In this document: positions 1 to 64,000 of the stretch, piece by piece
Layout of the letters: every line of letters begins with the position of its first letter
Position numbering within the stretch: the stretch's first letter is position 1
NCBI RefSeq assembly: GCF_001927245.1
Contig: NZ_MJUX01000002.1
Coordinates: 434,001 to 498,000 of the forward strand
Direction of reading: 5' to 3'
Length of the DNA: 64,000 bases
From: Acuticoccus yangtzensis
Lineage (GTDB): Bacteria > Pseudomonadota > Alphaproteobacteria > Rhizobiales > Amorphaceae
Position numbers and translations under genes: made by a program
Notes under the pieces: model-generated
Databases searched by the model: none
Told to the model about the DNA's origin: nothing
What the model saw: the letters and a program-made list of their open reading frames with translations, nothing else

Positions 1-165
1 CTCCTGCACGAGGTGTGGGGGTACAACTCTGGGGTGACGACCCACACGCTGGAGACGCATATCTACCGCCTGCGCCAGAAGATCGAGAAGAACCCCGCGT
101 CCGCCGAACTCCTGGTGACGGAAGCGGGCGGCTACAAGCTCATGCCACGGGCGGTGACTGCTTAA
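1..165 (+). CDS. Response regulator, OmpR-type DNA-binding domain (C-terminal end only)
   Basis: The reading frame is open from the first base of the window to a TAA and gives the last 54 residues of a protein. It matches the end of the OmpR/PhoB winged helix: the recognition-helix segment THTLETHIYRLRQKIE followed by the wing strand LLVTEAGGYKLM. The receiver domain lies outside the window. The protein would bind DNA as the output half of a two-component system. A cyclic-nucleotide-binding protein starts two bases after its stop, so the two are probably co-transcribed. The sensor kinase and the target genes are not visible. Confidence 0.85.
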   Translation, partial: LLHEVWGYNSGVTTHTLETHIYRLRQKIEKNPASAELLVTEAGGYKLMPRAVTA

Positions 166-167
166 CC

Positions 168-629
168 GTGAGTCTCGCCCGTCACATGGCGGTGATGCGG
201 AACGCGCCGATGCTGAAGTCTCTGGGTGAAGAGGCTTTGAAGCTCCTCGCGTTCGGCAGCTTGCCGCGGTCCTACAAGCCAAGGCAGGCCCTGTTCGAGG
301 CGGGGGACGATGCCGAAGGTGCCATCCTGATCCTGGGCGGGCAGCTTCGTCTCGTCCCCGCAGCGATCGGCGGAGCGCCGCGCGTCGTCGGTGTCGGCCA
401 CCTGATCGACGAGCTTGCGCTGATCGTGCCGGCCCAGCGCAGCATGTCCGCCGTCGCGCAGACCACCGTCGAGGTGCTGGAGCTCCCGCGGGACCAGATG
501 ATGCGGATCCTCGAAGAATATCCGGACGCGGCGAACATGCTGCGCGAACGCCTCGCCAAACGCACGATGGCGTTGATCGACGAGGTCAACGCCCTGCGCG
601 ACAGGATGGACGGTCCGCCGCGCGATTGA
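168..629 (+). CDS. Small cyclic nucleotide-binding domain protein (CRP-like sensor without HTH)
   Basis: The protein is about 153 residues from a GTG two bases after the upstream stop; an ATG six codons later (186) is an alternative start. It consists almost entirely of one cNMP-binding beta-roll, with FEAGDDAEGAILILGG resembling the first half of a CRP sensor domain. It ends with a helix resembling the CRP dimer helix. There is no helix-turn-helix after it, so it is unlikely to be a transcription factor by itself. Tight spacing to the OmpR-type regulator suggests an accessory role in that signalling system, which is inference. Ligand residues are not clear enough to say whether it binds cAMP or cGMP. 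Confidence 0.7.
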   Translation: MSLARHMAVMRNAPMLKSLGEEALKLLAFGSLPRSYKPRQALFEAGDDAEGAILILGGQLRLVPAAIGGAPRVVGVGHLIDELALIVPAQRSMSAVAQTTVEVLELPRDQMMRILEEYPDAANMLRERLAKRTMALIDEVNALRDRMDGPPRD

Positions 630-697
630 CGCCGCGCGCGCGAACGCGCCGGCCAAGCGCGCCCGGCCGCCGTCTCCGCGCCGCCCGGCCTGTTCCG

Positions 698-2782
698 TCA
701 ACCGGCGAGGGAGTGGGAGGCCGCCGGCGCCGCCAGAAGGCGCTCCTTGAAGCGCTCCAGCGGCATCGCGTCGCCGAAGTGGGTGCCCTGGGCGTAGCGC
801 ACGTCGTACGCGGCCACGCGCTGCACATCGAGCGACGTCGCCACCGCCAGCGCGGACACCATCAACCCCCGTTGCCGCGCCGCCTCGATGAGGGCGCGCA
901 AGACGAGGTCGCCCGCCCCCGTTTCGGCACTGCGGATCGCATCGAGCGGCAGCTTGACGTGGCGCAGCGGCAGGCTGCCGGGGCTGAGCAGCGCCCCCGC
1001 CGCCTGCTGCGCCCGCTGCACGACGCCGACACCGCTCGACAGAAGATCGAGGAAGCGCGTGCGCAGCGGCCAGGTGAGGCTCGGGCGCGGGTCACCGTCG
1101 AGCTGCAGCCGCAGCCGTCCGCCCGAACGGCTGAGGATCGCGCGCGCTTCGTCCAGCCCGTCCAGCACTTCCGCGGCGTGAAGGTGGGCGCTGCGCAGCG
1201 GCAGGATGCAGACGGGCAGCCTGTCGCATCCGGCCGCGAGGCTCTCGAGATCGCGGACCATCAGCTCCACCACCGCGGCACCCACCTGCGGCAACAGGCT
1301 TTGCTCCTCCTCCTCGCCGATGAGGGAGAGGTCGGCGAGGCGTTCCTCGTCGCGCCAGCGTGCGGCGACGTCCATCGCCACGACGGCGCCCGTCTTCACG
1401 TCGACGATCGGCTGGTAGAGGTTCACGAAGGCGCCCGCCTTGAGGGCGCGGCGGATCCTCTTGCGCCGCTCGCTGCGCCCCTCGTGCTCGCGCTGCAAGG
1501 CGGTATCGTAGCGCGTGGCGCCGAGGGAGCGGTCGCTCTTGGCGTGGAACAGCGCCATGTCGGCGGCGCGGTAGAGCTCGCCCGAACTGTCCGCGTCGGA
1601 CGGGAAGGCGGCCGCGCCGATCGACAGGTTCACGGTCATCGGCATCCCGCGATATTCGAACGCCACGTTGCGCACGTTGGCGAAGCGCTCGACGAGATTG
1701 TGCAGTTCGTCCGCGTTGCCGAGGTCAGGGATGACGATGGCGAACTCGTCTCCGCCGAGGCGGGCGAGCAGATCGCCGCCCCTGAGATTGGCCGACAGCG
1801 TGCGCGCCACCGCCCGCAGCGCCTCGTCCCCGGCCTCGTGGCCGTGCACGTCGTTGATGGTCTTGAAATGGTCGAGGTCGACGAGCATCAGGCCGACGCT
1901 ACGCTGATTGCGGGCGGCTGCCGCGATGTCATGGTCGATGCGCTGCTGCCAGTGGAAGCGGTTCGGCACGCTGGTCAGGCTGTCGATGTTGGCCGCCGAC
2001 CAGAGGCGCACCTGCGTTTCGCGCTCCTCGGTCACGTCCTGCAGGATGCCGTAGACGGTGTCGCTGCCGTTGTCTTTGAGGGCGACGTAGCCGATGGAGC
2101 GCACGATGCGGCGCTGCCCGTCCGCCCGCAGCATGGGCAGGACGTAGCTGTAGCCGGCCCGGTGCTCCTTGGCGCGCTTCAGGTTGGAGCGCACGATCTC
2201 CCGCACGTCCGGCTCGTAGAAGGCGATGGCGTCGTCCATGGTGAGCCGCTGGCCGGGGGCGAGACCGTGGATGCGGTAGGCGTCGTCGGACAAGGTGAGG
2301 CGGCCGGTCGCGATCTCGAGCTGCCAGAAGCCGATGCCGGAAATGTTGTCGAGCGCGTCGTTGGCGGCGGCGGTGAGCACGTGGTCGCGCTCGTCGAGGC
2401 CCTGCATCTCCTCGTTCAGCTTCTTGGACTCGCGCAGGAGGTCGAAGACGGTTTCGGCGCTGAGGAGGGCGCGTGCCTTGTCGCCGTCCTCGTCTTCGGC
2501 GCGCATGAGGAGGATCGGATCGTCCTCGTAGCGGCGGTCGCACAGACCGAGCCAGGGCGTATCGTCGAGCGGGATGCGGCCGATCTCGCTCTCCGGCACG
2601 GCGCCGTAGCGGGCGGTGGCGTCGGCGATCAAGGCGAGGGTTTCGGCGTCGACATCGCGTTCAGCGAAAGTCCCAGCCGAGACTCGTGTGCCATCATGGG
2701 GCCAGATGAGGATGATGTCGCGCAGATTGCCAGCCCACTGAGCAAGGTGTATCAGGCGGGTTTTCTGCTGCAGAGTTTTCAA
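698..2782 (-). CDS. PAS-GGDEF-EAL protein, probable diguanylate cyclase with degenerate EAL domain
   Basis: This 694-residue protein has an unassigned N-terminal region (1-115), a PAS_3-like sensor fold (about 145-255), a GGDEF domain (about 262-425) and an EAL-like domain (about 440-690). The GGDEF signature is intact at 343-347, with an RGGD inhibitory I-site at 334-337, so c-di-GMP synthesis with product feedback is likely. The EAL domain keeps YQPIV (456-460), but the ExL position reads DVA (471-473) and the later loop reads GTHFGDAMP, so phosphodiesterase activity is doubtful. No transmembrane segment is evident, so it is probably cytosolic. It is divergent from the type I secretion genes, and a shared control region is possible. 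Confidence 0.85.
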   Translation of the reverse strand: MKTLQQKTRLIHLAQWAGNLRDIILIWPHDGTRVSAGTFAERDVDAETLALIADATARYGAVPESEIGRIPLDDTPWLGLCDRRYEDDPILLMRAEDEDGDKARALLSAETVFDLLRESKKLNEEMQGLDERDHVLTAAANDALDNISGIGFWQLEIATGRLTLSDDAYRIHGLAPGQRLTMDDAIAFYEPDVREIVRSNLKRAKEHRAGYSYVLPMLRADGQRRIVRSIGYVALKDNGSDTVYGILQDVTEERETQVRLWSAANIDSLTSVPNRFHWQQRIDHDIAAAARNQRSVGLMLVDLDHFKTINDVHGHEAGDEALRAVARTLSANLRGGDLLARLGGDEFAIVIPDLGNADELHNLVERFANVRNVAFEYRGMPMTVNLSIGAAAFPSDADSSGELYRAADMALFHAKSDRSLGATRYDTALQREHEGRSERRKRIRRALKAGAFVNLYQPIVDVKTGAVVAMDVAARWRDEERLADLSLIGEEEEQSLLPQVGAAVVELMVRDLESLAAGCDRLPVCILPLRSAHLHAAEVLDGLDEARAILSRSGGRLRLQLDGDPRPSLTWPLRTRFLDLLSSGVGVVQRAQQAAGALLSPGSLPLRHVKLPLDAIRSAETGAGDLVLRALIEAARQRGLMVSALAVATSLDVQRVAAYDVRYAQGTHFGDAMPLERFKERLLAAPAASHSLAG

Positions 2783-2959
2783 AGCTGGACCCCAGGGGAT
2801 TGCGGCGTGCAGGAGCAGGACGCCCTCGTGGCGGACGTCCCGGTCGGCTGGAACGCACCTGCCCCAAAAGTTCGCGCGTCACAACATTCTGAAAAGGCTT
2901 GTGCCATACACCATGCTCTATAGCGCAAAAGTGCACGGCCCATGACATCGACCCTCCTG

Positions 2960-2984
2960 CTTCGTAAAAATGCCATTTACGAAG
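2960..2984. promoter_or_regulatory. Perfect 9-bp inverted repeat (operator-like)
   Basis: CTTCGTAAA and TTTACGAAG are exact reverse complements separated by seven bases. The element is AT-rich, has no following T-tract, and lies between divergent genes. A dimeric regulator's operator is therefore more likely than a terminator. The protein that would bind is unknown. Confidence 0.45.
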
Positions 2985-3037
2985 ATGTAGAAGCAGTGAA
3001 TGCCCGCTGCCCTGGCGCTGTGCTGGCCGTCACTGTA

Positions 3038-3055
3038 GGGTCGCCGCGGCGACCC
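3038..3055. promoter_or_regulatory. Perfect 18-bp palindrome upstream of type I secretion genes
   Basis: GGGTCGCCGCGGCGACCC is its own reverse complement. It ends about 40 bases before the start codon of the secretion ATPase, where a repressor site or a 5' UTR hairpin would act. It could also be a chance product of high GC, although a full 18-bp palindrome is uncommon. Confidence 0.4.
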
Positions 3056-3096
3056 AATATTCTGTCTGTATGGTACTGTGAGGGGCAAGACGCCCA

Positions 3097-4938
3097 ATGA
3101 CGTCGAACATTCTAGCCAATGCGATCGCGGCGACACGACGCACCTTCATCTCGGTGGCAGCGTTCAGTTGCGTGGTGAACATTTTGATGCTCACCGGGCC
3201 GCTGTTCATGCTGCAGATCTATGATCGCGTGTTGACGAGCCGTTCGGTGCCGACTCTGGTCGCGCTCACGGGGCTCGTCGTCGGCATCTATCTTTTCATG
3301 GGCATCATCGACCTGGTGCGCTACCGGATCCTGACACGGATCGGCCACCGTTTCGACGAGGCGGTGGGGCGCTCGGCCTTCCTGGCGCAGGTGTCGGCTC
3401 CGGTGCAGGCCGGTCCCTTGGCCGCCAAGACAGAGCCGGTGCGCGATGTCGACCAGTTGCGCCAATTTTTTTCCTCGACCGGTGTCACGGCCCTCTTCGA
3501 CATGCCGTGGATGCCCATTTATATCGGCATCGTCTTCGCCATTCATCCGTGGCTCGGTCTTCTCGCTCTTCTGGGCGCCGTGGTCCTCTTCACCATCGCC
3601 TATGCGACCGACCGGGTCGCGCGGCCGGCCATGAAGGTCAGCGGTGAATTTTCCACACAGCGCAATGCCGTTGTGAACTCCGGCCGGCGCAATGCTGAAG
3701 TGCTGCACGGCATGGGCATGATGAACGCCGTCGGCACACAGTGGGACAAGGTCAACGACAAGTTCCTGGCCGCCAACGCCAAGGCGGCGGACATCGTCGG
3801 CCTGTCGACGGTGGCGTCCAAGATCTTCCGCCTGTTCCTGCAGTCGGCGGTTCTGGCGCTGGGCGCCTACCTCGCCATTCAGCAGATCATTTCGCCGGGC
3901 GCGATGATCGCCTCGTCCATCATCATGGCGCGCGGCCTGCAGCCGGTGGAACTGGCGGTGCAGAACTGGCGCGGCATGCTGGCCGCGCAGCAGGCCTATC
4001 GCCGTCTGAAGCAGCTTTTCGACCGGCCGCAGCCCATCGAGGCGATCGACCTTCCCGCGCCGCGGCGCGACCTCACCGTCGACGGTGTGACCGTGCTGCC
4101 GCCCGGCACCCGCACGCCGACCCTCGTCGACATCCGCTTCCAGGTGAAGGCGGGGACGGCGCTCGGCATCATCGGCCAGTCCGGCTCGGGCAAGTCCACC
4201 CTGGCGCGCGCCCTCGTCAACGTGTGGCCGACGGTGCGCGGCTCCATCAACCTCGATGGTGCGCCGCTGCCGCAGTGGAAGCCGGAGGTTCTCGGCCGCC
4301 ACCTCGGCTATCTGCCGCAGGACGTGGAGCTGTTCGAGGGAACGATCGCCGAGAACATCGCCCGCTTCGACCCCAATGCGGAGGACGAGAAGGTCATCGC
4401 CGCGGCCAAGATCGCCGGCTGTCACGACCTGATCTTGTCCTTCAAGGACGGCTATTCGACCCAGATCGGCGACCAGGGCGCGACGCTGTCGGCCGGTCAG
4501 CGGCAACGGGTCGCGTTGGCCCGCGCGCTCTACAATGATCCCTTCATGGTCGTTCTCGATGAGCCGAACTCCAACCTCGACGGCTATGGCGACTCGGCCC
4601 TGAACAGGGCGATCACCATCTGCAAGCAGCGCGGGGCGATCATCATCGTCGTGGCGCACCGGCCCTCGGCGCTGTCGGCGACGGACAAGCTGTGCCTCAT
4701 CGAAAACGGGCGCATGGCCGACTTCGGCGACCGCGACGAGGTGCTGAAGAAGGTGATGCGGCGCGAGAAGGTCGACAACGTGCGCGTCCCGGCGCAGCTT
4801 CAAGGCAAGCGCGGGCCGGCCCAGCCGCAAAAGCCGCAGGGCTCCGGCGAGGACGACGGCGACACGATCGCCGCTGACGGGCCGCAGGCGGCCTCTACGG
4901 CGCAGGCCCCGGCCTCCGCCGCCACCAAGAACGCTTAA
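3097..4938 (+). CDS. Type I secretion system permease/ATPase (PrtD/HlyB-like ABC exporter)
   Basis: This 613-residue half-transporter of the PrtD family exports unfolded proteins with a C-terminal secretion signal, together with an HlyD-type adaptor and an outer-membrane TolC. The N-terminal half (about 15-300) has the hydrophobic segments of an ABC exporter. The ATPase half has Walker A GQSGSGKST near 360-368, the signature LSAGQRQRVALARAL near 464, and Walker B VVLDEPNSNLD near 485-495. No N-terminal C39 peptidase domain is present. The last 60 residues are a Pro/Ala/Gln-rich tail. The adaptor gene follows at once. No RTX-type substrate and no tolC are in the window. Confidence 0.93.
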   Translation: MTSNILANAIAATRRTFISVAAFSCVVNILMLTGPLFMLQIYDRVLTSRSVPTLVALTGLVVGIYLFMGIIDLVRYRILTRIGHRFDEAVGRSAFLAQVSAPVQAGPLAAKTEPVRDVDQLRQFFSSTGVTALFDMPWMPIYIGIVFAIHPWLGLLALLGAVVLFTIAYATDRVARPAMKVSGEFSTQRNAVVNSGRRNAEVLHGMGMMNAVGTQWDKVNDKFLAANAKAADIVGLSTVASKIFRLFLQSAVLALGAYLAIQQIISPGAMIASSIIMARGLQPVELAVQNWRGMLAAQQAYRRLKQLFDRPQPIEAIDLPAPRRDLTVDGVTVLPPGTRTPTLVDIRFQVKAGTALGIIGQSGSGKSTLARALVNVWPTVRGSINLDGAPLPQWKPEVLGRHLGYLPQDVELFEGTIAENIARFDPNAEDEKVIAAAKIAGCHDLILSFKDGYSTQIGDQGATLSAGQRQRVALARALYNDPFMVVLDEPNSNLDGYGDSALNRAITICKQRGAIIIVVAHRPSALSATDKLCLIENGRMADFGDRDEVLKKVMRREKVDNVRVPAQLQGKRGPAQPQKPQGSGEDDGDTIAADGPQAASTAQAPASAATKNA

Positions 4939-4960
4939 GTCTCGCAGACGGTTGAAACCC

Positions 4961-6295
4961 ATGGCTCTTCCGACCAAGCAAATCGCCGCCCCGCAGAAGC
5001 CGAAATTCTCGTCCTCCATCCGCGCCTACGTGCTCGGCGGGACCGTCGCCTGCGCCACGCTGATCGTCGGCTTCGGCGGCTGGGCGGCCACGGCCGAGCT
5101 CGCCTCCGCCGTCGTCTCCACCGGGCGCGTGGTGGTCGCCACCAACGTCAAGCAGGTGCAGCACCCGGACGGCGGCATCGTCGGCGAGATCATGGTGGCC
5201 GACGGCGACCGCGTCCAAGCCGGCGACCTCCTTCTCAGGCTGGACGAGACGCTGGTCGCCGCCAACCGCGCGTTGTTGGACGGGCAGATCGTCGCCATGG
5301 AGGCGCGCCTCGCCCGGCTCCAGGCCGAGCGGGAGGACGATCCGTCGATCACCCCGTCCGATGAACTCGCCTCCCGTCTCGACGATCCCTTGGTGCAACG
5401 CGCCATGGAGTCGGAGAACAAGGTGTTCATGGCCCGCAAGGAGACGATCAAAGGCCAGGTGGACCGGCTGACCGAGCGCACCAAGCAGCTCGAACAGCAG
5501 ATCGAAGGTCTGACCGCCCAGCGCCAGGCGAAAGAGGACGAGATCGCCCTCATCGACGAGGAGCTCGAGGTTCTCGGCGGGCTCTACGACCGCGGCCGCA
5601 CCACGCGCGACAAGATCGTCAACCTGAAGCGCAACCGGACCCGATTGGAAGGTGAGCGCGGCGAGCTGACATCGCAGATCGCCATGGCGCAAGGCCGCAT
5701 CAACGAGACCGAGCTGGAGGTCCTGCAGCTCACCATCGACCAGCGCGAGAAGACCTTCGCCGAGATCACCGAGATCGAGCCGGAGCTCGCCAACCTGAAG
5801 GAACGCCGCGTCGCCGCCGACTTCCAGTTGAAGCGCATGGACATCCGCTCGCCCTCCAACGGCACGGTGTTCGAGCTCGGCGTCCACACCGTCGGCGGCG
5901 TGGTGCAGCCGGCTCAGACGATCATGCAGATCGTCCCGCAGGCGGACCAGCTCGTGATCGAGTCGCGCATCGCCCCGGCGGACATCGACGAGGTCGTGGT
6001 CGGCCAGCACGCCACCGTGGTGCTGTCCGCGTTCGACCATCGCACCACGCCGCAGCTCAACGGCGAGGTCACCTTCGTCGCCGCCGAGGCGAGCTTCGAC
6101 GAGGTGTTGAACGTCACCTACTATCTGGTGCGCACCTCGCTCGCCGAGCACGAGCTGGACCGGCTGGACGACGGCCTGGTGCTGATGCCCGGCATGCCCG
6201 CCGAGGTCTACATCTCCACCGGCGGGCAAACCGTGGTGCAGTATCTCGTGAAGCCGCTGTCCGAGCAGATCCGCCGCGCCTGGCGCGAGACCTGA
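4961..6295 (+). CDS. Type I secretion membrane-fusion protein, HlyD/PrtE family
   Basis: This is the periplasmic adaptor that links the ABC exporter to an outer-membrane channel. It has one N-terminal membrane segment (about 20-45, YVLGGTVACATLIVGFGGWA), then a lipoyl/barrel-sandwich half (VQHPDGGIVGEI), a long coiled-coil hairpin rich in Glu, Arg and Gln (about 100-270), and the closing barrel (DIRSPSNGTVFELGVHTVGG). Its length of about 444 residues is normal for the family. I chose the ATG; a TTG three codons upstream (4952) is also in frame. It starts 22 bases after the ATPase stop and clearly belongs to the same operon. Confidence 0.92.
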   Translation: MALPTKQIAAPQKPKFSSSIRAYVLGGTVACATLIVGFGGWAATAELASAVVSTGRVVVATNVKQVQHPDGGIVGEIMVADGDRVQAGDLLLRLDETLVAANRALLDGQIVAMEARLARLQAEREDDPSITPSDELASRLDDPLVQRAMESENKVFMARKETIKGQVDRLTERTKQLEQQIEGLTAQRQAKEDEIALIDEELEVLGGLYDRGRTTRDKIVNLKRNRTRLEGERGELTSQIAMAQGRINETELEVLQLTIDQREKTFAEITEIEPELANLKERRVAADFQLKRMDIRSPSNGTVFELGVHTVGGVVQPAQTIMQIVPQADQLVIESRIAPADIDEVVVGQHATVVLSAFDHRTTPQLNGEVTFVAAEASFDEVLNVTYYLVRTSLAEHELDRLDDGLVLMPGMPAEVYISTGGQTVVQYLVKPLSEQIRRAWRET

Positions 6296-6390
6296 TCGCG
6301 CCCCGGCGACGTCACACCCGGCGGACATCGCGCCCGGGCGAACATCCCGCGCCAAGCGGCGCGCTGCAGCACGAACGAACGCCGCCGGGT

Positions 6391-8202
6391 CTACTCGGCG
6401 GCTTCTTTTTTGGGTGGGGCCGTGGGCGGCGCGTCGCCGTCGTCGCCGGGCGCGAGGCGGGTGAAGGGCTCGGGCGTGACCTCTTTCCACTTGCGGTGAC
6501 CTTCCACCAGGCCCTCGATCCGCTGGAAGTCGAGCCGGTCGCTGTCCAGCTTTCGCACCCGCTCCTCGGTCTCACCGGCAACGGTCGCCTCCATGCCGAG
6601 CGCAACCAGCGCGTCCCGGCCGAAGCGGATCGCCGAATCGAGTGTCTCGCGGCGCTGATAGGCGATCCCGAGATCGAGGAGGTTGAGGGCATGGCGCCTG
6701 TCGAAGGCGCGCGCGAACACCTTCACTTCCGGAAACTGGGCGTGGATCACCTCGACGATGGCGTTCGTGCGCTCGGCCGGGGAGGTGCAGACGGCGATGA
6801 GCTGGCAGCGCTCGGCGCCGACCGAACGCAGCACGTCGAGCCGGTGCCCCTCACCGTAGAAGACGCGGCTGCCGAAGCGCCGCGCCTCGGTCACGCGCTC
6901 GGCATCGTTGTCGAGGATGATGGGCCGGTAGCCGCCGGCGAGGAACATCTGCGAGACGAGCTGGCCGAAGCGGCCGAAGCCGATGATGAGGACGTCGCCC
7001 ACCGCATCCTCGAAGGTTTCGGTCAGCGTGGCGACGGGCTTCGGCGGGATCAGCCGCGGCGCCAGGAAGCGGATCAGGAACGGCGTCGTCACCATCGACA
7101 GTGTGGCGATGGCGATGAGGAGGCTCGCATCGTCGGACGAGATCACCCCGCGCGTGGCGGCGGCGGTGTAGAGGACGAAGCCGAACTCGCCGCCTTGGGA
7201 GAGCAGGAGGCCGGTCTTGGTGGCGGTCGCATGGTCACGCCCGAAGAGCCGCACCAGGCCGTAGATCATCGCCGCCTTGAAGACGATCATGGAGACGAGG
7301 CCGCCGAGGATGATCTGCCAGCGCTCCATCACCAGGCCGAGGTCGATCGTCATGCCGACGGCGAGGAAGAAGAGGCCGAGGAGCAGGCCGCGGAAGGGCT
7401 CGATGTCGGCTTCCAGCTCGTGCCGGTAGTTGCTTTCGGCCAGCAGCACCCCGGCGAGGAAGGCGCCCATGGCCATGGAGAGGCCGACCGACATCATGGT
7501 TGTTGCGGCGGCGAGCACCACGAGGAGGGCCGCGGCGGTCATGATCTCGGTGCCGCCGAAGCGGGCGAGCAGCCGGAACATCGGCGACAGCAGATAGTGG
7601 CCGACGAGGATGATGCCGCCGAGCGCCGTCAACGCGGTGACGATGGAGAAGGCGACCTCGTCCCCTTCCATCGTCTCACCCGGCGCCAAGAGCGCGACGA
7701 TGAGGAGCAGCGGGACGATGGCGAGGTCCTGCATGAGAAGGATGGCGAAGGAGGTCTGGCCGTAGGCCATGCGCATCGCCCCGCGCTCTTCGATGAGCTG
7801 CATGGCGAGCGCGGTGGAGGAGAGCGACAGGCCGAGCCCGGCGACGAGCGCGGTGTTGAAGCTGTTCCCGAGGAGCAGCGGATAGATCATGATGAGGCCG
7901 GCGCACAGCACCACCTGCAACAGGCCGAGCCCGAAGATGTCCTTGCGCATCGCCCAAAGGCGGCCGGGGTTCAGCTCCAGCCCGATGAGGAAGAGCAGGA
8001 AGACCACGCCCAGCTCGGCGAATTGGACGATCTCCTCCGGCTCGCGCGTGATGCCGATGACCGAGGGGCCGAGCAGCATTCCGGCGAAAAGATAGCCGAG
8101 CACCGAGCCGAGGCCGAGGCGCTTGAAGATCGGCACGAAGAGCACCGCGGCGCCGAGGAAAGCGAGCACGGTGAGGTAGGCGGGTGTCGGGTCGCCATGC
8201 AT
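6391..8202 (-). CDS. Monovalent cation:proton antiporter, CPA2/Kef type with RCK (TrkA-N) domain
   Basis: This 603-residue inner-membrane protein has about twelve hydrophobic helices (residues 1-385), beginning YLTVLAFLGAAVLFVPIFKRL, as in the KefB/KefC/RosB antiporters. A cytosolic RCK domain starts near 405 with the Rossmann motif DVLIIGFGRFGQLVSQMFLAGG. K+ or Na+ exchange against protons is the expected role; Kef proteins answer electrophile stress through glutathione adducts. The tail is acidic, then Pro/Lys-rich. The ATG preceding HGDPTPAYL was chosen because the frame farther upstream is not hydrophobic and looks non-coding. It ends a same-strand run that begins with the hydroxybutyrate dehydrogenase gene. 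Confidence 0.88.
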   Translation of the reverse strand: MHGDPTPAYLTVLAFLGAAVLFVPIFKRLGLGSVLGYLFAGMLLGPSVIGITREPEEIVQFAELGVVFLLFLIGLELNPGRLWAMRKDIFGLGLLQVVLCAGLIMIYPLLLGNSFNTALVAGLGLSLSSTALAMQLIEERGAMRMAYGQTSFAILLMQDLAIVPLLLIVALLAPGETMEGDEVAFSIVTALTALGGIILVGHYLLSPMFRLLARFGGTEIMTAAALLVVLAAATTMMSVGLSMAMGAFLAGVLLAESNYRHELEADIEPFRGLLLGLFFLAVGMTIDLGLVMERWQIILGGLVSMIVFKAAMIYGLVRLFGRDHATATKTGLLLSQGGEFGFVLYTAAATRGVISSDDASLLIAIATLSMVTTPFLIRFLAPRLIPPKPVATLTETFEDAVGDVLIIGFGRFGQLVSQMFLAGGYRPIILDNDAERVTEARRFGSRVFYGEGHRLDVLRSVGAERCQLIAVCTSPAERTNAIVEVIHAQFPEVKVFARAFDRRHALNLLDLGIAYQRRETLDSAIRFGRDALVALGMEATVAGETEERVRKLDSDRLDFQRIEGLVEGHRKWKEVTPEPFTRLAPGDDGDAPPTAPPKKEAAE

Positions 8203-8314
8203 GGAGCAGCCCTTTCGGCGGCGGCTGAGAATAGCCCGGCGGGGCGGTTCGCGCGAGGGGGATGACGTCGTCGTGGTTCGCCGGGTACGGGTCGGCGCGG
8301 GAGGGCCCGCTCGG

Positions 8315-9325
8315 TCAGGCGATCTCGCTGGCGAGGTCGATGGAATCGCGCACGCCGATATCCTCGTAGTGGCGCTCGAGCCATTGGCCGGCGGCGCGCT
8401 GGCCGATGGCGTTGAGGTGCCGCAGGAAGGCCCACTCGCCATTCAGCTTGGAGGACGACGACAGCGGGTTCAGCTCCTCGCTGGCGATCCGGTGGACGCG
8501 CACGCGCATATATTCGTTCGGGTCCAGCTTGCCGTCTTCGATCAGCCGGGTGACGAAGCGCACCGCCCTCAGCTCGCGCAGCAGCGAGGCGTTGAAGGTG
8601 ATCTCGTTGACCCGGTTGACGATGTCGCGCGCGGTCACCGGGGTGTCGACCCGCTCGATCGGGTTGATCTGGACGATGACGCAATCGGCGACGTCGGTGT
8701 TGTAGAACAGCGGGTAGAGGGGCGGGTTACCCATGAAGCCGCCGTCCCAATAGGGCACACCGTCGATGAAGACCGGCGTGAAAAGCTCCGGAACGCACGC
8801 GGAGGCCAGCAGCGCCTCGATCGTCAGCTCGGTATGGCTGAAGATGCGTGCCTTGCCGGTGTGGACGTTGGTCGCGGCGACGAAGAGCTTGATCTCCTCG
8901 CAGGCCGCCACCGCATCGAGGTCCACATAACGCTCGATGATCGGCCTCAGCGGGTTGATGTCGAGCGGATTGGCGAGCGCCGGGGAGACCATGCGCGAGG
9001 CGAGGTCGAAGGCGAGGTAGGTCGGCGAGGAATCGAGGCTCCAGTTGCCGAACAGGCGGTCGAAGAAGGTGCGCTGGAAGGGCGAGAAGCGGGCCGCCTC
9101 GGCAACGTCGCGCCAGAAGGCATCGAGCCTTGCGACCGCTTCGGCCGGCCCGCCTTTGACGTAGCCCGACACGAGCACGGCGGCGTTCATGGCGCCGGCC
9201 GACGTGCCGGTGACGCCGCACAGGTCCACCTTCTCGCTTTCCATCAGTGCGGTGAGGACGCCCCAGGTAAACGCCCCGTGCGCGCCGCCGCCCTGGAGGG
9301 CCAGGTTGATCTTCTTGCGGTTCAT
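8315..9325 (-). CDS. Patatin-like phospholipase family protein
   Basis: This is a 336-residue predicted serine lipid hydrolase. All patatin landmarks are present: the oxyanion loop LALQGGGAHGAFTWG at 8-22, the nucleophile elbow GTSAG near 42-46, and the catalytic Asp in WDGGFMGNP near 190. Patatins use a Ser-Asp dyad on phospholipids. In many alphaproteobacteria a homologue sits beside 3-hydroxybutyrate dehydrogenase and has been linked to polyhydroxybutyrate granules. The gene order here (dehydrogenase, phosphodiesterase-like gene, patatin) is compatible with that, but polymer hydrolysis is inference. No signal peptide is seen, so it is probably cytosolic or granule-bound. Confidence 0.88.
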   Translation of the reverse strand: MNRKKINLALQGGGAHGAFTWGVLTALMESEKVDLCGVTGTSAGAMNAAVLVSGYVKGGPAEAVARLDAFWRDVAEAARFSPFQRTFFDRLFGNWSLDSSPTYLAFDLASRMVSPALANPLDINPLRPIIERYVDLDAVAACEEIKLFVAATNVHTGKARIFSHTELTIEALLASACVPELFTPVFIDGVPYWDGGFMGNPPLYPLFYNTDVADCVIVQINPIERVDTPVTARDIVNRVNEITFNASLLRELRAVRFVTRLIEDGKLDPNEYMRVRVHRIASEELNPLSSSSKLNGEWAFLRHLNAIGQRAAGQWLERHYEDIGVRDSIDLASEIA

Positions 9326-9366
9326 CTCAATTCCCCCGGCCGCTCCCGCCGGAGGCGTGAGAGGCG

Positions 9367-10317
9367 TCAATAGTCCTCGATGGCGAAGCGGATCATCACG
9401 GCGAGATGGTCCGAGCCCGGCCCCTCGATGCGCTCGACCTGGGCGATCGCGATGCCGGACGTCAGGATGTTGTCGATCGGCAACCCAACGTAGGGTCGCC
9501 ACGCGGGATTGACAGCGTCCAGCAGCCATGTCGGGCCGATCCCCGTCGTCGGGAGCGTGCGCGTCAGCGAGGCATAGCGCTGGACCGTGGTGCTCCACGG
9601 CGCTGCGTTGAAGTCCCCGGCGAGGATGGCGGCGCCGCCGGTGGCGCGCAGGGTGGCCAGCTCCGCGAAGCTGCCGGTCCACTGGCCGAACGGCCAAGGC
9701 CAGTCGAGGTGGTGGGCGCCGATGGTGAGGACGTCGTTGCCGATGATGACGGCGGCGCGCATGAAGTTGGCGCGCCCGCTGCACACCGGCGGGTCCACGA
9801 AGGGCAGCTTGGAGAGGATCACGAGGCCGGACGCACGCAGCGAATCGGCATCGCAGGTGGCGTAATAGGGGTAGGCGGCGAAGCGCGGATCACGCTCGGC
9901 CTCCTGCTCGAACAGGCGGCGCGGCATCTCCTGCAGCACGGCGAAGTCGGGATTGGCCTTGTTGATGAGGTCGATCGCCTCGCTGAGGCGGATGCGGGTG
10001 TTGAACTGCAGCAGCGTATGGGTCTCGCCGCGCACCTCGTGAAGGCTGGTGTCGGCGATCATGTAGCGCGCGGTCATGGCCCCGGCGATGACGGAGCCGA
10101 CGAGGATGACGGCGGCCATGATCCGGCCGATGCCGGGACCGGAGAGAAGGCGCACCAGGGCGAGCACCGCCGTGACCACGGCGAGGTGGGCGCGGAAATG
10201 GGACAGGCTGTCGAACGCTGGATGCAGCGCGCCGAGAAAACCGAGGGCGATGGCGAGGCCGCCGAGAAGAGCGCCGAGGTCGAAGCCCCAGCGCCACAGT
10301 CTGATCAGGAACCGCAT
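9367..10317 (-). CDS. Membrane-anchored endonuclease/exonuclease/phosphatase (EEP) family protein
   Basis: The protein has 316 residues. Two or three N-terminal hydrophobic helices (about 10-90) anchor it in the inner membrane. The rest is an EEP fold: the metal-site motifs read QFNTRIRL and AVLQEM near 110-135, AGDFNAAPWS near 220, and the closing SDHLAVMIRF near 300-310. Members of this superfamily cleave phosphodiester bonds in nucleic acids, phospholipids or inositol phosphates. The membrane anchor and the patatin neighbour favour an outward-facing lipid or nucleic-acid phosphodiesterase, but the substrate is unknown. It lies 41 bases upstream of the patatin gene on the same strand. Confidence 0.8.
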   Translation of the reverse strand: MRFLIRLWRWGFDLGALLGGLAIALGFLGALHPAFDSLSHFRAHLAVVTAVLALVRLLSGPGIGRIMAAVILVGSVIAGAMTARYMIADTSLHEVRGETHTLLQFNTRIRLSEAIDLINKANPDFAVLQEMPRRLFEQEAERDPRFAAYPYYATCDADSLRASGLVILSKLPFVDPPVCSGRANFMRAAVIIGNDVLTIGAHHLDWPWPFGQWTGSFAELATLRATGGAAILAGDFNAAPWSTTVQRYASLTRTLPTTGIGPTWLLDAVNPAWRPYVGLPIDNILTSGIAIAQVERIEGPGSDHLAVMIRFAIEDY

Positions 10318-10398
10318 TCAGCGTGTCAGCCGTCCGATAGAGGTCGAGGTAGGGTGCCGGCGGGTGGCGCGTCGTGCCGCCCGCCACGCGATGGTCAA

Positions 10399-11175
10399 TC
10401 AGGCCGTCCAGCCGCCGTCCATGGAGATGAGCGTACCGGTGATCGACTCGGCCCCATCGCTGCACAGATAAAGCGCCAGTGACGCCACCTGTTCCACGGT
10501 GACGAACTTCTTCGTCGGCTGGGCGGCCAGGAGGACGTCGCGCTTCACCTCCTCCTCGGTCATGCCGCGGGACTTGGCGGTGTCGGGGATCTGCTTTTCC
10601 ACCAGCGGGGTCCAGACATAGCCGGGGCAGATCGCGTTCACGGTGATGTTGTTCTCGGCCACTTCCAGGGCGACGGTCTTCGTCAGCCCGGCGATGCCGT
10701 GCTTGGCGGCGACGTAGGCGGCCTTGAACGGCGATGCGACCTTGGCGTGGGCCGATGCGGTGTTGACGATGCGGCCCCAACCGGCCTCCTTCATCAGCGG
10801 CACGGCGTGTTTGCAGGCGTGGAAGGCGGACGAGAGGTTGATGGCGATGATCGCATCCCACTTCTCGTCCGGGAACTCCTCGATCGGCGAGACGTACTGG
10901 ATGCCGGCATTGTTGATGAGGATGTCGACCGAGCCGAGTTCGGCCTTGGCGGTGGCGATCATCTCGGCGATCTCGGCCGGCTTCGTCATGTCGGCGGCGC
11001 TGTAGACGGCTTTGACGCCGAGACCTTCGAGGCCCTTGCGCTCGAACTCGATCTCTTCGGGCTTGCCGAAGCCGTTGATCATGACGTTGACGCCCTCGGC
11101 GGCCAGCGCCTTGGCATAGGCGAGGCCAATGCCGGAGGTGGAGCCTGTGATGACGGCGGATTTGCCTTTGAGCAT
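10399..11175 (-). CDS. bdhA: 3-hydroxybutyrate dehydrogenase (SDR family)
   Basis: This 258-residue short-chain dehydrogenase oxidises D-3-hydroxybutyrate to acetoacetate with NAD+, a late step of polyhydroxybutyrate use. The nucleotide motif GSTSGIG is at 11-17, [15 protein letters not shown] near 88, and the active-site pair YVAAK near 153. Details typical of this subfamily are visible: [16 protein letters not shown] after the active site and the end [15 protein letters not shown]. The length is that of the family. It may form a group with the EEP and patatin genes downstream on the same strand. A 339-base region separates it from the divergent ispG. Confidence 0.93.
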
Positions 11176-11514
11176 GATGGTCTCCTTGCACCGCGCTCGT
11201 CGGCTGCGCGGGCGGCGGTGCGTCGGTCGGCGCCGGGGCGGCGCAGGCGGGTTATGGCGGCGTCATCGGGCGGTGCCGCGGTCCGCGTCCCACCATTGCC
11301 GGGGGTCGTGGTCCGCCGCCGCCTTGCCCGCCGTCGGGTTGTGGTGAAAGGTAACGACTTCGCTGCACCGCACAAGGCCATAAGCTGCAGCTATTCCGGC
11401 GAAATGTCGCGAATGCCGGAATGTGACATGATCGTCATGCGTGTGTGCGATGGGAGCGGTTTGCCGGGCGCGGCGCAACGCCGTATATGCCGCTTGGAGC
11501 GCATCGGAGGCCCC
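11176..11514. other. Divergent intergenic region, bdhA / ispG
   Basis: About 340 bases separate the two start codons. The bdhA side is GC-rich with nothing recognisable. The ispG side (11380-11440) is richer in A/T and contains AGCTGCAGCT (11383-11392), the inverted repeat listed next, and TGAC-6-GTCA (11424-11437). No open frame here looks coding. Confidence 0.4.
11394..11421. promoter_or_regulatory. Inverted repeat TTCCGGC-N14-GCCGGAA upstream of ispG
   Basis: Seven-base arms match exactly across 14 bases, about 95 bases before the ispG start. The spacing of arm centres (two helical turns) suits a dimeric regulator. No regulator for it can be named. Confidence 0.3.
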
Positions 11515-12762
11515 ATGAACATCGTCAGCCCCATCGCACGGTCGGGTCCGGCAGAGCGGCGGCGGTCTATCCCCGTCGACGTCGGCGGGGTAACCGTCGG
11601 CGGCGGCGCGCCGATCGCCGTGCAGTCGATGACCAACACCGACACGGCCGACATCGACGCCACCGTGAACCAGGTGGCCGAGCTCGCCGCGGCGGGATCG
11701 GAACTCGTGCGCATCACCGTGGACCGCGACGAATCGGCGGCCGCGGTGCCGCACATCCGCGACCGGCTGGCCGCGCGCGGCGTGACCGTGCCGCTGGTCG
11801 GCGACTTCCACTATATCGGCCACCAGTTGCTGGCCGATCACCCGGCGTGTGCCGAGGCGCTGGCCAAATATCGCATCAATCCCGGCAATGTCGGCTTCAA
11901 GGCCAAGCGGGACATGCGCTTCTCGCAGATCATCGAGATGGCGTGCCGTTACGACAAGCCGGTGCGCATCGGCGTAAACTGGGGCTCGCTGGACCAGGAC
12001 CTGTTGACGACGCTGATGGACGAGAACAAGGCGTCGGCGACGCCCATCTCGGCCGCGGCGGTGCTGCGCGAATCGATGGTGCGATCGGGCATCTCCTCGG
12101 CGGATCGCGCGGTGGAGCTGGGGCTCGGCGCGGACAAGATCCTGATTTCGGCCAAGGTGTCGGACGTTCAAGAGCTGATCGCGGTCTACCGCGACCTCGC
12201 CGCGCGGTGCGATTATGCGCTGCACCTCGGCCTGACCGAGGCGGGTATGGGGTCGAAGGGTATTGTCGCCTCGTCGGCCGCGCTCGGCATTTTGCTGCAG
12301 GAGGGGATCGGCGACACCATCCGCATCTCGCTGACGCCTGAGCCGGGCGGCGACCGCACGCTCGAGGTGAAGGTCGCGCAAGAGCTGCTGCAGACGATGG
12401 GTTTCCGCGCCTTCCTGCCGGTCGTCTCTGCCTGCCCCGGCTGCGGCCGCACCACGTCGACGGTGTTCCAGGAGCTGGCGCAGGACATCCAGTCCTACAT
12501 CGGCAGCCAGATGCCGGTGTGGAAGGAGAGCCATCCGGGCGTCGAGGCGATGAAGGTCGCGGTGATGGGCTGCATCGTCAACGGGCCGGGCGAGTCCAAG
12601 CACGCCGATATCGGCATCTCGCTGCCGGGGACGGGCGAGCTGCCGGCTGCGCCCGTCTATATCGACGGCGAAAAGGCGATGACGCTGCGCGGCGCGGACA
12701 TCGCCGGCGAGTTCAAGAAGGTGGTCGAGGATTACGTCGCCCGCCGCTACGCCCCGCGCTGA
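11515..12762 (+). CDS. ispG: 4-hydroxy-3-methylbut-2-enyl diphosphate synthase (flavodoxin-dependent IspG)
   Basis: IspG converts MEcPP to HMBPP with a [4Fe-4S] cluster, the penultimate step of the MEP isoprenoid pathway. The 415-residue protein opens with the family pattern [20 protein letters not shown]. The cluster cysteines are C307 and C310 in SACPGCGRT and C353 in [10 protein letters not shown]. It is the short bacterial form without the plant insertion domain. The start was chosen at the ATG preceded by CGGAGG with four bases between; the long open frame upstream is non-coding. It stands alone on the plus strand, with a pterin dehydratase gene 112 bases downstream. Confidence 0.96.
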
Positions 12763-12797
12763 GCCGGTCGGAGCCGCTCCCTCCTCTCGGCTCTGCT

Positions 12798-12829
12798 CCC
12801 TGTTGGATCCGCCCCCTGTTGGATCAGCC
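12798..12829. repeat. Two-copy 16-bp tandem repeat after ispG
   Basis: CCCTGTTGGATC(C/A)GCC occurs twice in direct succession with one mismatch, 36 bases after the ispG stop. It is one of several short duplications in 3' flanks of this window. Confidence 0.7.
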
Positions 12830-12874
12830 CACAGCCCGCCCTACCTAGGGGTGACGCTGACAAGGGGGCGCGCC

Positions 12875-13165
12875 ATGGAAGGCTCGGTCGATCTTTCCGG
12901 CCTCACCGGCTGGACGCTGGAAGAGGGTGGAGCCGCCATCCTGACGCGGCTGAAGTTCAAGTCCTTCAACGAGGCTTTCGGCTTCATGGCGCGGGTCGCC
13001 CTGTCGGCGGAGAAGATGGACCACCACCCGGAGTGGTCGAATGTCTATAACCGCGTGTCGATCCGCCTGACCACGCACGATGCGGGCGGGCTGACCGAGA
13101 AGGACGTCCGCCTGGCGCGGGTGATCGACCGTGCGGCGGCCGCGGCCGAGCGCGAGGGGGTGTGA
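12875..13165 (+). CDS. phhB: Pterin-4a-carbinolamine dehydratase
   Basis: This small protein (96 residues) dehydrates 4a-hydroxytetrahydrobiopterin, recycling the pterin cofactor used by aromatic amino-acid hydroxylases; homologues also occur where no hydroxylase is present. The active-site signature is clear in the middle: [18 protein letters not shown] followed by the conserved [11 protein letters not shown]. The ATG was chosen; an in-frame GTG eight codons upstream (12851) is possible. A YkvA-like gene begins three bases after its stop, so the two form a transcription unit. No phenylalanine hydroxylase gene is in view, so the physiological partner is open. Confidence 0.92.
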
Positions 13166-13168
13166 GCC

Positions 13169-13534
13169 ATGGACCACGTGAGAACCGGCGAGATCCTCGG
13201 CCCGGAGGCCGAAGCGGGGTTTGATGCCAACGAGGCGAAGGTACGCCGCAAGTTCTGGCCGACCTTGAAGAAGGCCGCGCGGCACATCCCGTTCTCGCGC
13301 GACGTCGTCGCCGCCTACTATTGCGCGATGGACCCCGACGTGCCGTTCCGCGTGCGCGCGACGCTGCTGGGCGCCCTCGCCTATTTCGTGACGCCGATCG
13401 ACGCGGTGCCGGATTTTCTCCTCGGCATCGGTTTCGGCGACGACATGGCGGTGCTGATGGGGGCGATCACGCTGGTCGCGAGCCACATCACCGACCGCCA
13501 CCGCGAGAAGGCCAAGGCGGCGCTGGAGGACTGA
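13169..13534 (+). CDS. YkvA family (DUF1232) small membrane-associated protein
   Basis: The protein has 121 residues and a central DUF1232 core: RVRATLLGALAYFVTPIDAVPDFLLGIGFGDDMAV (given here only to show the VTPIDAVPDFL loop). Confidence 0.
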   Translation: MDHVRTGEILGPEAEAGFDANEAKVRRKFWPTLKKAARHIPFSRDVVAAYYCAMDPDVPFRVRATLLGALAYFVTPIDAVPDFLLGIGFGDDMAVLMGAITLVASHITDRHREKAKAALED

Positions 13535-13607
13535 GGCCCTCCCTCGCCGCCGGTTTCGTCCCGCGCGCCGTCTTCGTTGCGGGCCCGGGCTTCGGCGGGG
13601 GCGCCGT

Positions 13608-13835
13608 TTACCAGCCGCTGCCGATGGTGAGGCGCTGCGGTGGCACGTCCCAGGCCGCGCGGCCGGCTTCCGCACGCGCCTCTGCGGCGCTGACGCCGAT
13701 GTCGCGCAGCATGTGGTCGTCGAGCTGCTCCAAATGGCGGCGCTCGGTCCAAATGTCGAGCCACAGCGCGGCGAGGCGCACGGACCTCATCCAATCGATC
13801 CGAACCCGGCTGAAATGCGAAAGAACCTGTTCCAC
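13608..13835 (-). CDS. DUF1127 domain small protein
   Basis: This 75-residue basic/acidic helical protein carries the DUF1127 (YjiS-like) core near its C-terminus, RRHLEQLDDHMLRDIGVS. These small proteins are common in alphaproteobacteria and act in RNA turnover and in phosphate or stress responses; which applies here is not known. The ribosome-binding site decides the start: AGGAGG lies seven bases before the GTG at 13835, while the ATG between them belongs to another frame and is too close. It diverges from a LysR-type gene with about 105 bases between. Confidence 0.82.
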   Translation of the reverse strand: MEQVLSHFSRVRIDWMRSVRLAALWLDIWTERRHLEQLDDHMLRDIGVSAAEARAEAGRAAWDVPPQRLTIGSGW

Positions 13836-13911
13836 TGGCCATCCTCCTCTTGCAGGCCATTGCGTGGAATTGATTTGCGTCCGCGGCTTCGATAAGTAAA
13901 ACGAAACGTCC

Positions 13912-13926
13912 TGATCCTTTTGATCA
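13912..13926. promoter_or_regulatory. TGATC-5-GATCA inverted repeat in the DUF1127/LysR intergenic region
   Basis: TGATCCTTTTGATCA is a 5-bp-arm palindrome 15 bases before the lysR-type start codon. LysR-type regulators often bind interrupted T...A dyads between themselves and a divergent target. This is a candidate autoregulatory site, supported only by position and symmetry. Confidence 0.35.
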
Positions 13927-13940
13927 CAGGTTTTGATGCT

Positions 13941-14846
13941 ATGATGCGGACGCTGGATCTCGCCGCGCTGCGGAGCTTCCTCGCCATCGTCGAGCATGGC
14001 GGGGTGACGCGGGCGGCCAAACGGCTGAACCTCACCCAGTCTGCGGTCTCCATGCAGTTGAAGCGGCTGGAGGAAGGGCTCGGCCACACTCTGCTGGACC
14101 GGGCGCGCAAAGGGATGACGCCCACCGCCGCCGGGGAGCAACTGGCCTCCTATGCACGGCGCATGCTGGACCTCAACGACGAGGCGTTGGCGCGGCTCAC
14201 CGAGCCGTCCTTTCAGGGCGATCTCACCCTGGGGGCGCCGCACGACGTCGTCTACCCGCACATCCCCGAGGTGCTGCGGCTCTTCGCGCGCACCTATCCG
14301 CGCGTGAGGGTGCAGCTTCAATCGTCCTATACCAGCGTGTTGAAGGACCAGTTCGCGCGCGGCGAGGTGGACGTCATCCTCACCACCGAGATGACGCCGG
14401 ACGCGGGCGCGGAAATCCTGCAGCAGGGGCCGCTGGTGTGGATCGGCTCGCCGGGCGGCCAGGCCTACCGCCACCGCCCGGTGCCGCTCGCCTTCGAGAA
14501 CGGCTGCATTTTCCGCCCATGGGTGCAGCGCGCGCTGGACGATGCGGACATCCCGTGGGTGATGGCGGTGGAATCGCTCTCCATCCGCACCGTGGAGGCG
14601 ACGGTGGCCGCCGATTTCGCCGTCCATGCGGGGATCGACAACACGCTGCCGCCGCAGCTCGCCGAGATCGACCACGGTGGCACGTTGCCGCCGCTCCCCA
14701 CCACCTACATCGCCATGTACGTGGCGGACGGCCCGAACGGCGGCCTGGCGCAGAAGCTCGCCGAGGTCATCCGCGATCTGTGGCAGGGCGGTCCGCGCGT
14801 CGACCTTTCGGCCCAGCGGATCGAGCCGCCGCTTGCTGCGGAGTGA
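13941..14846 (+). CDS. LysR family transcriptional regulator
   Basis: This 301-residue regulator starts with a standard LysR winged helix, LAALRSFLAIVEHGGVTRAA then LTQSAVSMQLKRLEE (about 5-62). A periplasmic-binding-protein-like effector domain follows from about 90 (GDLTLGAPHDVVYPHIPEVL). The ATG at 13941 begins seven residues before the conserved LDLAAL; an in-frame TTG upstream (13920) is less likely. It is divergent from the DUF1127 gene, the usual layout for a LysR protein controlling its neighbour. The effector is not predictable. Confidence 0.9.
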   Translation: MMRTLDLAALRSFLAIVEHGGVTRAAKRLNLTQSAVSMQLKRLEEGLGHTLLDRARKGMTPTAAGEQLASYARRMLDLNDEALARLTEPSFQGDLTLGAPHDVVYPHIPEVLRLFARTYPRVRVQLQSSYTSVLKDQFARGEVDVILTTEMTPDAGAEILQQGPLVWIGSPGGQAYRHRPVPLAFENGCIFRPWVQRALDDADIPWVMAVESLSIRTVEATVAADFAVHAGIDNTLPPQLAEIDHGGTLPPLPTTYIAMYVADGPNGGLAQKLAEVIRDLWQGGPRVDLSAQRIEPPLAAE

Positions 14847-15227
14847 GACGAGCGGCGTGCGCCCGGCCGCCGCGCCCGCGTGGGACGGCCGAGGCGCCTC
14901 GTCGTCACGGCCGTGGGGCGGCTTCTTCACGGCCGTGGGGCGGCTTGGCATCAGCGTCGCAAAGGGGCGGGGCGAGCCTCGCCCCAGTCCGGCGCTAGGC
15001 GTAATCGTTATTCCAGACAGGCGGCGATGCGGCGCAAACTCGCCCGGCGGCGTTCACCCTCCCTTCAAGGGTCGTGCCGCAGAGTGAGGGACTGTGCCCC
15101 CCACTCCACGGTCAAGAACGTTGAATCATGGCCAACAGGTAATGACGCGGGGCTTGACCCCACCGCGCGACACCTGAAATGGGTTTCGCGTGTGCCTCGA
15201 CGGACCTAAGGACAAGGACTTTCCCGA
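14847..15227. other. Non-coding gap with short repeats
   Basis: In this 380-base gap I see no convincing gene; the open frames are Arg-rich and lack family resemblance. It contains a 22-bp-period tandem duplication (listed next) and a near-continuous palindrome GGGGCGAGCCTCGCCCC at 14969-14985, which could be a hairpin ending the lysR transcript. Confidence 0.45.
14905..14946. repeat. Two-copy direct repeat, 20 of 22 bp period
   Basis: TCACGGCCGTGGGGCGGCTT occurs at 14905 and again at 14927, separated by CT. The copies are identical. No function is evident. Confidence 0.7.
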
Positions 15228-15728
15228 ATGCGGTCGATCGCAGCCCTCATCCTCATCCTTTTCCCCTTAGCTGCCAGCGCCCAGGCGCCGACGCCGACGC
15301 TTCTCGAACAGTACAATGACTGGGAAGCCTATCGGTACGAGAATGGCGGCAAGGTGACGTGCTATATCCTGTCCAAACCCAAGACCCTCGCCCCTTCGAA
15401 CCGCAACCATGGCGACGTCTTCTTCTTCCTGACGAGCCGCCCCGCGGACGATGTCAGCAACGAAGTCAGCGTGCTGGTCGGCTATCCCTTCGCCGCCGAC
15501 TCCACCGTGACGGTGGATGTTGACGGAACCGCCTATTCGCTGTTCACGAAAGACGACGGCGCATGGGTTGAATCTCCGGCCGACGAACAACAACTTGTGG
15601 CGTCGATGCGGGCCGGCAGCCGGATGACCGTCAAAGGTCAGTCGGCGCGTGGTACGGAAACCACCTACACCTTCTCGCTGTCCGGCGTGACGGCGGCGTC
15701 CAATCGCATTTCGCAGAGCTGCAACTGA
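15228..15728 (+). CDS. Invasion-associated locus B (IalB) family periplasmic protein
   Basis: The protein has 166 residues with a Sec signal peptide ([20 protein letters not shown], cleavage near 20). The mature part follows the IalB pattern: an early [20 protein letters not shown], a central pair of beta-rich repeats, and a final Cys (RISQSCN) that could pair with the first. IalB was described in Bartonella as needed for erythrocyte invasion. Free-living alphaproteobacteria carry many homologues whose role is unknown, so the name should not be read as a virulence claim. It ends 14 bases before rlmN and may be co-transcribed with it. Confidence 0.82.
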
Positions 15729-15742
15729 CGATAAAGGCACCG

Positions 15743-16975
15743 ATGGCCAATCTCGCCCTTCTGAAACGTCGCAACGCGCCGCAGCCGGTCACGCCGGAGG
15801 TGCGAGCGCTCGACGTTGCGGGTGAGCCGCAGCTCATCGGTGCCTCGCGCGAGGAGCTGGCGGGTCATCTCGCCGCCGTCGGCGTACCGCGCCATCAGAT
15901 CGCCATGCGCGTCGCCCAGCTCTGGCACTGGCTCTATGTGCGCGGGGTGGACGATCTTTCGGCGATGACCAACGTCGCCGCCCCGGTGCGTGAGGCTCTG
16001 GCGGCACGGCTCCCCGTCGGCAGCGCCGAAATGGTGGAGGACCAGATCTCCACCGACGGCACCCGCAAGTGGCTGCTGCGCTTCCCCGCCAAGGGCGCCG
16101 GCCGCCCTGTCGAGGTCGAGACCGTCTACATCCCCGAGGAGAACCGCGGCACCCTGTGCGTCTCCTCGCAGGTCGGCTGCACGCTGAACTGCACCTTCTG
16201 CCACACCGGCACGCAGCGCATGGTGCGCAACCTGACGGCGGGCGAGATCGTCGAGCAGGTGGTGTTCGCGCGCCGCCGTCTGGGCGACTTCGTGGGCGCC
16301 GAGCGCGCCGCCAACGGGCCGCTCGAAGGGCGGATGATCTCCAACGTCGTGCTGATGGGCATGGGCGAGCCGCTCTACAATTTCGACGGCGTGAAGGCCG
16401 CCATGGCCGTCGTCTCGGACGGTGACGGGCTGAGCCTCTCCAAGCGGCGCATCACCCTCTCCACCTCCGGCGTGGTGCCGATGATTTCCCGCGTCGGCGA
16501 CGAGATGGGCGTCCTCCTCGCCATCTCGCTGCACGCCGTGCGCGACGAGCTGCGGGACGTTCTGGTCCCGCTGAACCGCAAATATCCGCTGGCGCAGTTG
16601 ATGGACGCGTGCCGCAATTATCCCGGCCTCTCCAACGCGCGGCGCATCACGTTCGAGTACGTGATGCTGAAGGGCGTGAACGACAGCCTGGAGGATGCGC
16701 GGGCGCTGGTGGAGCTGATCAAGGGCATTCCGGCCAAGATCAACCTCATCCCGTTCAACTCGTGGCCCGGCTCCGACTACGAGTGCTCGGACTGGGACCA
16801 GATCGAGGCCTTCGCCGACATCGTCAACCGCGCGGGCTATGCCTCGCCGGTCAGGACGCCGCGCGGGCAGGACATTCTGGCCGCCTGCGGTCAGCTCAAG
16901 TCCGCGTCGGAGAAGATGTCCGCGCGCGAGAGGCGGGCGAACGAGACGGCGGCGGCCGCCGCTGCGGCGGAATAG
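15743..16975 (+). CDS. rlmN: Dual-specificity 23S rRNA m2A2503 / tRNA m2A37 methyltransferase RlmN
   Basis: This is a radical-SAM enzyme that methylates C2 of A2503 in 23S rRNA (and A37 in some tRNAs), aiding translational fidelity. The 410-residue protein has the cluster motif CTLNCTFC (C146, C150, C153), the [10 protein letters not shown] region, and the resolving cysteine C382 in [10 protein letters not shown]. The last 15 residues are a poly-Ala tail. It stands between an IalB-family gene and a small membrane-protein gene that starts two bases after its stop. Confidence 0.96.
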
Positions 16976-16977
16976 CC

Positions 16978-17451
16978 ATGTTCGCGATCTGGGGGCTCAC
17001 CGCTCAGATCATCATGATCTCCATCGCAATCCCGACCGCGTGCCTTGCCGGGTCCGCGGTGGCGACGTTGGTGGTGCTCGGCATCGACCCCGCCACCCTG
17101 GGCGCGACGGATTGGCCGCAGCTCATCAATCTCTCCATCATCATCATCACGATGACGTTCGGCGTGCTGTTCTCCGCCTTCTGGCCTGCGCTGATCGCCG
17201 CCACGGTGACCGAGGGCTTCAAGGTCCGCAGCCTGATCGCACATATGATCAGCGGCGGGGTGGTCGGCCTGGTGCGCGCTGTGCCGCTGGGGGCGACGAT
17301 GGCGGGCGAGGCACCGCCGATGGACACCGCCGCGGTTCAACTCTCCGTCGCCTGCGGGGCGATCGGCGGGCTGGTCTACTGGGCGATTGCCGGACGCAAC
17401 GCCGGCAACTGGCTGGAAATGCCTTGGTTCGAGGAGCGCCGCTGGCGCTAG
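16978..17451 (+). CDS. Unknown small integral membrane protein
   Basis: I do not recognise a family. The 157-residue product has four likely membrane helices: near 5-30 (AQIIMISIAIPTACLAGSAV), 48-75 (LINLSIIIITMTFGVLFSAF), 88-105 and 120-140. It ends in a charged tail, FEERRWR. It begins two bases after rlmN and should be co-transcribed. The last 27 bases, including the stop, are repeated in tandem downstream, so the present C-terminus may itself result from slippage. Confidence 0.7.
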   Translation: MFAIWGLTAQIIMISIAIPTACLAGSAVATLVVLGIDPATLGATDWPQLINLSIIIITMTFGVLFSAFWPALIAATVTEGFKVRSLIAHMISGGVVGLVRAVPLGATMAGEAPPMDTAAVQLSVACGAIGGLVYWAIAGRNAGNWLEMPWFEERRWR

Positions 17452-17533
17452 GGGTTCGAGGAGCGCCGCTGGCGCTAGGGTTCGAGGAGCACCGCTGGCG
17501 CTAGGGGTTCGAGGGCGCTGCTGGCGCTGAGGA
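17427..17533. repeat. Four-copy 26-27-bp tandem repeat built from the 3' end of a gene
   Basis: The unit starts GTTCGAGGAGCGCCGCTG and continues GCGCTAGGG. Copy 1 (17427-17453) encodes FEERRWR and the TAG stop of the membrane protein. Copies 2 (17454-17479) and 3 (17480-17506) are near-identical, and copy 4 (17507-17533) has diverged. Copies 2 and 3 each still hold the stop. Confidence 0.85.
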
Positions 17534-17552
17534 GCCGGACCCCAATTGATGG

Positions 17553-17580
17553 TTGCGCATCGGCCGCCGAGCGGTTATAT
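17553..17580 (+). promoter_or_regulatory. Possible sigma-70 promoter for rpmI-rplT
   Basis: TTGCGC and TTATAT are separated by 16 bases, about 110 bases before rpmI. The -10 hexamer is AT-rich in a GC-rich setting. The -35 matches only in its TTG. This is a tentative call. Confidence 0.35.
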
Positions 17581-17689
17581 CGCGCGCTCTACCCGAAAAG
17601 GTCGCCCGGCCACGCTCGGTCTCACCGCCGAGCCCGCTCGTTTGAGCGTTCGTGGGGCATGCCGAGGCGACCATGAGACGGAGTTTGAA

Positions 17690-17896
17690 ATGCCCAAGTT
17701 GAAGACCAAGTCGGGCGCGAAGAAGCGCTTCAAAGTCACCGCCAGCGGCAAGATCAAAGTGGGTCAGGTCGGCAAGCGTCACGGGATGATCAAGCGATCG
17801 ACGAAGTTCATTCGTCAGGCGCGCGGCACGACGACGCTGTCGCCGGCCGACTCGAAGGTCGTCCTGAAGAAGTTCATGCCGTACGCGAGGGGCTGA
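17690..17896 (+). CDS. rpmI: 50S ribosomal protein L35
   Basis: This is a basic 68-residue protein with the L35 signature [20 protein letters not shown] and the conserved end [11 protein letters not shown]. It binds 23S rRNA late in large-subunit assembly. The start is the ATG before PKLKTK; the open frame continues upstream but is not ribosomal. rplT follows after six bases. The infC gene that often precedes rpmI is not here. Confidence 0.98.
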
Positions 17897-17902
17897 GTTT
17901 AA

Positions 17903-18286
17903 ATGGCACACGTTAAGCGCGGCGTTACCGCCCACGCCAAGCACAAGAAGGTCCTGAAGCAGGCGAAGGGGTATTACGGTCGCCGTAAGAACACCATTCG
18001 CGTCGCCAAGCAGGCCGTCGAAAAGGCGAACCAGTACGCTTATCGCGACCGCAAGGTCCGCAAGCGTGAATTCCGTGCCCTCTGGGTGCAGCGCATCAAC
18101 GCCGCTGTGCGTCCGCTGGGCCTCACCTATTCGCGCCTGATCGACGGTCTGAACAAGGCCGAGATCGACATCGACCGCAAGGTTCTCGCCGACCTCGCCA
18201 TGAACGAGCCGGCCGCTTTCGCCGCGATCGTCGAGCAGGCCCGCGCCGCCCTCCCGGCCGAGCAGCAGGGCACCGCCGCGGCCTGA
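17903..18286 (+). CDS. rplT: 50S ribosomal protein L20
   Basis: This 127-residue L20 is needed for an early step of 50S assembly and in some bacteria represses its own operon. Conserved blocks are visible: [38 protein letters not shown] and [11 protein letters not shown]. The last ten residues are an Ala/Gln-rich extension. A strong terminator follows 45 bases downstream. Confidence 0.98.
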
Positions 18287-18330
18287 TTTGGCCTGACCCG
18301 GTCGGCACCCGCCGACCCTGATGGATACCG

Positions 18331-18366
18331 AAAGCCGGCCCCTTCCGACGAGGGGGCCGGCTTTTT
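18331..18366 (+). terminator. Rho-independent terminator after rplT
   Basis: AAAGCCGGCCCC pairs with GGGGGCCGGCTTT across a short TCCGACGA loop and runs into TTTTT. It is the clearest intrinsic terminator in the window. It serves the rpmI-rplT transcript and, read from the other strand, would have an A-tract giving weaker T-run function. Confidence 0.9.
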
Positions 18367-18397
18367 CGCGTCCTGCGCTCGGCCGCGGAGGCAGCGC

Positions 18398-18481
18398 TCA
18401 TCAGGGAATCGGGCTTACCAAGGGATCGGGCTCACCAGGGGACCGCGCTCGCCAGGGAACCGCATCACCAGGGGATCGGGT
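18398..18481. repeat. Five-copy 16-17-bp tandem repeat at the 3' end of an SDR gene
   Basis: Units begin at 18398, 18415, 18432, 18449 and 18465; they are 17 bp except the fourth, which is 16. The plus-strand consensus is TCACCAGGGGATCGGGC. The last unit is the coding end of the minus-strand SDR gene (PIPW and TGA). The others lie beyond its stop, and most still carry a stop triplet in that strand. Confidence 0.85.
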
Positions 18482-19142
18482 CGCCCTTCCAGTCGAAGAA
18501 GCCGCCGGTGTCCCGCGGCGTCAGCGCATCGATCACCGCGAGGAGGTTGGCCGCGGCGGCGTCCGGCGGCACCGTGTCATAGCGGTCCTGATAATCGGCG
18601 GTGAAGCGGGTGGCGACGGTGCCGGGGTGGAGCGCCACCAGGATCGCATCGCGCCGCGAGCGGGCGAGCTCCACGGCGGCGGTGCGCACCACCTGGTTCA
18701 CCGCCGCCTTGGCGGTGCGGTAGCTTGTCCAGCCGCCCAGCCGATTGTCGCCGATGGAGCCGACCCGCGCCGACAGCACCGCAACCACCGTGCGCCCCTC
18801 TCGGGCGATCAACGGCCAGGCGTGCTTCAGCACCATAGCGGGGCCGATGGTGTTGAGGTCGAACTGCCGCCGCATCGCATCCGGCGTGACGGCGCGGATG
18901 CTCTTCTCGGGCGCCGCCCCGTCGATGACGAGGGCGCCGGTGGCGATGATGATGCAATCGAAGAACCCGCCGAGCGCCCCGATGTGGGCGGCAACGCTGG
19001 CCTCGTCGGTGACGTCCAGCCCGTCCGCGCTCCGGGACAGGCGGGTGACCGCAGCGCCCCTCGCCTCCAGCGCCGCGGCGAGGGCGGCGCCGATCCCGCC
19101 GCTGGCGCCCACCACGAGCGCGCGGGCGGGCCAGCCGCTCAC
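18465..19142 (-). CDS. Short-chain dehydrogenase/reductase family protein
   Basis: This 225-residue SDR of unknown substrate has the NAD(P) motif VVGASGGIGAALAAALEARG near 9-28, IIIATGALV near 75, and the active-site Tyr-Lys in SYRTAKAAVNQ near 142. It is shorter than most SDRs and resembles the CsgA/C-factor-like group. The GTG start is chosen because it places the Rossmann strand at the usual distance; the frame upstream overlaps the hydroxylase gene. Its end lies inside a tandem repeat. It is 35 bases downstream of the fatty-acid hydroxylase gene on the same strand, probably one transcript. Confidence 0.83.
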   Translation of the reverse strand: MSGWPARALVVGASGGIGAALAAALEARGAAVTRLSRSADGLDVTDEASVAAHIGALGGFFDCIIIATGALVIDGAAPEKSIRAVTPDAMRRQFDLNTIGPAMVLKHAWPLIAREGRTVVAVLSARVGSIGDNRLGGWTSYRTAKAAVNQVVRTAAVELARSRRDAILVALHPGTVATRFTADYQDRYDTVPPDAAAANLLAVIDALTPRDTGGFFDWKGDPIPW

Positions 19143-19177
19143 GGACGCGCCCTCCTGCGGCGCGGGCGCGGCGAAGC

Positions 19178-19840
19178 TCAGGCGGCGGCCTTCGGGCGGC
19201 CCTTCCATGTGGTGCGGAAGGCGACGTCCCAGATCGAGGTGGTGACGCCGTAATTCACCGTCTCGTCGCGGTGGTGGTGGATCGCGTGGTGGCGCTTCAG
19301 GTGCGCCGCGTAGGCCCACTTCATCGGCATGAAATGGCAGGCCGAATGGGTGAACTCGTAGAGCAGGTAGCCGATTTGGATGCCCGCGGTGAAGGCGAGG
19401 CCGAGCGGCAGCGCCGGCTCGAACCCGGCGTAGGCGAAGACGCCCCAGAAGAAGAAGACGCCGAACAGCGACGGCCAGGTGAAGAATTTCAGCATGTGCA
19501 GGCCATCCTCGCGGAAGCGCGACGGCTTGTTGTGGTGCGCCCGGTGGCCGGGGAAGCACTTGCGGACCGCCTTCAGCACCGGCTGTTCGGGCTCCCAATG
19601 CAGGACGAAGCGGTGAAGCAGATATTCGAGGAACGTCCAGTAGAAGACGCCGGCCGCGAACACGCCGACGAGCAGGAGCGGCGCGATGCCGAGGCTCAGG
19701 GCGACGGCGAAATAGACCACGGTCAGGGCCATGACGCCGCAAAAGACGGCGGTCAGGCCCTCGGCTTTGATCATGGCCACCGGCCCCATCTGGCCGGGGA
19801 TGGGCGCGGGCGTACCGGAAGGCTGCGTGGCGTCGGTCAT
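19178..19840 (-). CDS. Fatty acid hydroxylase / sterol desaturase superfamily membrane protein
   Basis: This is a 220-residue di-iron membrane oxygenase. Histidine clusters that hold the metals are all present: HRFVLHW, GHRAHHNKP, HSACHF and HLKRHHAIHHHRDE. Hydrophobic helices fill 25-75 and 130-170. Relatives hydroxylate fatty acids, sterols or carotenoids; the substrate is not evident from neighbours. The start is the ATG before TDATQPSG; codons farther upstream overlap the likely promoter. The SDR gene downstream could act on the product. Confidence 0.85.
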   Translation of the reverse strand: MTDATQPSGTPAPIPGQMGPVAMIKAEGLTAVFCGVMALTVVYFAVALSLGIAPLLLVGVFAAGVFYWTFLEYLLHRFVLHWEPEQPVLKAVRKCFPGHRAHHNKPSRFREDGLHMLKFFTWPSLFGVFFFWGVFAYAGFEPALPLGLAFTAGIQIGYLLYEFTHSACHFMPMKWAYAAHLKRHHAIHHHRDETVNYGVTTSIWDVAFRTTWKGRPKAAA

Positions 19841-19971
19841 GCGGACCCCCAAAATCGGATCACAACTGTCGTCTCTTGCCCGGCTTTCACACGTCGTGCA
19901 AGCGAGGCGGGACGTTTGCCAGGGTTGCCCTGAGCGAAGCTTTGTGAAAGTCGTGATGCACTTCGGCAACG

Positions 19972-20000
19972 TTTACAAGACAATGTCGCCGGTGCGTCAA
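19972..20000 (-). promoter_or_regulatory. Possible sigma-70 promoter for the hydroxylase-SDR pair
   Basis: Reading the minus strand, TTGACG and TGTAAA are 17 bases apart. The -35 is a good match to the alphaproteobacterial consensus. It would give a leader of about 125 bases. Confidence 0.45.
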
Positions 20001-20063
20001 CCCGCCAAGACAACACTTGATGCCGTTTGATAGTGTCCCTGCAACCCAAGGATCGCCTGACCG

Positions 20064-21164
20064 ATGAATGCCGTCATCAGCCCTGACAATCTGGACGAGA
20101 TCGAGGCCGGGATCGAGGCTCAGATCAACGCCGCAGGCGATGAGGCCGCGCTGGAATCCGTGCGCGTCGCCACCCTCGGCAAGAAGGGCAGCCTGTCCGA
20201 GCAGATGAAGACGCTCGGCAAGATGAGCCCCGAAGAGCGCCAGGTGATGGGCCCGGCCCTCAACGGCTTGAAGGCGCGCGTCACCGAGCAGATCGCCGCC
20301 CGGCGCGAGGCGCTGAAGGCCGCCGCGCTGGAGGCTCAGCTCGTCGCCGAGCGGATCGACGTGACGCTCGACCCGCGCCAGACCGGCATCGGCCGCGGGC
20401 GCATCCACCCGATCAGCCAGGTGTGGGACGAACTGTCCGCGATCTTCGCCGACCTCGGCTTCCGCATCGCCGAAGGGCCGGACATCGAGACCGACGACTT
20501 CAACTTCACCAAACTGAACTTCCCCGAGGGCCATCCCGCGCGGGACATGCACGACACCTTCTTCCTGCCCGAGCGCGAGGACGGCACGCGGCGCCTGCTG
20601 CGCACGCACACGAGCCCGGTGCAGATCCGCACGATGCTGAAGGACAAGCCGCCCATCCGCATCATCGCTCCGGGGCGGACCTATCGCTGCGACTCCGACC
20701 AGACCCACACGCCGATGTTCCATCAGGTCGAGGGCCTCGTCGTCGACAAGGAGAGCCACGTCGGGCACCTGAAATGGGTGCTGACGGAGTTCTGCCGCGC
20801 CTTCTTCGAGGTGGAGGACGCGTCGATGCGCTTCCGCCCGTCCTTCTTCCCGTTCACCGAGCCGTCATACGAAGTCGATATCAGGTGCCGCCGGTCCAAG
20901 GACGGCATCGAGCTCGGCGTCGGGGACGACTGGTTGGAAATCCTCGGGTCCGGGATGGTGCATCCGAACGTGCTGGCCAATTGCGGCCTCGATCCCGACG
21001 TCTACCAGGGCTTCGCCTGGGGCATGGGGATCGACCGCATTGCGATGCTGAAATATGGCATGCCGGACCTGCGCGACCTATTTGAGGGCGACTCGCGGTG
21101 GCTCACCCACTATGGCTTCGCTCCGCTCGACCGTCCGTCTTTGGCAGGAGGCCTCTCTCGGTGA
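20064..21164 (+). CDS. pheS: Phenylalanyl-tRNA synthetase alpha subunit
   Basis: PheS is the catalytic subunit of the (alpha-beta)2 enzyme that charges tRNA-Phe. The 366-residue protein has the N-terminal coiled coil (about 5-85), class II motif 2 around [20 protein letters not shown], and motif 3 in [20 protein letters not shown]. The length is normal. It is unusual that pheT does not follow directly: a DUF922-type lipoprotein gene starts on the last four bases (GTGA) and lies between the two subunit genes. Confidence 0.97.
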
Positions 21165-21751
21165 AGTTCTTGGCGGCCGTTGTCGCGTTCACATCGGTCG
21201 CCTTGGTCGCCGGGTGCTCCACACCGCCGACGGATGTCCGCGTGTCCACCTACAAGGTCTCGGGCAATTCGCTGTCGGCGCTGGAACGGTCGCTTCAGGT
21301 TCACGGCCCGTCCGTGCCCGGAAGCCATGGCCGTGCCTTCGCCGCGGTGGAGACGACCTTCCTTCACAACTTCGAGACCGTGGAGACGAGCGGGCGCTGC
21401 CGGTTCACCCGGCGCGGCCGTGTCGGCCTTCGGTCCGAGGTGATTCTTCCCGAATGGCGCCAGCGTGCAAGCGCCGACCCAGATTTGCGCGCAAAATGGG
21501 ACGTGATCTCGCAGTACGCGGTGATTCACGAATCCGGCCACATCAAGATTTCCCAGAAGTACGCCCGCGTTCTAGAGTCTGCTTATAAAAACGCCTCCGC
21601 GCCTACATGCGAGGCATTGGAAGCTCAAATGGTAGACACTATAAGGCCAATCGCAGCGGCGCACGTTGCGGAGCAGGAAGAGTTCGATAGAACGGACCCG
21701 CCTCGCTTCCAGCGCTACCTGCGTCGGTACGGGTATACGGCCGGCAGCTAA
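21161..21751 (+). CDS. DUF922 family lipoprotein, predicted zinc protease, inserted between pheS and pheT
   Basis: The product has 196 residues. An N-terminal lipobox (ALVAGCS, Cys about 19) predicts an envelope lipoprotein. The core matches DUF922: a strand ending [10 protein letters not shown], then the putative metal motif HESGH in [12 protein letters not shown], then a Cys-containing helix ([15 protein letters not shown]). DUF922 is described as a possible secreted Zn-dependent protease; activity is unproven. GTG was chosen because it overlaps the pheS stop and precedes the signal sequence. Two lines I counted in its second half are 50-53% G+C, below the surroundings, consistent with acquisition. 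Confidence 0.8.
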
Positions 21752-21787
21752 CCGCCCTCTAAGACCTCTCTCGCGAGACCCGCGAAC

Positions 21788-24184
21788 ATGAAGTTCACTT
21801 TGTCCTGGTTGAAGGACCATCTCGAAACGGATGCGTCCCTCGAAACCATTATTGATCAATTGACCGCAATCGGCCTCGAGGTCGAAGGCGTCGAAGATCG
21901 TGCGGCTGCGCTTGCCCCGTTCAGGATCGCCCGCGTGCTCACGGCGGACCAGCACCCCAATGCCGACCGGCTGCGGGTGCTGACCGTCGATCCGGGCGAC
22001 GGCAGCAAGGTTCAGGTCGTCTGCGGCGCGCCGAACGCGCGGGCGGGGCTCGTCGGCGTGTTCGCCGCGCCCGGCACCCACGTTCCGGGCACCGGTGTCG
22101 ACCTCGCGGTCGGCTCCATCCGCGGCGTCGAAAGCCACGGCATGATGCTGTCCGAGCGCGAGATGGGCCTGTCCGACGAGCACGACGGCATCGTCGATCT
22201 GCCGCAGGACGCTCCCGTCGGCACGCCTTACGTGGCGTGGGCCGATGTCGGCGACCCCGTGGTCGAGATCGGCGTGACGCCGAACCGGGCCGACTGCCTC
22301 GGCATCCGCGGCATCGCGCGCGATCTCGCCGCCGCGGGCCTCGGCACGCTGAAGCCGCTGACGGTGGCCGACTTCGCCGTGGACGGGTCCGCCGCGCCCG
22401 CCGTCACCATCGACGCGCCGGATCTGTGCCCCGCGTTCGGGCTGCGGCTGATCGAAGGCGTCGCCAACGGCGCCTCGCCGGAGTGGATGCAGCGCCGCCT
22501 GCGCTCCATCGGTCTGCGCCCGATCAACGCTCTGGTGGACGTCACCAACTACCTCACCTACGACGTCGGCCGCCCGCTGCACGTGTTCGACGCGGACAAG
22601 GTGTCGGGCGACCTCGTGGTCCGCCGCGGCGCCGGCGAGGAGTTCGAGGCGCTGGACGGCCGCTTCTACAAGGTGACGGACGCCATGTGCGTCATCGCCG
22701 ACAGCAACGGTGTGGAATCGCTCGCCGGCATCATGGGCGGCGAAGCGTCCGGCTCGTCCGAGGCGACGACGCGGGTGCTGGTGGAATCGGCCCTGTGGGA
22801 GCCGATCAACATTGCCCGCACCGGCCGCACCTTGGGCATCCATTCAGACGCGCGCCACCGGTTCGAGCGCGGCGTAGACCCCGCCTTCATGCTGCCCGGC
22901 CTCGACTATGCGACGGCGATGATCCTCTCCATGTGCGGCGGCAAGGCCGGCCCGGTGACCGTCGCCGGCACCGTGCCGGACGCGAAGCGCACCATCGCCT
23001 TCCCGCCGGCCGAGGTGATGCGCCTCTCCGGCCTCGAGGTCGACGAGGCCAAGCAGGCCGAAGTGCTGGACCGCCTCGGCTTCACCGTCGACACCTCCGC
23101 GAGCCCCTGGGCGGTCACGACGCCCTCCTGGCGCGCGGATGTCGAGGGCAAGGCGGACCTGGTGGAGGAGATCGTGCGCATCGTCGGCATCGACGATGTG
23201 GAGCCGACGCCGCTGGTACGCACCGACCCCGTGGCACCCAAGGTGCTGACCACGCTGCAGCAGCGCGTCGCCACCGTGCGCCGCGCCCTGGCGACGCAGG
23301 GGATGACAGAGGCGGTCACGTGGTCCTTCGTCAGCCACGAGGACGCTGTGGCGTTCGGCGGCGGCTCACAGGCGCTGCGCCTCGCCAATCCGATCGCCGA
23401 GGCGCTGTCGGACATGCGGCCGAGCCTGCTCGCCGGGCTGGTGCGCGCCGTCACGCGCAACGTGAACCGCGGCCACCCGGACCTTGCGCTGTTCGAGGTG
23501 GGCCAAGTGTTCGCAGGCGACGAGCCGGCGGACCAGACGACGCAGGCCGCGGGCGTGCGCCAGGGCCGCAACACCGCCGCCGGTGTCGGCCGCCACTGGG
23601 ACGGTGACGAGACCGCCGACGCCTTCGACGCCAAGGCCGATATCCTGGCCGCGCTGACCGCCATCGGCGGCCCGGCCGACCGCTGCGAGATCACCCGCGA
23701 CGCGCCGGCCTACTACCACCCCGGACGGTCCGGCACGCTGCGGCTCGGCCCCAACGTGCTCGGCCATTTCGGCGAGCTTCACCCGGCTGTGCTCGCCGGG
23801 ATGGACGCGCCCGAGCGCCTCGTCGCCTTCGAGCTGACGCTGGAGAAAGTGCCGGAGCCGCGCCGCAACGCGACGAAGAAGCCGAACTTCAGCGCCTCCG
23901 ACCTGATGCCGGTGCGGCGCGACTTCGCCTTCCTCGTCTCCGAGGACATCGACGCGCGGGCGATCACCAAGGCCGCGCGCGGCGCGCGCAAGGACCTCGT
24001 GTCCGACGTGGCGGTGTTCGACGTCTACCGCGGCACGGGCGTGCCGGAGGGGCAGAAGTCGGTGGCGGTCGAGGCGACGCTTCAGCCGAGCGGCAAGACG
24101 CTGACCGACGACGACATCGAGAAGGTGTCGGCGGACATCATCGCCGCCGTGGCGAAGGCGACGGGCGCCACCTTGCGCGCCTGA
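21788..24184 (+). CDS. pheT: Phenylalanyl-tRNA synthetase beta subunit
   Basis: This 798-residue beta subunit edits mischarged Tyr-tRNA-Phe and binds the tRNA. Visible domains in order are an EMAP/tRNA-binding fold (about 40-150; CGAPNARAGL), B3/B4 editing (about 210-380), B5 (about 405-475), the catalytic-like core (LYGxx replaced by RVATVRRALATQGMTEAVTW), and a C-terminal ferredoxin-fold anticodon-binding domain starting ASDLMPVRRDFAF. It begins 36 bases after the inserted lipoprotein gene. An imperfect stem follows its stop (24198-24232, arms AGCGAGG/CCTCGCT). Confidence 0.97.
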   Translation: MKFTLSWLKDHLETDASLETIIDQLTAIGLEVEGVEDRAAALAPFRIARVLTADQHPNADRLRVLTVDPGDGSKVQVVCGAPNARAGLVGVFAAPGTHVPGTGVDLAVGSIRGVESHGMMLSEREMGLSDEHDGIVDLPQDAPVGTPYVAWADVGDPVVEIGVTPNRADCLGIRGIARDLAAAGLGTLKPLTVADFAVDGSAAPAVTIDAPDLCPAFGLRLIEGVANGASPEWMQRRLRSIGLRPINALVDVTNYLTYDVGRPLHVFDADKVSGDLVVRRGAGEEFEALDGRFYKVTDAMCVIADSNGVESLAGIMGGEASGSSEATTRVLVESALWEPINIARTGRTLGIHSDARHRFERGVDPAFMLPGLDYATAMILSMCGGKAGPVTVAGTVPDAKRTIAFPPAEVMRLSGLEVDEAKQAEVLDRLGFTVDTSASPWAVTTPSWRADVEGKADLVEEIVRIVGIDDVEPTPLVRTDPVAPKVLTTLQQRVATVRRALATQGMTEAVTWSFVSHEDAVAFGGGSQALRLANPIAEALSDMRPSLLAGLVRAVTRNVNRGHPDLALFEVGQVFAGDEPADQTTQAAGVRQGRNTAAGVGRHWDGDETADAFDAKADILAALTAIGGPADRCEITRDAPAYYHPGRSGTLRLGPNVLGHFGELHPAVLAGMDAPERLVAFELTLEKVPEPRRNATKKPNFSASDLMPVRRDFAFLVSEDIDARAITKAARGARKDLVSDVAVFDVYRGTGVPEGQKSVAVEATLQPSGKTLTDDDIEKVSADIIAAVAKATGATLRA

Positions 24185-24289
24185 GGCTTGCCCGATCAGC
24201 GAGGTGGACGGCCTGCGCCGCTCCGCCTCGCTTGCAGCGCGCGCCCATCACCTTTACCTGTGCCCCGGACGGAAACCTAAAGGCGACCA

Positions 24290-24580
24290 ATGGCCTCCAT
24301 TCTAGAGCTGCTGCTGACGATCATCGGGATCTACAAGTGGATCATCATCGCGTCGGCCATCTTCTCATGGCTCTACGCGTTCAACGTGGTGAACCCGCGC
24401 AATCAGATCGTCGATACCATCGGGCGCACGCTCTACAAGCTGACCGAGCCGGCCCTGGCGCCGATCCGCCGCATCCTGCCGGACCTCGGCGGCATCGACC
24501 TTTCCCCGATCGTGCTGCTGCTCGGCCTGTTCTTCCTGGAGCGCATCCTCGTCAACAACTTCGCCTCGCTGGCCTACTGA
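24290..24580 (+). CDS. YggT family membrane protein
   Basis: The protein has 96 residues with two membrane helices: one near 5-28 ([20 protein letters not shown]) and a second near 72-90 before the family-typical [16 protein letters not shown]. YggT proteins are linked with cell division and osmotic or membrane homeostasis in several bacteria; the mechanism is not known. It stands alone between pheT and a terminator. Confidence 0.92.
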
Positions 24581-24607
24581 GCCTTCCCTCCCCCGCGAAG
24601 ACGACCA

Positions 24608-24635
24608 AACCCGCCGCACCCCGGCGGGTTTTTTC
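24608..24635 (+). terminator. Rho-independent terminator after the YggT gene
   Basis: AACCCGCCG and CGGCGGGTT pair around a CACCC loop and are followed by TTTTT. It separates the housekeeping block from the GMC oxidoreductase gene. Confidence 0.88.
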
Positions 24636-24726
24636 ATGCCCCGATTGGCCCTCTGATCGGCCGCAAATGGCAGGCGACAGGAGGCCGCTTCGTCCCTACA
24701 TCGGGGCAGTGAAGCGGAGGGCCATC

Positions 24727-26352
24727 ATGGCGGTTGCCGAAGAGTGCGACGTGGTCGTCGTCGGTGCGGGGTCGGCGGGGTGCGTCGTCGCGGCGCGCCT
24801 GTCGGAGACGCCGGGGCTATCCGTGACGCTGCTGGAGGCGGGCGGGTCGGACCGCAGCGTGTGGGTGCGCATGCCGATCGGCTATGGCGGCGCCTTCTAC
24901 CACCCCACCTTGAACTGGCGCTATTATACCGAGCCTGACGAGGGGCTGGGCGGGCGCGCCGCCTACTGGCCGCGCGGTAAGGTGCTGGGCGGCTCCTCCT
25001 CCATCAACGCCATGGTCTATATTCGCGGGCAGGCCGCCGATTATGACGGCTGGGCCGCCGCGGGAAATCCCGGCTGGGCCTACCGCGACGTGCTGCCCTT
25101 CTTCCGCCGCCTGGAGAGCAACCTCGCGGGCGCCGACGAATGGCGCGGAGGCGATGGGCCGATCACCGTGCGCGACGTGGCGGCGGCGGCGCATCCGTTG
25201 ACGCACGCCTTCGTGGCCGCGTCCGAGGCGGCGGGGCACAGGCGCAATGCCGACTTCAACGGCGCCGACCAGGAGGGCGTCGGCTTCTACCAGATCACCA
25301 CGCGCGGCGGGCTGCGGGCGTCGGCCGCCACCGGCTACCTCTACCCGGCCCTGAAGCGGCGCAATCTCAGGCTCGTCACCCACGCGGCGGTGACGCGCAT
25401 CCTGGTCGACGGCGGCCGCGCGGTCGGCGTGGAGTACCAGCGCGGCGGCGACGTCCACCGCGTCATGGCGCGGCGCGAGGTGGTGCTGTCGGCGGGGGCG
25501 ATCGGCTCGCCGCAGATCCTGCAGCTCTCCGGCATCGGCGACCCGGAGCGGCTGGCGGCGCTCGGCATCGCCCCCGTGGTGGTGGCGCCCGGCGTCGGCG
25601 GCAACCTGATGGACCATGTCGGCTTCGACCTCGTCTATGAAGCCACGGTGCCGACGTTGAACCAGACGCTGGGGCCGCTTTGGGCTCGCGGCCTCGCGGG
25701 GCTGCGCTATCTCGCGACGCGGGACGGGCCGCTGTCGCTGAGCGTCAACCAGGGCGGCGGCTTCGTGCGCGGCGATCCGGGCAGGGCGCGGCCGAACCTG
25801 CAACTCTATTTCTCGCCGCTGTCCTACACCCGCGCGGTGCCGGGGAAGCGACGGCTGACGCAGCCGGACAGCTTTCCGGGCTTCATGCTCGGCATTTCCA
25901 ACTGTCACCCCAAGAGCCGGGGCTGGCTGCACATCCGCTCCGCCGACCCCGCCGCGCCGCCGGAAATCCACCCACGCTATTTCTCGGCGCCGGAGGACAT
26001 GGACGAGCTGATCGACTCGGTGCCGCTGATGCGGGCGATCGCGGCCGAGGCGCCGCTCGCCCGCGTGATCGCGCGCGAGCTCGCGCCGGGGCCGGACGTC
26101 ACCTCGCGCGAGGCGCTGACGGAGTTCATCCGCGGGCGCACCACCTCGGTCTTCCACCCGTGCGGGACGTGCCGCATGGGGCCGGACGCGGCAGCGGGCG
26201 CGGTGGTGGATCCGGCGCTGCGGGTCCACGGCGTGGCGGGGCTGCGCGTGGCCGATGCGTCGATCATGCCGGCGATCACGGCCGGCAATCTCAACGCGCC
26301 GTCGCTGATGATCGGCGAGAAGGCGGCGGAGCTGATCCGCGCCGCGCTGTAG
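24727..26352 (+). CDS. GMC family FAD oxidoreductase (choline dehydrogenase-like)
   Basis: This 541-residue flavoprotein oxidises an alcohol to an aldehyde. The ADP-binding motif is VVVGAGSAGCVVAARLSE near 11-28. GMC signature 1 is WPRGKVLGGSSSINAMVYIR near 79-98, signature 2 is VVLSAGAIGSPQILQLSGIG near 257-276, and the C-terminal active-site region is GTCRMGPDA plus the Asn in GNLNAPSLMIGEKAAE. The substrate could be choline, another alcohol or a polyethylene glycol-type compound. GGAGG lies seven bases before the ATG, deciding against longer starts. No betA/betB partner lies alongside it. Confidence 0.9.
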   Translation: MAVAEECDVVVVGAGSAGCVVAARLSETPGLSVTLLEAGGSDRSVWVRMPIGYGGAFYHPTLNWRYYTEPDEGLGGRAAYWPRGKVLGGSSSINAMVYIRGQAADYDGWAAAGNPGWAYRDVLPFFRRLESNLAGADEWRGGDGPITVRDVAAAAHPLTHAFVAASEAAGHRRNADFNGADQEGVGFYQITTRGGLRASAATGYLYPALKRRNLRLVTHAAVTRILVDGGRAVGVEYQRGGDVHRVMARREVVLSAGAIGSPQILQLSGIGDPERLAALGIAPVVVAPGVGGNLMDHVGFDLVYEATVPTLNQTLGPLWARGLAGLRYLATRDGPLSLSVNQGGGFVRGDPGRARPNLQLYFSPLSYTRAVPGKRRLTQPDSFPGFMLGISNCHPKSRGWLHIRSADPAAPPEIHPRYFSAPEDMDELIDSVPLMRAIAAEAPLARVIARELAPGPDVTSREALTEFIRGRTTSVFHPCGTCRMGPDAAAGAVVDPALRVHGVAGLRVADASIMPAITAGNLNAPSLMIGEKAAELIRAAL

Positions 26353-26425
26353 CGCCCGCCCGTAGCGCGAGGCGGTCGGCGCGCCTAACAATGCGCCGTC
26401 CCTCCGCGCAACGACAGGACGGTGC

Positions 26426-26932
26426 ATGATCGCATTTCCGGAACCCGGCACGCCGCGGGAGGCCGAGCCCGGCGCGCCGCCCCAGTCCGGCCCCCGCATA
26501 TCGGCCGAGAATGACGCGATCTACCGCACCCTCCGCGGCGAATTGCAGTTCGAGCTGTCGCTGCTGAATGCGCGGGTGAACTGGCTCGTCGCCTCGCAGG
26601 CCTTCCTCTTCACGCCGCTCACGATCGGCATCCGCGGCCCCTCGATGCGTGACAGCATGTTCTTCCCGCTGATCCCGCTGGTGGGCGTGGCGCTGTGCCT
26701 GTTGGTGATGGTGTCGATCGTCGCGGCGGCGTGGCGCAGCGTGCAGTGGCGGCGCAAGATGCGACAGGGCGAGTATCACGGCGTCGGCGAGGAGGCGCGC
26801 TATTCCATCATCGTGCCGCACACGCCGGTGATCCCGCTGCTCGGCCTCATCGGCAGCATCGGCGTGCCGGTGGTGATCGCCGCGACGTGGATCTATCTCC
26901 TGATCGCCCCGCCCGCCACCGGCTTGCCCTGA
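26426..26932 (+). CDS. Unknown membrane protein with two helices
   Basis: I cannot place the family. The protein has 168 residues: a Pro/Ala-rich N-terminus, an amphipathic segment (ELQFELSLLNARVNWLVASQ), one helix near 82-105 (LVGVALCLLVMVSIVAAAW) and another near 140-164 (LLGLIGSIGVPVVIAATWIY), with a basic loop between. The layout resembles small proteins of the RipA/YeeE-type unknown class but there is no firm match. Its 3' end overlaps that of the MocR-type gene by 40 bases on opposite strands. Confidence 0.65.
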   Translation: MIAFPEPGTPREAEPGAPPQSGPRISAENDAIYRTLRGELQFELSLLNARVNWLVASQAFLFTPLTIGIRGPSMRDSMFFPLIPLVGVALCLLVMVSIVAAAWRSVQWRRKMRQGEYHGVGEEARYSIIVPHTPVIPLLGLIGSIGVPVVIAATWIYLLIAPPATGLP

Positions 26933-28422
26933 CCCGCCCCCGTCCCCGCCCCCGCCCGGAGCGCGGCGGCGAGTCGCTCCACCCCGCGCTCGATCTCGTG
27001 CGGCGCAACCGCGCTGAAGCCGAGCGTCAGCCCCGTCTGCGGGATCGGCTGCAGGGTGAAGCGGGACAGCGGCGCGGTGGCGATGCCGGCCGCGGCGGCG
27101 GCATCGGCGGCGCCGCCCTCGTCCCGCCCGTCCGCCAACAGGCCAACGGTGTGGAAGCCCGTGTCCGTCGGCGTCACCGTGAGCGTGCCGGCGAGGTGGC
27201 GCTCGGCGGCGTCCATCAACGCATCGCGGCGTTCGCGGTAGAGGTCGCGCATGCGGCGCAGGTGAGCGGAAAAGTGCCCTTCGGTCATGAAGTCGGCGAC
27301 GATGGATTGCATGGCGTGTGACACGCCGTGCGCGGCGGCCGACAGGGTGCGCTCGAACATCTCCACCAGCGCGCCCGGCACCACCGCGTAGCCGAGCCGG
27401 ATCGCCGGGAAGAGCGCCTTGGAGAAGGTGCCGACGTAGACGACGCGCCCCGCCCCGTCGAGCGCCTTCAAGGGCGGCAGAGGCGAGCGGCCATAGTGGA
27501 ACTCGCCGACATAGTCGTCCTCGACGATCCAGGCGCCCATCGCCTCGGCGGCGGCGAGAAGCTCGAACCGCCGGTCGCGGCTCATGGTGGTGCCGAGCGG
27601 GTGCTGATGGGCGGGGGTGACGAAGGCGAGGCGCGCGTCCGGCGCGGCGCGCTGGCCGACGGCGACGTCGATCCCCTCGCCGTCGACCGGGACCGGTATC
27701 AGCGCCGCGCCCTGCGCCAGGAAGGCGTTGCGCGCGCCGATCGCGCCGGGATTTTCCATCCACACCCGGTCGCCGGGGTCGATGAGGATCTGCGCGATCT
27801 GCAGGAAGGCATCCTGCGCCCCGGCGAAGACGAACACCTCTTCCGGCTGGCAGACGAGACCGCGATTGGCGCGCAGGTGACGGCAGATCGCGGCCCGCAG
27901 TTCCGGCAGGCCCGTCGCCTCGGGATAGGACATCAGCTGCGCCCGGTTGCCGCGCCAATAGCGGGCGGAAAGCCGCGCCCACTGCGCCATGGGGAACGCA
28001 TCGAAGGCCGGCATGCCGGTCACGAAGGGGCGCGGCGAACGCGGATGACTGAGGCGCGGGAAGAACTGCTCGCTGATTTCACGGCTGAAGAATGCGAGGC
28101 GGGGAAGACGCTCGGGCGGGGCCGGGGGCTCCGGTCGCGGCGCCATCGGCCGCACCTCGTCGCTGATATAGGTCCCCGCGCCCACGCGGCTGACGAGTAG
28201 CCCCTCGGACGTCAACTGCTCGTAGGCGGCCACCGCGGTGGTGCGCGACACGCCCTGCTCGCCCGCCAGCACCCGGCTCGCCGGCAGCCGCGTTCCGGGC
28301 GGCAGATCGCCCGACAGGATGAGTTCGCGCAGGTGGGTGGCGAGCTGCATGGAGAGGTTCGCCGCATCCCCCCGCTCGACCCGAAGCGTGGGGATCAACG
28401 CGCCGCCGGCATATTTGGTCAA
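26893..28422 (-). CDS. MocR family transcriptional regulator (GntR HTH fused to aminotransferase fold)
   Basis: This 509-residue regulator has a GntR-type winged helix at about 20-90 (LPASRVLAGEQGVSRTTAVA) and a fold-type I aminotransferase domain from about 125 to the end. The PLP lysine lies in GTFSKALFPAIRLGYAVVP near 325. MocR proteins often act next to genes for amine, amino-acid or vitamin B6 metabolism, sensing PLP or a PLP adduct. It is divergent from the enolase-family/aldehyde dehydrogenase/oxidase operon across about 100 bases, so that operon is its likely target. Confidence 0.92.
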   Translation of the reverse strand: MTKYAGGALIPTLRVERGDAANLSMQLATHLRELILSGDLPPGTRLPASRVLAGEQGVSRTTAVAAYEQLTSEGLLVSRVGAGTYISDEVRPMAPRPEPPAPPERLPRLAFFSREISEQFFPRLSHPRSPRPFVTGMPAFDAFPMAQWARLSARYWRGNRAQLMSYPEATGLPELRAAICRHLRANRGLVCQPEEVFVFAGAQDAFLQIAQILIDPGDRVWMENPGAIGARNAFLAQGAALIPVPVDGEGIDVAVGQRAAPDARLAFVTPAHQHPLGTTMSRDRRFELLAAAEAMGAWIVEDDYVGEFHYGRSPLPPLKALDGAGRVVYVGTFSKALFPAIRLGYAVVPGALVEMFERTLSAAAHGVSHAMQSIVADFMTEGHFSAHLRRMRDLYRERRDALMDAAERHLAGTLTVTPTDTGFHTVGLLADGRDEGGAADAAAAAGIATAPLSRFTLQPIPQTGLTLGFSAVAPHEIERGVERLAAALRAGAGTGAGQGKPVAGGAIRR

Positions 28423-28440
28423 CCGCCCTCTCCCCGGATT

Positions 28441-28483
28441 GGTCCGCCAGGTTTGTGGAAGTGGACCTTATCGGCAGACCGAT
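28441..28483. promoter_or_regulatory. Candidate MocR operator region
   Basis: Between the two divergent starts lie GGTCC-N17-GGACC (28441-28467) and ATCGG-CAGA-CCGAT (28470-28483). A possible -10 (CATAAT) for the plus-strand operon lies at 28494-28499. Position suits a MocR target; sequence evidence is limited to symmetry. Confidence 0.35.
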
Positions 28484-28524
28484 TTGCAAGTGACATAATC
28501 GCACGGACAAGAAACGGGACTATC

Positions 28525-29636
28525 ATGCGGCTCACACGCATCGAGACCTTCGCCACCCCCGACATCGGCTTCGTGCGGGTGACGGACGACACCGGGGCGA
28601 CCGGCTGGGGCCAGGTCTCGACCTATCATTCCGACATCACCGCCACCGTGCTGCACCGGCAGATGGCCCCTTGGGTGCTGGGCGTGGAGTTCGACCCCGC
28701 GGACCAGCAGGACCTGTTCGACCGCGCCACGGAGAAGGAGCACAAGTTTCCCGGCTCCTACATCTGCCGCGCGATGGCGGGGGTGGAGACCGCGCTATGG
28801 GACCTGCGCGGCAAGGCGGCGGGCGTTCCGGTGGCGACGCTGCTCGGCGGTTCGCCGGGCAAGCTGCGCGCCTACGCCTCGTCGATGAAGCGGGACCTCA
28901 CGCCCGAAGACGAGGTGGAGCGGTTTAAGCGGCTGCGCGGCGAATACGGGTTCGACGCCTTCAAGTTCCGCGTCGGCGCCGAGTGCGGGCGCGGGATGGA
29001 CGAGTGGGAGGGCCGCACGGAGGCGATCATCCCGGCGGTCGGCAACGCCTTCAAGGGCGAAGGTGTTGCGCTGCTGGCGGACGCCAACTCCTGCTACGCG
29101 CCCGCCGCGGCGATCCATTATGGCCGCATGCTGGCGGATAACGGCATCAGCCATTTCGAGGAGCCGTGCCCTTACTGGGAGCTGGAGCAGACCGCCGAGG
29201 TGGCCGCCGCGCTCGATATCGACGTGACGGGAGGCGAGCAGGACTGCTGGGTGCCGACCTTCAAGCGCATGTTCGAGCTGAAGGCGGTGGACGTCGCACA
29301 GCCGGACATCCTCTACGCGGGCGGCATGGGGCGGACGATGCGCATCGCCGCGCTGGCGGCGGAGTTCGGCCTGCCGGTGACGCCGCACTGCGCCAACCTC
29401 GGCCTTGTCACGCTGTTCACGATGCACCTGTTGCGGGCGCTGCCGAACGCGGGCAAGTACCTGGAATTCTCCATCGAGGAGGCGGACTATTATCCCTGGC
29501 AATACGGCCTCTACGTGAACGATCCCTACACGATCGAAGACGGGCAGGCCGTGGTGACGGACGCGCCCGGCTGGGGCGTGGAGATCGCGCCGGAATGGCT
29601 GGCGAAATCCGCCTACACCCTCAGCGAGGCGCCGCG

Positions 29637-29640
<4 letters not shown>
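28525..29640 (+). CDS. Mandelate racemase/muconate lactonizing enzyme (enolase superfamily) protein
   Basis: This 371-residue member of the MR-like branch abstracts an alpha-proton from a carboxylate, giving racemisation, dehydration or cycloisomerisation. The metal ligands are seen as Asp in LLADANSC, Glu in FEEPCPYWE and Glu in TGGEQDCW. The base on one side reads KFR (in FDAFKFRVG) and the other is the Asp-His pair, AQPDILYAGG with VTPHCANLG. The closing YLEFSIE is present. It is the first gene of an operon under the divergent MocR regulator; the aldehyde dehydrogenase start overlaps its stop (ATGA). Neighbours suggest an acid sugar or amino-acid-like substrate, unproven. Confidence 0.9.
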
Positions 29641-31124
<1,484 letters not shown>

Positions 31125-31127
31125 GAC

Positions 31128-32399
31128 ATGATGGCGCCCGGCGAGTTCAAGACGACACCTTATTGGTGGGACTATGCCCCGCCGGCTCAGCTCCCGCCGG
31201 CCGACCTTCCCGCCGCGGCGGACGCTGTCGTCATCGGCTCGGGCTACACTGGGCTCCATGCGGCGCTGAAGATCGCCCGCGCCGGACGCAGCGTCGTCAT
31301 TCTGGAGAAGGGCGTTCCGGGCGAGGGCTGCTCCACCCGCAACGGCGGCCAGGTGTCGACGTCGATCAAGCCGAAGCTCGCCAAGCTGACCGCCCGCCAC
31401 GGGGCGGAGACGGCGGCGGGCATCATCGCCGAGGGCATCGCGTCGCGCGCCTTCGTTGAGGATTTCGTCCGCGACGAGGGGATCGCCTGCGACTTCCGCA
31501 CCTGCGGCCGCTTCCACGCCGCGGCGACGCCCAAGGCCTACGCCGAGCTCGAGAAGCTGGCGGACGGCGAAACTGTGACGATGGTCCCGCGCGACCGCCA
31601 GCGCGAGGAGCTGGGCACCGACGCCTATCACGGCGGCGCGGTCTTCCACCGTCACGCCGCGCTGGACCCCGGCCTCTACCACGCCGGACTTCTGGCCCGC
31701 GTCCAGGCCGCCGGCGCAGTGGTGCTGCCGCAGACCCCGGCGACGGCGATCGACGAGGCGGCGGACGGCGTCACCGTCACCACCCCGCGCGGGACGATCC
31801 GCGCGCGCGACCTGGTCCTGGCGACGAACGGCTATACCGGTGAGGTGACGCCGTGGCACCGGCGCCGCACGATCCCCATCGGCAGCTACATCATCGCCAC
31901 CGAGGAGCTGGACCCGGCGCTGGTCAAGCGGCTCTTCCCCACCGGGCGCGTGGCGTCCGATTCCCGGCGCGTCGTCTATTATTACCGCACCTCGCCGGAC
32001 GGGCGGCGGATCCTGTTCGGCGGCCGCACCAGCGCGGGCGAGATGGGCGCCGAGGTCGCCGGCGCGCGGCTGAAGGCGTCGATGTGCGCGCTGTTCCCGG
32101 AGCTGAAGGACGCCGCCATCACCCATTCGTGGATGGGTTTCGTCGCCTACACCTTCGACGAGCTGGCCCACACCGGCCGCCGCGGGCGTGTGCACCACGC
32201 CATGGGTTACTGCGGCTCCGGCGTCGGCATGGCGTCCTATCTCGGCATGAAGATGGGGCTGCGCGTCCTCGGCGACCCCGCCGGAGAGACGGCGATGTCG
32301 CGGCCCGACTTCCTCACCCGGCCGCTCTACACGGGCGATCCCTGGTTCCTGCCCGCCGCGGTGAGCGCCTACCGCGTGTTGGACCGGATGGGCGTTTGA
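31128..32399 (+). CDS. FAD-dependent amine/amino acid oxidase (DAO family, PuuB-like)
   Basis: This 423-residue flavoprotein has a Rossmann start AVVIGSGYTGLHAALKIARA near 34-53 and the DAO-family loop CSTRNGGQVSTSIKP near 68, as in gamma-glutamylputrescine oxidase. The C-terminal FAD contact is MGYCGSGVGMASYLGMKMG near 355. Relatives oxidise secondary or primary amines, producing an aldehyde and peroxide. With the aldehyde dehydrogenase and the polyamine-type ABC importer, breakdown of a polyamine-like or N-substituted compound is reasonable, though no glutamyl-ligase (PuuA) is present. Confidence 0.88.
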   Translation: MMAPGEFKTTPYWWDYAPPAQLPPADLPAAADAVVIGSGYTGLHAALKIARAGRSVVILEKGVPGEGCSTRNGGQVSTSIKPKLAKLTARHGAETAAGIIAEGIASRAFVEDFVRDEGIACDFRTCGRFHAAATPKAYAELEKLADGETVTMVPRDRQREELGTDAYHGGAVFHRHAALDPGLYHAGLLARVQAAGAVVLPQTPATAIDEAADGVTVTTPRGTIRARDLVLATNGYTGEVTPWHRRRTIPIGSYIIATEELDPALVKRLFPTGRVASDSRRVVYYYRTSPDGRRILFGGRTSAGEMGAEVAGARLKASMCALFPELKDAAITHSWMGFVAYTFDELAHTGRRGRVHHAMGYCGSGVGMASYLGMKMGLRVLGDPAGETAMSRPDFLTRPLYTGDPWFLPAAVSAYRVLDRMGV

Positions 32400-32415
32400 C
32401 GATCGGAATGCAAAA

Positions 32416-32463
32416 CCGCGCACAATGGACCTTTGACGGCCCCCCTCTGTGCGGTCCATTTTC
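32416..32463 (+). promoter_or_regulatory. Mutually exclusive hairpins between oxidase and ABC transporter genes
   Basis: CGCACA (32419-32424) can pair with TGTGCG (32448-32453), and the adjacent ATGGACC (32425-32431) can pair with GGTCCAT (32453-32459), which runs into TTTTC. The second stem looks like a short terminator and the first like an anti-terminator, as they share G32453 and interlock. It might lower transport-gene transcription relative to the upstream genes. Confidence 0.4.
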
Positions 32464-32511
32464 ATGAACGACGGTGAAATGAACATTTGCCGTCCAAGAT
32501 GGGAGAAGACC

Positions 32512-33582
32512 ATGACGTCGATACTGCGGACCCTGTTGGCCGGTACAGCTGTCGCGCTGATGGCCGGCGGTGCTCAGGCCGAGACGCTTCGGCTTTTGAC
32601 CTGGGGCAGCTATGCCCCGGACGAACTCGTCCAGAAGTTCGAGGAAGAATATCCCGACATCGACGTCGAGGTGACCTTCTCCAACAATGAAGAGATGATC
32701 GCCAAACTGCGCGCGACCGGCGGCACGGGCTTTGACCTCGCCCAGCCGAGCCATGATCGCATTTATGCCGCGCAGCTCGAATACAACATCTACAAGCCGC
32801 TGGATCTGTCCAAGATCGACGTCGACAAGATGACGCCGAACCTGGTCGAAGGCGTGAAGGCCAACACCACGATCGACGGTGAAGTCTATTCCGTGCCGCA
32901 TCAGTGGGGCACGTCGGGCATCATGGCCAACGTGAAGGAGGCGCCGGACGCCAAGGGCTGGGGCGATCTGTGCAGCGAGACCTACAAGGGCCGCACGTCG
33001 ATGCGCCTGCGCCGCACGATCCTGCTCGGCATGGGCTTCGCCATGGGCAAGAACCCGTTCGAGCTCTACGCGGACCCCGAAGCCTACCAGGCGATGCTGG
33101 ACGAGGTGACCGACAAGCTGATCGCCTGCAAGGACATCATCAAGACCTACTGGACCGGCGGTGACGACCTGTCGGCGCTGATGCTGTCGGGCGAAGTGGT
33201 GCTGTCGGAGACCTGGGACTCCACCGCCTACAAGATCTACAGCGAAAACAAAGACATCGTCTTCATTCCGCCCGAGACCGGGGCGCTCGCCTGGATCGAC
33301 ACCTTCACCATCCCCCGCGGTGGTCAGGCCGACGATGCCGCCTACAAGTGGATCAACTTCGTCCTGCGGCCCGAGAACGTGACCATCATGTCGGCCTCCA
33401 CCGGCGCCATCGCCGCGGTGCCGAACGGCATCCAGCTTCTGCCGGACGACAAGCGCGCCGCCGTGGAAGCGGCCTTCGACCAGGCCGATCTCGACAACCT
33501 GAAGTTCTTCGCCAACATCCCGCCGGGGCTGGAGGACATGGAAGGCATCGCGCTGGAGCGCATCAAGGCCGCCTCGAACTGA
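32512..33582 (+). CDS. ABC transporter substrate-binding protein, spermidine/putrescine (PotD/PotF) type
   Basis: The protein has 356 residues with a Sec signal (LLAGTAVALMAGGAQA, cleavage near 23). The mature start ETLRLLTWGSYAPDELVQKF matches the PotD/PotF group, as does GTGFDLAQPSHDRIY. It binds the ligand in the periplasm for the ABC system encoded just downstream. GGGAGAAG lies before the ATG. PotD-type proteins bind polyamines, but relatives take up opines, betaines or organic acids, so the ligand is open. Confidence 0.92.
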   Translation: MTSILRTLLAGTAVALMAGGAQAETLRLLTWGSYAPDELVQKFEEEYPDIDVEVTFSNNEEMIAKLRATGGTGFDLAQPSHDRIYAAQLEYNIYKPLDLSKIDVDKMTPNLVEGVKANTTIDGEVYSVPHQWGTSGIMANVKEAPDAKGWGDLCSETYKGRTSMRLRRTILLGMGFAMGKNPFELYADPEAYQAMLDEVTDKLIACKDIIKTYWTGGDDLSALMLSGEVVLSETWDSTAYKIYSENKDIVFIPPETGALAWIDTFTIPRGGQADDAAYKWINFVLRPENVTIMSASTGAIAAVPNGIQLLPDDKRAAVEAAFDQADLDNLKFFANIPPGLEDMEGIALERIKAASN

Positions 33583-33640
33583 GCGACTGATCGGACGGGC
33601 CGCGCTGGCCCGTCCCCCCTCTCTGCCGAAAGACCCCTTG

Positions 33641-34708
33641 ATGTATGACCTGAGCTGTTCCGGCCTCACCAAGAGGTTCGGCCCCTTCACGGCGGTGTCG
33701 GACGTCTCGCTGGACATTCCGTCCGGCTCGTTCTTTTCGATCCTCGGCCCGTCCGGCTGCGGCAAGACCACCTTGATGCGCATGATCGCCGGCTTCGAGA
33801 GCCCCAGCGAAGGCGACATCAAGATCAAGGGCGAGAGTGTCGTCGCCACGCCCCCCAACAAGCGCAACGTGAAGATGGTGTTTCAGCACCTGGCGCTGTT
33901 CCCGATGATGAGCGTCGGCGAGAACATCGCCTACGGCCTGCGCTGCCGGGGCGAGAAACGCGGCGCGATCGGCGCCAAAGTGGCCGGGATCCTGGACCGC
34001 GTGGGTCTGCCGGGCACCGAAGACAAACGCATCGACCAACTGTCCGGCGGGCAGAAGCAGCGCATCGCCATCGCCCGGTGCATGGTGCTGGAGCCGGACG
34101 TTCTGCTCCTCGACGAACCGCTCGGCGCGCTGGACCTGAAGCTGCGCGAGCACATGAAGATCGAGCTGAAGCTGCTGCAGAACCAGTTCGAGACGACCTT
34201 CCTCTACATCACCCACGACCAGTCGGAAGCGCTGGTGATGTCGGACCAGGTGGCGGTGATGAACGCCGGCCGGTTCGAGCAGATCGGCAGCCCGAAGGAA
34301 CTCTACGACGCGCCCGTGTCCGGCTTCGTCGCCGGCTTCGTGGGCGATTCCAATTGCCTCACCGGCACCATCGCCACCGTCGACGGGGCCGACGCGCGGG
34401 TGAGGCTGGACGACGGCGGCGAGCTGATCGGCCGCGTGGCGGACCGCAGCGGCCCCGGCGACGCGGTGGAGGTGTTCCTGCGCCCCGAAGCGCTGAGCCT
34501 TGGCGCAGGCGGCGCCACCACCCTTCCCGGCACCGTCGACAGCCTGCTCTTCAACGGCGCCAATTCGCGCGTTCTGGTGAAGCTCGCCACCGGGCAGATG
34601 CTGGAGGTCGCCGACCCCGCACAGTCCGGCGGCGGGGCCGTGGGCGACACCGTCACCGTGTCCTTCCAGCCGGAGCGCGCGCGGGTCTTCGCGCGGCGGG
34701 GCGCATGA
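33641..34708 (+). CDS. ABC transporter ATP-binding protein (PotA type)
   Basis: This 355-residue ATPase energises the importer. Walker A is GPSGCGKTT near 37-45, the signature LSGGQKQRIAIARCM near 133-147, Walker B VLLLDEPLGALDLKL near 152-166, and the switch His in YITHDQSEA near 187. A TOBE domain fills about 275-350 (EVFLRPEALSL). The ATG at 33641 is chosen over the TTG one codon before. The stop overlaps the start of the first permease (ATGA). Confidence 0.95.
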   Translation: MYDLSCSGLTKRFGPFTAVSDVSLDIPSGSFFSILGPSGCGKTTLMRMIAGFESPSEGDIKIKGESVVATPPNKRNVKMVFQHLALFPMMSVGENIAYGLRCRGEKRGAIGAKVAGILDRVGLPGTEDKRIDQLSGGQKQRIAIARCMVLEPDVLLLDEPLGALDLKLREHMKIELKLLQNQFETTFLYITHDQSEALVMSDQVAVMNAGRFEQIGSPKELYDAPVSGFVAGFVGDSNCLTGTIATVDGADARVRLDDGGELIGRVADRSGPGDAVEVFLRPEALSLGAGGATTLPGTVDSLLFNGANSRVLVKLATGQMLEVADPAQSGGGAVGDTVTVSFQPERARVFARRGA

Positions 34709-35574
34709 TGGGGCGCGACGCGGGGCGCCTCTCCCTCATCCTCCTCTTCATGCCGTTCGCGCTGTGGATCGGCCTTCTCATCGTGCTGCCGCAACTCGGC
34801 ATCGGCTACGTGTCCCTGCGGGAGAAGGTGGGAATCAACCAGTACGAATTCGGCTTCAAGAACTACGCCGACTTCATCAGCGAGCCGATCTACCGCAACA
34901 CGCTTCTGCGCACGGCGTGGATGTCGATCCTCGTCACCGCGCTGGCGCTGATCGCCGGTTTTCCGGTCGCCTACTACATCGCCAAGATCGCCAAGACGCG
35001 CAGCCGCGCGGCGCTGTTCCTGATGTGCCTCATCCCGCTCTGGGTGTCGGACCTGGTGCGGGCCTATGGGTGGATCGTGCTCCTGCGCGAAACCGGCGTC
35101 ATCTCCACCGCGCTGGTCTCCATCGGCCTCATCAGCCAGCCGATCGAGATGCTCTACACCGACATGACCGTCATCATCGGCCTCGTCTACACGGTGATTT
35201 TGTTCATGATCGTGCCGCTCGTCTCCACCCTGCAGGGAATGGACGATGCGCTTTTGGAGGCGGGATACAACCTCGGCGGATCGCGCTTCACCGTGTTCCG
35301 GCGGATCATCGTGCCTTACGCCATGCCGGGCATCGTCGCCGGGTCGATCATCACCTTCATGCTGACGGCGGGCAGCTATCTGACCCCCGTCCTTCTGGGC
35401 GGCAAGAATTCGAGCTGGTTCACAGAGCAGATCTACAATCAGTTCATCACCCGCTACAATTGGGAGGCCGGGGCGACCTTCGGCGTCCTCCTCCTCCTGT
35501 TCACGTCGCTGGTGGTGTGGCTCGGTCTGTTGCTGACCGGCCAGAGCCTCGCGACCACGGTGGCGAAGGACTGA
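34705..35574 (+). CDS. ABC transporter permease (PotB type)
   Basis: This 289-residue inner-membrane protein has six predicted helices. The cytosolic EAA loop, LEAGYNLGGSRFTVFRRIIV, near 180-200 contacts the ATPase. The PotB-like features FPVAYYIAKIAK and YLTPVLLGG are present. The gene is coupled to the ATPase gene by a four-base overlap and is followed after three bases by the second permease gene. Confidence 0.93.
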   Translation: MMGRDAGRLSLILLFMPFALWIGLLIVLPQLGIGYVSLREKVGINQYEFGFKNYADFISEPIYRNTLLRTAWMSILVTALALIAGFPVAYYIAKIAKTRSRAALFLMCLIPLWVSDLVRAYGWIVLLRETGVISTALVSIGLISQPIEMLYTDMTVIIGLVYTVILFMIVPLVSTLQGMDDALLEAGYNLGGSRFTVFRRIIVPYAMPGIVAGSIITFMLTAGSYLTPVLLGGKNSSWFTEQIYNQFITRYNWEAGATFGVLLLLFTSLVVWLGLLLTGQSLATTVAKD

Positions 35575-35577
35575 GCC

Positions 35578-36429
35578 ATGCCCTCATCACCGCATTTCAA
35601 ATGGATCTACCGCGCCTATGTCGTGGTGTTCTTCGTCTTCCTGATCTCGCCTCTGGTGGCGGCGGGCGCCTTCGCGTTCAACGACTCGCTGTTCCCGTCC
35701 CTCCCCTGGCGCGGCTTCACGCTGGACTGGTTCTTCGGTCCGGCGGAGCCCAAGCTCGGCCTCATCCATGACGACCGGCTGCTGCGGGGTATGGGCAACT
35801 CGCTCTATATCGGCCTCGTCGTCTCGGCGCTGGCCGTCGCCGCGGGGACGACGAACGCCTTCCTGTTCGAGCGCAAGTCCTTCCCGCTGAAGGGCGTTCT
35901 CTACATCCTCATGATCGTGCCGCTGGTCATCCCCGGCGTGATCCTCGGCATCGCCATCCTGCTCTTCGCGTCGATGGTGGCGAACTTCGCGGACCGGCAG
36001 CTCGGCCTCTTCATCACCTGGCTGAGGCCGGGGATCCCGCTCATCGTTCTCGGCCAGGTGTCGTTTCTGACGACGATCACCACGCTCGTCATCGCCGCGC
36101 GGCTGAAGAAGTTCGATATCGCGCTGGAGGAGGCGGCGCTGAACCTCGGCGCATCGCGGCTGCGGGTGCTCCTCACGGTGACGCTGCCTTACCTCTTCCC
36201 GGCGCTGTTCTCGGCCTTCATCGTCGCCTTTCTGGTGTCGTTCGAGAACTTCAACACCACGATGATCCTGGTCGGCTCCGACGCACCGCTGACGGTGACG
36301 ATGTACGACCGCATGGTGAAGGTCGGCTCCACGCCCGTGCTGAACGCGGTGTCGGTGGTGCTGATGCTGGGGTCGGGGCTTCTGGCGCTGGCGTCCGTGC
36401 TGATCCAGCGGCCCAGCAAGACGGCCTGA
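35578..36429 (+). CDS. ABC transporter permease (PotC type)
   Basis: This 283-residue partner permease has six helices and the EAA loop EEAALNLGASRLRVLLTVTL near 182-201. The final helices contain FLVSFENFNTTMILVG, typical of PotC. With the preceding three genes it completes a binding protein-ATPase-permease-permease importer. An inverted repeat follows its stop, before a convergent enolase-family gene. Confidence 0.93.
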   Translation: MPSSPHFKWIYRAYVVVFFVFLISPLVAAGAFAFNDSLFPSLPWRGFTLDWFFGPAEPKLGLIHDDRLLRGMGNSLYIGLVVSALAVAAGTTNAFLFERKSFPLKGVLYILMIVPLVIPGVILGIAILLFASMVANFADRQLGLFITWLRPGIPLIVLGQVSFLTTITTLVIAARLKKFDIALEEAALNLGASRLRVLLTVTLPYLFPALFSAFIVAFLVSFENFNTTMILVGSDAPLTVTMYDRMVKVGSTPVLNAVSVVLMLGSGLLALASVLIQRPSKTA

Positions 36430-36438
36430 ACGTCTTTC

Positions 36439-36470
36439 GGGCGCCCGTCCCTGAACCGGCGCCCCTTCTC
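36439..36470 (+). terminator. Possible terminator between convergent genes
   Basis: GGGCGCC and GGCGCCC pair around a 12-base loop, followed by a pyrimidine-rich CTTCTCTC without a real T-run. It is placed at the end of the ABC operon. Efficiency is doubtful. Confidence 0.4.
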
Positions 36471-36502
36471 TCGATTCAGGCCAAGACGTCCGGCGGCTCG
36501 AT

Positions 36503-37693
36503 TCAGCCGAGGACGCTCGGCGTCCATGACACCTCGCGGCGGCTGGCGGCGAAGAAGCGGCGGCCATAGCGGGCGAGCGCGGCCTCGTCGACCGTCACAC
36601 CGAGGCCGGGGCCGGTCGGCATCGCAAAGGTGCCGTTCTCGTGGACCATCGGCGCGGTGAAGATCGCGTCACGCGCTTCCGGCAGCCAGCCGGGCTCGGC
36701 GATCGGGTATTCGTAAAGCTCCTCGCCCGCGAAGCCGCTGGCCGCGAACACGTGGGCGTTGACGATGAAGCCGAAGCCGGTGGACCAGCAGTGCGGCGTG
36801 AACCGCAGCCCCAAGGTGCGGCACACGTCCGCCACCTCGAGGCATTGGGCGACCCCGCCCGCCCACATCGCATCGGGCTGAAAGATCGAGTAGCAGCCCA
36901 TCCGCGCCATGCGGGCAAGCTCGCGGAAGCCGGCGATGTGGAGTTCGCCGCCCGCGATCGGAACGCGGGCGTGCGCCGTCAGCTCGGCCATCTCCTCATG
37001 CCAGTCGCCGAACAGCGGCTCCTCGACCCAGGCGAGGCCCGCGTCGGCGGCCGCGTCCGCGAACCGCTTGGCGCGGTCCAGCGACCACAGCGGCGCCGGC
37101 CCGTTGGCGGTGAGGCGGAAGGCCTGGTTGCAGTCGACGGCGATCTTCATGCGGCCCTCCATGTGCCGCGCGACGCCGGTGACGTGGGCGATGTCGACCG
37201 CCTCGTCGAAATCGTGAACGCGCACCTTCATCGTGCCGAACCCCTCGGCGAGGCGCTTCTCGGCCTCCTCGCAGCGGGCCTCGACGCTCTTCAGCTCGCC
37301 GCCGGACGCGTAGAGCGTCAGCCGGTCGTGTGTGCCGCCGAGCAGCCGGAACAGCGGCACACCGGCGCGTTTGGCCTTGATGTCCCAGAAGGCCGGCTCC
37401 AGCCACCAGTTCACGTTGCCGCCAACGGCCATGATGTGCAGCCGCTCGGCCATCAGGTCGATGTCTTCGGGGTCCTGGCCGAGGAAGAGGGAGGCGAGGA
37501 GGTCGCCCATGCCCGCCCGCTCGCGCCCGGCGGCCGGGAAGGCGCTCCACCCGTCGATGCCGTCTTCCGTCACGAAACGGGCGAGGCAGATGGTGTGCGC
37601 GGTGCGAATGGTGCCGGGGATCCACGACGGTGCGAACGGTGCCGGAAGCGGCAAGGCGACATGGTAAAGCTCGACGCGGTCCAATACCGGCAT
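36503..37693 (-). CDS. Second mandelate racemase/muconate lactonizing enzyme family protein
   Basis: This is a 396-residue enolase-superfamily enzyme distinct from the one 8 kb upstream. Metal ligands are Asp in IAVDCNQAFRL, Glu in WVEEPLFGD and Glu in IAGGELHIAGF. The base position reads KVR (in GTMKVRVHDF), and the Asp-His side is FQPDAMWAGG with FTPHCWSTGFG. Its capping domain begins RVELYHVALPLPAPF. It lies convergent to the ABC operon. Two members of one mechanistic family around one transporter suggest successive steps, or racemase and dehydratase roles, on related acids. Confidence 0.9.
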   Translation of the reverse strand: MPVLDRVELYHVALPLPAPFAPSWIPGTIRTAHTICLARFVTEDGIDGWSAFPAAGRERAGMGDLLASLFLGQDPEDIDLMAERLHIMAVGGNVNWWLEPAFWDIKAKRAGVPLFRLLGGTHDRLTLYASGGELKSVEARCEEAEKRLAEGFGTMKVRVHDFDEAVDIAHVTGVARHMEGRMKIAVDCNQAFRLTANGPAPLWSLDRAKRFADAAADAGLAWVEEPLFGDWHEEMAELTAHARVPIAGGELHIAGFRELARMARMGCYSIFQPDAMWAGGVAQCLEVADVCRTLGLRFTPHCWSTGFGFIVNAHVFAASGFAGEELYEYPIAEPGWLPEARDAIFTAPMVHENGTFAMPTGPGLGVTVDEAALARYGRRFFAASRREVSWTPSVLG

Positions 37694-37835
37694 GTGGCGG
37701 CCCTTTCGTGGTCCCTGCGCGCCCGTGCGGCACGCTATCTGGGGCCGAGCTTATGGGCCGATTGGATCGGGCATCAGGTCCAATCCGCAGCATCGAAAGG
37801 GCCAATCTAAGACGACCGGCGACCGCCCCGCCAGG

Positions 37836-38669
37836 TCAGCCGCCCGCCGTCTCGCGCACGAAGGCGCCGATGCGGGTGAGCTGCACCCGCGCCTCGGGGA
37901 TCGCGTGCGGCCACAGCGCCGCCATATGAAAGAGGCCGGGCGTGACGTGTAGCGCGGCAACGGCGCCGTCAATGGCGGCCTTGCGCTCCAGCGCCAGGGC
38001 GTCGCCGAGCAGCACCTCGTCGGAGCCGACCTCGATGTGCAGAGGCGGCAGGCCGGAGAGGTCGGCGAAGGCGGGCGACACCAGCGGATCCTTGCGGTTG
38101 GCCCCGCCCAGCGCGATGTCGGCGAGCATCGTGTCGGTGGCGTCGTCGTTCATCGCGTCGCGGGTGACGGCGCAGCGGGTGGGGCCGGTGCCGGTGCGGT
38201 CCGTGTTGGGCGACAGGACGGCGAGGCCCGACACGAGGTCCGGCCGCGACAGGGCCAATGCCAAGGCCAAGTGCCCGCCCGCGCTGACGCCGCCCGCCAC
38301 CACAGGCCCGGCCGCGCGCACGGCCTCGGCCGCGGCCACCGCATCGTCCAGCATCGCCGGCCACTGGACCTCGGGCGCCAGCCGGTAGCGCGGCAGGATC
38401 ACCCGGATGCCGGTCGCGGCGATCGCCATGGCCATCATGGCGTGGCTTTCGGGCGAGCCGAACACCAGCCCGCCGCCGTGGAACCACAACAGCGCCGGCC
38501 CCGCTCCGATGGCCAGCCCGTCCACGCGGCCGAGGTCCACGGTCTCTGCAAGAGGTTGCGGTCCGGCGAGGCGCACGAACGCAGCGCGGCGCTCGGCCGG
38601 TGTGCCGGCGACGGGCGTCGCCTCGATCAGCCGGCGGACGTCATCGATGGTCTCAGGACGGGGCTGCAT
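37836..38669 (-). CDS. Alpha/beta hydrolase, hormone-sensitive lipase (Aes/HSL) family
   Basis: This 277-residue esterase has the HSL oxyanion motif LLWFHGGGLVFGSP near 59-72 and the nucleophile elbow GGVSAGGHLALAL near 126-138. The Asp and His sites fit DEVLLGDALALE and GLFHMAALWP near the C-terminus. It could open a lactone or hydrolyse an ester produced by the neighbouring enolase-family enzymes. It has no signal peptide. It shares a strand with the second enolase-family gene, which lies 142 bases downstream. Confidence 0.87.
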   Translation of the reverse strand: MQPRPETIDDVRRLIEATPVAGTPAERRAAFVRLAGPQPLAETVDLGRVDGLAIGAGPALLWFHGGGLVFGSPESHAMMAMAIAATGIRVILPRYRLAPEVQWPAMLDDAVAAAEAVRAAGPVVAGGVSAGGHLALALALSRPDLVSGLAVLSPNTDRTGTGPTRCAVTRDAMNDDATDTMLADIALGGANRKDPLVSPAFADLSGLPPLHIEVGSDEVLLGDALALERKAAIDGAVAALHVTPGLFHMAALWPHAIPEARVQLTRIGAFVRETAGG

Positions 38670-38897
38670 GGTTTGATCTCCTTCGCAGGAGCCAACGGAG
38701 CCACGGCCCCCGCGTTCCCGCGCCCGATCCGCACGGCGCCGGCCACCCGCGCGGCGAAGCCTCGCCGTTTCGCCTCAAGCGCGACCCATCCGGCCCGCGG
38801 ATGGCACGGACAGCCTGCCATAACGGCTTCGTATGGCTTGGCGGCGAGCCCGGCCCGCGGCCTTGCCAAACCGGGCAGCGCGGACGAAGAAGGCGCC

Positions 38898-39839
38898 ATG
38901 ACCGCCGCCGCCAGCCTGAACACGAACCCCGCCTTCGGGGTGACGTTGAAAATCCTGTCCGTCATCAGCTTCACGATCATGCTCACCTTGGTGAAGATGA
39001 TGGGGGATCGGATTCCGGTCGGCGAATTGTTGTTCGCACGCAATATTTTCGGCCTCATCCCGGTCGTTGCGGTGATCGCCTGGACCGGCCATCTTCACGA
39101 TGCGCTGAAGACCACGTCCATCGTCGGCCATGTGCGGCGGGCCATCGCCGGGATGCTGGCCATGGGGCTGTGGTTCGCCGCGCTGCAGCACCTGCCGCTG
39201 CCTGAGGCGACGGCCATCGTCTATGCCGCACCGCTGCTGGTGGTGGTCTTCGCGGTCTTCCTGCTGGGCGAAAGGGTGCGCGTCTACCGCTGGTCGGCCG
39301 TCGGCGTCGGCCTTCTGGGCGTCATCGTCATCCTGGTGCCGCAGATCAGCTCCGGGTTCGACGTGGCGGACAATGCCCGCTCCCTCGGCGCCGTGCTGGC
39401 GCTGTCGGCGGCGGTGTTCATGGCGCTCGCCTCGGTGTTCGTGCGGCAGCTGGCGGGGAAGGATTCCACCAGCACCATCGTGCTCTACTTTCTGATGGCG
39501 GGCTCGGTGATGACGCTGCTCACCGCCCCCACCTGGGTCATGCCGACCATGCCGGAATTCCTGGCGCTGGTCGCGATCGGCGTGGCGGGCGGCATCGGCC
39601 AGCTTCTCCTCACCCAGGCCTATCAGCACGCCGAGGCCTCGCTGATCGCCCCGTTCGAATATACGTCGATGATCTGGGTGGTGCTGCTCGGCTATTTCGT
39701 GTTCGGCGAGGTGCCGAGCGTCTACGTCATCCTCGGCGGGGCGATCGTGATCGCGTCCGGCATCTTCGTCATCTTCCGCGAGCGGCAGCTGGGCCTGCAG
39801 CGGGCGGAGCGCAAGGTGGGCGCGCCGCTGCGGCCGTGA
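38898..39839 (+). CDS. DMT family transporter (two EamA domains)
   Basis: This 313-residue inner-membrane protein has about ten helices in two EamA repeats (about 15-150 and 165-300). Typical features are LLFARNIFGLIPVVAVIAW, PLLVVVFAVFLLGERV and PFEYTSMIWVVLLGYFVFGE. DMT proteins export or import amino acids, nucleotide sugars or metabolites; the cargo is unknown. The ATG lies after AAGAAGGCGCC; upstream codons in frame are not membrane-like. The 5-formyl-THF cyclo-ligase gene follows after 31 bases. Confidence 0.88.
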   Translation: MTAAASLNTNPAFGVTLKILSVISFTIMLTLVKMMGDRIPVGELLFARNIFGLIPVVAVIAWTGHLHDALKTTSIVGHVRRAIAGMLAMGLWFAALQHLPLPEATAIVYAAPLLVVVFAVFLLGERVRVYRWSAVGVGLLGVIVILVPQISSGFDVADNARSLGAVLALSAAVFMALASVFVRQLAGKDSTSTIVLYFLMAGSVMTLLTAPTWVMPTMPEFLALVAIGVAGGIGQLLLTQAYQHAEASLIAPFEYTSMIWVVLLGYFVFGEVPSVYVILGGAIVIASGIFVIFRERQLGLQRAERKVGAPLRP

Positions 39840-39870
39840 CGCCCGCGGCACGAACGAACGGAGGGGCCCG

Positions 39871-40425
39871 ATGACCGACACCGCCGCCGACGAGAAGGCG
39901 AAGCTGCGCACCACCGCGATGCTGCGCCGGGCCGAGGCCGCCCGCACGGTGCGCGGCGCCGCCGACGCCATCGCCGCGCACGCCCGCTCGCTACCCGCGG
40001 CGGCCGTCGTCTCGGGCTATCTGCCGATCCGCGACGAGATCGACCCGCGGCCGTTGATGGCGTCGCTCGCCCCCGGCACGCGCATCGCCCTCCCGCGGAT
40101 CGACCCGGACGGCATGCGCTTCCTCGTCATGGGGCCCGGCGACACGATGCGGGCGGGGCGCTTCGGCCTCACCGAGCCGGCGAGCGGGGAAGAGGTGGTG
40201 CCTGACCTCCTCTTGGTTCCGCTGCTGGGCTTTACGCGCGAGGGCGCGCGGCTCGGCTACGGCAAGGGCCATTATGACCGTTATCTGGCCGCGCACCCCG
40301 GCCGCGCCACGGTGGGCCTCGCCTACGCCGCGCAGGAATTCGCCGCCCTGCCGGTGGAGCCGCACGATCAGCCGCTCGCCGCGATCCTGACCGAGGCGGA
40401 GCTGATCGAGATCCCCCCGCGCTGA
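39871..40425 (+). CDS. ygfA: 5-formyltetrahydrofolate cyclo-ligase
   Basis: This 184-residue enzyme uses ATP to convert 5-formyl-THF to 5,10-methenyl-THF, clearing a folate inhibitor. The binding pattern RIALPRIDPDGMRFLVM, the loop FTREGARLGYGKGHYDRYL and the late VGLAYAAQE are all conserved. In many proteobacteria 6S RNA sits just upstream, but here a transporter gene occupies that space. The YmdB-type phosphoesterase gene downstream is a usual alphaproteobacterial neighbour. Confidence 0.93.
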   Translation: MTDTAADEKAKLRTTAMLRRAEAARTVRGAADAIAAHARSLPAAAVVSGYLPIRDEIDPRPLMASLAPGTRIALPRIDPDGMRFLVMGPGDTMRAGRFGLTEPASGEEVVPDLLLVPLLGFTREGARLGYGKGHYDRYLAAHPGRATVGLAYAAQEFAALPVEPHDQPLAAILTEAELIEIPPR

Positions 40426-40561
40426 GGGCGCCTGCGTCCCGCCTCGGTGCCGCAGGCGGATCGCTGCCGCCATTTTCGTGTTGACGCGGGAGAGGCCCGC
40501 GCGCACGACGCGGCACCATGAAACAGATCCATCTCGACCAGCCTCGCCGGCGGAGCCGCGC

Positions 40562-41383
40562 ATGAGGATTCTCGTCCTGGGGGACGTCGTCGGCCGCGTC
40601 GGTCGGCAGGCCGTCACGACCCACCTGCCCCGCCTCGTCGACCGCTGGAAGCTCGACTTCGTCGTCGTCAACGGCGAGAATGCGGCCGGCGGCTTCGGCA
40701 TCTCCGAGGAGATCGCCCAGTCGTTGATCGACGCGGGGGCCGACGCCATCACCACCGGCAACCACGTGTGGGACCAGCGCGAGGCGCTCGTCTTCATCGA
40801 GCGACAGCCGCGCATGTTGCGGCCGCTGAACTTCCCCCCCGGCACGCCGGGCCACGGGGCGGCGATGTTCACCGCACGCAGCGGCCAGCGCGTGCTCGTC
40901 GCCAACATCATGGGCCGCACCTTCATGGACCCGCTGGACGATCCTGTGCGCCCGCTGGAGGCCGCGCTCGACGTCCACACGCTGGGCTCGGAGGTGGACG
41001 CGGCGATCGTCGACATCCACGCCGAGGCGACGAGCGAGAAGCAGGCGCTGGGGCACCTGCTGGACGGGCGCGTGTCGCTGGTGGTGGGCACCCACACCCA
41101 TTGCCCGACCGCCGACCACCGCGTGCTGCCGGGCGGCACCGGCTACATCACCGACCTCGGCATGTGCGGCGCCTATGACGGCGTAATCGGCATGGACAAG
41201 GACGAGCCGATGCGCCGGTTCGTCGAGCGCACGCCCGGCCAGCGCATCACCCCGGCGACGGGTCCGGCCACCCTGTGCGGCGTCGCGATCGAGACGGACG
41301 ACCGCACCGGACTGGCGCTGTGGATCTCGGCGGTGCGTCTCGGCGGCGATCTCCACGAGGCCACCCCTTCGGCGTGGGCGTAA
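40562..41383 (+). CDS. YmdB-type (TIGR00282 family) metallophosphoesterase
   Basis: This 273-residue calcineurin-like enzyme is related to YmdB, a phosphodiesterase in Bacillus that affects biofilm and spore decisions. Metal motifs are LVLGDVVGRVGR near 4-15, VNGENAAGGFGI, TTGNHVWDQRE and GTHTHCPTADHRVL. The natural substrate in proteobacteria is uncertain; cyclic nucleotides have been proposed. An ATG at the start of a classical beta strand was chosen over upstream candidates in a 136-base gap. Confidence 0.92.
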   Translation: MRILVLGDVVGRVGRQAVTTHLPRLVDRWKLDFVVVNGENAAGGFGISEEIAQSLIDAGADAITTGNHVWDQREALVFIERQPRMLRPLNFPPGTPGHGAAMFTARSGQRVLVANIMGRTFMDPLDDPVRPLEAALDVHTLGSEVDAAIVDIHAEATSEKQALGHLLDGRVSLVVGTHTHCPTADHRVLPGGTGYITDLGMCGAYDGVIGMDKDEPMRRFVERTPGQRITPATGPATLCGVAIETDDRTGLALWISAVRLGGDLHEATPSAWA

Positions 41384-41822
41384 GCACCCTCGTCTGACTG
41401 CGCGCAAGGCGGCTCGCCCGGCGCCTTCGCACCGGCCGACCGGGCCGGACGCACCTTCCGGCGGGACCGATGCGCCTGCCGCGTCCCTGGGTCGCGCCCC
41501 CGCCGGGGCGTCGACCGGGGCGGCACCGATCCGCGCGGCGCCACGGATGGATGACGGGCGTCGCCGCGGGACTTTTTCTTCCCCTTCACCTCCCTAATTT
41601 CTTGGCAGACGGCGCAGTTTTGGCGGCGGCGACGGGCCCCGTCTACTGAACGCGAAACTCGCGCATTAGGCGGCACGCCTGCCATCACTACATGCGCACT
41701 GCACGGCTGCTTTGAGAACTGCCACCCTTCGCGTGTATTGGATATACTTTTAGGCGTTTACCTTAACAAACCCCTTCAATAACTGTTGATCTTATCAGCA
41801 CTCCCGCTGATGGAGATCAAAC
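41384..41822. other. Intergenic region upstream of the AHL synthase gene
   Basis: The first 270 bases are GC-rich without a recognisable gene. The last 130 (from about 41690) become AT-rich (43% G+C in 41761-41820) and hold likely control signals: a TATACT at 41743-41748, a TTGAGA at 41712-41717 with unsuitable spacing, and the large inverted repeat listed next. Confidence 0.45.
41786..41820 (+). promoter_or_regulatory. Inverted repeat enclosing the luxI ribosome-binding site
   Basis: TTGATC-TT-ATCAGC-ACTCCC-GCTGAT-GGA-GATCAA forms two stacked perfect 6-bp stems with a TT/GGA internal loop and a six-base apex. The Shine-Dalgarno GGAG (41812-41815) lies in the loop and outer stem, seven bases before the ATG. 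As RNA it would hide the ribosome-binding site; as DNA it could be a dimer operator. It does not look like a 20-bp lux box. Confidence 0.6.
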
Positions 41823-42470
41823 ATGTACTTCACCCTTGAATCCCACCAATTTGGCGCCTTTTCTCATCTGGTTGAGCAGATGTATGCGCTGCGTCATCGC
41901 GTGTTCTGCGAGCAGCTTCAGTGGGTTGATGCCGAAGGCAACCGCGAGCGGGACCAGTATGACGACTACAACCCCGTCTATCTCCTTCATACGGACGAGA
42001 ATGCAGAGTTTCTGTACGCTTCTGCCCGATTGATGCCGACTTCTGGTCCGACGCTGCTCACAGATGTTTTCGCGCAGAGCATTCCCGACGCGGGAATGAT
42101 TCAATCTCCATTTGTATGGGAGATCACCCGGTTGTGCCTGGATGACACGCTGTTACGCCAGCATCAGCCGGGCCAACGCGCGATCAACGTGCTGCGGATG
42201 ATGCTTTTGGCAGGGATGGAATTCGGTGCCCGGAACGGCGTCGAAACCTTCTTGTCGAACTTCGACGATGTCCGGTTGCGCATCTGGCGGCGCGCCGGGG
42301 CCCGGATCGACATCGTCGGCCAGGCCGAGGGCTTCAGCGTTCCGGTGATGCTGGGCCTCACCGAGGCCGGGCGCGATGCGCTCGAGGCCGTCCGCACCCA
42401 GCTCGGCCACCACGAGCGCGTCCTCAGCCGCGCCCCGCAGGCGCGCTTCCGGCCCGCCCGCGCGGCCTGA
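41823..42470 (+). CDS. Acyl-homoserine-lactone synthase (LuxI family)
   Basis: This 215-residue protein makes an AHL signal from S-adenosylmethionine and an acyl-carrier. Residues invariant in LuxI proteins are present: R24 and F28 in ALRHRVFCEQLQW, W34, D44 and D47/D48 in ERDQYDDYN, R69 in SARLMPTSGPTLL, and E100 and R103 in VWEITRLCLD. The C-terminus has a basic Pro/Ala extension beyond the fold. There is no luxR-type gene within the window, so the receptor is elsewhere or absent. The acyl chain cannot be predicted. Confidence 0.93.
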   Translation: MYFTLESHQFGAFSHLVEQMYALRHRVFCEQLQWVDAEGNRERDQYDDYNPVYLLHTDENAEFLYASARLMPTSGPTLLTDVFAQSIPDAGMIQSPFVWEITRLCLDDTLLRQHQPGQRAINVLRMMLLAGMEFGARNGVETFLSNFDDVRLRIWRRAGARIDIVGQAEGFSVPVMLGLTEAGRDALEAVRTQLGHHERVLSRAPQARFRPARAA

Positions 42471-42561
42471 CCCGCCTTGTGCCGGGGACGCCGATCATCC
42501 GCGCCCCCGGCACGGTGCGCACCTCGATGCGCCGTGTGACATGGCGGTCATCCGCCCAAGA

Positions 42562-42600
42562 AACAAAAAGCGCCCTGCCGGAGAGATCCGACGGGGCGCC
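42562..42600 (-). terminator. Rho-independent terminator after the peroxiredoxin gene
   Basis: On the minus strand GCGCCC and GGGCGC enclose a GC-rich interior and are followed by TTTTTG. It lies 54 bases past the peroxiredoxin stop, between it and the convergent luxI gene. Confidence 0.7.
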
Positions 42601-42653
42601 ACAAACCGCGAGGGGCGGTCGCCGGCGAAAACCGGCGGTAGAGGGTGGAGCGA

Positions 42654-43193
42654 TCAGGCCGCCTGCGCCTGCGACAGATGGGTCATCAGGTTTTCCGGGC
42701 TGGAGACGCCGTAGGGATCCTCGGGGCAATCGTCCATAAGGCCCGGCTCCTCGAACCAGGCTTCCACCACACCGTCGTTGACGATGGCGGCATAACGCCA
42801 TGAGCGATCGCCGAAGCCGAGATTCTTCTTCGAGACCAGCATGCCCATGCGGCGGGTGAACTCGCCCGATCCGTCCGGAATCATGGTGATGTTCTTGACG
42901 CCCTGCGACTCGGCCCACTTGTTCATGGTGAAGGCGTCGTTGACCGACAGGCAGTAGATCGCGTCGATGCCCTGCGCCTTGAAATCCTCGAACCCGTCGT
43001 CGAACCCCGGAAGCTGGAACGTCGAGCAGGTGGGCGTGAAGGCCCCCGGCAGCGCGAACAGGATCACGCGCTTGCCCGCGAAATAGTCCGCGGTCGTCAT
43101 GTCCTGCCAGCGAAACGGGTTCGGCCCGCCGACCTCTTCGTCCCGAACGCGGGTCCGGAAGGTGACGTTCGGCAGCTTGAAATTCGTCCTCAT
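42654..43193 (-). CDS. Peroxiredoxin (Prx5/AhpE-like, thiol peroxidase)
   Basis: This 179-residue peroxidase has its peroxidatic Cys at 56 in LPGAFTPTCSTFQLPGF, the Prx5 pattern. It reduces hydrogen and alkyl peroxides with thioredoxin or glutathione. No clear resolving Cys is seen in the C-terminal part, so it may use the 1-Cys mechanism. It stands alone, with a terminator after it. Confidence 0.92.
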   Translation of the reverse strand: MRTNFKLPNVTFRTRVRDEEVGGPNPFRWQDMTTADYFAGKRVILFALPGAFTPTCSTFQLPGFDDGFEDFKAQGIDAIYCLSVNDAFTMNKWAESQGVKNITMIPDGSGEFTRRMGMLVSKKNLGFGDRSWRYAAIVNDGVVEAWFEEPGLMDDCPEDPYGVSSPENLMTHLSQAQAA

Positions 43194-43414
43194 GATGGGG
43201 GCTCCACTCGCGGTGATGGTCGGTGACGGTCGAAAGGCGCGCCAGTGCCGCCCGTTCTAGCAACCGAGAGGCCAAGTCCAATCAGGGACTTGCGGGCATC
43301 AGCCCCGCAGAAATCATGGAGCTTGGATCGCGTGCGGGCGCCGCGCCGGCTGCGTCGCCGTGGACGGCGACGCTCGACCGCCTCGCGAGGCGAAGCGTTT
43401 GACGGGGCAGGCCG

Positions 43415-43597
43415 TCAGGAGAGCTTGCGCGCCTCGTCCGGGATCATGATCGGAATGCCGTCGCGGATCGGGTAGGCGAGCTTGGCCTGGTCCGAAATCA
43501 GCTCGTTGGTTGCCGCGTCGAAGCGCAGGGTGGATTTCGTGACGGGGCAAACCAGAAGCTCGAGCAGCTTCGGGTCGACCTTGTGTTCTTCAACCAT
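43415..43597 (-). CDS. Trm112 family protein (YcaR-like)
   Basis: The protein has 60 residues. The pattern [20 protein letters not shown] and the final [16 protein letters not shown] define the family. Bacterial members are small zinc-ribbon-like partners or stabilisers of methyltransferases and other enzymes, but here only one Cys of the first pair remains (CPVT), so zinc binding is doubtful. It belongs to the conserved Lon-N/thioredoxin block on this strand. Confidence 0.9.
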
Positions 43598-43676
43598 CGT
43601 TGAACCTCAAACAGCGGGACCGGCGCCGACCTTCCGCAAATCGCGCCGGACCGCAAGACATTTCAGGCCGGCCGCG

Positions 43677-44357
43677 TCAGTTGAGGACGGTTTCCTCGCC
43701 CGATTGGCGGGCGATCTCCATCTCGGTGATGGCGACCAGGGTGGCGGCGCGGGCGGCGAGGTCGGGCGCCTCCAACAGCGCCTGTTTCTCGGCCGGGCCG
43801 TAGGGGCTCATCATGGCGAGCGTGTTCACCAGCGCCTCGTTGGACGCGGCGCGCACGCTCTTCCAGTCGGCCTCGAGGTCGTTGGCGTCGAGATAGCCTT
43901 GGAAGGCCTTGATCAGCGCTTCGCGGTCGACCTCGGACCCGTTCGCCTCGCCCTCCAGATCGGTGGTGAAGCGAGCGGCGGAGATCCTGCACTTGCGATA
44001 GGGCTGCGCCGTCGGCAGCTCCTCCACCACGGAGATGCGACATATCCCGGCGAGCTGGATCAGATAGCGCCCGTCGCCGGACTCCTGCACCGAGACGATG
44101 CGGCCGAGCGAGCCGACCTCGCACAAGGTCGGCGCGTCCTCGTCTTCGTCCTCGCCCGGCTCGTCGAAGCGGGGCTGGACCATGGCGATCACACGATCCG
44201 TCGCCAGCGCGTCGTCGATCATCTTCAGGTAGCGCGGCTCGAAGATGTTCAGCGGCAAATGCGAGCGCGGCAGGAGCAGCGCGCCGGATAAGGGAAAGAC
44301 CGGCACGATGGACGGGATGTCGTCAACGGACTCGTAGAGCGCATTGCCGATGCGCAT
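43677..44357 (-). CDS. Lon protease N-terminal-like (LON substrate-binding) domain protein
   Basis: This 226-residue protein consists of one LON-N domain (PVFPLSGALLLPRSHLPLNI, FEPRYLKMIDDAL) with no ATPase or protease part. Family members are thought to bind unfolded substrates; the function is not established. An acidic run DEPGEDEDEDAP lies near 68-80. It stands between the Trm112 and thioredoxin genes, a common alphaproteobacterial order. Confidence 0.9.
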   Translation of the reverse strand: MRIGNALYESVDDIPSIVPVFPLSGALLLPRSHLPLNIFEPRYLKMIDDALATDRVIAMVQPRFDEPGEDEDEDAPTLCEVGSLGRIVSVQESGDGRYLIQLAGICRISVVEELPTAQPYRKCRISAARFTTDLEGEANGSEVDREALIKAFQGYLDANDLEADWKSVRAASNEALVNTLAMMSPYGPAEKQALLEAPDLAARAATLVAITEMEIARQSGEETVLN

Positions 44358-44386
44358 GGTGCTGCTCCTCGCGGTTCGCGTGGGCT

Positions 44387-45325
44387 TTAGGCGAACAGAA
44401 TGGACGCCATCTTGCGGCGTCCGGTGACGGTCGCCGGATCCTTCGGACCCCAGGTCTCGAAGAAGTTCATCAACTCGGTGCGTGCCGCGCCCTCGTTCCA
44501 CTCGCGCTCGCGGCGCAGGATCTCGAGAAGCTCGGCCACGGCCTCCGCCTTGGCGCCGTTTCCGGCCAGGGCGACGGCATAGTCGAAGCGGGCCTGGAGG
44601 TCGGCGGGGTCGGCGTCCACCTTCGCCTTCAGGTCGGCGGTTCCGCCGAGTGCGGCGGCCTGCTCGGCCAGCGCGATGGCCTTCGCCAGCGCGTCGATCG
44701 GCGGTTCGGCCCGCATCTCCTCGGGGATCTGGTCGAAGATGCCCTTGGCCTGGTCGACGTTGCCGGCCGACAGGCTGACCATGCCGAGCCCGGCGATGGC
44801 TTCCGCGTTCTGCGGGTCCACCTGCTGCAGGATCTGGCTGTAGATCATCATCGCCTGGTCGAAGTCGCCGGCGTCGTGGGCGGCCTTCGCCTCGGCCAGG
44901 AGGTCGGCGGCGGGATCTTCGGCCGGGCCGGCGATCCGCTCGATGAAGGTCTTGATCTGCCCTTCCGTCTGCGCGCCGACGAAGCCGTCCATCGGCTGCC
45001 CGTTGCGGAAGGCGATGACCGCCGGGATCGACTTGATGCCGAGCTGGCCGGCGATCTCCGGATAGTCGTCGATGTTCATTTTGACGAGCTTGACCGCGCC
45101 CTTGGTGGAGGCGACCGCCTTTTCCAGGACCGGGGCAAGCTGCTTGCACGGGCCGCACCAGGGCGCCCAGAAGTCCACCAGAACGGGAACGTCGCGCGAG
45201 GCTTCCACCACGTCCTGCATGAAGGTCTGCGTGGTGGTGTCGACAACGCCGCCGCTGCCGGAGCCCTTCGGGGCAGCCGGTTTGGATGAAATCTCAAGTC
45301 CGCTCGGACCAAGCAGGGAGCTCAT
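44387..45325 (-). CDS. Thioredoxin-like co-chaperone (YbbN/CnoX type)
   Basis: The protein has 312 residues: a thioredoxin domain (about 35-140) with WAPWCGPCKQ, so both redox cysteines are kept, and a C-terminal TPR-like tail (about 150-290; ADLLAEAKAAHDAGDFDQAM). In E. coli the homologue holds unfolded proteins for DnaK and GroEL under oxidative stress. The ATG at MSSLLG is preferred to one twelve codons upstream. It is the first gene of the block reading into the Lon-N gene. Confidence 0.92.
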   Translation of the reverse strand: MSSLLGPSGLEISSKPAAPKGSGSGGVVDTTTQTFMQDVVEASRDVPVLVDFWAPWCGPCKQLAPVLEKAVASTKGAVKLVKMNIDDYPEIAGQLGIKSIPAVIAFRNGQPMDGFVGAQTEGQIKTFIERIAGPAEDPAADLLAEAKAAHDAGDFDQAMMIYSQILQQVDPQNAEAIAGLGMVSLSAGNVDQAKGIFDQIPEEMRAEPPIDALAKAIALAEQAAALGGTADLKAKVDADPADLQARFDYAVALAGNGAKAEAVAELLEILRREREWNEGAARTELMNFFETWGPKDPATVTGRRKMASILFA

Positions 45326-45449
45326 TCGCTGTCTCGTTCGCCGTGTCGTTTGAGGAAACATGGGTTTGGCCGGTGCGAAGACAATCGCCCCGGCCCAAAC
45401 TCTTGTGCCGTCTTACCGTACGCCGCCCCGCAGGGACGCGCGAGCGGCC

Positions 45450-46064
45450 TTATTCCGGCGCCGGAAGCGCCGTAACCGTGGGAGTGTGGCCCGCCCGCGA
45501 CAGAATGGCAAAGAGTTCTTCACGCGCCAGAGTGACCGTGGCCGTGTTGCGCAGAGGGTGGACGTTGATGAGGTCCGCCGCGCCCAGCGCCTCGTGGAAG
45601 ATGCAGGTCACGAGGCCCGCATCGTCGTTGACGAGGGCGAGCGGGGTGACAGAGCCGGGCGTCACGCCGAGCATCTGCACCATCGCCTCGGCCGAGCCGA
45701 AGGAGACCCGGCCCTTGGCGCCGATGACGGTGTGGATGCGCTTCAGGTCGATCGCCGCATCCTCCGGTGCCGTCACCAGGAAATAGGCCCCCTTCTTGTC
45801 CTTCAGGAAGAGGTTCTTGGTGTGGAGGCCGGGGATGGTTCCGCGCAGGTCCACCGCCTGATCGACGGTGAAGGCCGCCTCGTGCTCGACCGTCGGCGGG
45901 TCGATGCCGAGCGCGGCGAAGGCTTCGGCCAACCGGTCGAAGCCGCGCGGGGCGGACGCCTCATCCAGTCCAGCGGGCGGCTCATCCGGGGCAGCGGGCG
46001 CTGGGGCGCCCGCCTGGTCGGTGGCGCCGGGCGCCGCAGCGCCCGACGTGTCGTCCGTCGCCAA
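45450..46064 (-). CDS. Prolyl-tRNA editing enzyme (ProX/YbaK-like deacylase)
   Basis: It hydrolyses Ala mischarged on tRNA-Pro. The core from about residue 40 matches ProX: IDPPTVEHEAAFTVDQAVDL, TKNLFLKDKKGAYFLV and the late ADLINVHPLRNTATVTL. The start is uncertain. No ATG or GTG lies in frame before the core. I chose TTG at 46064, five bases past the upstream stop, which adds a Pro/Ala-rich leader. A TTG at 45932 would give the usual 160 residues. It is downstream of the molybdenum-hydroxylase genes on the same strand. Confidence 0.8.
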   Translation of the reverse strand: MATDDTSGAAAPGATDQAGAPAPAAPDEPPAGLDEASAPRGFDRLAEAFAALGIDPPTVEHEAAFTVDQAVDLRGTIPGLHTKNLFLKDKKGAYFLVTAPEDAAIDLKRIHTVIGAKGRVSFGSAEAMVQMLGVTPGSVTPLALVNDDAGLVTCIFHEALGAADLINVHPLRNTATVTLAREELFAILSRAGHTPTVTALPAPE

Positions 46065-46068
46065 CGGG

Positions 46069-46866
46069 TCAGCCGGCCTTGGCGACTGCACGGGCGGCCA
46101 GCACCGTGACGAGGTGGGCCCGATACTCGGCCGAGCCGTGGATGTCGGACAGCATCGTGTCGGGGTCGATGGTGATGCCGGACACCGCGTCCGCCGACCA
46201 GTTGGAGGCGAGCGCGGCCTCCATCTCGGCCACACGGAACACGCCGTCGTTGCCGGACCCGGTGACGGCGACGCGCGGACCGTCCGCCGTCATCGCCACG
46301 AAGACCGAGCACAGCGAGTAGCGCGACGCCGGGTTGCGGAACTTCTCGTAGGCCGCCTTCTGCGGGATCGGGAAGGCGATCTTGACGATGATCTCGTCCT
46401 CGTCCAGCGCCGTCTCGAAAATCCCGGTGAAGAACTCTTCCGCCGCGTAGGAGCCCTTCGACGTCGTCACCGTGGCGTTGAGGCCGAGGAGCGCCGCCGG
46501 GTAGTCCGCCGCGGGGTCGTTGTTGGCGACGGAGCCGCCCATCGTCCCCATGTTGCGTACGGCCGGGTCGCCGATCGTCGCCGCGAGGCCCGAAAGCACC
46601 GGCAGAAGCCGCTGGATGTCGGCCGACTGCGCCACCTCGGAGTGCGTGGACGCGGCGCCGACGACGATGGTGTCGCCCTCCACCGTGATGCCCTTCAGCT
46701 CGGGGATCTTGGTGACGTCGATCAGGTCGGACGGGGCGGCGAGGCGCTGCTTCATGGTGGCGAGCAGGGTCTGCCCGCCGCCGAGGAACTTGCCGTCGTC
46801 CGCCGCGGCGAGTTTCGCCACCGCGTCCTGCAACGACGTCGCCTTGGCATATTTCGTGGCGTACAT
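46069..46866 (-). CDS. FAD-binding medium subunit of a molybdenum hydroxylase (CoxM/CutM type)
   Basis: This 265-residue subunit passes electrons from the iron-sulfur subunit to an acceptor. FAD motifs GKFLGGGQTLLATMKQ near 25-40 and the double-glycine TMGGSVANNDPAADYPA near 108-124 are intact. It lies four bases after coxS. The molybdopterin large subunit that normally completes such enzymes is not in the window, and the next gene is a tRNA deacylase. Confidence 0.9.
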   Translation of the reverse strand: MYATKYAKATSLQDAVAKLAAADDGKFLGGGQTLLATMKQRLAAPSDLIDVTKIPELKGITVEGDTIVVGAASTHSEVAQSADIQRLLPVLSGLAATIGDPAVRNMGTMGGSVANNDPAADYPAALLGLNATVTTSKGSYAAEEFFTGIFETALDEDEIIVKIAFPIPQKAAYEKFRNPASRYSLCSVFVAMTADGPRVAVTGSGNDGVFRVAEMEAALASNWSADAVSGITIDPDTMLSDIHGSAEYRAHLVTVLAARAVAKAG

Positions 46867-46870
46867 GGGC

Positions 46871-47359
46871 TTACTCCGCCGCCATCTTGGCGCCGCCCAT
46901 GTCGGCGGCTCCGGCTTCGATCGACTTCACGATATTATGGTAGCCGGTGCAGCGGCAGATGTTGCCCTCCAGCTCCTTGCGGATCGTCTCTTCGTCGAGC
47001 CCTTCGGGGTGACGCTTCACGATGTCGACGGCCATCATGATCATGCCCGGCGTGCAGAAGCCGCACTGCAGGCCGTGATGGGTGCGGAAGGCGGACTGCA
47101 TCGGGTGCAGGGTGTCGCCGTCGGCCAAGCCTTCGATGGTGGTGACAGACGCGCCGTCGACCTGGGTGGCGAGCACGGTGCAGGACTTCACCGCCTTGCC
47201 GTCGATGTGGACGGTGCAGGCGCCGCACTGCGACGTGTCACAGCCGACATGGGTGCCGGTGAGGCCGAGATGCTCGCGAATGAAATCGACCAGAAGAGTC
47301 CGGTCCTCCACGTCGCGCGAGACCGCCCGGCCATTCACCGTCAGTTTGACTTCGCTCAT
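46871..47359 (-). CDS. [2Fe-2S] small subunit of a molybdenum hydroxylase (CoxS/CutS type)
   Basis: The protein has 162 residues. The plant-type cluster motif is [15 protein letters not shown] with a fourth Cys 11 residues later, and the second cluster uses QCGFCTPGM and [10 protein letters not shown]. All eight cysteines are kept. Such subunits serve CO dehydrogenase, quinoline or nicotine oxidoreductases. It lies between CoxG-like and CoxM-type genes. C-terminal residues [10 protein letters not shown] are a short non-conserved tail. Confidence 0.92.
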
Positions 47360-47403
47360 CGCTCCCCCGCTCCAGGCCAAATGCCCTTTAGCGTTATTAC
47401 AAG

Positions 47404-48147
47404 TTAGCTTAGTGCTACCAGAACAAGCATGACGGCGGCAAACGCGATCACGCCCCAAAACCAGGCACCGCCGAAGACGCGGCGGGCCGAGGCCGCCTCG
47501 ATCCGCTGTTCGATGATGTCTTCCGGCCGCGGCGCCGCGAAGGGTCCGCCCTGCTCCTCCTGAAGCTCGACCAGCCCTTCTTCCACGCGGGTCGGCTCGA
47601 TCCGGCCTTTCGTGGCATGGATGGTCGCCGGGTCCATCGGCGGCTCGGTCAGCGCCTCGGACCGGGGGATGGCGTAGGGCTGCGGCGCCTCGATCTTCTG
47701 GCACAGCACCTCGAAGAAGTCGGCGGCGTACTTTTTGGCGGTATTGTCGACCAGGCGCGAGCCGAGCTGGGCGAGCTTGCCGCCGACCTTGGCGTCCACC
47801 ACGTAGGCGAGGATCGTCTCGTCCGAGTTGTCAGCGGCCTCGGTCAGGGTTACATCGGCCTTGCCCTTGGCAAAGCCCGCGACGCCGCCCTTGCCTTCGC
47901 CCTGGATGGTGTATCGCTCCGGCTCTACGGCGTTCACGATCTCCACGTCGGCATCGAAGGTCGCCTTGACGGGTCCCACCTTGGCCTGAACTTTGGCGAC
48001 CATCTCGTGGTCGTTCTTCATTTCGAGGCGCTGACAGCCTTTGATGCAGTCCTTCAGGATATCGGGGTCGTGCAGCGCGTCCCACACCACCTTGCGCGGG
48101 GCCGGGATGCGGTGTTCGCCGGTCAGTTGCATGTCTTGCTCTCCCAT
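47404..48147 (-). CDS. CoxG-like SRPBCC family protein
   Basis: This 247-residue protein has a START/SRPBCC fold (about 5-145) resembling Cox[32 protein letters not shown] and [10 protein letters not shown] linker and one C-terminal membrane helix follow ([18 protein letters not shown]). In carboxydotrophs CoxG recruits CO dehydrogenase to the inner membrane, and the tail anchor fits that role. It is the first gene of the S/M group, 44 bases upstream of coxS. Confidence 0.88.
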
Positions 48148-48317
48148 GACCGCCTCACCGGGGGCGGCTGTGCGGCGCCGCGATCCCTGCGGCGGGCGCA
48201 GGCGGGCATCGGGCGCGACATTGCCCTGTTCGCGCGCGCCCCTCAACCGCTTCCCCTTCGCCCCTCGCTTCCCCGTCACCCTCCAGCCGGCAAGCCTACA
48301 GCCATGAACTTCGCCAC

Positions 48318-49202
48318 ATGACGATGCCCGTTCTGATCGCCGACCCCTGGGACGGCTACGCGCTGATCGATTCCGGCGGCGGGCGCAAGCTCGAGCAATA
48401 TGGCGACGTGCGGCTGGTGCGGCCCGAACCGCAAGCGATGTGGCAACCGGCCGCCCCCGCCGAATGGGACCGCGCCGACACCCGCTTCGAAAGCGCCCGC
48501 GACGACGGCGACGACGACGGCCCCGGCCGCTGGAGCGATCCGGTGGGCGACTTCACGGTTCCGGTCGGCCCGGCGCGGATGATCTGCCGCCTCGGCAACA
48601 ACCACCATCCGGGCCTGTTCCCCGAGCAGAAGCCGCACTGGGACAATGCCGTCGCCGCGCTGAAGGGCTTCGAGGGCGCCGAGGTGCTGAACCTTTTCGG
48701 CTATACGGGTGCGGCCTCGCTGATCCTCGCGGCGGCGGGGGCGAAGGTGACGCACATCGACGCCTCCAAGAAGGCGATCGCCTGGGCGCGGGAGAATCAA
48801 GAGGCGTCGGGACTGGAGGGCGCGCAGGTGCGCTGGATCTGCGAAGACGCGGCCAAGTTCGTCGCGCGCGAGGTCAGGCGCGGGCGGACCTATCAGGGCA
48901 TCCTGCTCGACCCGCCGAAGTTCGGGCGCGGGCCGAAGAACGAGGTCTGGAACCTGTTCGACGATCTGCCGCCTCTGATGCGCGATGTCGCCGCCATCAC
49001 CGCGCCGGACGCGCGCTTCGTCGTCCTCACCGCCTACGCGATCCGCGCCTCCGCGCTTGCGGTCGGGCGCCTGATGGAGGAGGTGATGGCACCGCGCGGC
49101 GGCACGGTGGAAGCGGGCGAGCTCGCCTTGCGCGAATCAGCGTCCGGCCGCCTGCTTCCGACATCCATGTTCGCCGTCTGGCGCCCGGAGAATGCACGAT
49201 GA
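48318..49202 (+). CDS. Class I SAM-dependent rRNA methyltransferase (RlmI/YccW-like core)
   Basis: The protein has 294 residues. The SAM-binding strand is EVLNLFGYTGAASLILAAAG near 118-137 and HIDASKKAIAWAREN follows. The catalytic motif near 195 is ILLDPPKFGRGP. Relatives form m5C in 23S rRNA, but this protein lacks the PUA domain, so the target is uncertain. Its stop overlaps the start of a second RNA methyltransferase gene (ATGA). Confidence 0.88.
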   Translation: MTMPVLIADPWDGYALIDSGGGRKLEQYGDVRLVRPEPQAMWQPAAPAEWDRADTRFESARDDGDDDGPGRWSDPVGDFTVPVGPARMICRLGNNHHPGLFPEQKPHWDNAVAALKGFEGAEVLNLFGYTGAASLILAAAGAKVTHIDASKKAIAWARENQEASGLEGAQVRWICEDAAKFVAREVRRGRTYQGILLDPPKFGRGPKNEVWNLFDDLPPLMRDVAAITAPDARFVVLTAYAIRASALAVGRLMEEVMAPRGGTVEAGELALRESASGRLLPTSMFAVWRPENAR

Positions 49203-50011
49203 GCCAGCCCCGCTCAGGCTCGGTCAAACAGGTCTCGTCCACCGCCAACCCGCTGATCAAGGCGGTCAGGGCGCTGCACCAGAGGAAGGCGCGGGCCGAG
49301 ACGGGCCTGTTCCTCGCCGAAGGGCACAAGCTCATCGTCGACGCGCTGGAGGCCGGGTGGATCCCGACCATGATCGTCGCGCTGGACCCGCCCACCGAGG
49401 CCGTCTCCGCGCTCGCCGCCAAGGTGCGCGCGCTGGGGGCCGACGTCGTCTTCGCCACCGCCGCGGTGATGGAGAAGGTGGCGCGGCGGGAGAACCCGCA
49501 GACCGTCATCGGCGTGTTCGAGCAGCAGCTCGCCGACCCGAAGGCGATGGGGCCGGGCACCATCGTCGCGCTGGAGGAGCCACGCGACCCCGGCAACGTC
49601 GGTACCATCATCCGCACCGCCGACGCGCTGGGCGCCGCGGGCGTGATCCTCATCGGCTCCAGCGCGGACCCGTTCGGCGTGGAGGCCGTGCGCGCCACGA
49701 TGGGCTCGATCTTCCACATGAAGCTCGCCCGCATGGAGGCGGACGCCTTCCGCGCCTTCGCCGCCTCCCGCAAAGGACCGCTGATCGGCACCCACCTCGC
49801 GGGCAGCGTCGACATCCGCACCGTCACGCCGGGCGCCTCCCGCATCCTCCTGATGGGCACCGAGCAGTCGGGCCTGACGGAGCGGATGGCGGCGGCGTGC
49901 GACACGCTAGTCCGCATCCCGATGGCGGGAAAGGCCGATTCCTTCAACCTCGCCATCGCCACCGCGATCGGCCTTTACGAGCTGAGGCGCGGCGAGCTGA
50001 CGGCCGGCTGA
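49199..50011 (+). CDS. TrmH/SpoU family RNA 2'-O-methyltransferase
   Basis: This 270-residue SPOUT enzyme has a short N-terminal substrate domain (STANPLIKAVRALHQRKARA) and the knot motifs: VALEEPRDPGNVGTIIRTAD near 119-138, RILLMGTEQSGLTERM near 213-228 and PMAGKADSFNLAIATAIGLY near 241-260. The target is a ribose in rRNA or tRNA and cannot be assigned. It is translationally coupled to the preceding methyltransferase. Confidence 0.92.
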   Translation: MSQPRSGSVKQVSSTANPLIKAVRALHQRKARAETGLFLAEGHKLIVDALEAGWIPTMIVALDPPTEAVSALAAKVRALGADVVFATAAVMEKVARRENPQTVIGVFEQQLADPKAMGPGTIVALEEPRDPGNVGTIIRTADALGAAGVILIGSSADPFGVEAVRATMGSIFHMKLARMEADAFRAFAASRKGPLIGTHLAGSVDIRTVTPGASRILLMGTEQSGLTERMAAACDTLVRIPMAGKADSFNLAIATAIGLYELRRGELTAG

Positions 50012-50017
50012 GCCGCG

Positions 50018-50776
50018 TCACGCACCCGCGAAGGCGTAGACGTCGCCCGAATTGGCGTCGTCCGGCAGGTCCGCGACGGCGGCGGCGATGGTTGCGCCAT
50101 CCACCGGCGCATCAAAGACGAAGGCGTGGCTTTCGCCCAGCGACAGGTTGAAGGCGCCGTAGCCGAGGGCGGCGGCGCGGTCGATCGCGGCGAGGCCGAC
50201 CTCGCGCTGCACGGTGGTGAACTCGAAGGACAGCGTCGGGATCATGTAGCTGAGCCCGGCGAGAACCTGATCCTCCAGCCCCTCCACGTCGATCTTCACG
50301 AAATCCGGCAGACCGTGGCGCGCGATCAGAAGGTCGAGCGTGGTCAGCGGCACGCGGCTCACCTCCTCCCAGCGCTGGCCGGTCCAATCGGCGCTCCCCG
50401 CGGCGGCGGCGATCAGCGCGCCGGAGCCGGTCGAGACTGTCGGGTTCTCGGTGTTGATGAGGAGGTCCAGCGTCCCCTCCGCGGCGCCCACCGCGGCGGT
50501 GACCACGGTCACGCGCCGGTTGGCGAGGAACATCGTCTTCAAGAATCGGGCGAGCCGGGGCTGCGGCTCCACGGCGACGACGCGCGCGCCGAGCCCGGCG
50601 AACACGCGGGTGCGGTCACCCACATGGGCGCCGATGTCGAAGGCGAGGCTGCCCGGGCGCACGAAAGGGCGCACCAGCTCGGTCAGGCCGGCGATGTGGT
50701 CCTTGTCGAGGTGGTAGATCCTGACGCTGCGGACGACACCGCGCCAGCCTCGCCAGGCCGTATCCAATCCCGCCAT
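50018..50776 (-). CDS. FkbM family methyltransferase
   Basis: The protein has 252 residues. The SAM motif SLAFDIGAHVGDRTRVFAGL near 42-61 and ARVVAVEPQPRLARFL after it are typical of FkbM, as is the late DFVKIDVEGLEDQVLAGL. FkbM enzymes O-methylate macrolides or cell-surface glycans. The substrate here is unknown, and no glycan genes are nearby. It starts 17 bases after gshB on the same strand. Confidence 0.88.
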   Translation of the reverse strand: MAGLDTAWRGWRGVVRSVRIYHLDKDHIAGLTELVRPFVRPGSLAFDIGAHVGDRTRVFAGLGARVVAVEPQPRLARFLKTMFLANRRVTVVTAAVGAAEGTLDLLINTENPTVSTGSGALIAAAAGSADWTGQRWEEVSRVPLTTLDLLIARHGLPDFVKIDVEGLEDQVLAGLSYMIPTLSFEFTTVQREVGLAAIDRAAALGYGAFNLSLGESHAFVFDAPVDGATIAAAVADLPDDANSGDVYAFAGA

Positions 50777-50793
50777 CGTCCCGGCACCAACGT

Positions 50794-51723
50794 TCAGAGT
50801 TTCGCTTCCACAGCATCCCAGTACATTGCTGCAACATTGGGGCCGCCGAGCTTTTCCACCGCGCGAATGCCCGTCGGCGAGGTCACGTTGATTTCGGTCA
50901 GCATGCCGTCGATCACGTCGATGCCGGTGAAGAGCAGCCCACGCTCGCGCAAGGCGGGGCCGACGCGCTCGCAGATCTCACGCTCGCGCGGGGAGAGATC
51001 GGTGGCCGCCGCCGCACCGCCGCGCACCATGTTGGACCGGATCTGCCCCGCCTGCGGCACACGGTTGACCGCCCCGGCGAACTCGCCGTCGATGAGGATG
51101 ATGCGCTTGTCGCCCTCGCTCACCCGCGGCAGGAAGCGCTGCACCACGAACGGCTCGCGGTAGGTGAGAGAGAACATCTCGTGCAGCGAGGACAGGTTGG
51201 GGTCGTTCGGACCGACCTTGAACACCGCACCGCCGCCATGGCCGTAGAGCGGCTTGATGACGATTTCGCCGAACTCCTTCAGGAAGGCGTCGATCTCCTC
51301 GCGCGAACGGGTGATCAGCGTTTCTGGCATCAGGTCGGTGAATTCCAGCACCATGATCTTTTCCGGCGCGTTGCGCACACCGGCGGGGTCGTTGACCACC
51401 AGAGCGTCGACGCTCTCCAGAAAATGGGTGGAGGTGATGTAGGCGAGGTCGAAGGGCGGATCCTGGCGCAGCAGGATGACGTCCATCTCGTCGAGGGGCG
51501 TGGCGACCTTTTCGCCCAGCGTGGCGTGGTTGCCGCGCTCGTCCCGCACGGTCAGCGTTTCGACGCCCGCGGTGACCTTGCCGCCGCGGAAGGACAGGCG
51601 GTCCGGCGTGGTGTGGAACAGCTCATGGCCGCGGCGGGAGGCTTCGAGCAGAAGCGCAAACGTGGAATCCCCGGCGATGTTGATGCCGGCGATAGGGTCC
51701 ATCTGGACCAGAACCTTGGCCAT
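50794..51723 (-). CDS. gshB: Glutathione synthetase
   Basis: This 309-residue ATP-grasp ligase adds Gly to gamma-glutamylcysteine. Start [20 protein letters not shown], substrate loop [23 protein letters not shown] lid region [17 protein letters not shown] and final [18 protein letters not shown] are all GshB hallmarks. The Kef-type antiporter in this window is of a family gated by glutathione adducts. An rsmI gene lies next to it as in many relatives. Confidence 0.96.
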
Positions 51724-51822
51724 AGTCGCGCCTCCTCGAGTCTGAACGTCAAATGAGCCGGCGCGGCAAGAAACGCAATGGTTCAGCGCGCACGGCAGAT
51801 CCGGCGCGCCGACAGGTCGGCG

Positions 51823-52680
51823 TCAGGACTTCAGCGTGAGGGCGCGCTTGTAGAGGTCCCGCCGGTTGAGGCCGGTGGCCTTGGCGACGTCGGCGGCGGC
51901 CGCGCTGACGGGCTGCGTCTGCAGTGCGGCGGCAAGGAGCGCGTCCACCTCCGCTTCGCCGAGCGGCTCGGCCTCGCCCGGCGGGCCGACGAGGATGACG
52001 ATCTCGCCCTTGGTCTCCGTGGCGCCGTGACGTGCGGCGAGGTCCGGCAGCGGGGCGCGGTCCACGGTCTCGAACCGCTTCGTCAGCTCGCGGCAGACGG
52101 CGGCCTCACGCGGGCCGAGGATGGCGGAAAGGTCGGCCAGCGCCTCGCCCAGCCGGTGCGGCGCCTCGAAGAATGCGAGCGTGGCGGGAACGGCCATCAC
52201 CTCGCGGATGCGGGCCTGCCGCGCCGCCTCCTTGGCGGGGAGGAACCCGGCGAACATCAGGCTGTCGGTCGGCAGGCCCGCGACAGAGGCGGCGGCCATG
52301 GGCGCCGCCGGTCCAGGCACCGCATGGACCGGAATACCGGCCTCGCGCGCCTCGACCACCAGCCGGTAGCCGGGGTCGGAGATGAGCGGCGTTCCGGCAT
52401 CGCTGACCAGCGCCACGGAGCGGCCCTCGGAAAGGTCGGCGATCAGGCGCGGGCGCTGCCGTTCGGCGCCGTGCTCGTCGTAGCGGACGAGGTGAGCCTC
52501 GATGCCGAAATGTTGCAGCATGCGGCCGGTGTGGCGGGTGTCCTCGGCGGCGACCATGTCGGCCCCGGCCAGCGTCTTCAGCGCACGCAGGGTAATATCG
52601 CCCAGGTTTCCGATCGGTGTCGCCACGATGGAAAGACCTGGGGGTGCGGCCTCAGCGTATAAGGAAACGCCGTCGACCAT
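51823..52680 (-). CDS. rsmI: 16S rRNA 2'-O-ribose C1402 methyltransferase RsmI
   Basis: This 285-residue tetrapyrrole-methylase-fold enzyme modifies C1402 in the decoding centre. GLSIVATPIGNLGDITLRAL near 15-34, MVAAEDTRHTGRMLQHF and VSDAGTPLISDPGYRLV are conserved, as is the AVPGPAAPMAAASVAGLPT loop. The C-terminal helix ends ATGLNRRDLYKRALTLK. It diverges from the LpoA-like lipoprotein gene over 49 bases, the usual pair. The yraN gene often found next to rsmI is absent. Confidence 0.96.
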   Translation of the reverse strand: MVDGVSLYAEAAPPGLSIVATPIGNLGDITLRALKTLAGADMVAAEDTRHTGRMLQHFGIEAHLVRYDEHGAERQRPRLIADLSEGRSVALVSDAGTPLISDPGYRLVVEAREAGIPVHAVPGPAAPMAAASVAGLPTDSLMFAGFLPAKEAARQARIREVMAVPATLAFFEAPHRLGEALADLSAILGPREAAVCRELTKRFETVDRAPLPDLAARHGATETKGEIVILVGPPGEAEPLGEAEVDALLAAALQTQPVSAAAADVAKATGLNRRDLYKRALTLKS

Positions 52681-52729
52681 AAAGGTTCTGCGTGCCACGG
52701 TACATCTCAGCTTGAAAGGTCGACGATCA

Positions 52730-53926
52730 ATGGTCAAGGTTGGCGCCGTGCGCAAGACGACGATAAAACACGCCGCGCGGGTCCTGACACTCGCCTCCCT
52801 CACCCTGCTGGGCGGCTGCTTCGGCTTCGGCGGGGGTGACGAGCCGACGCCGGACGTCCTCGTGACCCGCCAGGATCTTCCCCCGCAGCAGAATTTCACC
52901 ACGATCGGCGACGGCAACGTTCCGGTGGCGATGCTGCTGCCCTTGTCCGCCGGGGGCAGCGCGTCGAGCCTCGCCCAATCGTTCAAGAACGCCGCCGACC
53001 TCGCTTTGCGGGACGTCGCGACCGACAACATCCGTGTTGAGATCCGTGACACGGCGGGCGAGACGGACGTCGCCAAGCTCGCCGCCGAGCAGGCGATCGG
53101 CTCCGGCGCGCAGCTCATCCTCGGCCCGGTCTTCGCCGAGGCGGTGCGCGGCGCGTCCGAGGCGGCGCGCGGTGCGGGCGTCCCGATGATCGCCTTCTCG
53201 ACCGATGCCGGGGTGGCCGGGCGTGGCACCTATCTCCTGTCCTTCCTGCCCAAGCAGGATGCCGCCCGCATCGTCTCCTATGCGGCGACACAAGGCATGC
53301 GCACCTTCGCCGCGCTGGTGCCGAACACCAACTACGGGCTCGTGATGGAGGCCGCCTTCCGCGAGGCGGTGTCCGCGTCCGGCGGACGTGTGACCACCGT
53401 GGAGCGCTACGCACCGGGCGAAATCCGCGCCGCTGCCGAGGCGGTGTCCGCACGCGGCGCGGTGCAGGCCGTGTTCGTGCCGAACGGGGGTGACGATCCG
53501 TCCATTGCCGCGTCCGCCTTCAGCACGGCCGGGCAGACGCCGAAGCTCCTCGGCAGCGGGCAGTGGGCCAACCGCGCGGTGCTGGCCGCGCCCGGCCTCG
53601 TCGGCGCCTGGTATCCGGGACCGGCGCCGGGCGGTTTCGCCGAGTTCTCGCAGAAATATAGCGCCGCCTTCGGGGCCGCCCCGCCGCGCACCGCCTCGCT
53701 GGTCTACGACGCGACGCTTCTCGCCAACGGCCTCGTCGGCGCGCGTGGTGCCCAGGCCTTCCGCCCCGCCTCGCTGCAGGCGAGCGACGGCTTCCTCGGC
53801 GTCGACGGTATCTTCCGCCTCGACAGGGACGGGCTGTCCGAGCGCGGCCTTGCGGTTTATGAGGTGGCGCCGGGGGGCGAGTCGAACGTGGTGTCCGGCG
53901 CGCCGACCCAGTTTTCGCGCTCCTGA
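52730..53926 (+). CDS. Penicillin-binding protein activator LpoA-like lipoprotein
   Basis: The protein has 398 residues. Signal and lipobox LTLASLTLLGGC place the Cys near 29. The rest is a type 1 periplasmic-binding fold: VAMLLPLSAGGSASSLAQSF near 64 and ALVPNTNYGLVMEAAFREAV near 200. E. coli LpoA activates PBP1A from the outer membrane; the alphaproteobacterial proteins share only this C-terminal fold, so a regulatory role in peptidoglycan synthesis is inferred. It is divergent from rsmI. Confidence 0.85.
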   Translation: MVKVGAVRKTTIKHAARVLTLASLTLLGGCFGFGGGDEPTPDVLVTRQDLPPQQNFTTIGDGNVPVAMLLPLSAGGSASSLAQSFKNAADLALRDVATDNIRVEIRDTAGETDVAKLAAEQAIGSGAQLILGPVFAEAVRGASEAARGAGVPMIAFSTDAGVAGRGTYLLSFLPKQDAARIVSYAATQGMRTFAALVPNTNYGLVMEAAFREAVSASGGRVTTVERYAPGEIRAAAEAVSARGAVQAVFVPNGGDDPSIAASAFSTAGQTPKLLGSGQWANRAVLAAPGLVGAWYPGPAPGGFAEFSQKYSAAFGAAPPRTASLVYDATLLANGLVGARGAQAFRPASLQASDGFLGVDGIFRLDRDGLSERGLAVYEVAPGGESNVVSGAPTQFSRS

Positions 53927-53971
53927 GCGGGCGCGTAAACGGGACACACGCGCTGAAGGGCGGACGGGCCG

Positions 53972-55159
53972 ATGGCACGCATTCTCATCGTCATCTCCGG
54001 CGGGATCGCGGCCTATAAGGTGCTGGACCTCATCCGCCGCCTGCGCGAGCGCGGCCACGAGACTCCGGTGATCCTCACCGAGGCGGCGACGCGCTTCGTC
54101 ACCCCGCTGGCGGTGGGCGCACTCTCCAACGCGCCCGTGCTGACCGACCTCTTCGACCTCGACCGCGAGCGCGAGATCGGCCACATCCGCCTCGCCAGAG
54201 CGGCCGACCTTGTGCTGGTGGCGCCCGCTTCGGCCGACATCCTGTCGCGCATGGCGGCGGGCCGGGCGGACGATCTCGCCACCGCGGCGCTGCTGGCCAC
54301 CGGCGCGCCCGTCCTCGCCGCGCCGGCGATGAACCCCTTCATGTGGGCGCATCCGGCGACGCGGCGCAACGCGGCGCAACTGGCGGCGGACGGCGTCCAC
54401 TTCGTCGGCCCCGAGGCGGGGGAGATGGCCGAGCGCGGTGAGGCGGGCGTCGGACGTCTCGCCTCCAGCGAAGCGCTGCTCGCCGCCGTCGACACGCTGC
54501 TGGCACCCGCCGCGCCCGGCCCGCTCACCGGACGCCACGTCATCGTCACCTCCGGGCCGACGCATGAGCCGATCGACCCGGTGCGCTACATCGCCAACCG
54601 CTCGTCCGGCAAGCAGGGCCATGCGATCGCCGCAGCGCTCGCCGCCGCCGGGGCGCGGGTGACTTTGGTGTCCGGCCCGGTGACGATCCCGCCGCCGAAG
54701 GGGGTCGACCTCGTCGCGGTGGAATCGGCGCGCGACATGCTGGCCGCCGTCACCGCCGCCCTCCCCGCCGACGCCGCGGTGATGGCCGCCGCCGTGGCCG
54801 ACTTCCGCGTCGACGCCGCACCGCAGAAGATGAAGAAGACCGGCACCGCGCCCGTCCTCACGCTGACCGAGAACCCCGACATCCTCGCCACCGTCGCCAA
54901 AAGGGCGGAGCGGCCGGCCCTCGTCGTCGGCTTCGCAGCGGAGACCCAGAACGTCATCGCCTATGCGCGGGACAAGCTGGCGCGCAAAGGCTGCGACTGG
55001 ATCGTCGCCAACGACGTGTCGGAGGGCGTCTTCGGTGCGGGTGAGAACACCGTGCATCTCGTGACGGCGGACAGCGTGGAAGACTGGCCGCGCCTCAGCA
55101 AGGAAGAGGTCGGCACCCGTCTCGTGGCGCGGATCGCCGATGCGCTGAAGGCCCGCTGA
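53972..55159 (+). CDS. coaBC: Bifunctional phosphopantothenoylcysteine decarboxylase / phosphopantothenate-cysteine ligase
   Basis: This 395-residue fusion carries out two steps of coenzyme A synthesis. The flavin-binding CoaC part (1-180) has [20 protein letters not shown] and [17 protein letters not shown]. The CoaB part (about 185-395) has [20 protein letters not shown] and the KMKK segment near 288. At the loop where E. coli Dfp has a catalytic Cys in an ACG motif, this protein reads [16 protein letters not shown] without Cys. dut follows 31 bases later, a common order. Confidence 0.95.
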
Positions 55160-55190
55160 CGCCGCCCGACTTATGGTGCTAAGTGGCGCC

Positions 55191-55637
55191 ATGATCGACG
55201 TTTCATTCATCCGCCTGCCGCACGGCGAAGGTCTGTCGCTCGGCTACCAGAGCGCCGGCGCGGCCGGGATCGACCTCCCCGCCGCCGTCCCCGCGGACGC
55301 GCCCTTGGTGCTCGCCCCCTGGACGCGCGCCATGGTGCCGACCGGGTTCGCCATCGCCCTGCCGCAGGGCACCGAGGGACAGGTGCGCCCCCGCTCCGGC
55401 CTCGCCGCCAAGCACGGTGTGACGGTGCTCAACACCCCCGGCACCATCGACGCGGACTATCGCGGCGAGATGAAGGTGATCCTCGTCAACCTGTCGGACG
55501 CACCGTTCACCGTGGAGCGGGGCGAGCGCATCGCCCAGCTCGTCGTCGCCCCGGTCCTCGCGGTGACGCTGGCCGAGGCGGACGCGCTGGACGAGACCGC
55601 CCGCGGCGCCGGCGGCTTCGGCTCCACGGGCCGCTGA
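55191..55637 (+). CDS. dut: Deoxyuridine 5'-triphosphate nucleotidohydrolase
   Basis: This trimeric dUTPase of 148 residues keeps dUTP low and supplies dUMP. All five motifs are in order: [45 protein letters not shown] and [10 protein letters not shown]. An ATG six codons upstream (55173) is also in frame; the later one was chosen as it precedes the family start IDVSF. The MoeB-like gene begins two bases after it. Confidence 0.97.
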
Positions 55638-55639
55638 CG

Positions 55640-56410
55640 ATGGCTTTCTCCCCCGCCGAGATCGAGCGATATGCCCGCCACCTGGTGCTGTCCGACGTCG
55701 GCGGGCCGGGGCAACAGAAGCTCAAAGAGGCGACGGTGGCGGTGATCGGCGCGGGCGGTCTCGGCTCGCCGCTGATCGCCTATCTGGCGGCGGCGGGCGT
55801 CGGCACCCTGCGCGTGATCGACGACGACGCCGTGTCGCTCTCCAACCTGCAGCGGCAGATCCTGCACGGCACGCCCGACATCGGCCGCCCGAAGGCGGAC
55901 AGCGCGGCGGACGCCGTCGCGCGGCTGAACCCCGAGGTGCGGGTGGAAACCCACGCCGTGCGCTTCACTGAAGAGACCGCGGCGCTGCTGGAGGGCTGCA
56001 CCGTGGTCGCCGACGGGTCGGACAACGCCGCCACCCGCTACGCCGTGTCGGACGCGGCCTTCCATGCCCGCGTGCCGCTGGTGACCGCCGCGGTGAACGG
56101 GTTCGACGGGCACGTGACCACGCTGACCCCGCACGAGAGCGCGCCGGACGGGACGCCCTGGCCGACCTATCGCTGTCTCTTCCCGGACCCGCCGCCCGAT
56201 GCCTTGGTGGACACCTGCTCGGCCACCGGCATCCTCGGCGTCGTCACCGGCGTGGTGGGCACGCTGCAGGCGACCGAGGTGCTGAAGCTGATCCTCTCCG
56301 TCGGCGAGCCGCTGCGCGGGCGGCTCCTGCTGTTCGACGCGCGCGACATGCGCTTCGACATGATCGGCTACCGCTGGGACCCCGCCAATCCGCTGAACGG
56401 GCGCGGCTGA
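55640..56410 (+). CDS. HesA/MoeB/ThiF family adenylyltransferase
   Basis: This 256-residue E1-like enzyme adenylates the C-terminus of a small sulfur-carrier protein such as MoaD or ThiS. The nucleotide loop VIGAGGLGSPLIAYLAAAGV is near 34-53, and the Arg/Asp sites RQILHGTPDIGRPKADSA follow. A candidate catalytic Cys is in VDTCSATGILG. MoeB normally holds zinc with two CxxC pairs, but here only TYRCLF remains and the C-terminal pair is missing, so the zinc site appears lost. Confidence 0.88.
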   Translation: MAFSPAEIERYARHLVLSDVGGPGQQKLKEATVAVIGAGGLGSPLIAYLAAAGVGTLRVIDDDAVSLSNLQRQILHGTPDIGRPKADSAADAVARLNPEVRVETHAVRFTEETAALLEGCTVVADGSDNAATRYAVSDAAFHARVPLVTAAVNGFDGHVTTLTPHESAPDGTPWPTYRCLFPDPPPDALVDTCSATGILGVVTGVVGTLQATEVLKLILSVGEPLRGRLLLFDARDMRFDMIGYRWDPANPLNGRG

Positions 56411-56416
56411 CCCGCC

Positions 56417-57355
56417 TCAGGCGAGGCGGCGCGCGCCGAGCTTCAGCGCCAGAGGCACCAGCAGGATGGGGATCTGCCCCATCGCCACGTAGAGCCACAC
56501 CGTGTCCGGCAGCGAGGCGCCGGCCACCGCCAGCATCAGCCCCATGTTGCGCTGCGAGCCGACGATGGCGAGCGACGGCGCCGCCTCCGGCCCCATCGGC
56601 CGCAACAGGATCCAGGCGGCGAAGAGCAGCCCGAAATTGGTGACGAAGGCGAGCGCGGTGAGGCCGAGGATTCGCCCCGGCTCGGCGATGGCGGTGAAGA
56701 GGATGTCGCCGAACACCGACGACACGAAGATGAACATGACGAGGACGTTGAGCCCGTCCATCGCCGAGCGGTTGCGGGCGATCCGCGCCGCGCCGACGAG
56801 CCGGCGCATCGCCAGCCCCGCCGCCGCCGACCCCGCGAGCGTCAGCGCCAGTTTCTGCGCCAGCGCCCACGGGGAGATGGCGAGCGGCAGGTCGAGCAGC
56901 GCGATGAGGGACGGCGTGAGGATCGGCATCATCGCCCCGCCGAAGACGATGGCGACGAGCGACAGCGTGCCGTCGAGGCCGACCATCATCACCATGCTGG
57001 GCGCGGCCATGATGGGCATGGTGATCGTCTGGATCATCAGCGCCAGGAAGATCGCGGGCGCCGCCGCCTGAACGCCGGTGAAGTGCAGCACGGCGTAGGT
57101 GATGAGCGGCAGGGCGATCATCGTCCAGCCGACGATGAGGATGGCGGTGCCCGGCCGGGCGAGCGTCGCCTTCAGCCGCGCCGGGTCGATCCGCATGAAG
57201 GCCATGATGAGCGACAGGAACACCGCCTCGGTGACGAAGGGGCGGAGCAGGTTGCCGACGGGCGGCAGCAGGAAGGCGATCAGGAGGACGAAGATGAGCG
57301 CCACCGGCCCCTGACGGCCGAGCCAGGACAGGGCCGCGAGGGGAAGGCTCAGCAT
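56417..57355 (-). CDS. Bile acid:sodium symporter family (BASS/SBF-like) membrane protein
   Basis: The 312-residue protein has about nine or ten helices. The internal repeat typical of the BASS/ArsB-like fold is seen with PGTAILIVGWTMIALPLITY and GSQRNMGLMLAVAGASLP. Cargo in bacteria ranges from bile acids and pantoate to arsenite, and no arsenic gene is near. It converges on the MoeB-like gene with six bases between. A 270-base gap to matB follows upstream, in which I see nothing. Confidence 0.8.
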   Translation of the reverse strand: MLSLPLAALSWLGRQGPVALIFVLLIAFLLPPVGNLLRPFVTEAVFLSLIMAFMRIDPARLKATLARPGTAILIVGWTMIALPLITYAVLHFTGVQAAAPAIFLALMIQTITMPIMAAPSMVMMVGLDGTLSLVAIVFGGAMMPILTPSLIALLDLPLAISPWALAQKLALTLAGSAAAGLAMRRLVGAARIARNRSAMDGLNVLVMFIFVSSVFGDILFTAIAEPGRILGLTALAFVTNFGLLFAAWILLRPMGPEAAPSLAIVGSQRNMGLMLAVAGASLPDTVWLYVAMGQIPILLVPLALKLGARRLA

Positions 57356-57625
57356 GGCGCTGATCGGCGGGCGGCGGGGCGGACGCGTGCGGCGCGAACC
57401 GCACGGCGGAAGGGTCGAGACACGGGAACGGAGACCGGTGAACTGAGGTGGCGAGGGCTGCACAATAGCGCAGCCCAGATGGCATGCAATATCGGTGCCG
57501 CCATCGAGCCCGCCGGACGCGGATCGGCGAGGCGGCCCGTTCCGGGGGAGCGATGACGCCAGCGCCGTCTTGCGCGGTCCCCCGCGCGGCGGGCGAGTTG
57601 CACCCGCCGCAAAGCCCGTCGCGGT

Positions 57626-59164
57626 TCAGCCCTTGAAGGCGGCCGCGTGCTTCTCGCGCAGGACGTTCTTCTGCACCTTGCCCATGGTGTTGCGCGGCAG
57701 GGCGTCCACGAAGTCGATCAGCTTGGGCTGCTTGAAGCGGGCGAGCTTGTCGGTCAGCGCACTTTCGATCGACGCCGCATCCAGCGAGGCGCCCGCGCGC
57801 GGCACGATCACCGCCACCACGCCCTCGCCGAAGTCCGGGTGCGGCACGCCGATGACGGCCGACTCGTCCACCCCCGGCAGCTCGTCGATCACGCTTTCGA
57901 TCTCCTTCGGGTAGACGTTGAAGCCGCCCGAAATGATGAGGTCCTTGCCGCGCCCGACGATGTGGACATAGCCGTCCTCGTCCACCTTGCCGAGGTCGCC
58001 GGTGGTGAACCAGCCGTCCGCCGCCAGCTCCTCGGCGGTCTTCTCCGGCATCCGCCAATAGCCCTGGAACACGTTGGGGCCGCGCACCTGGATCATGCCG
58101 ATCTCGCCCTGCGGCAGGATCTTCACCTCCTTGGACTCCGGCTCGACGACGCGCAGCTCCACGCCCGGCAGCGGGAAGCCCACCGTCCCCGCACGACGGT
58201 CACCGTCATAGGGGTTGGAGGTGTTCATGTTGGTCTCGGTCATGCCGTACCGTTCCAGGATCGCCTTGCCGGTGATCTCGCGGAAGCGGTCGTGCGTCTC
58301 GGCCAGAAGGGGTGCGGAGCCGGACACGAAGAGGCGCATGGACTTTGACGCTTCGCCCAGCCCCGGCTCGGCGATCAGGCGCACGTAGAAGGTCGGCACA
58401 CCCATCAGCGAGGTGGCGCGCGGCATCAGCGCGATGGCTTCCTTAGCGTCGAACTTCGGCAGGAAGATCATCGACGCGCCGGCGATGAGCGTGACGTTGG
58501 TCGCCACGAACAGGCCGTGCGTGTGGTAGATCGGCAGGGCGTGGATGAGGACGTCGTCCTTGGTGAAGCCCCAGTGGCCGACCAGCGTCTCAGAGTTCGA
58601 CGCGAGGTTGGCGTGGCTGAGCATCGCCCCCTTGGACCGCCCTGTGGTGCCGGAGGTGTAGAGGATCGCGGCCAGATCGTCCGGCCCGCGCGGCACGTCC
58701 GTTTCCATGGTCAGCGCATCGGACACGCCGGCGAGGAAGGTCCCCGCGTCGTTGTCGGCCGCGTTCCAGACGCCGAGCGTCTCCAGCTTGGCGCCGACCT
58801 TCTCCGCGATCGGGCGGATGGCGGCCTCGTCCTTCGGGTCGCACACCACCAATGCCGGTTCCGCGTCGCCGACGAAGTAGGCGACTTCCGCGGCGGTGTA
58901 GGCGGTGTTGAGCGGCAGGAAGATCGCGCCCGCCCGCACCACGGCGAGGTAGAGCATCAAGGCTTCGATGGATTTGGGAACCTGCACGGCCACGCGGTCG
59001 CCGGGCTTCACGCCGAGTTCCATGAGCCGCACGGCGAAGCGGCCCGAGACGTCGCGCACGTCGCCATAGGTGTAGTGCCGGGTCGGCGTGCCGGGGATCT
59101 CGGCGAAGGGTGCAGCGTCGTCCTTGCCGGCGAGCAGCGCGTTGATGAGATAGTTAGCCGTCAT
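57626..59164 (-). CDS. matB: Malonyl-CoA synthetase (MatB)
   Basis: This 512-residue acyl-adenylate enzyme joins malonate to CoA. The P-loop LYTSGTTGRSKGAMLSHANL near 161-180, the MatB-specific LPIYHTHGLFVATNVTL near 204-220, ERYGMTETNMNTSNPYDGDR near 297 and the final NTMGKVQKNVLRE closely fit the rhizobial enzyme. The C-terminal lysine lies in that last motif. Upstream TRAP genes are the expected malonate carrier. The first 11 bases overlap the end of an AT-rich gene. Malonyl-CoA decarboxylase (matA) is not in the window. Confidence 0.95.
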   Translation of the reverse strand: MTANYLINALLAGKDDAAPFAEIPGTPTRHYTYGDVRDVSGRFAVRLMELGVKPGDRVAVQVPKSIEALMLYLAVVRAGAIFLPLNTAYTAAEVAYFVGDAEPALVVCDPKDEAAIRPIAEKVGAKLETLGVWNAADNDAGTFLAGVSDALTMETDVPRGPDDLAAILYTSGTTGRSKGAMLSHANLASNSETLVGHWGFTKDDVLIHALPIYHTHGLFVATNVTLIAGASMIFLPKFDAKEAIALMPRATSLMGVPTFYVRLIAEPGLGEASKSMRLFVSGSAPLLAETHDRFREITGKAILERYGMTETNMNTSNPYDGDRRAGTVGFPLPGVELRVVEPESKEVKILPQGEIGMIQVRGPNVFQGYWRMPEKTAEELAADGWFTTGDLGKVDEDGYVHIVGRGKDLIISGGFNVYPKEIESVIDELPGVDESAVIGVPHPDFGEGVVAVIVPRAGASLDAASIESALTDKLARFKQPKLIDFVDALPRNTMGKVQKNVLREKHAAAFKG

Positions 59165-59801
59165 TTTCGTCTTTTTTCTCAGCCGTAGTTTCATCTGGAG
59201 AAGGGAGCAGTAGGCGCTCTGCGAAATCCAGTAGGCTCGTTTCTTTTGCGCTTCGCTGAACGATGCCTAAATATTGAGCCAATTTCGAAATCTGCTTCAT
59301 AATTGGTTCAAAGGCTGTCCCTAAGGCAGAAGCCGTTCCTGCTACTCTAATAAATTTTTCATTGATCCGGTCCCAACGGATATTATCGTGCATTATTTCT
59401 GCCTGCAGGGAAATTATTTTCTCAATAACCAAACTCTTTTTTTCTTCAGAAGCCGAGCTGACCTCTATCAGCCTTCTAATCTTTTCGAGCAAAGAAATAA
59501 TTTTCTCTTTATCTGAAGGTGAAATGACTTTATCATCTCTGGTCATGGATTTTTGTATTTTGAGTCTCTCACAGGCAAGTATTATTCTATCAAAAGTCGC
59601 TGTGAACCCATCTCCCATATCAACATAATCAGGTAAATCTGTAATTTCTAAATTCAAAACGCTTGATGCTTGCTTTAATTTAACAAGCAATATCGTCACA
59701 TTTGCTTTATTTACTGACGGTATCGCATCAATATATGCGTCAGCCAGGTACAAAAATGCCAATTCTGGATCTGATGGCAAATCATCGTACAACAAGTTCA
59801 T
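59154..59801 (-). CDS. AT-rich gene of unknown function inserted in the malonate operon
   Basis: I do not recognise the 215-residue product. It is predicted almost wholly helical: an acidic N-terminus (LLYDDLPSDPELAFLYLADA), a coiled-coil-like middle (about 108-145; EKIISLLEKIRRLIEVSSA), an amphipathic or weakly hydrophobic stretch near 165-190 (ASALGTAFEPIMKQISKLAQ), and a charged tail. No signal peptide, Cys or catalytic motif stands out. Four lines I counted are 48, 40, 37 and 30% G+C, far below both neighbours. The start overlaps the dctM stop as ATGA. Its last codons are borrowed from the first 11 bases of matB. ATGA occurs at both edges. Confidence 0.8.
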   Translation of the reverse strand: MNLLYDDLPSDPELAFLYLADAYIDAIPSVNKANVTILLVKLKQASSVLNLEITDLPDYVDMGDGFTATFDRIILACERLKIQKSMTRDDKVISPSDKEKIISLLEKIRRLIEVSSASEEKKSLVIEKIISLQAEIMHDNIRWDRINEKFIRVAGTASALGTAFEPIMKQISKLAQYLGIVQRSAKETSLLDFAERLLLPSPDETTAEKKDENDG

Positions 59802-61117
59802 AGGGCAGGTCCCATGAGGAGATTGGGAAGGCCGGTCGCAAGTCCCGGGAAGATCGACAGGATCACGATCGCGAGGATCATGCATAGGACATAAGGGAGC
59901 GATCCGAGAAGAATCGTCTTCAAGGGTATGTCCGGTGCGATCCCGTTGATGACGTAGAGGTTGAGGCCGACCGGGGGCGAGATGAGGCCGATCTCCATGT
60001 TGATGGTGAGGATCACGGCGAACCAGTAGGGATCGAAGCCGGAGGCGACGACGATGGGGAGGAGGATCGGCGCCGTCATCAGGATGACCGCGACCGGCGG
60101 CAGGAAGAACCCGGCCACCAGAAGGAAGACGTTGATCGCCGCCATGATGACCCAGCGGTTGGCGTCCAGCTCCTGGATCCACCCGGCGATCGCCTGGGTG
60201 ACGAAGAGGTTCGACATCATGAAGGCGAAGACGCCCGCCGCGCCGATGATGAAGAGGATCATCACGCTTTCGCGGGTGGAATCGCGCAGGACCGTCCAGA
60301 GATCCGTGGGGTTCCACAGCCGGTAGATGACGACGGCGACGAGGATGCAGAGGAGCGCGCCCACCGCGGCCGTTTCGGACGGTGTCGCCACGCCGCCATA
60401 GAGCGCGTAGAGCACGCCGACGATGATGGCGAGGAACGGAAGCACGCGCGGCAGCATCTCCGCCCGCTCGGCCCAGGTGTAGCGCGTTGCCGAAAGTGCC
60501 ACGCCCGCCGCGCCCTGCCGCCAGGTCGAGAAGATCGACCAGATCATGAAGAGGACGACGAGCAGCAGCCCTGGCACCACGCCGGCCAGGAACAGACGGC
60601 CGATCGAGGTCTCGGTGGAGATGCCGTAGACGATCATCGTGACCGACGGCGGGATGAGGATGCCGAGCGTTCCGCCCGCCGCGATGGAACCCGCCGCCAC
60701 GGAGGAGGGGTAGCCGCGCTTTCGCATCTCGGGGATGCCCATCTTGCCGATGGCGGCGCAGGTGGCGGGCGAGGAGCCGGACATCGCCGCGAACAGCGCG
60801 CAGGCGCCGAGATTGGAGACGACGAGGCCGCCCGGAACGCGCGTCAGCCAGCGGTCGAGCGCTTCGTAGAGGTCGGCGCCGGCGCGGGTGGAGGCGATCG
60901 ACGCGCCCATGATGATGAACATGGGCAGCGAGAGGAGCGCGAAATCGTCGAGGTTGGCGAAAAAGATCTCCGGCAGAAGCTCCAGCGAGCGCGGGCCGTC
61001 GAACACGAGCAGGAACAGCGCCGAGACGACGAGCAGGCCGACCGCCACGGAGATGCCGGAGAAGAGCACGACCACGGTCGCGAGCCCGATGAGGGCGCCG
61101 AGAGTGAGCGGATCCAT
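59798..61117 (-). CDS. TRAP transporter large permease (DctM family, probable MatM)
   Basis: The 439-residue membrane protein has about 12 helices. It carries GSSPATCAAIGKMGIPEM near 125 and GGTLGILIPPSVTMIVYG near 160, which are conserved in DctM. It is the main channel of a sodium-driven TRAP carrier for a carboxylate, and malonate is inferred from matB downstream. Its C-terminus, ending LLMGPAL, appears complete. The stop is shared with the start of the AT-rich insert gene. Confidence 0.93.
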   Translation of the reverse strand: MDPLTLGALIGLATVVVLFSGISVAVGLLVVSALFLLVFDGPRSLELLPEIFFANLDDFALLSLPMFIIMGASIASTRAGADLYEALDRWLTRVPGGLVVSNLGACALFAAMSGSSPATCAAIGKMGIPEMRKRGYPSSVAAGSIAAGGTLGILIPPSVTMIVYGISTETSIGRLFLAGVVPGLLLVVLFMIWSIFSTWRQGAAGVALSATRYTWAERAEMLPRVLPFLAIIVGVLYALYGGVATPSETAAVGALLCILVAVVIYRLWNPTDLWTVLRDSTRESVMILFIIGAAGVFAFMMSNLFVTQAIAGWIQELDANRWVIMAAINVFLLVAGFFLPPVAVILMTAPILLPIVVASGFDPYWFAVILTINMEIGLISPPVGLNLYVINGIAPDIPLKTILLGSLPYVLCMILAIVILSIFPGLATGLPNLLMGPAL

Positions 61118-61121
61118 CAGG

Positions 61122-61736
61122 TCACTCCGAGAGGGGGCGGGTGGCGGGGTGGAGCGCGGCCTTCTCGCCCGCGTCCGGCCGTTCGGCGAGACCGTGGCCG
61201 AGCACCGCCTCACCGGCCGGCGGCGATTGCGGGGCGACGATGTCGGCGAAGAGCTGCAGCGCGTAGAGCGCGAAGCCGACCGGCATGGCGATGTAGGGGA
61301 TCCAGAGCTTGACGCCCCACACCGTGTCCGAGCGCCAATTGCGGTCCCAGGCGAAGTGGAACAGCTCGAACCCGTAATAGAGCATCAGGAGCGCGATGAA
61401 GAGCGTCACCGCCGTTGTGACGGCGATGAGGACGCGGCGCGCGCCCGGCGGCAGCATGAGAGGCACCAGCTCGACGTTCACGTGGCCGCGCAGAAGCTGC
61501 ACGTAGGGAAGGCCGATGAGGGTGGCGCCGATCATCAGATAGGTGACCGCCTCGGTCTGCCAGATGGTCGAGTGGTTCAGCACGAAGCGGACGAAGATGA
61601 GGTGGCAGGTGATGGCGACCGAGGCGACGATCATGGACGCCGACAGGACGCCGCAGACCTTCGAGACGAGGCGCACGGCCCGTCCGAAGGTGTGAGCCGG
61701 CCCCCGAGGGGGCCGGGCCGTGGCGATGGAGGTCAT
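61122..61736 (-). CDS. TRAP transporter small permease (DctQ family, probable MatQ)
   Basis: The 204-residue protein has four membrane helices (about 30-50, 65-85, 105-130 and 150-170). The DctQ pattern IGLPYVQLLRGHVNVELVPL is in the middle. It forms the membrane complex with DctM, whose gene begins four bases later. The C-terminal 35 residues are a polar tail. Confidence 0.9.
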   Translation of the reverse strand: MTSIATARPPRGPAHTFGRAVRLVSKVCGVLSASMIVASVAITCHLIFVRFVLNHSTIWQTEAVTYLMIGATLIGLPYVQLLRGHVNVELVPLMLPPGARRVLIAVTTAVTLFIALLMLYYGFELFHFAWDRNWRSDTVWGVKLWIPYIAMPVGFALYALQLFADIVAPQSPPAGEAVLGHGLAERPDAGEKAALHPATRPLSE

Positions 61737-61769
61737 CGGGCGAGCGGGGCGATCGCGAGGGCGGCCGGG

Positions 61770-62762
61770 CTATTCGACCGCGAGCGCCGCGTCGAGCAGT
61801 TCCTGCCCGTTCGGCGTCTCGGCGACGAACTCCTTGTAGGAGGACGCCTTCGCGACATCGCGCCAGGCGTTGAACTCGGCTTCCGTCATCTCGGCGATTT
61901 CGACGCCGGCTTCGCGGAACTTGGCGGTGGCCTCGTCGTCCTCCTTCTTGGCCTCCTCGAGGTAGAAGGCCTGCGCCTTCTTGCCGGCCTCCAGCAGCGC
62001 GGCCTGCTGCTCCTCGGTCAGGCTCTCGAAGGTGGATTTGTTCATCAGCAGCGGCTGATACATGAACCAGAGCGAGTAGTCCGACACCGGGGTGAAGCAC
62101 TTCACCTGCTCGTAGAGGCGGTAGGAGACGAAGCTGGAGGACGAGGTGTTGGCCGCGTCGACCACGCCCGACTGCATCGCCGAATAGAGTTCGGACGAGG
62201 GGAGCGAGGTGATGGAGGCGCCGGCTTCGGCCAGCATCTGCTCGAACGCCTTGCCGGCGGCGCGCATCTGCTTGCCCTTCACCGTGTCGGGCCCGGTGAC
62301 GCACTCCTCGGCCCCGGCGAATCCACCGGCGAGGTAGCCGTGGACGAGGACCATCACGTCGTCCTCGGCCATGATCTCCTCGAGCTTCTCCATGAAGGGG
62401 CTGTCGACGAGGCGGGCCGCATGGTCGTGGCTCTTCACGAGGCCGGGCATCAGGGTGAGGTTGTAGGCGGGGCGCTGGCCGCCGGCGTAGGACAGCGGCA
62501 GCACCGTCATATCGAGCCGCCCGCGCGACAGCGGGTTATATTGCTCGTTCGCCTTGAACAGCGAGGCGGAGGGATAGATCGTGATGTTGATGTCGTCGTC
62601 CGCGACCTCGTCGGCGACCATCTGCGCGACCTTGTGGCGCACGTCGCTGGTCGACCACTGGTGGCTGAGCTTCAGGTCGACGGCCAGCGCCTCGGTCGGC
62701 GCGAAGGCGAGGGTCGGGGCGAAGGCGAGCGCGGCGAGCGTCGCCGTGAGGCGGTAAGCCAT
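61770..62762 (-). CDS. TRAP transporter substrate-binding protein (DctP family, probable MatP)
   Basis: The 330-residue periplasmic protein has a signal peptide with the repeat FAPTLAFAPTEALA (cleavage near 28). The mature part shows LKLSHQWSTSDVRHKVAQMV and the DctP loop GKQMRAAGKAFEQMLAEAGA. It binds a small carboxylate, probably malonate given matB. It is the first gene of the operon, 119 bases from hemH upstream. Confidence 0.92.
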   Translation of the reverse strand: MAYRLTATLAALAFAPTLAFAPTEALAVDLKLSHQWSTSDVRHKVAQMVADEVADDDINITIYPSASLFKANEQYNPLSRGRLDMTVLPLSYAGGQRPAYNLTLMPGLVKSHDHAARLVDSPFMEKLEEIMAEDDVMVLVHGYLAGGFAGAEECVTGPDTVKGKQMRAAGKAFEQMLAEAGASITSLPSSELYSAMQSGVVDAANTSSSSFVSYRLYEQVKCFTPVSDYSLWFMYQPLLMNKSTFESLTEEQQAALLEAGKKAQAFYLEEAKKEDDEATAKFREAGVEIAEMTEAEFNAWRDVAKASSYKEFVAETPNGQELLDAALAVE

Positions 62763-62881
62763 GGTGTTCCTCCGGGTTCGCGGCCATCTGGCGGGCCGCT
62801 TTATCGAAGGCTAACCTGCGGCTTATCGCCCTTTCAATCAAGGCGAGTTTTACCGCTGCCCGCACCCGCTCCGATGGCGCC

Positions 62882-63967
62882 TCAGACCCAGCCCATCAGC
62901 TCCCGCCGCACGACGCTTTCGATGACCCGCATCCCCTCCGCACTGTCGTTGAGGCAGGGCACCACGGAATAGTGCGTGCCGCCCGCGTGCTCGAAATATT
63001 CGCGGTTCTCGCCGCCGATCTCCTCGATCGTCTCCAGGCAGTCGGTGACGAAGCCGGGGGTCATCACCACGAGCTTCTTCATGCCCTTGCCGGGAAGGGA
63101 TTTGATGGTCTCGTCGGTATAGGGCTTGATCCACTCGGCCTTGCCGAAACGCGACTGGAAGGTGACCTTCAATCGCCCGTCCGGCCAGCCGAGCCGCTTC
63201 TGCAGGAGCCGCGTCGTCTTGTGGCACTGGCAGTGATAGGGGTCGCCCTTGTCGAGATACTCCTGCGGCACGCCGTGGTAGGAGGTGAGGATGAGGTCGG
63301 GCGTGAAGTCGAGCCCGGCCAGATGCGCCTCCAGCGAGCGGGCCAAAGCGTCGATATAGATCGGATCGTCGCAATATTGGGGCACGGTGCGAAGGGCCGG
63401 TTGCCAGCGCAGTGCCTTCAGCGCGTCGAACGCCTTGTCGTTGACGGTGGCGGTCGTCGCGGCGGCATATTGCGGGTAGAGCGGGAAGAGGAGGATGCGC
63501 TCGCAGCCCTTCTTCTGCAGCGCCTCCAGCTTCTCCTTGATCGGCGGCAGGCCGTAGCGCATCGCCCACTCGACCTCGATGCGCGGCTCATGGGCCAGCG
63601 CGGCGGCGAGCTTTTCGGACTGGCTGCGCGTGACGGTCTTCAGCGGGCTCTCGTCGAGCTCGCGGTTCCACACCTCGTCATAGGCCTTGCCGGACGCCTG
63701 CGGGCGCTTGGAGAGGATGATGAGGTTGAGGATCGGCCACCAGACGAAGGGGTTCACCTCGATGACGCGGCGGTCGGACAGGAATTCCTTGAGGTAGCGG
63801 CGCATCGGCCAATAGCTCGTCCCCTCGGGCGTGCCGAGGTTGACGATGAGGACGCCGATGCGGCCGGAGAGGACCGGCGGATGGCCTTCGGGCAGGCGCT
63901 GCGGGGTTCCCGCGAAGGGGGCGACGCCCTCTTTGAGGTTCGCGTTGCCGGCCTGGGCGCTGTCCAT
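62882..63967 (-). CDS. hemH: Ferrochelatase
   Basis: The 361-residue enzyme inserts Fe2+ into protoporphyrin IX, the last step of heme synthesis. VLIVNLGTPEGTSYWPMRRY near 40, the catalytic His in LTSYHGVPQEYLDKGDPYHC near 228, and SRFGKAEWIKPYTDETIKSL are typical. The glutamate-rich site reads DCLETIEEIGGENREYFEHA. No extra cluster cysteines are seen at the end. The ATG is used; a TTG one codon earlier is in frame. It could share a promoter with the malonate operon downstream. Confidence 0.96.
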   Translation of the reverse strand: MDSAQAGNANLKEGVAPFAGTPQRLPEGHPPVLSGRIGVLIVNLGTPEGTSYWPMRRYLKEFLSDRRVIEVNPFVWWPILNLIILSKRPQASGKAYDEVWNRELDESPLKTVTRSQSEKLAAALAHEPRIEVEWAMRYGLPPIKEKLEALQKKGCERILLFPLYPQYAAATTATVNDKAFDALKALRWQPALRTVPQYCDDPIYIDALARSLEAHLAGLDFTPDLILTSYHGVPQEYLDKGDPYHCQCHKTTRLLQKRLGWPDGRLKVTFQSRFGKAEWIKPYTDETIKSLPGKGMKKLVVMTPGFVTDCLETIEEIGGENREYFEHAGGTHYSVVPCLNDSAEGMRVIESVVRRELMGWV

Positions 63968-64000
63968 CAATCCATCCCTCCTTCCGGCCCGCCCCCGCGC

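Follow-up and report, generated by a model that had tools for sequence, protein, structure and literature searches.

The window, a stretch of 64,000 nucleotides from Acuticoccus yangtzensis, carries on its forward strand a gene for a luxI-type AHL synthase of 215 amino acids (41823–42470). The protein matches PF00765 with an E value of 2.9e-27 and 95.9 bits, vs. a gathering score of 24, and the first-pass annotation was thus right to see in the gene downstream of the hairpin described below a true AHL synthase. It is the sole AHL synthase found in the genome; a scan of the LuxI protein against the genome contigs returned one distant relative. A ymdB-like phosphoesterase gene (40562–41383, forward strand; PF13277, E 3.4e-100) lies upstream of luxI in the same direction, and loci L063 and L064 have the same neighbour. 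In three same-genus relatives ymdB and luxI are followed by luxR and yebC in convergent orientation. In the window genome this neighbourhood is broken between luxI and luxR (42470–42654); the ymdB-luxI pair stays in the window, and the orthologue of luxR, which shares 81% identity with its G005 counterpart, is found with yebC on another contig (G000:C26:272860-273243, L234).

The luxI leader contains, on the forward strand at 41786–41820, a hairpin that occludes the Shine-Dalgarno (SD) sequence. The sequence and the predicted fold both bear out the arms TTGATC/GATCAA and ATCAGC/GCTGAT that had been described from the letters. The outer left arm TTGATC (41786–41791) pairs with GATCAA (41815–41820), and the inner left arm ATCAGC (41794–41799) pairs with GCTGAT (41806–41811) across the loop ACTCCC (41800–41805). 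The SD sequence GGAG (41812–41815) indeed falls in the closed part, seven bases 5′ of the ATG at 41823. The two stems do stack; the internal loop proposed for the TT between the left arms (between 41791 and 41794) and the GGA that follows the inner right arm (41812–41814) is better read as one U-A pair, one U-G pair and a single bulged G, which makes the stem nearly continuous. The hairpin has about 14 pairs, with a few weaker ones on the outside, and belongs to the minimum-energy structure of the leader. The fold of the 121-nt leader has a z score of −2.87, with 3 of 200 shuffles equally good, and the SD-specific opening cost has a z score of 1.8. By itself, therefore, the window hairpin is suggestive and of modest significance; its weight comes from conservation in orthologues and from a luxI pattern that runs through the class. 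A switch controlled by an sRNA or a ligand had also been put forward as a possible role; a search of the window against Rfam families gave no match. In the computed structure of an upstream-started mRNA the SD sequence is paired, and opening the SD costs 7.5 kcal/mol in leaders of at least 36 nt and at most 2 kcal/mol in leaders of at most 26 nt.

The bulge and the U-G pair in the SD stem recall the geometry of ROSE and fourU elements, and an RNA thermometer, in which warming would open luxI translation, had been suggested for the hairpin. In the ViennaRNA prediction, however, the stem does not melt between 15 and 50 °C, the probability that the SD is unpaired being 0.25 at the lower and 0.27 at the upper temperature, and among related hairpins the opening cost reaches as much as 21 kcal/mol (L168, a hairpin of about 15 pairs). 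On these predictions a thermometer is highly unlikely.

Leaders of orthologous luxI genes were compared in 100 relatives. Two same-genus loci, L003 and L004, whose LuxI proteins are 77% and 74% identical to that of the window, retain the hairpin, with the arms TTCTCTGTCAGC/GCTGATGGAGGA in the former and AGCATT..ATCGGC/GCTGAT..AATGCT in the latter, where AGCATT/AATGCT replaces the outer stem. The loop has six nucleotides in all three orthologues and the inner right arm is unchanged among them; the substitutions in the inner left arm lead solely to G-U pairs. In the alignment of these three sequences, 91% of the cells are paired and three pairs are altered on both sides, so that the covariation for which a search in relatives had been proposed turned out to be present. 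Structures slid along the same three-sequence alignment score clearly worse, and shuffles reach its values in 33 of 500 cases. In a further, more diverged orthologue (L005/L065, 51% identity) the SD is also paired in a hairpin, though one of different sequence. The window, L003 and L004 also share an upstream ATG (41810–41812 in the window) in ATGGAG, which overlaps the SD; in L003 and L004 it lies 12 nt before the luxI ATG and in the luxI frame, in the window it is out of frame.

Distant luxI leaders likewise form SD-pairing hairpins from unrelated sequences, for example CATCCTCCTACC GCAA GGTAGGAGGGTG in L175; luxI loci were therefore collected across the order and the cost of opening the SD was computed. 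The median is 8.8 kcal/mol for 113 luxI leaders with a recognisable SD vs. 3.7 kcal/mol for 581 neighbouring genes with intergenic leaders in the same loci (p 7e-31). When the data are collapsed to families, 25 of the 29 have luxI above the controls (p 6e-7). The luxR genes of the same loci, at 3.9 kcal/mol, are indistinguishable from other genes, and luxI leaders are less GC-rich than the control leaders. Swapping arms between leaders destroys structure: the native pairing exceeds the chimaera in 91 of 100 cases across families and in 75 of 92 within families, and the left and right arms therefore evolve together. These data show that luxI mRNAs are selected for hiding the SD by means of hairpins unrelated in sequence. 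Chance, or a folding propensity common to leaders of GC-rich genomes, would fit the modest significance of the single sequence; since the neighbouring genes and luxR of the same loci lack the effect and the family-level p value is 6e-7, this explanation is very improbable. About 12% of luxI leaders have no upstream pairing of the SD. The median is 7.6 kcal/mol for 22 luxI leaders of other alphaproteobacterial orders and 1.7 kcal/mol for nine from outside the class, where strong hairpins are few; gammaproteobacterial luxI genes are mostly without the excess, and Enterobacterales-like loci are low. Four loci from outside the class (L217, L223, L224 and L226) do have strong SD-pairing hairpins with opening costs of 7–14 kcal/mol. 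In three genomes of one genus a traI-like luxI contains two in-frame TAG codons (L219, L220 and G385:C11:108427-108948), presumably an old shared pseudogene.

Many of the loci have dyads resembling lux or tra boxes some 59 to 76 nt upstream of the ATG, with the centre near −66, such as ACCTACGGGTTCCCGTAGGT (−61), TACTGGGAAATTTCCCAATA (−66) and ACCTGTCAGATTCGACAGGT (−69). Strong dyads (at least 8 matches) in the −70 to −61 bin occur in 13 of 113 luxI loci vs. 12 of 580 control genes. These separate boxes bear on another proposal of the first-pass annotation, namely that the structure could act as a DNA operator. An inverted repeat near a quorum-sensing gene would fit a lux-box-like dyad for a regulator. 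The arms covary rather than staying conserved, keep G-U pairs and are complementary to the SD in sequences that are otherwise unrelated; an operator therefore has very little probability. The hairpin was also considered as the lux box itself and rejected, since it is 35 nt long, has covarying arms and overlaps the SD, whereas the box is a conserved promoter dyad of 18–20 bp.

The position of the boxes matters for where the mRNA starts. The traI promoter of Agrobacterium belongs to class II, its box preceding the start by about 45 nt (PMC3907764). In Mesorhizobium traI the published start sites follow the box at a distance of 44 bp, which gives leaders of 21–26 nt; this is the only case for which the literature shows the short LuxR-type transcript. 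When the same distance was applied to 40 luxI loci taken for having, between −56 and −82, a dyad in which 7 or more positions match, a criterion loose enough that some of the boxes are probably false, the median leader was 23.5 nt. In these loci opening the SD costs 8.7 kcal/mol in the read-through mRNA and 3.1 kcal/mol in the mRNA that begins at box+44, which has no excess occlusion. When all luxI leaders are considered, no excess is seen for lengths up to 24 nt, and the full excess is reached at 42 nt. The missing excess is partly geometry, because a short leader has no room for the hairpin; what is informative is the position of the induced start, rather than the loss of excess in short leaders. 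A search for −10 hexamers at the place implied by box+44 found no enrichment (3.19 matches observed vs. 3.24 in shuffled sequences).

Plasmid traI leaders, including those of pTiC58 and pGV2260, have a tra box at −67, an expected start at −23 and the left arm just upstream of −23. The arms are TTCGCATGA/TCATGCGGA in pTiC58 and TCTCCGCA/TGCGGAGA in pGV2260, where the SD opening cost falls from 12.8 to 2.3. The plasmid traI alignment retains G-U pairs and contains only one two-sided pair change. In four loci of one genus (L149, L167, L169 and L174) a near-perfect dyad, AGGTCGGCCGTGCCGACCT, is conserved about 88–91 nt before luxI, 5′ of the SD hairpin; it may mark where luxR transcription ends or serve as a second operator.

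The window itself offers several candidate promoter elements, all on the forward strand. The conserved block CGTTTACC(T/A)AAC (41755–41767), a candidate regulator site, contains the short dyad GTTTA/TAAAC centred at −61.5 from the ATG, the distance at which lux boxes lie in other loci; adding 44 to the GTTTACC(T/A)AAC dyad places a candidate start near 41806, and mRNA from there would not include the left arm. As lux box candidates the window offers GTTTACCTAAAC at −61.5 and a second, weak dyad at about −85. TCAATAA (41776–41782), invariant among the orthologues, is an alternative candidate −10 element with a start at about 41788, inside the left arm. TATACT (41743–41748), part of a TATAYT block kept in the three orthologues, is a candidate −10 element with a start at about 41755 and a leader of about 68 nt that includes the entire hairpin.

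If the last of these were the main start, the hairpin would instead be a constitutive or regulated brake: every luxI mRNA would carry it, and AHL synthesis would be kept low or would be opened by an sRNA, an RNA-binding protein or ribosome traffic. The conservation of TATAYT is consistent with this, as are some groups with a dyad at a greater distance from the gene (L096 at −97, L087 at −79), in which the hairpin would sit in the LuxR-started mRNA too, and as is the control of S. meliloti sinI mRNA near the SD by the sRNA RcsR1 and RNase E, according to the text found for that report (PMC5977203). Most boxes, however, lie at −59 to −76 and imply leaders of about 23 nt, as measured in Mesorhizobium, and the loops are short, differ between families and show no conservation among them. 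We regard a general brake as a possible but rather doubtful explanation.

We propose that the luxI hairpin insulates the autoinduction loop at the level of translation, and assign this reading a probability of roughly 0.55. The hairpin would bury the SD and block translation of any luxI mRNA that starts 5′ of the left arm, whether by stray initiation or by read-through from a co-directional gene, which is luxR in many relatives and possibly ymdB in the window. The mRNA driven by an AHL-bound LuxR-type activator would start within or just after the left arm, would lack the hairpin and would be translated. The first-pass annotation had listed an mRNA start 3′ of the left arm as a refutation; such a start is likely to be the actual mode of action. 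What the computation itself shows is that the structure exists, is conserved, is specific to luxI and recurs; for the window genome, we infer that the start site would lie at this place and that translation would respond as described. A co-directional ORF lies upstream of 78 of 111 luxI genes at a median distance of about 100 nt, as far as noisy ORF calls allow, and the hairpins of such genes appear somewhat stronger than the rest (median 9.6 vs. 7.2, p 0.04), a weak difference given those calls, in which the window is misclassed. These two observations make insulation the likeliest reason for the hairpin. That alphaproteobacterial AHL synthase genes generally carry a fast-evolving RNA insulator, split by a LuxR-dependent start, has in our estimate about an even chance of being correct.

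Quorum sensing relies on very low expression of the synthase before induction. If the proposal is true, translation of the synthase is set by the promoter from which its mRNA originates, and the autoinduction loop is shielded from read-through noise. It would also explain how luxI stays silent though it often lies about 100 nt 3′ of a co-directional gene, probably luxR. Promoter fusions of luxI and synthetic circuits built on it would then read differently, and transcriptional fusions would miss the gate. The proposed insulator is directly testable in classical systems, e.g., traI.

Several known systems invite comparison. The transposase genes of IS10 and IS50 are protected from external promoters because read-through mRNA folds back over the ribosome site; unlike luxI, they are genes of mobile elements and have no activator-driven promoter. 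The Pseudomonas lasI and rhlA RNA thermometers are structured leaders of quorum-sensing genes as well, but they respond to temperature, whereas the window hairpin has no predicted melting. The leader of S. meliloti sinI, a rhizobial luxI, is 28 nt long. Translation and decay of the sinI mRNA are controlled by RcsR1 and RNase E, which act in trans on the leader, and the text found for that report describes no hairpin (PMC5977203). The structured 5′ UTR of P. chlororaphis phzX reduces expression of a quorum-controlled gene (PMC5815613); phzX is not a luxI gene, and no SD-specific hairpin is shown for it. In the literature we found no report of an insulator of this type for AHL synthases; the kind of mechanism is already known from gene e and I-TevI of phage T4. 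For T4 gene e, and also for soc, 49 and I-TevI, a hairpin sequesters the ribosome site of long mRNAs that start upstream, and the mRNA made from the gene-adjacent promoter, being without the 5′ arm, is open to translation (PMC3014915, PMC2988022). The proposed logic for luxI is the same, a ribosome site that is closed in upstream-started mRNA; in T4 it serves timing through phage late promoters, whereas in luxI it would be coupled to a LuxR-type promoter in AHL synthase genes of bacterial chromosomes and plasmids.

Follow-up and report, generated by a model that had tools for sequence, protein, structure and literature searches.

The dctPQM-matB operon carried by the window, by which we mean the whole 64 kb stretch of DNA analysed here, raises the question of how a single AT-rich gene came to lie exactly between dctM and matB, and of what that gene might encode. 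A preliminary description had placed an ORF of low G+C content there, starting on the dctM stop codon and sharing its last 11 bases with the 5' end of matB, and each of these points was confirmed when frame, strand and coordinates were checked (Table 1). The gene, here termed X, has 215 codons followed by a TAA stop, and its frame is unbroken throughout. Its G+C content is 38.9% (0.47, 0.33 and 0.37 at the three codon positions); that of matB is 67.4%, with 93% at third positions, and that of dctM is 65.9%, with 91% at third positions. Across the 64 kb, taken in 648-base segments, the mean G+C content is 0.681 (s.d. 0.043) and the minimum of 0.398 falls on X, more than 6 s.d. under the mean. 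The only other low spot is a short AT-rich stretch (51.7% G+C) preceding an ORF on the plus strand from 41823 (MYFTLESHQFGAFSHLVEQMYALRHRVFCEQLQWVD...), which by eye is LuxI-type autoinducer synthase-like.

Table 1. Features of the dctPQM-matB operon and of the insertion joint (positions are those of the window).
Feature	Position	Strand	Evidence or remark
matB (malonyl-CoA synthetase-like, AMP-binding), intact	57626..59164	minus	Pfam AMP-binding 3.7e-85
second AAC copy	59153..59155	minus	right edge of insertion; first two bases complete the TAA stop of X
inserted gene X	59154..59801	minus	215-codon ORF, predicted all-helical, member of SSB-tip cargo family
C-terminal tail of X, residues 188-215	59157..59240	minus	predicted disordered, acidic end DENDG; DDxIPF in most relatives
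new matB start codon, 11 bases inside X	59162..59164	minus	ATG ACG GCT AAC, from insert
first AAC copy (ancestral matB codon 2)	59796..59798	minus	left edge of net 643-bp insertion
ATGA: dctM stop TGA and X start ATG	59798..59801	minus	same ATG is the matB start in empty-site relatives
dctM (TRAP transporter large permease), intact	59798..61117	minus	Pfam DctM 8.5e-93; start at 61117 inferred
dctQ (TRAP small permease)	61122..61736	minus	Pfam DctQ 6.4e-28
dctP (TRAP solute-binding protein)	61770..62762	minus	Pfam DctP 1.6e-43

Comparison of the dctM-matB junction in related genomes identified an empty site. In two genomes of the same genus (G003 and G005) the two genes are coupled by a single ATGA with nothing between them (...CCTGCCCTATGAACCACCTCATC...); MatB and DctM are 91% and 92% identical to those of the window in G003, and 85% and 92% identical in G005. 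Removal of 643 bp from the window, cut between two copies of AAC, yields ...CCTGCCCTATGAACTATCTCATC..., and over 123 bases the rejoined sequence matches G003 without gaps, the identity being 87%. Rejoined in this way, matB would encode MNYLINALLAGKDDAAPFAE, against MNHLIDALLAGKDDAAPFAE; as it stands, MatB begins MTANYLIN in the window and MNHLID in the relatives. Since the 643-bp deletion restores a gap-free empty site, the ATG of X is the one that starts matB in the relatives. These alignments indicate that the ancestral matB start (ATGAAC) has been taken over by X and that a substitute ATG for matB is supplied from the 3' end of X, and the ATGAAC now at the start of X could be either the host's own or one brought by X through microhomology. 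Both dctM and matB were left intact by the insertion, and X is positioned so that it would be translated by coupling to the dctM stop codon. X was not found in any of the seven other genomes of the genus that were searched. We conclude that there is strong support for X being a horizontally acquired insert, of net 643 bp, in the dctM-matB overlap.

The preliminary description had proposed just such an insertion into a joint once coupled by one ATGA, leaving the host genes whole, and this stands, but its suggestion that the same tetranucleotide marks both edges does not. The second ATGA (59161-59164) is insert sequence that now gives matB its start and is not a duplicated copy of the target; judged against the empty site, the repeat common to both edges is AAC (3 bp, perhaps AACT). 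A transposon or integron cassette was rejected as the source, the 643-bp insert having only this 3-4 bp repeat and no recombinase. Across the X joint and the joints of the related genes described below there was no terminal repeat and no common target duplication.

Lying co-oriented within dctPQM-matB, X might be taken for a native part of malonate uptake and activation, as a subunit or a regulator. We regard this as very improbable, because X is missing from G003 and G005, where the operon is present, as well as from the other genomes of the genus, because its composition is foreign and because its homologues are found on plasmids or in operons of other kinds. The empty sites in operon-bearing relatives rule out a native malonate gene, and on these comparisons an ancestral malonate role is already refuted. 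Separately, in two other genomes of the genus (L027 in G006 and L028 in G001) a different gene of ~1.3 kb, malonyl-CoA-decarboxylase-like by eye, separates dctM and matB, and this joint is therefore also open to native gene-order change.

The product had been described as belonging to no recognised family. This holds for named families, X having no accepted match in Pfam, NCBIfam, PHROGs or PADLOC; however, a real although unnamed family exists. With X alone as query, one relative among 60 relatives was recovered (L003 at 4e-6), as were six members from the class (2e-8 to 7e-3), and there was no match in the collection of genome contigs. Family profiles matched 10 of the 398 genomes searched in the order, 11 of 385 in the class and 7 of 399 in the phylum (overlapping sets whose counts include the window's own genome), so that the family is present in about 1-3% of sampled genomes, and further members were found in genome contigs. 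X aligns over its full length to two profiles, both of which include X itself, at E 3.9e-108 and 8.9e-53 (180 bits); given the single-query matches, its membership does not come solely from profiles containing X. A search of 15 members against Pfam, NCBIfam and PHROGs gave no significant family-wide match (a bPH_4 match of 0.0053 lay under its cut-off), and a prophage or phage gene was rejected after no match was seen in phage records (tblastn, three members) or viral contigs. Close members have pN of 0.19-0.30 with pS of about 0.8, near saturation, and are therefore under purifying selection. The majority of the members found are on chromosomes, with host genes on either side, and X itself occurs sporadically, as a lone AT-rich gene flanked by host genes to which it is unrelated. 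On this evidence X belongs to an unnamed, sporadic and previously undescribed alphaproteobacterial accessory family; in the open-licence papers searched we found no report of it, or of SSB-tip mimics in cargo or defence proteins.

Structure prediction bore out the helical character first ascribed to the product. The model of X is a helix bundle (mean pLDDT 72.6) with residues 188-215 disordered, and that of a member bearing IPF has the same plan (mean pLDDT 76.7). A fold search of both models against the PDB returned nothing at E <= 0.001, and a profile search of PDB sequences gave only coiled matches at chance level. The predicted plan of the family is a helical body of ~190-200 residues, a low-confidence linker of proline and charged residues and then, in 20 of the 29 members, a tip like that of SSB. 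The last residues of these 20 members copy the C-terminal tip of SSB (DDxIPF or a variant of it), the forms seen being DDDIPF, DDEIPF, DDKIPF, DDEVPF, DDDVPF, DDGIPF, DNEVPF, DEENPF and close variants. One SSB gene was found in the genome of the window, and its product ends EPFDDDIPF. It is on this tip of SSB that partner proteins of replication and repair dock, and in one reported case loss or change of its last residue abolishes binding (PMC11981726; PMC7145534). Most members share with bacterial SSB an acidic-plus-IPF tip (DDDIPF in SSB-Ct) after a flexible proline-rich linker, but whereas SSB has an OB fold the family body is helical and without detectable relation to SSB; for X itself there was no Pfam match to the SSB OB-fold domain (PF00436), and the model is all-helical.

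In contrast to SSB-Ct, X has no IPF. It ends in DENDG where the Bradyrhizobium member L074 ends in DDGIPF and therefore looks like a cut tip, and we infer that it was probably cut exactly before IPF, the docking tip being lost at the junction. It is because X has lost the tip that the SSB likeness could not be seen in the preliminary description. The tip is also absent from eight other members of the 29; several other members have an acidic tail without IPF, and on the tree several events are required to account for tip loss. As several members lack it, the distribution argues that the tip is not essential to every member. Two of the tip-less members look broken, L070 reading DMDDEI and then unrelated sequence and L052 stopping at IEPPKEC ahead of any tip. 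We also noted SSB-like tips on two further frames: a divergent helix-turn-helix regulator ending GIDDDIPF that adjoins the family member on Methylosinus plasmid pMSC49d (L077 3998-4759, minus strand), and a 630-residue frame ending LDDDVPF after a poly-proline stretch, ~3 kb downstream of the family member in L101 (about 555-2447, minus strand), which is another possible SSB-tip protein.

A tip of this kind would compete for SSB partners, and some members are carried on Methylosinus, Methylobacterium and Methylorubrum plasmids. On these grounds the family might serve mobile elements such as plasmids; competition with SSB tails could, for instance, damp the SOS response or recombination as DNA enters a cell. 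We think this unlikely, given that most members are chromosomal and that no mobility genes adjoin X.

Horizontally acquired genes inserted into operons are part of operon evolution. The preliminary description had proposed that homologues be looked for at other operon junctions, and at least three further members are embedded in core operons, at ruvA-ruvB, glmU-glmS and pdhB-pdhC. The member L097 starts on the ruvA stop codon as TTGA, with ruvB following as ATGACCCGTAACCCC, and G535 has the empty site, where ruvA runs directly into ruvB, again with a TTGA overlap, as TTGACCCGCAATCCC; this is the same start-stop overlap layout as that of X. The stop codon of L062, between glmU and glmS, overlaps the glmS start as TAATG; G1096 has the empty site, and in this case host bases were lost, the insert having taken the place of the spacer and of the end of glmU. 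L055 replaced part of the pdhB-pdhC spacer and is absent from that site in G267, G338 and other genomes. In a genome of the same genus as that carrying L055 (L125, in G1105) a different single ORF occupies the pdhB-pdhC spacer, and this joint has therefore taken up genes more than once. As in known operon insertions, a foreign gene of no named family lies between co-transcribed genes, but the joints seen here differ from these in being nucleotide-precise at stop-start overlaps, with a host start codon taken over, and in that one family is placed in at least four different operons.

IPF is absent from all four operon-embedded members and from 5 of the 25 others (p = 0.005; p = 0.002 if the two evidently broken members are left out), both comparisons being post hoc and the cases few. 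As there is no common target duplication, terminal repeat or recombinase, the simplest account of the precision of the joints is that illegitimate insertions are rare and that selection has favoured those which left the neighbouring genes whole and were expressed from the operon. A bolder proposal, which we offer as doubtful, is that SSB-tail mimics spread among alphaproteobacteria as bare ORFs, landing exactly on the stop-start joints of host operons, borrowing the host start codon and giving the next gene a new one, and that members captured by operons shed the tip, capture and loss of docking being coupled.

X might instead be a neutral or decaying passenger, a translated fragment of a cargo gene that has no function and does the operon no harm. 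It lacks the terminal IPF, has lost part of a central motif (the near-invariant DRDRTR reads MHDNIR in X) and has possibly lost its own start codon; moreover its branch (3.53) is the longest of the 29, and it pairs with the tip-less L052 (support 96/91). The long branch and MHDNIR may reflect relaxed constraint. Yet its 215 codons are unbroken in AT-rich DNA, in which stop codons arise easily, its alignment to the family profile covers the full length of the protein, and the three other operon-embedded members are also intact. We hold a passenger of this kind to be somewhat unlikely, although for X itself it is a close rival to an active protein that lacks the tip.

The preliminary description had suggested that X may be a defence, toxin-immunity or regulatory gene and that homologues be looked for in defence islands, and support for defence is partial. 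L061 adjoins the reverse transcriptase-Toprim gene of a type I-C retron; on three Methylobacterium/Methylorubrum plasmids the family member (L078, L079 and L131) is followed by an MmeI-type IIG restriction-modification gene and a PLD-like gene; and a PIN-domain gene follows L101. Many members have no defence neighbour. In PADLOC the best matches of relatives were marginal (1.4e-4 and 4.3e-4, to the candidate systems PDC-M14B and PDC-M55C); they come from single members, that to PDC-M14B lying in the central helical region, and are too weak for membership, and X itself had no match. PDC-M55C was not found in the window's own genome. Together with a patchy distribution as single-gene cargo, these neighbours and candidate-system matches would fit stand-alone anti-phage proteins, such as single-gene abortive infection systems or sensors, with X active and the tip serving as sensor or tether. 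This can be entertained tentatively, but the many members without a defence neighbour, the lack of a catalytic motif or fold match and the absence of the tip from X all count against it.

The reading we prefer, with roughly even confidence, is that X, a single gene of this unnamed family, was acquired recently, and that the family protects its hosts by docking on the partners of SSB. The tip would dock on SSB-binding replication and repair enzymes, as SSB's own tail does, and would so bring the helical body to them; the docking role is suggested by a short motif that X lacks. Most plausibly, members would be host-protective accessory proteins, anti-phage or related to DNA damage, and the few that lie beside retron or restriction genes perhaps speak for such protection. 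X itself, lacking the tip, would then be either a variant that is expressed along with the malonate operon or a gene beginning to decay, and it probably keeps at most the activity of the body.

At this locus a foreign gene has entered an operon, to the exact nucleotide, at an overlap that couples translation and for which the empty site has been identified, and the same insertion layout recurs in a second, unrelated operon, ruvAB. The family to which X belongs is an unannotated family of cargo genes whose protein ends copy the docking tip of SSB, and would link mobile cargo directly to the replication and repair machinery.
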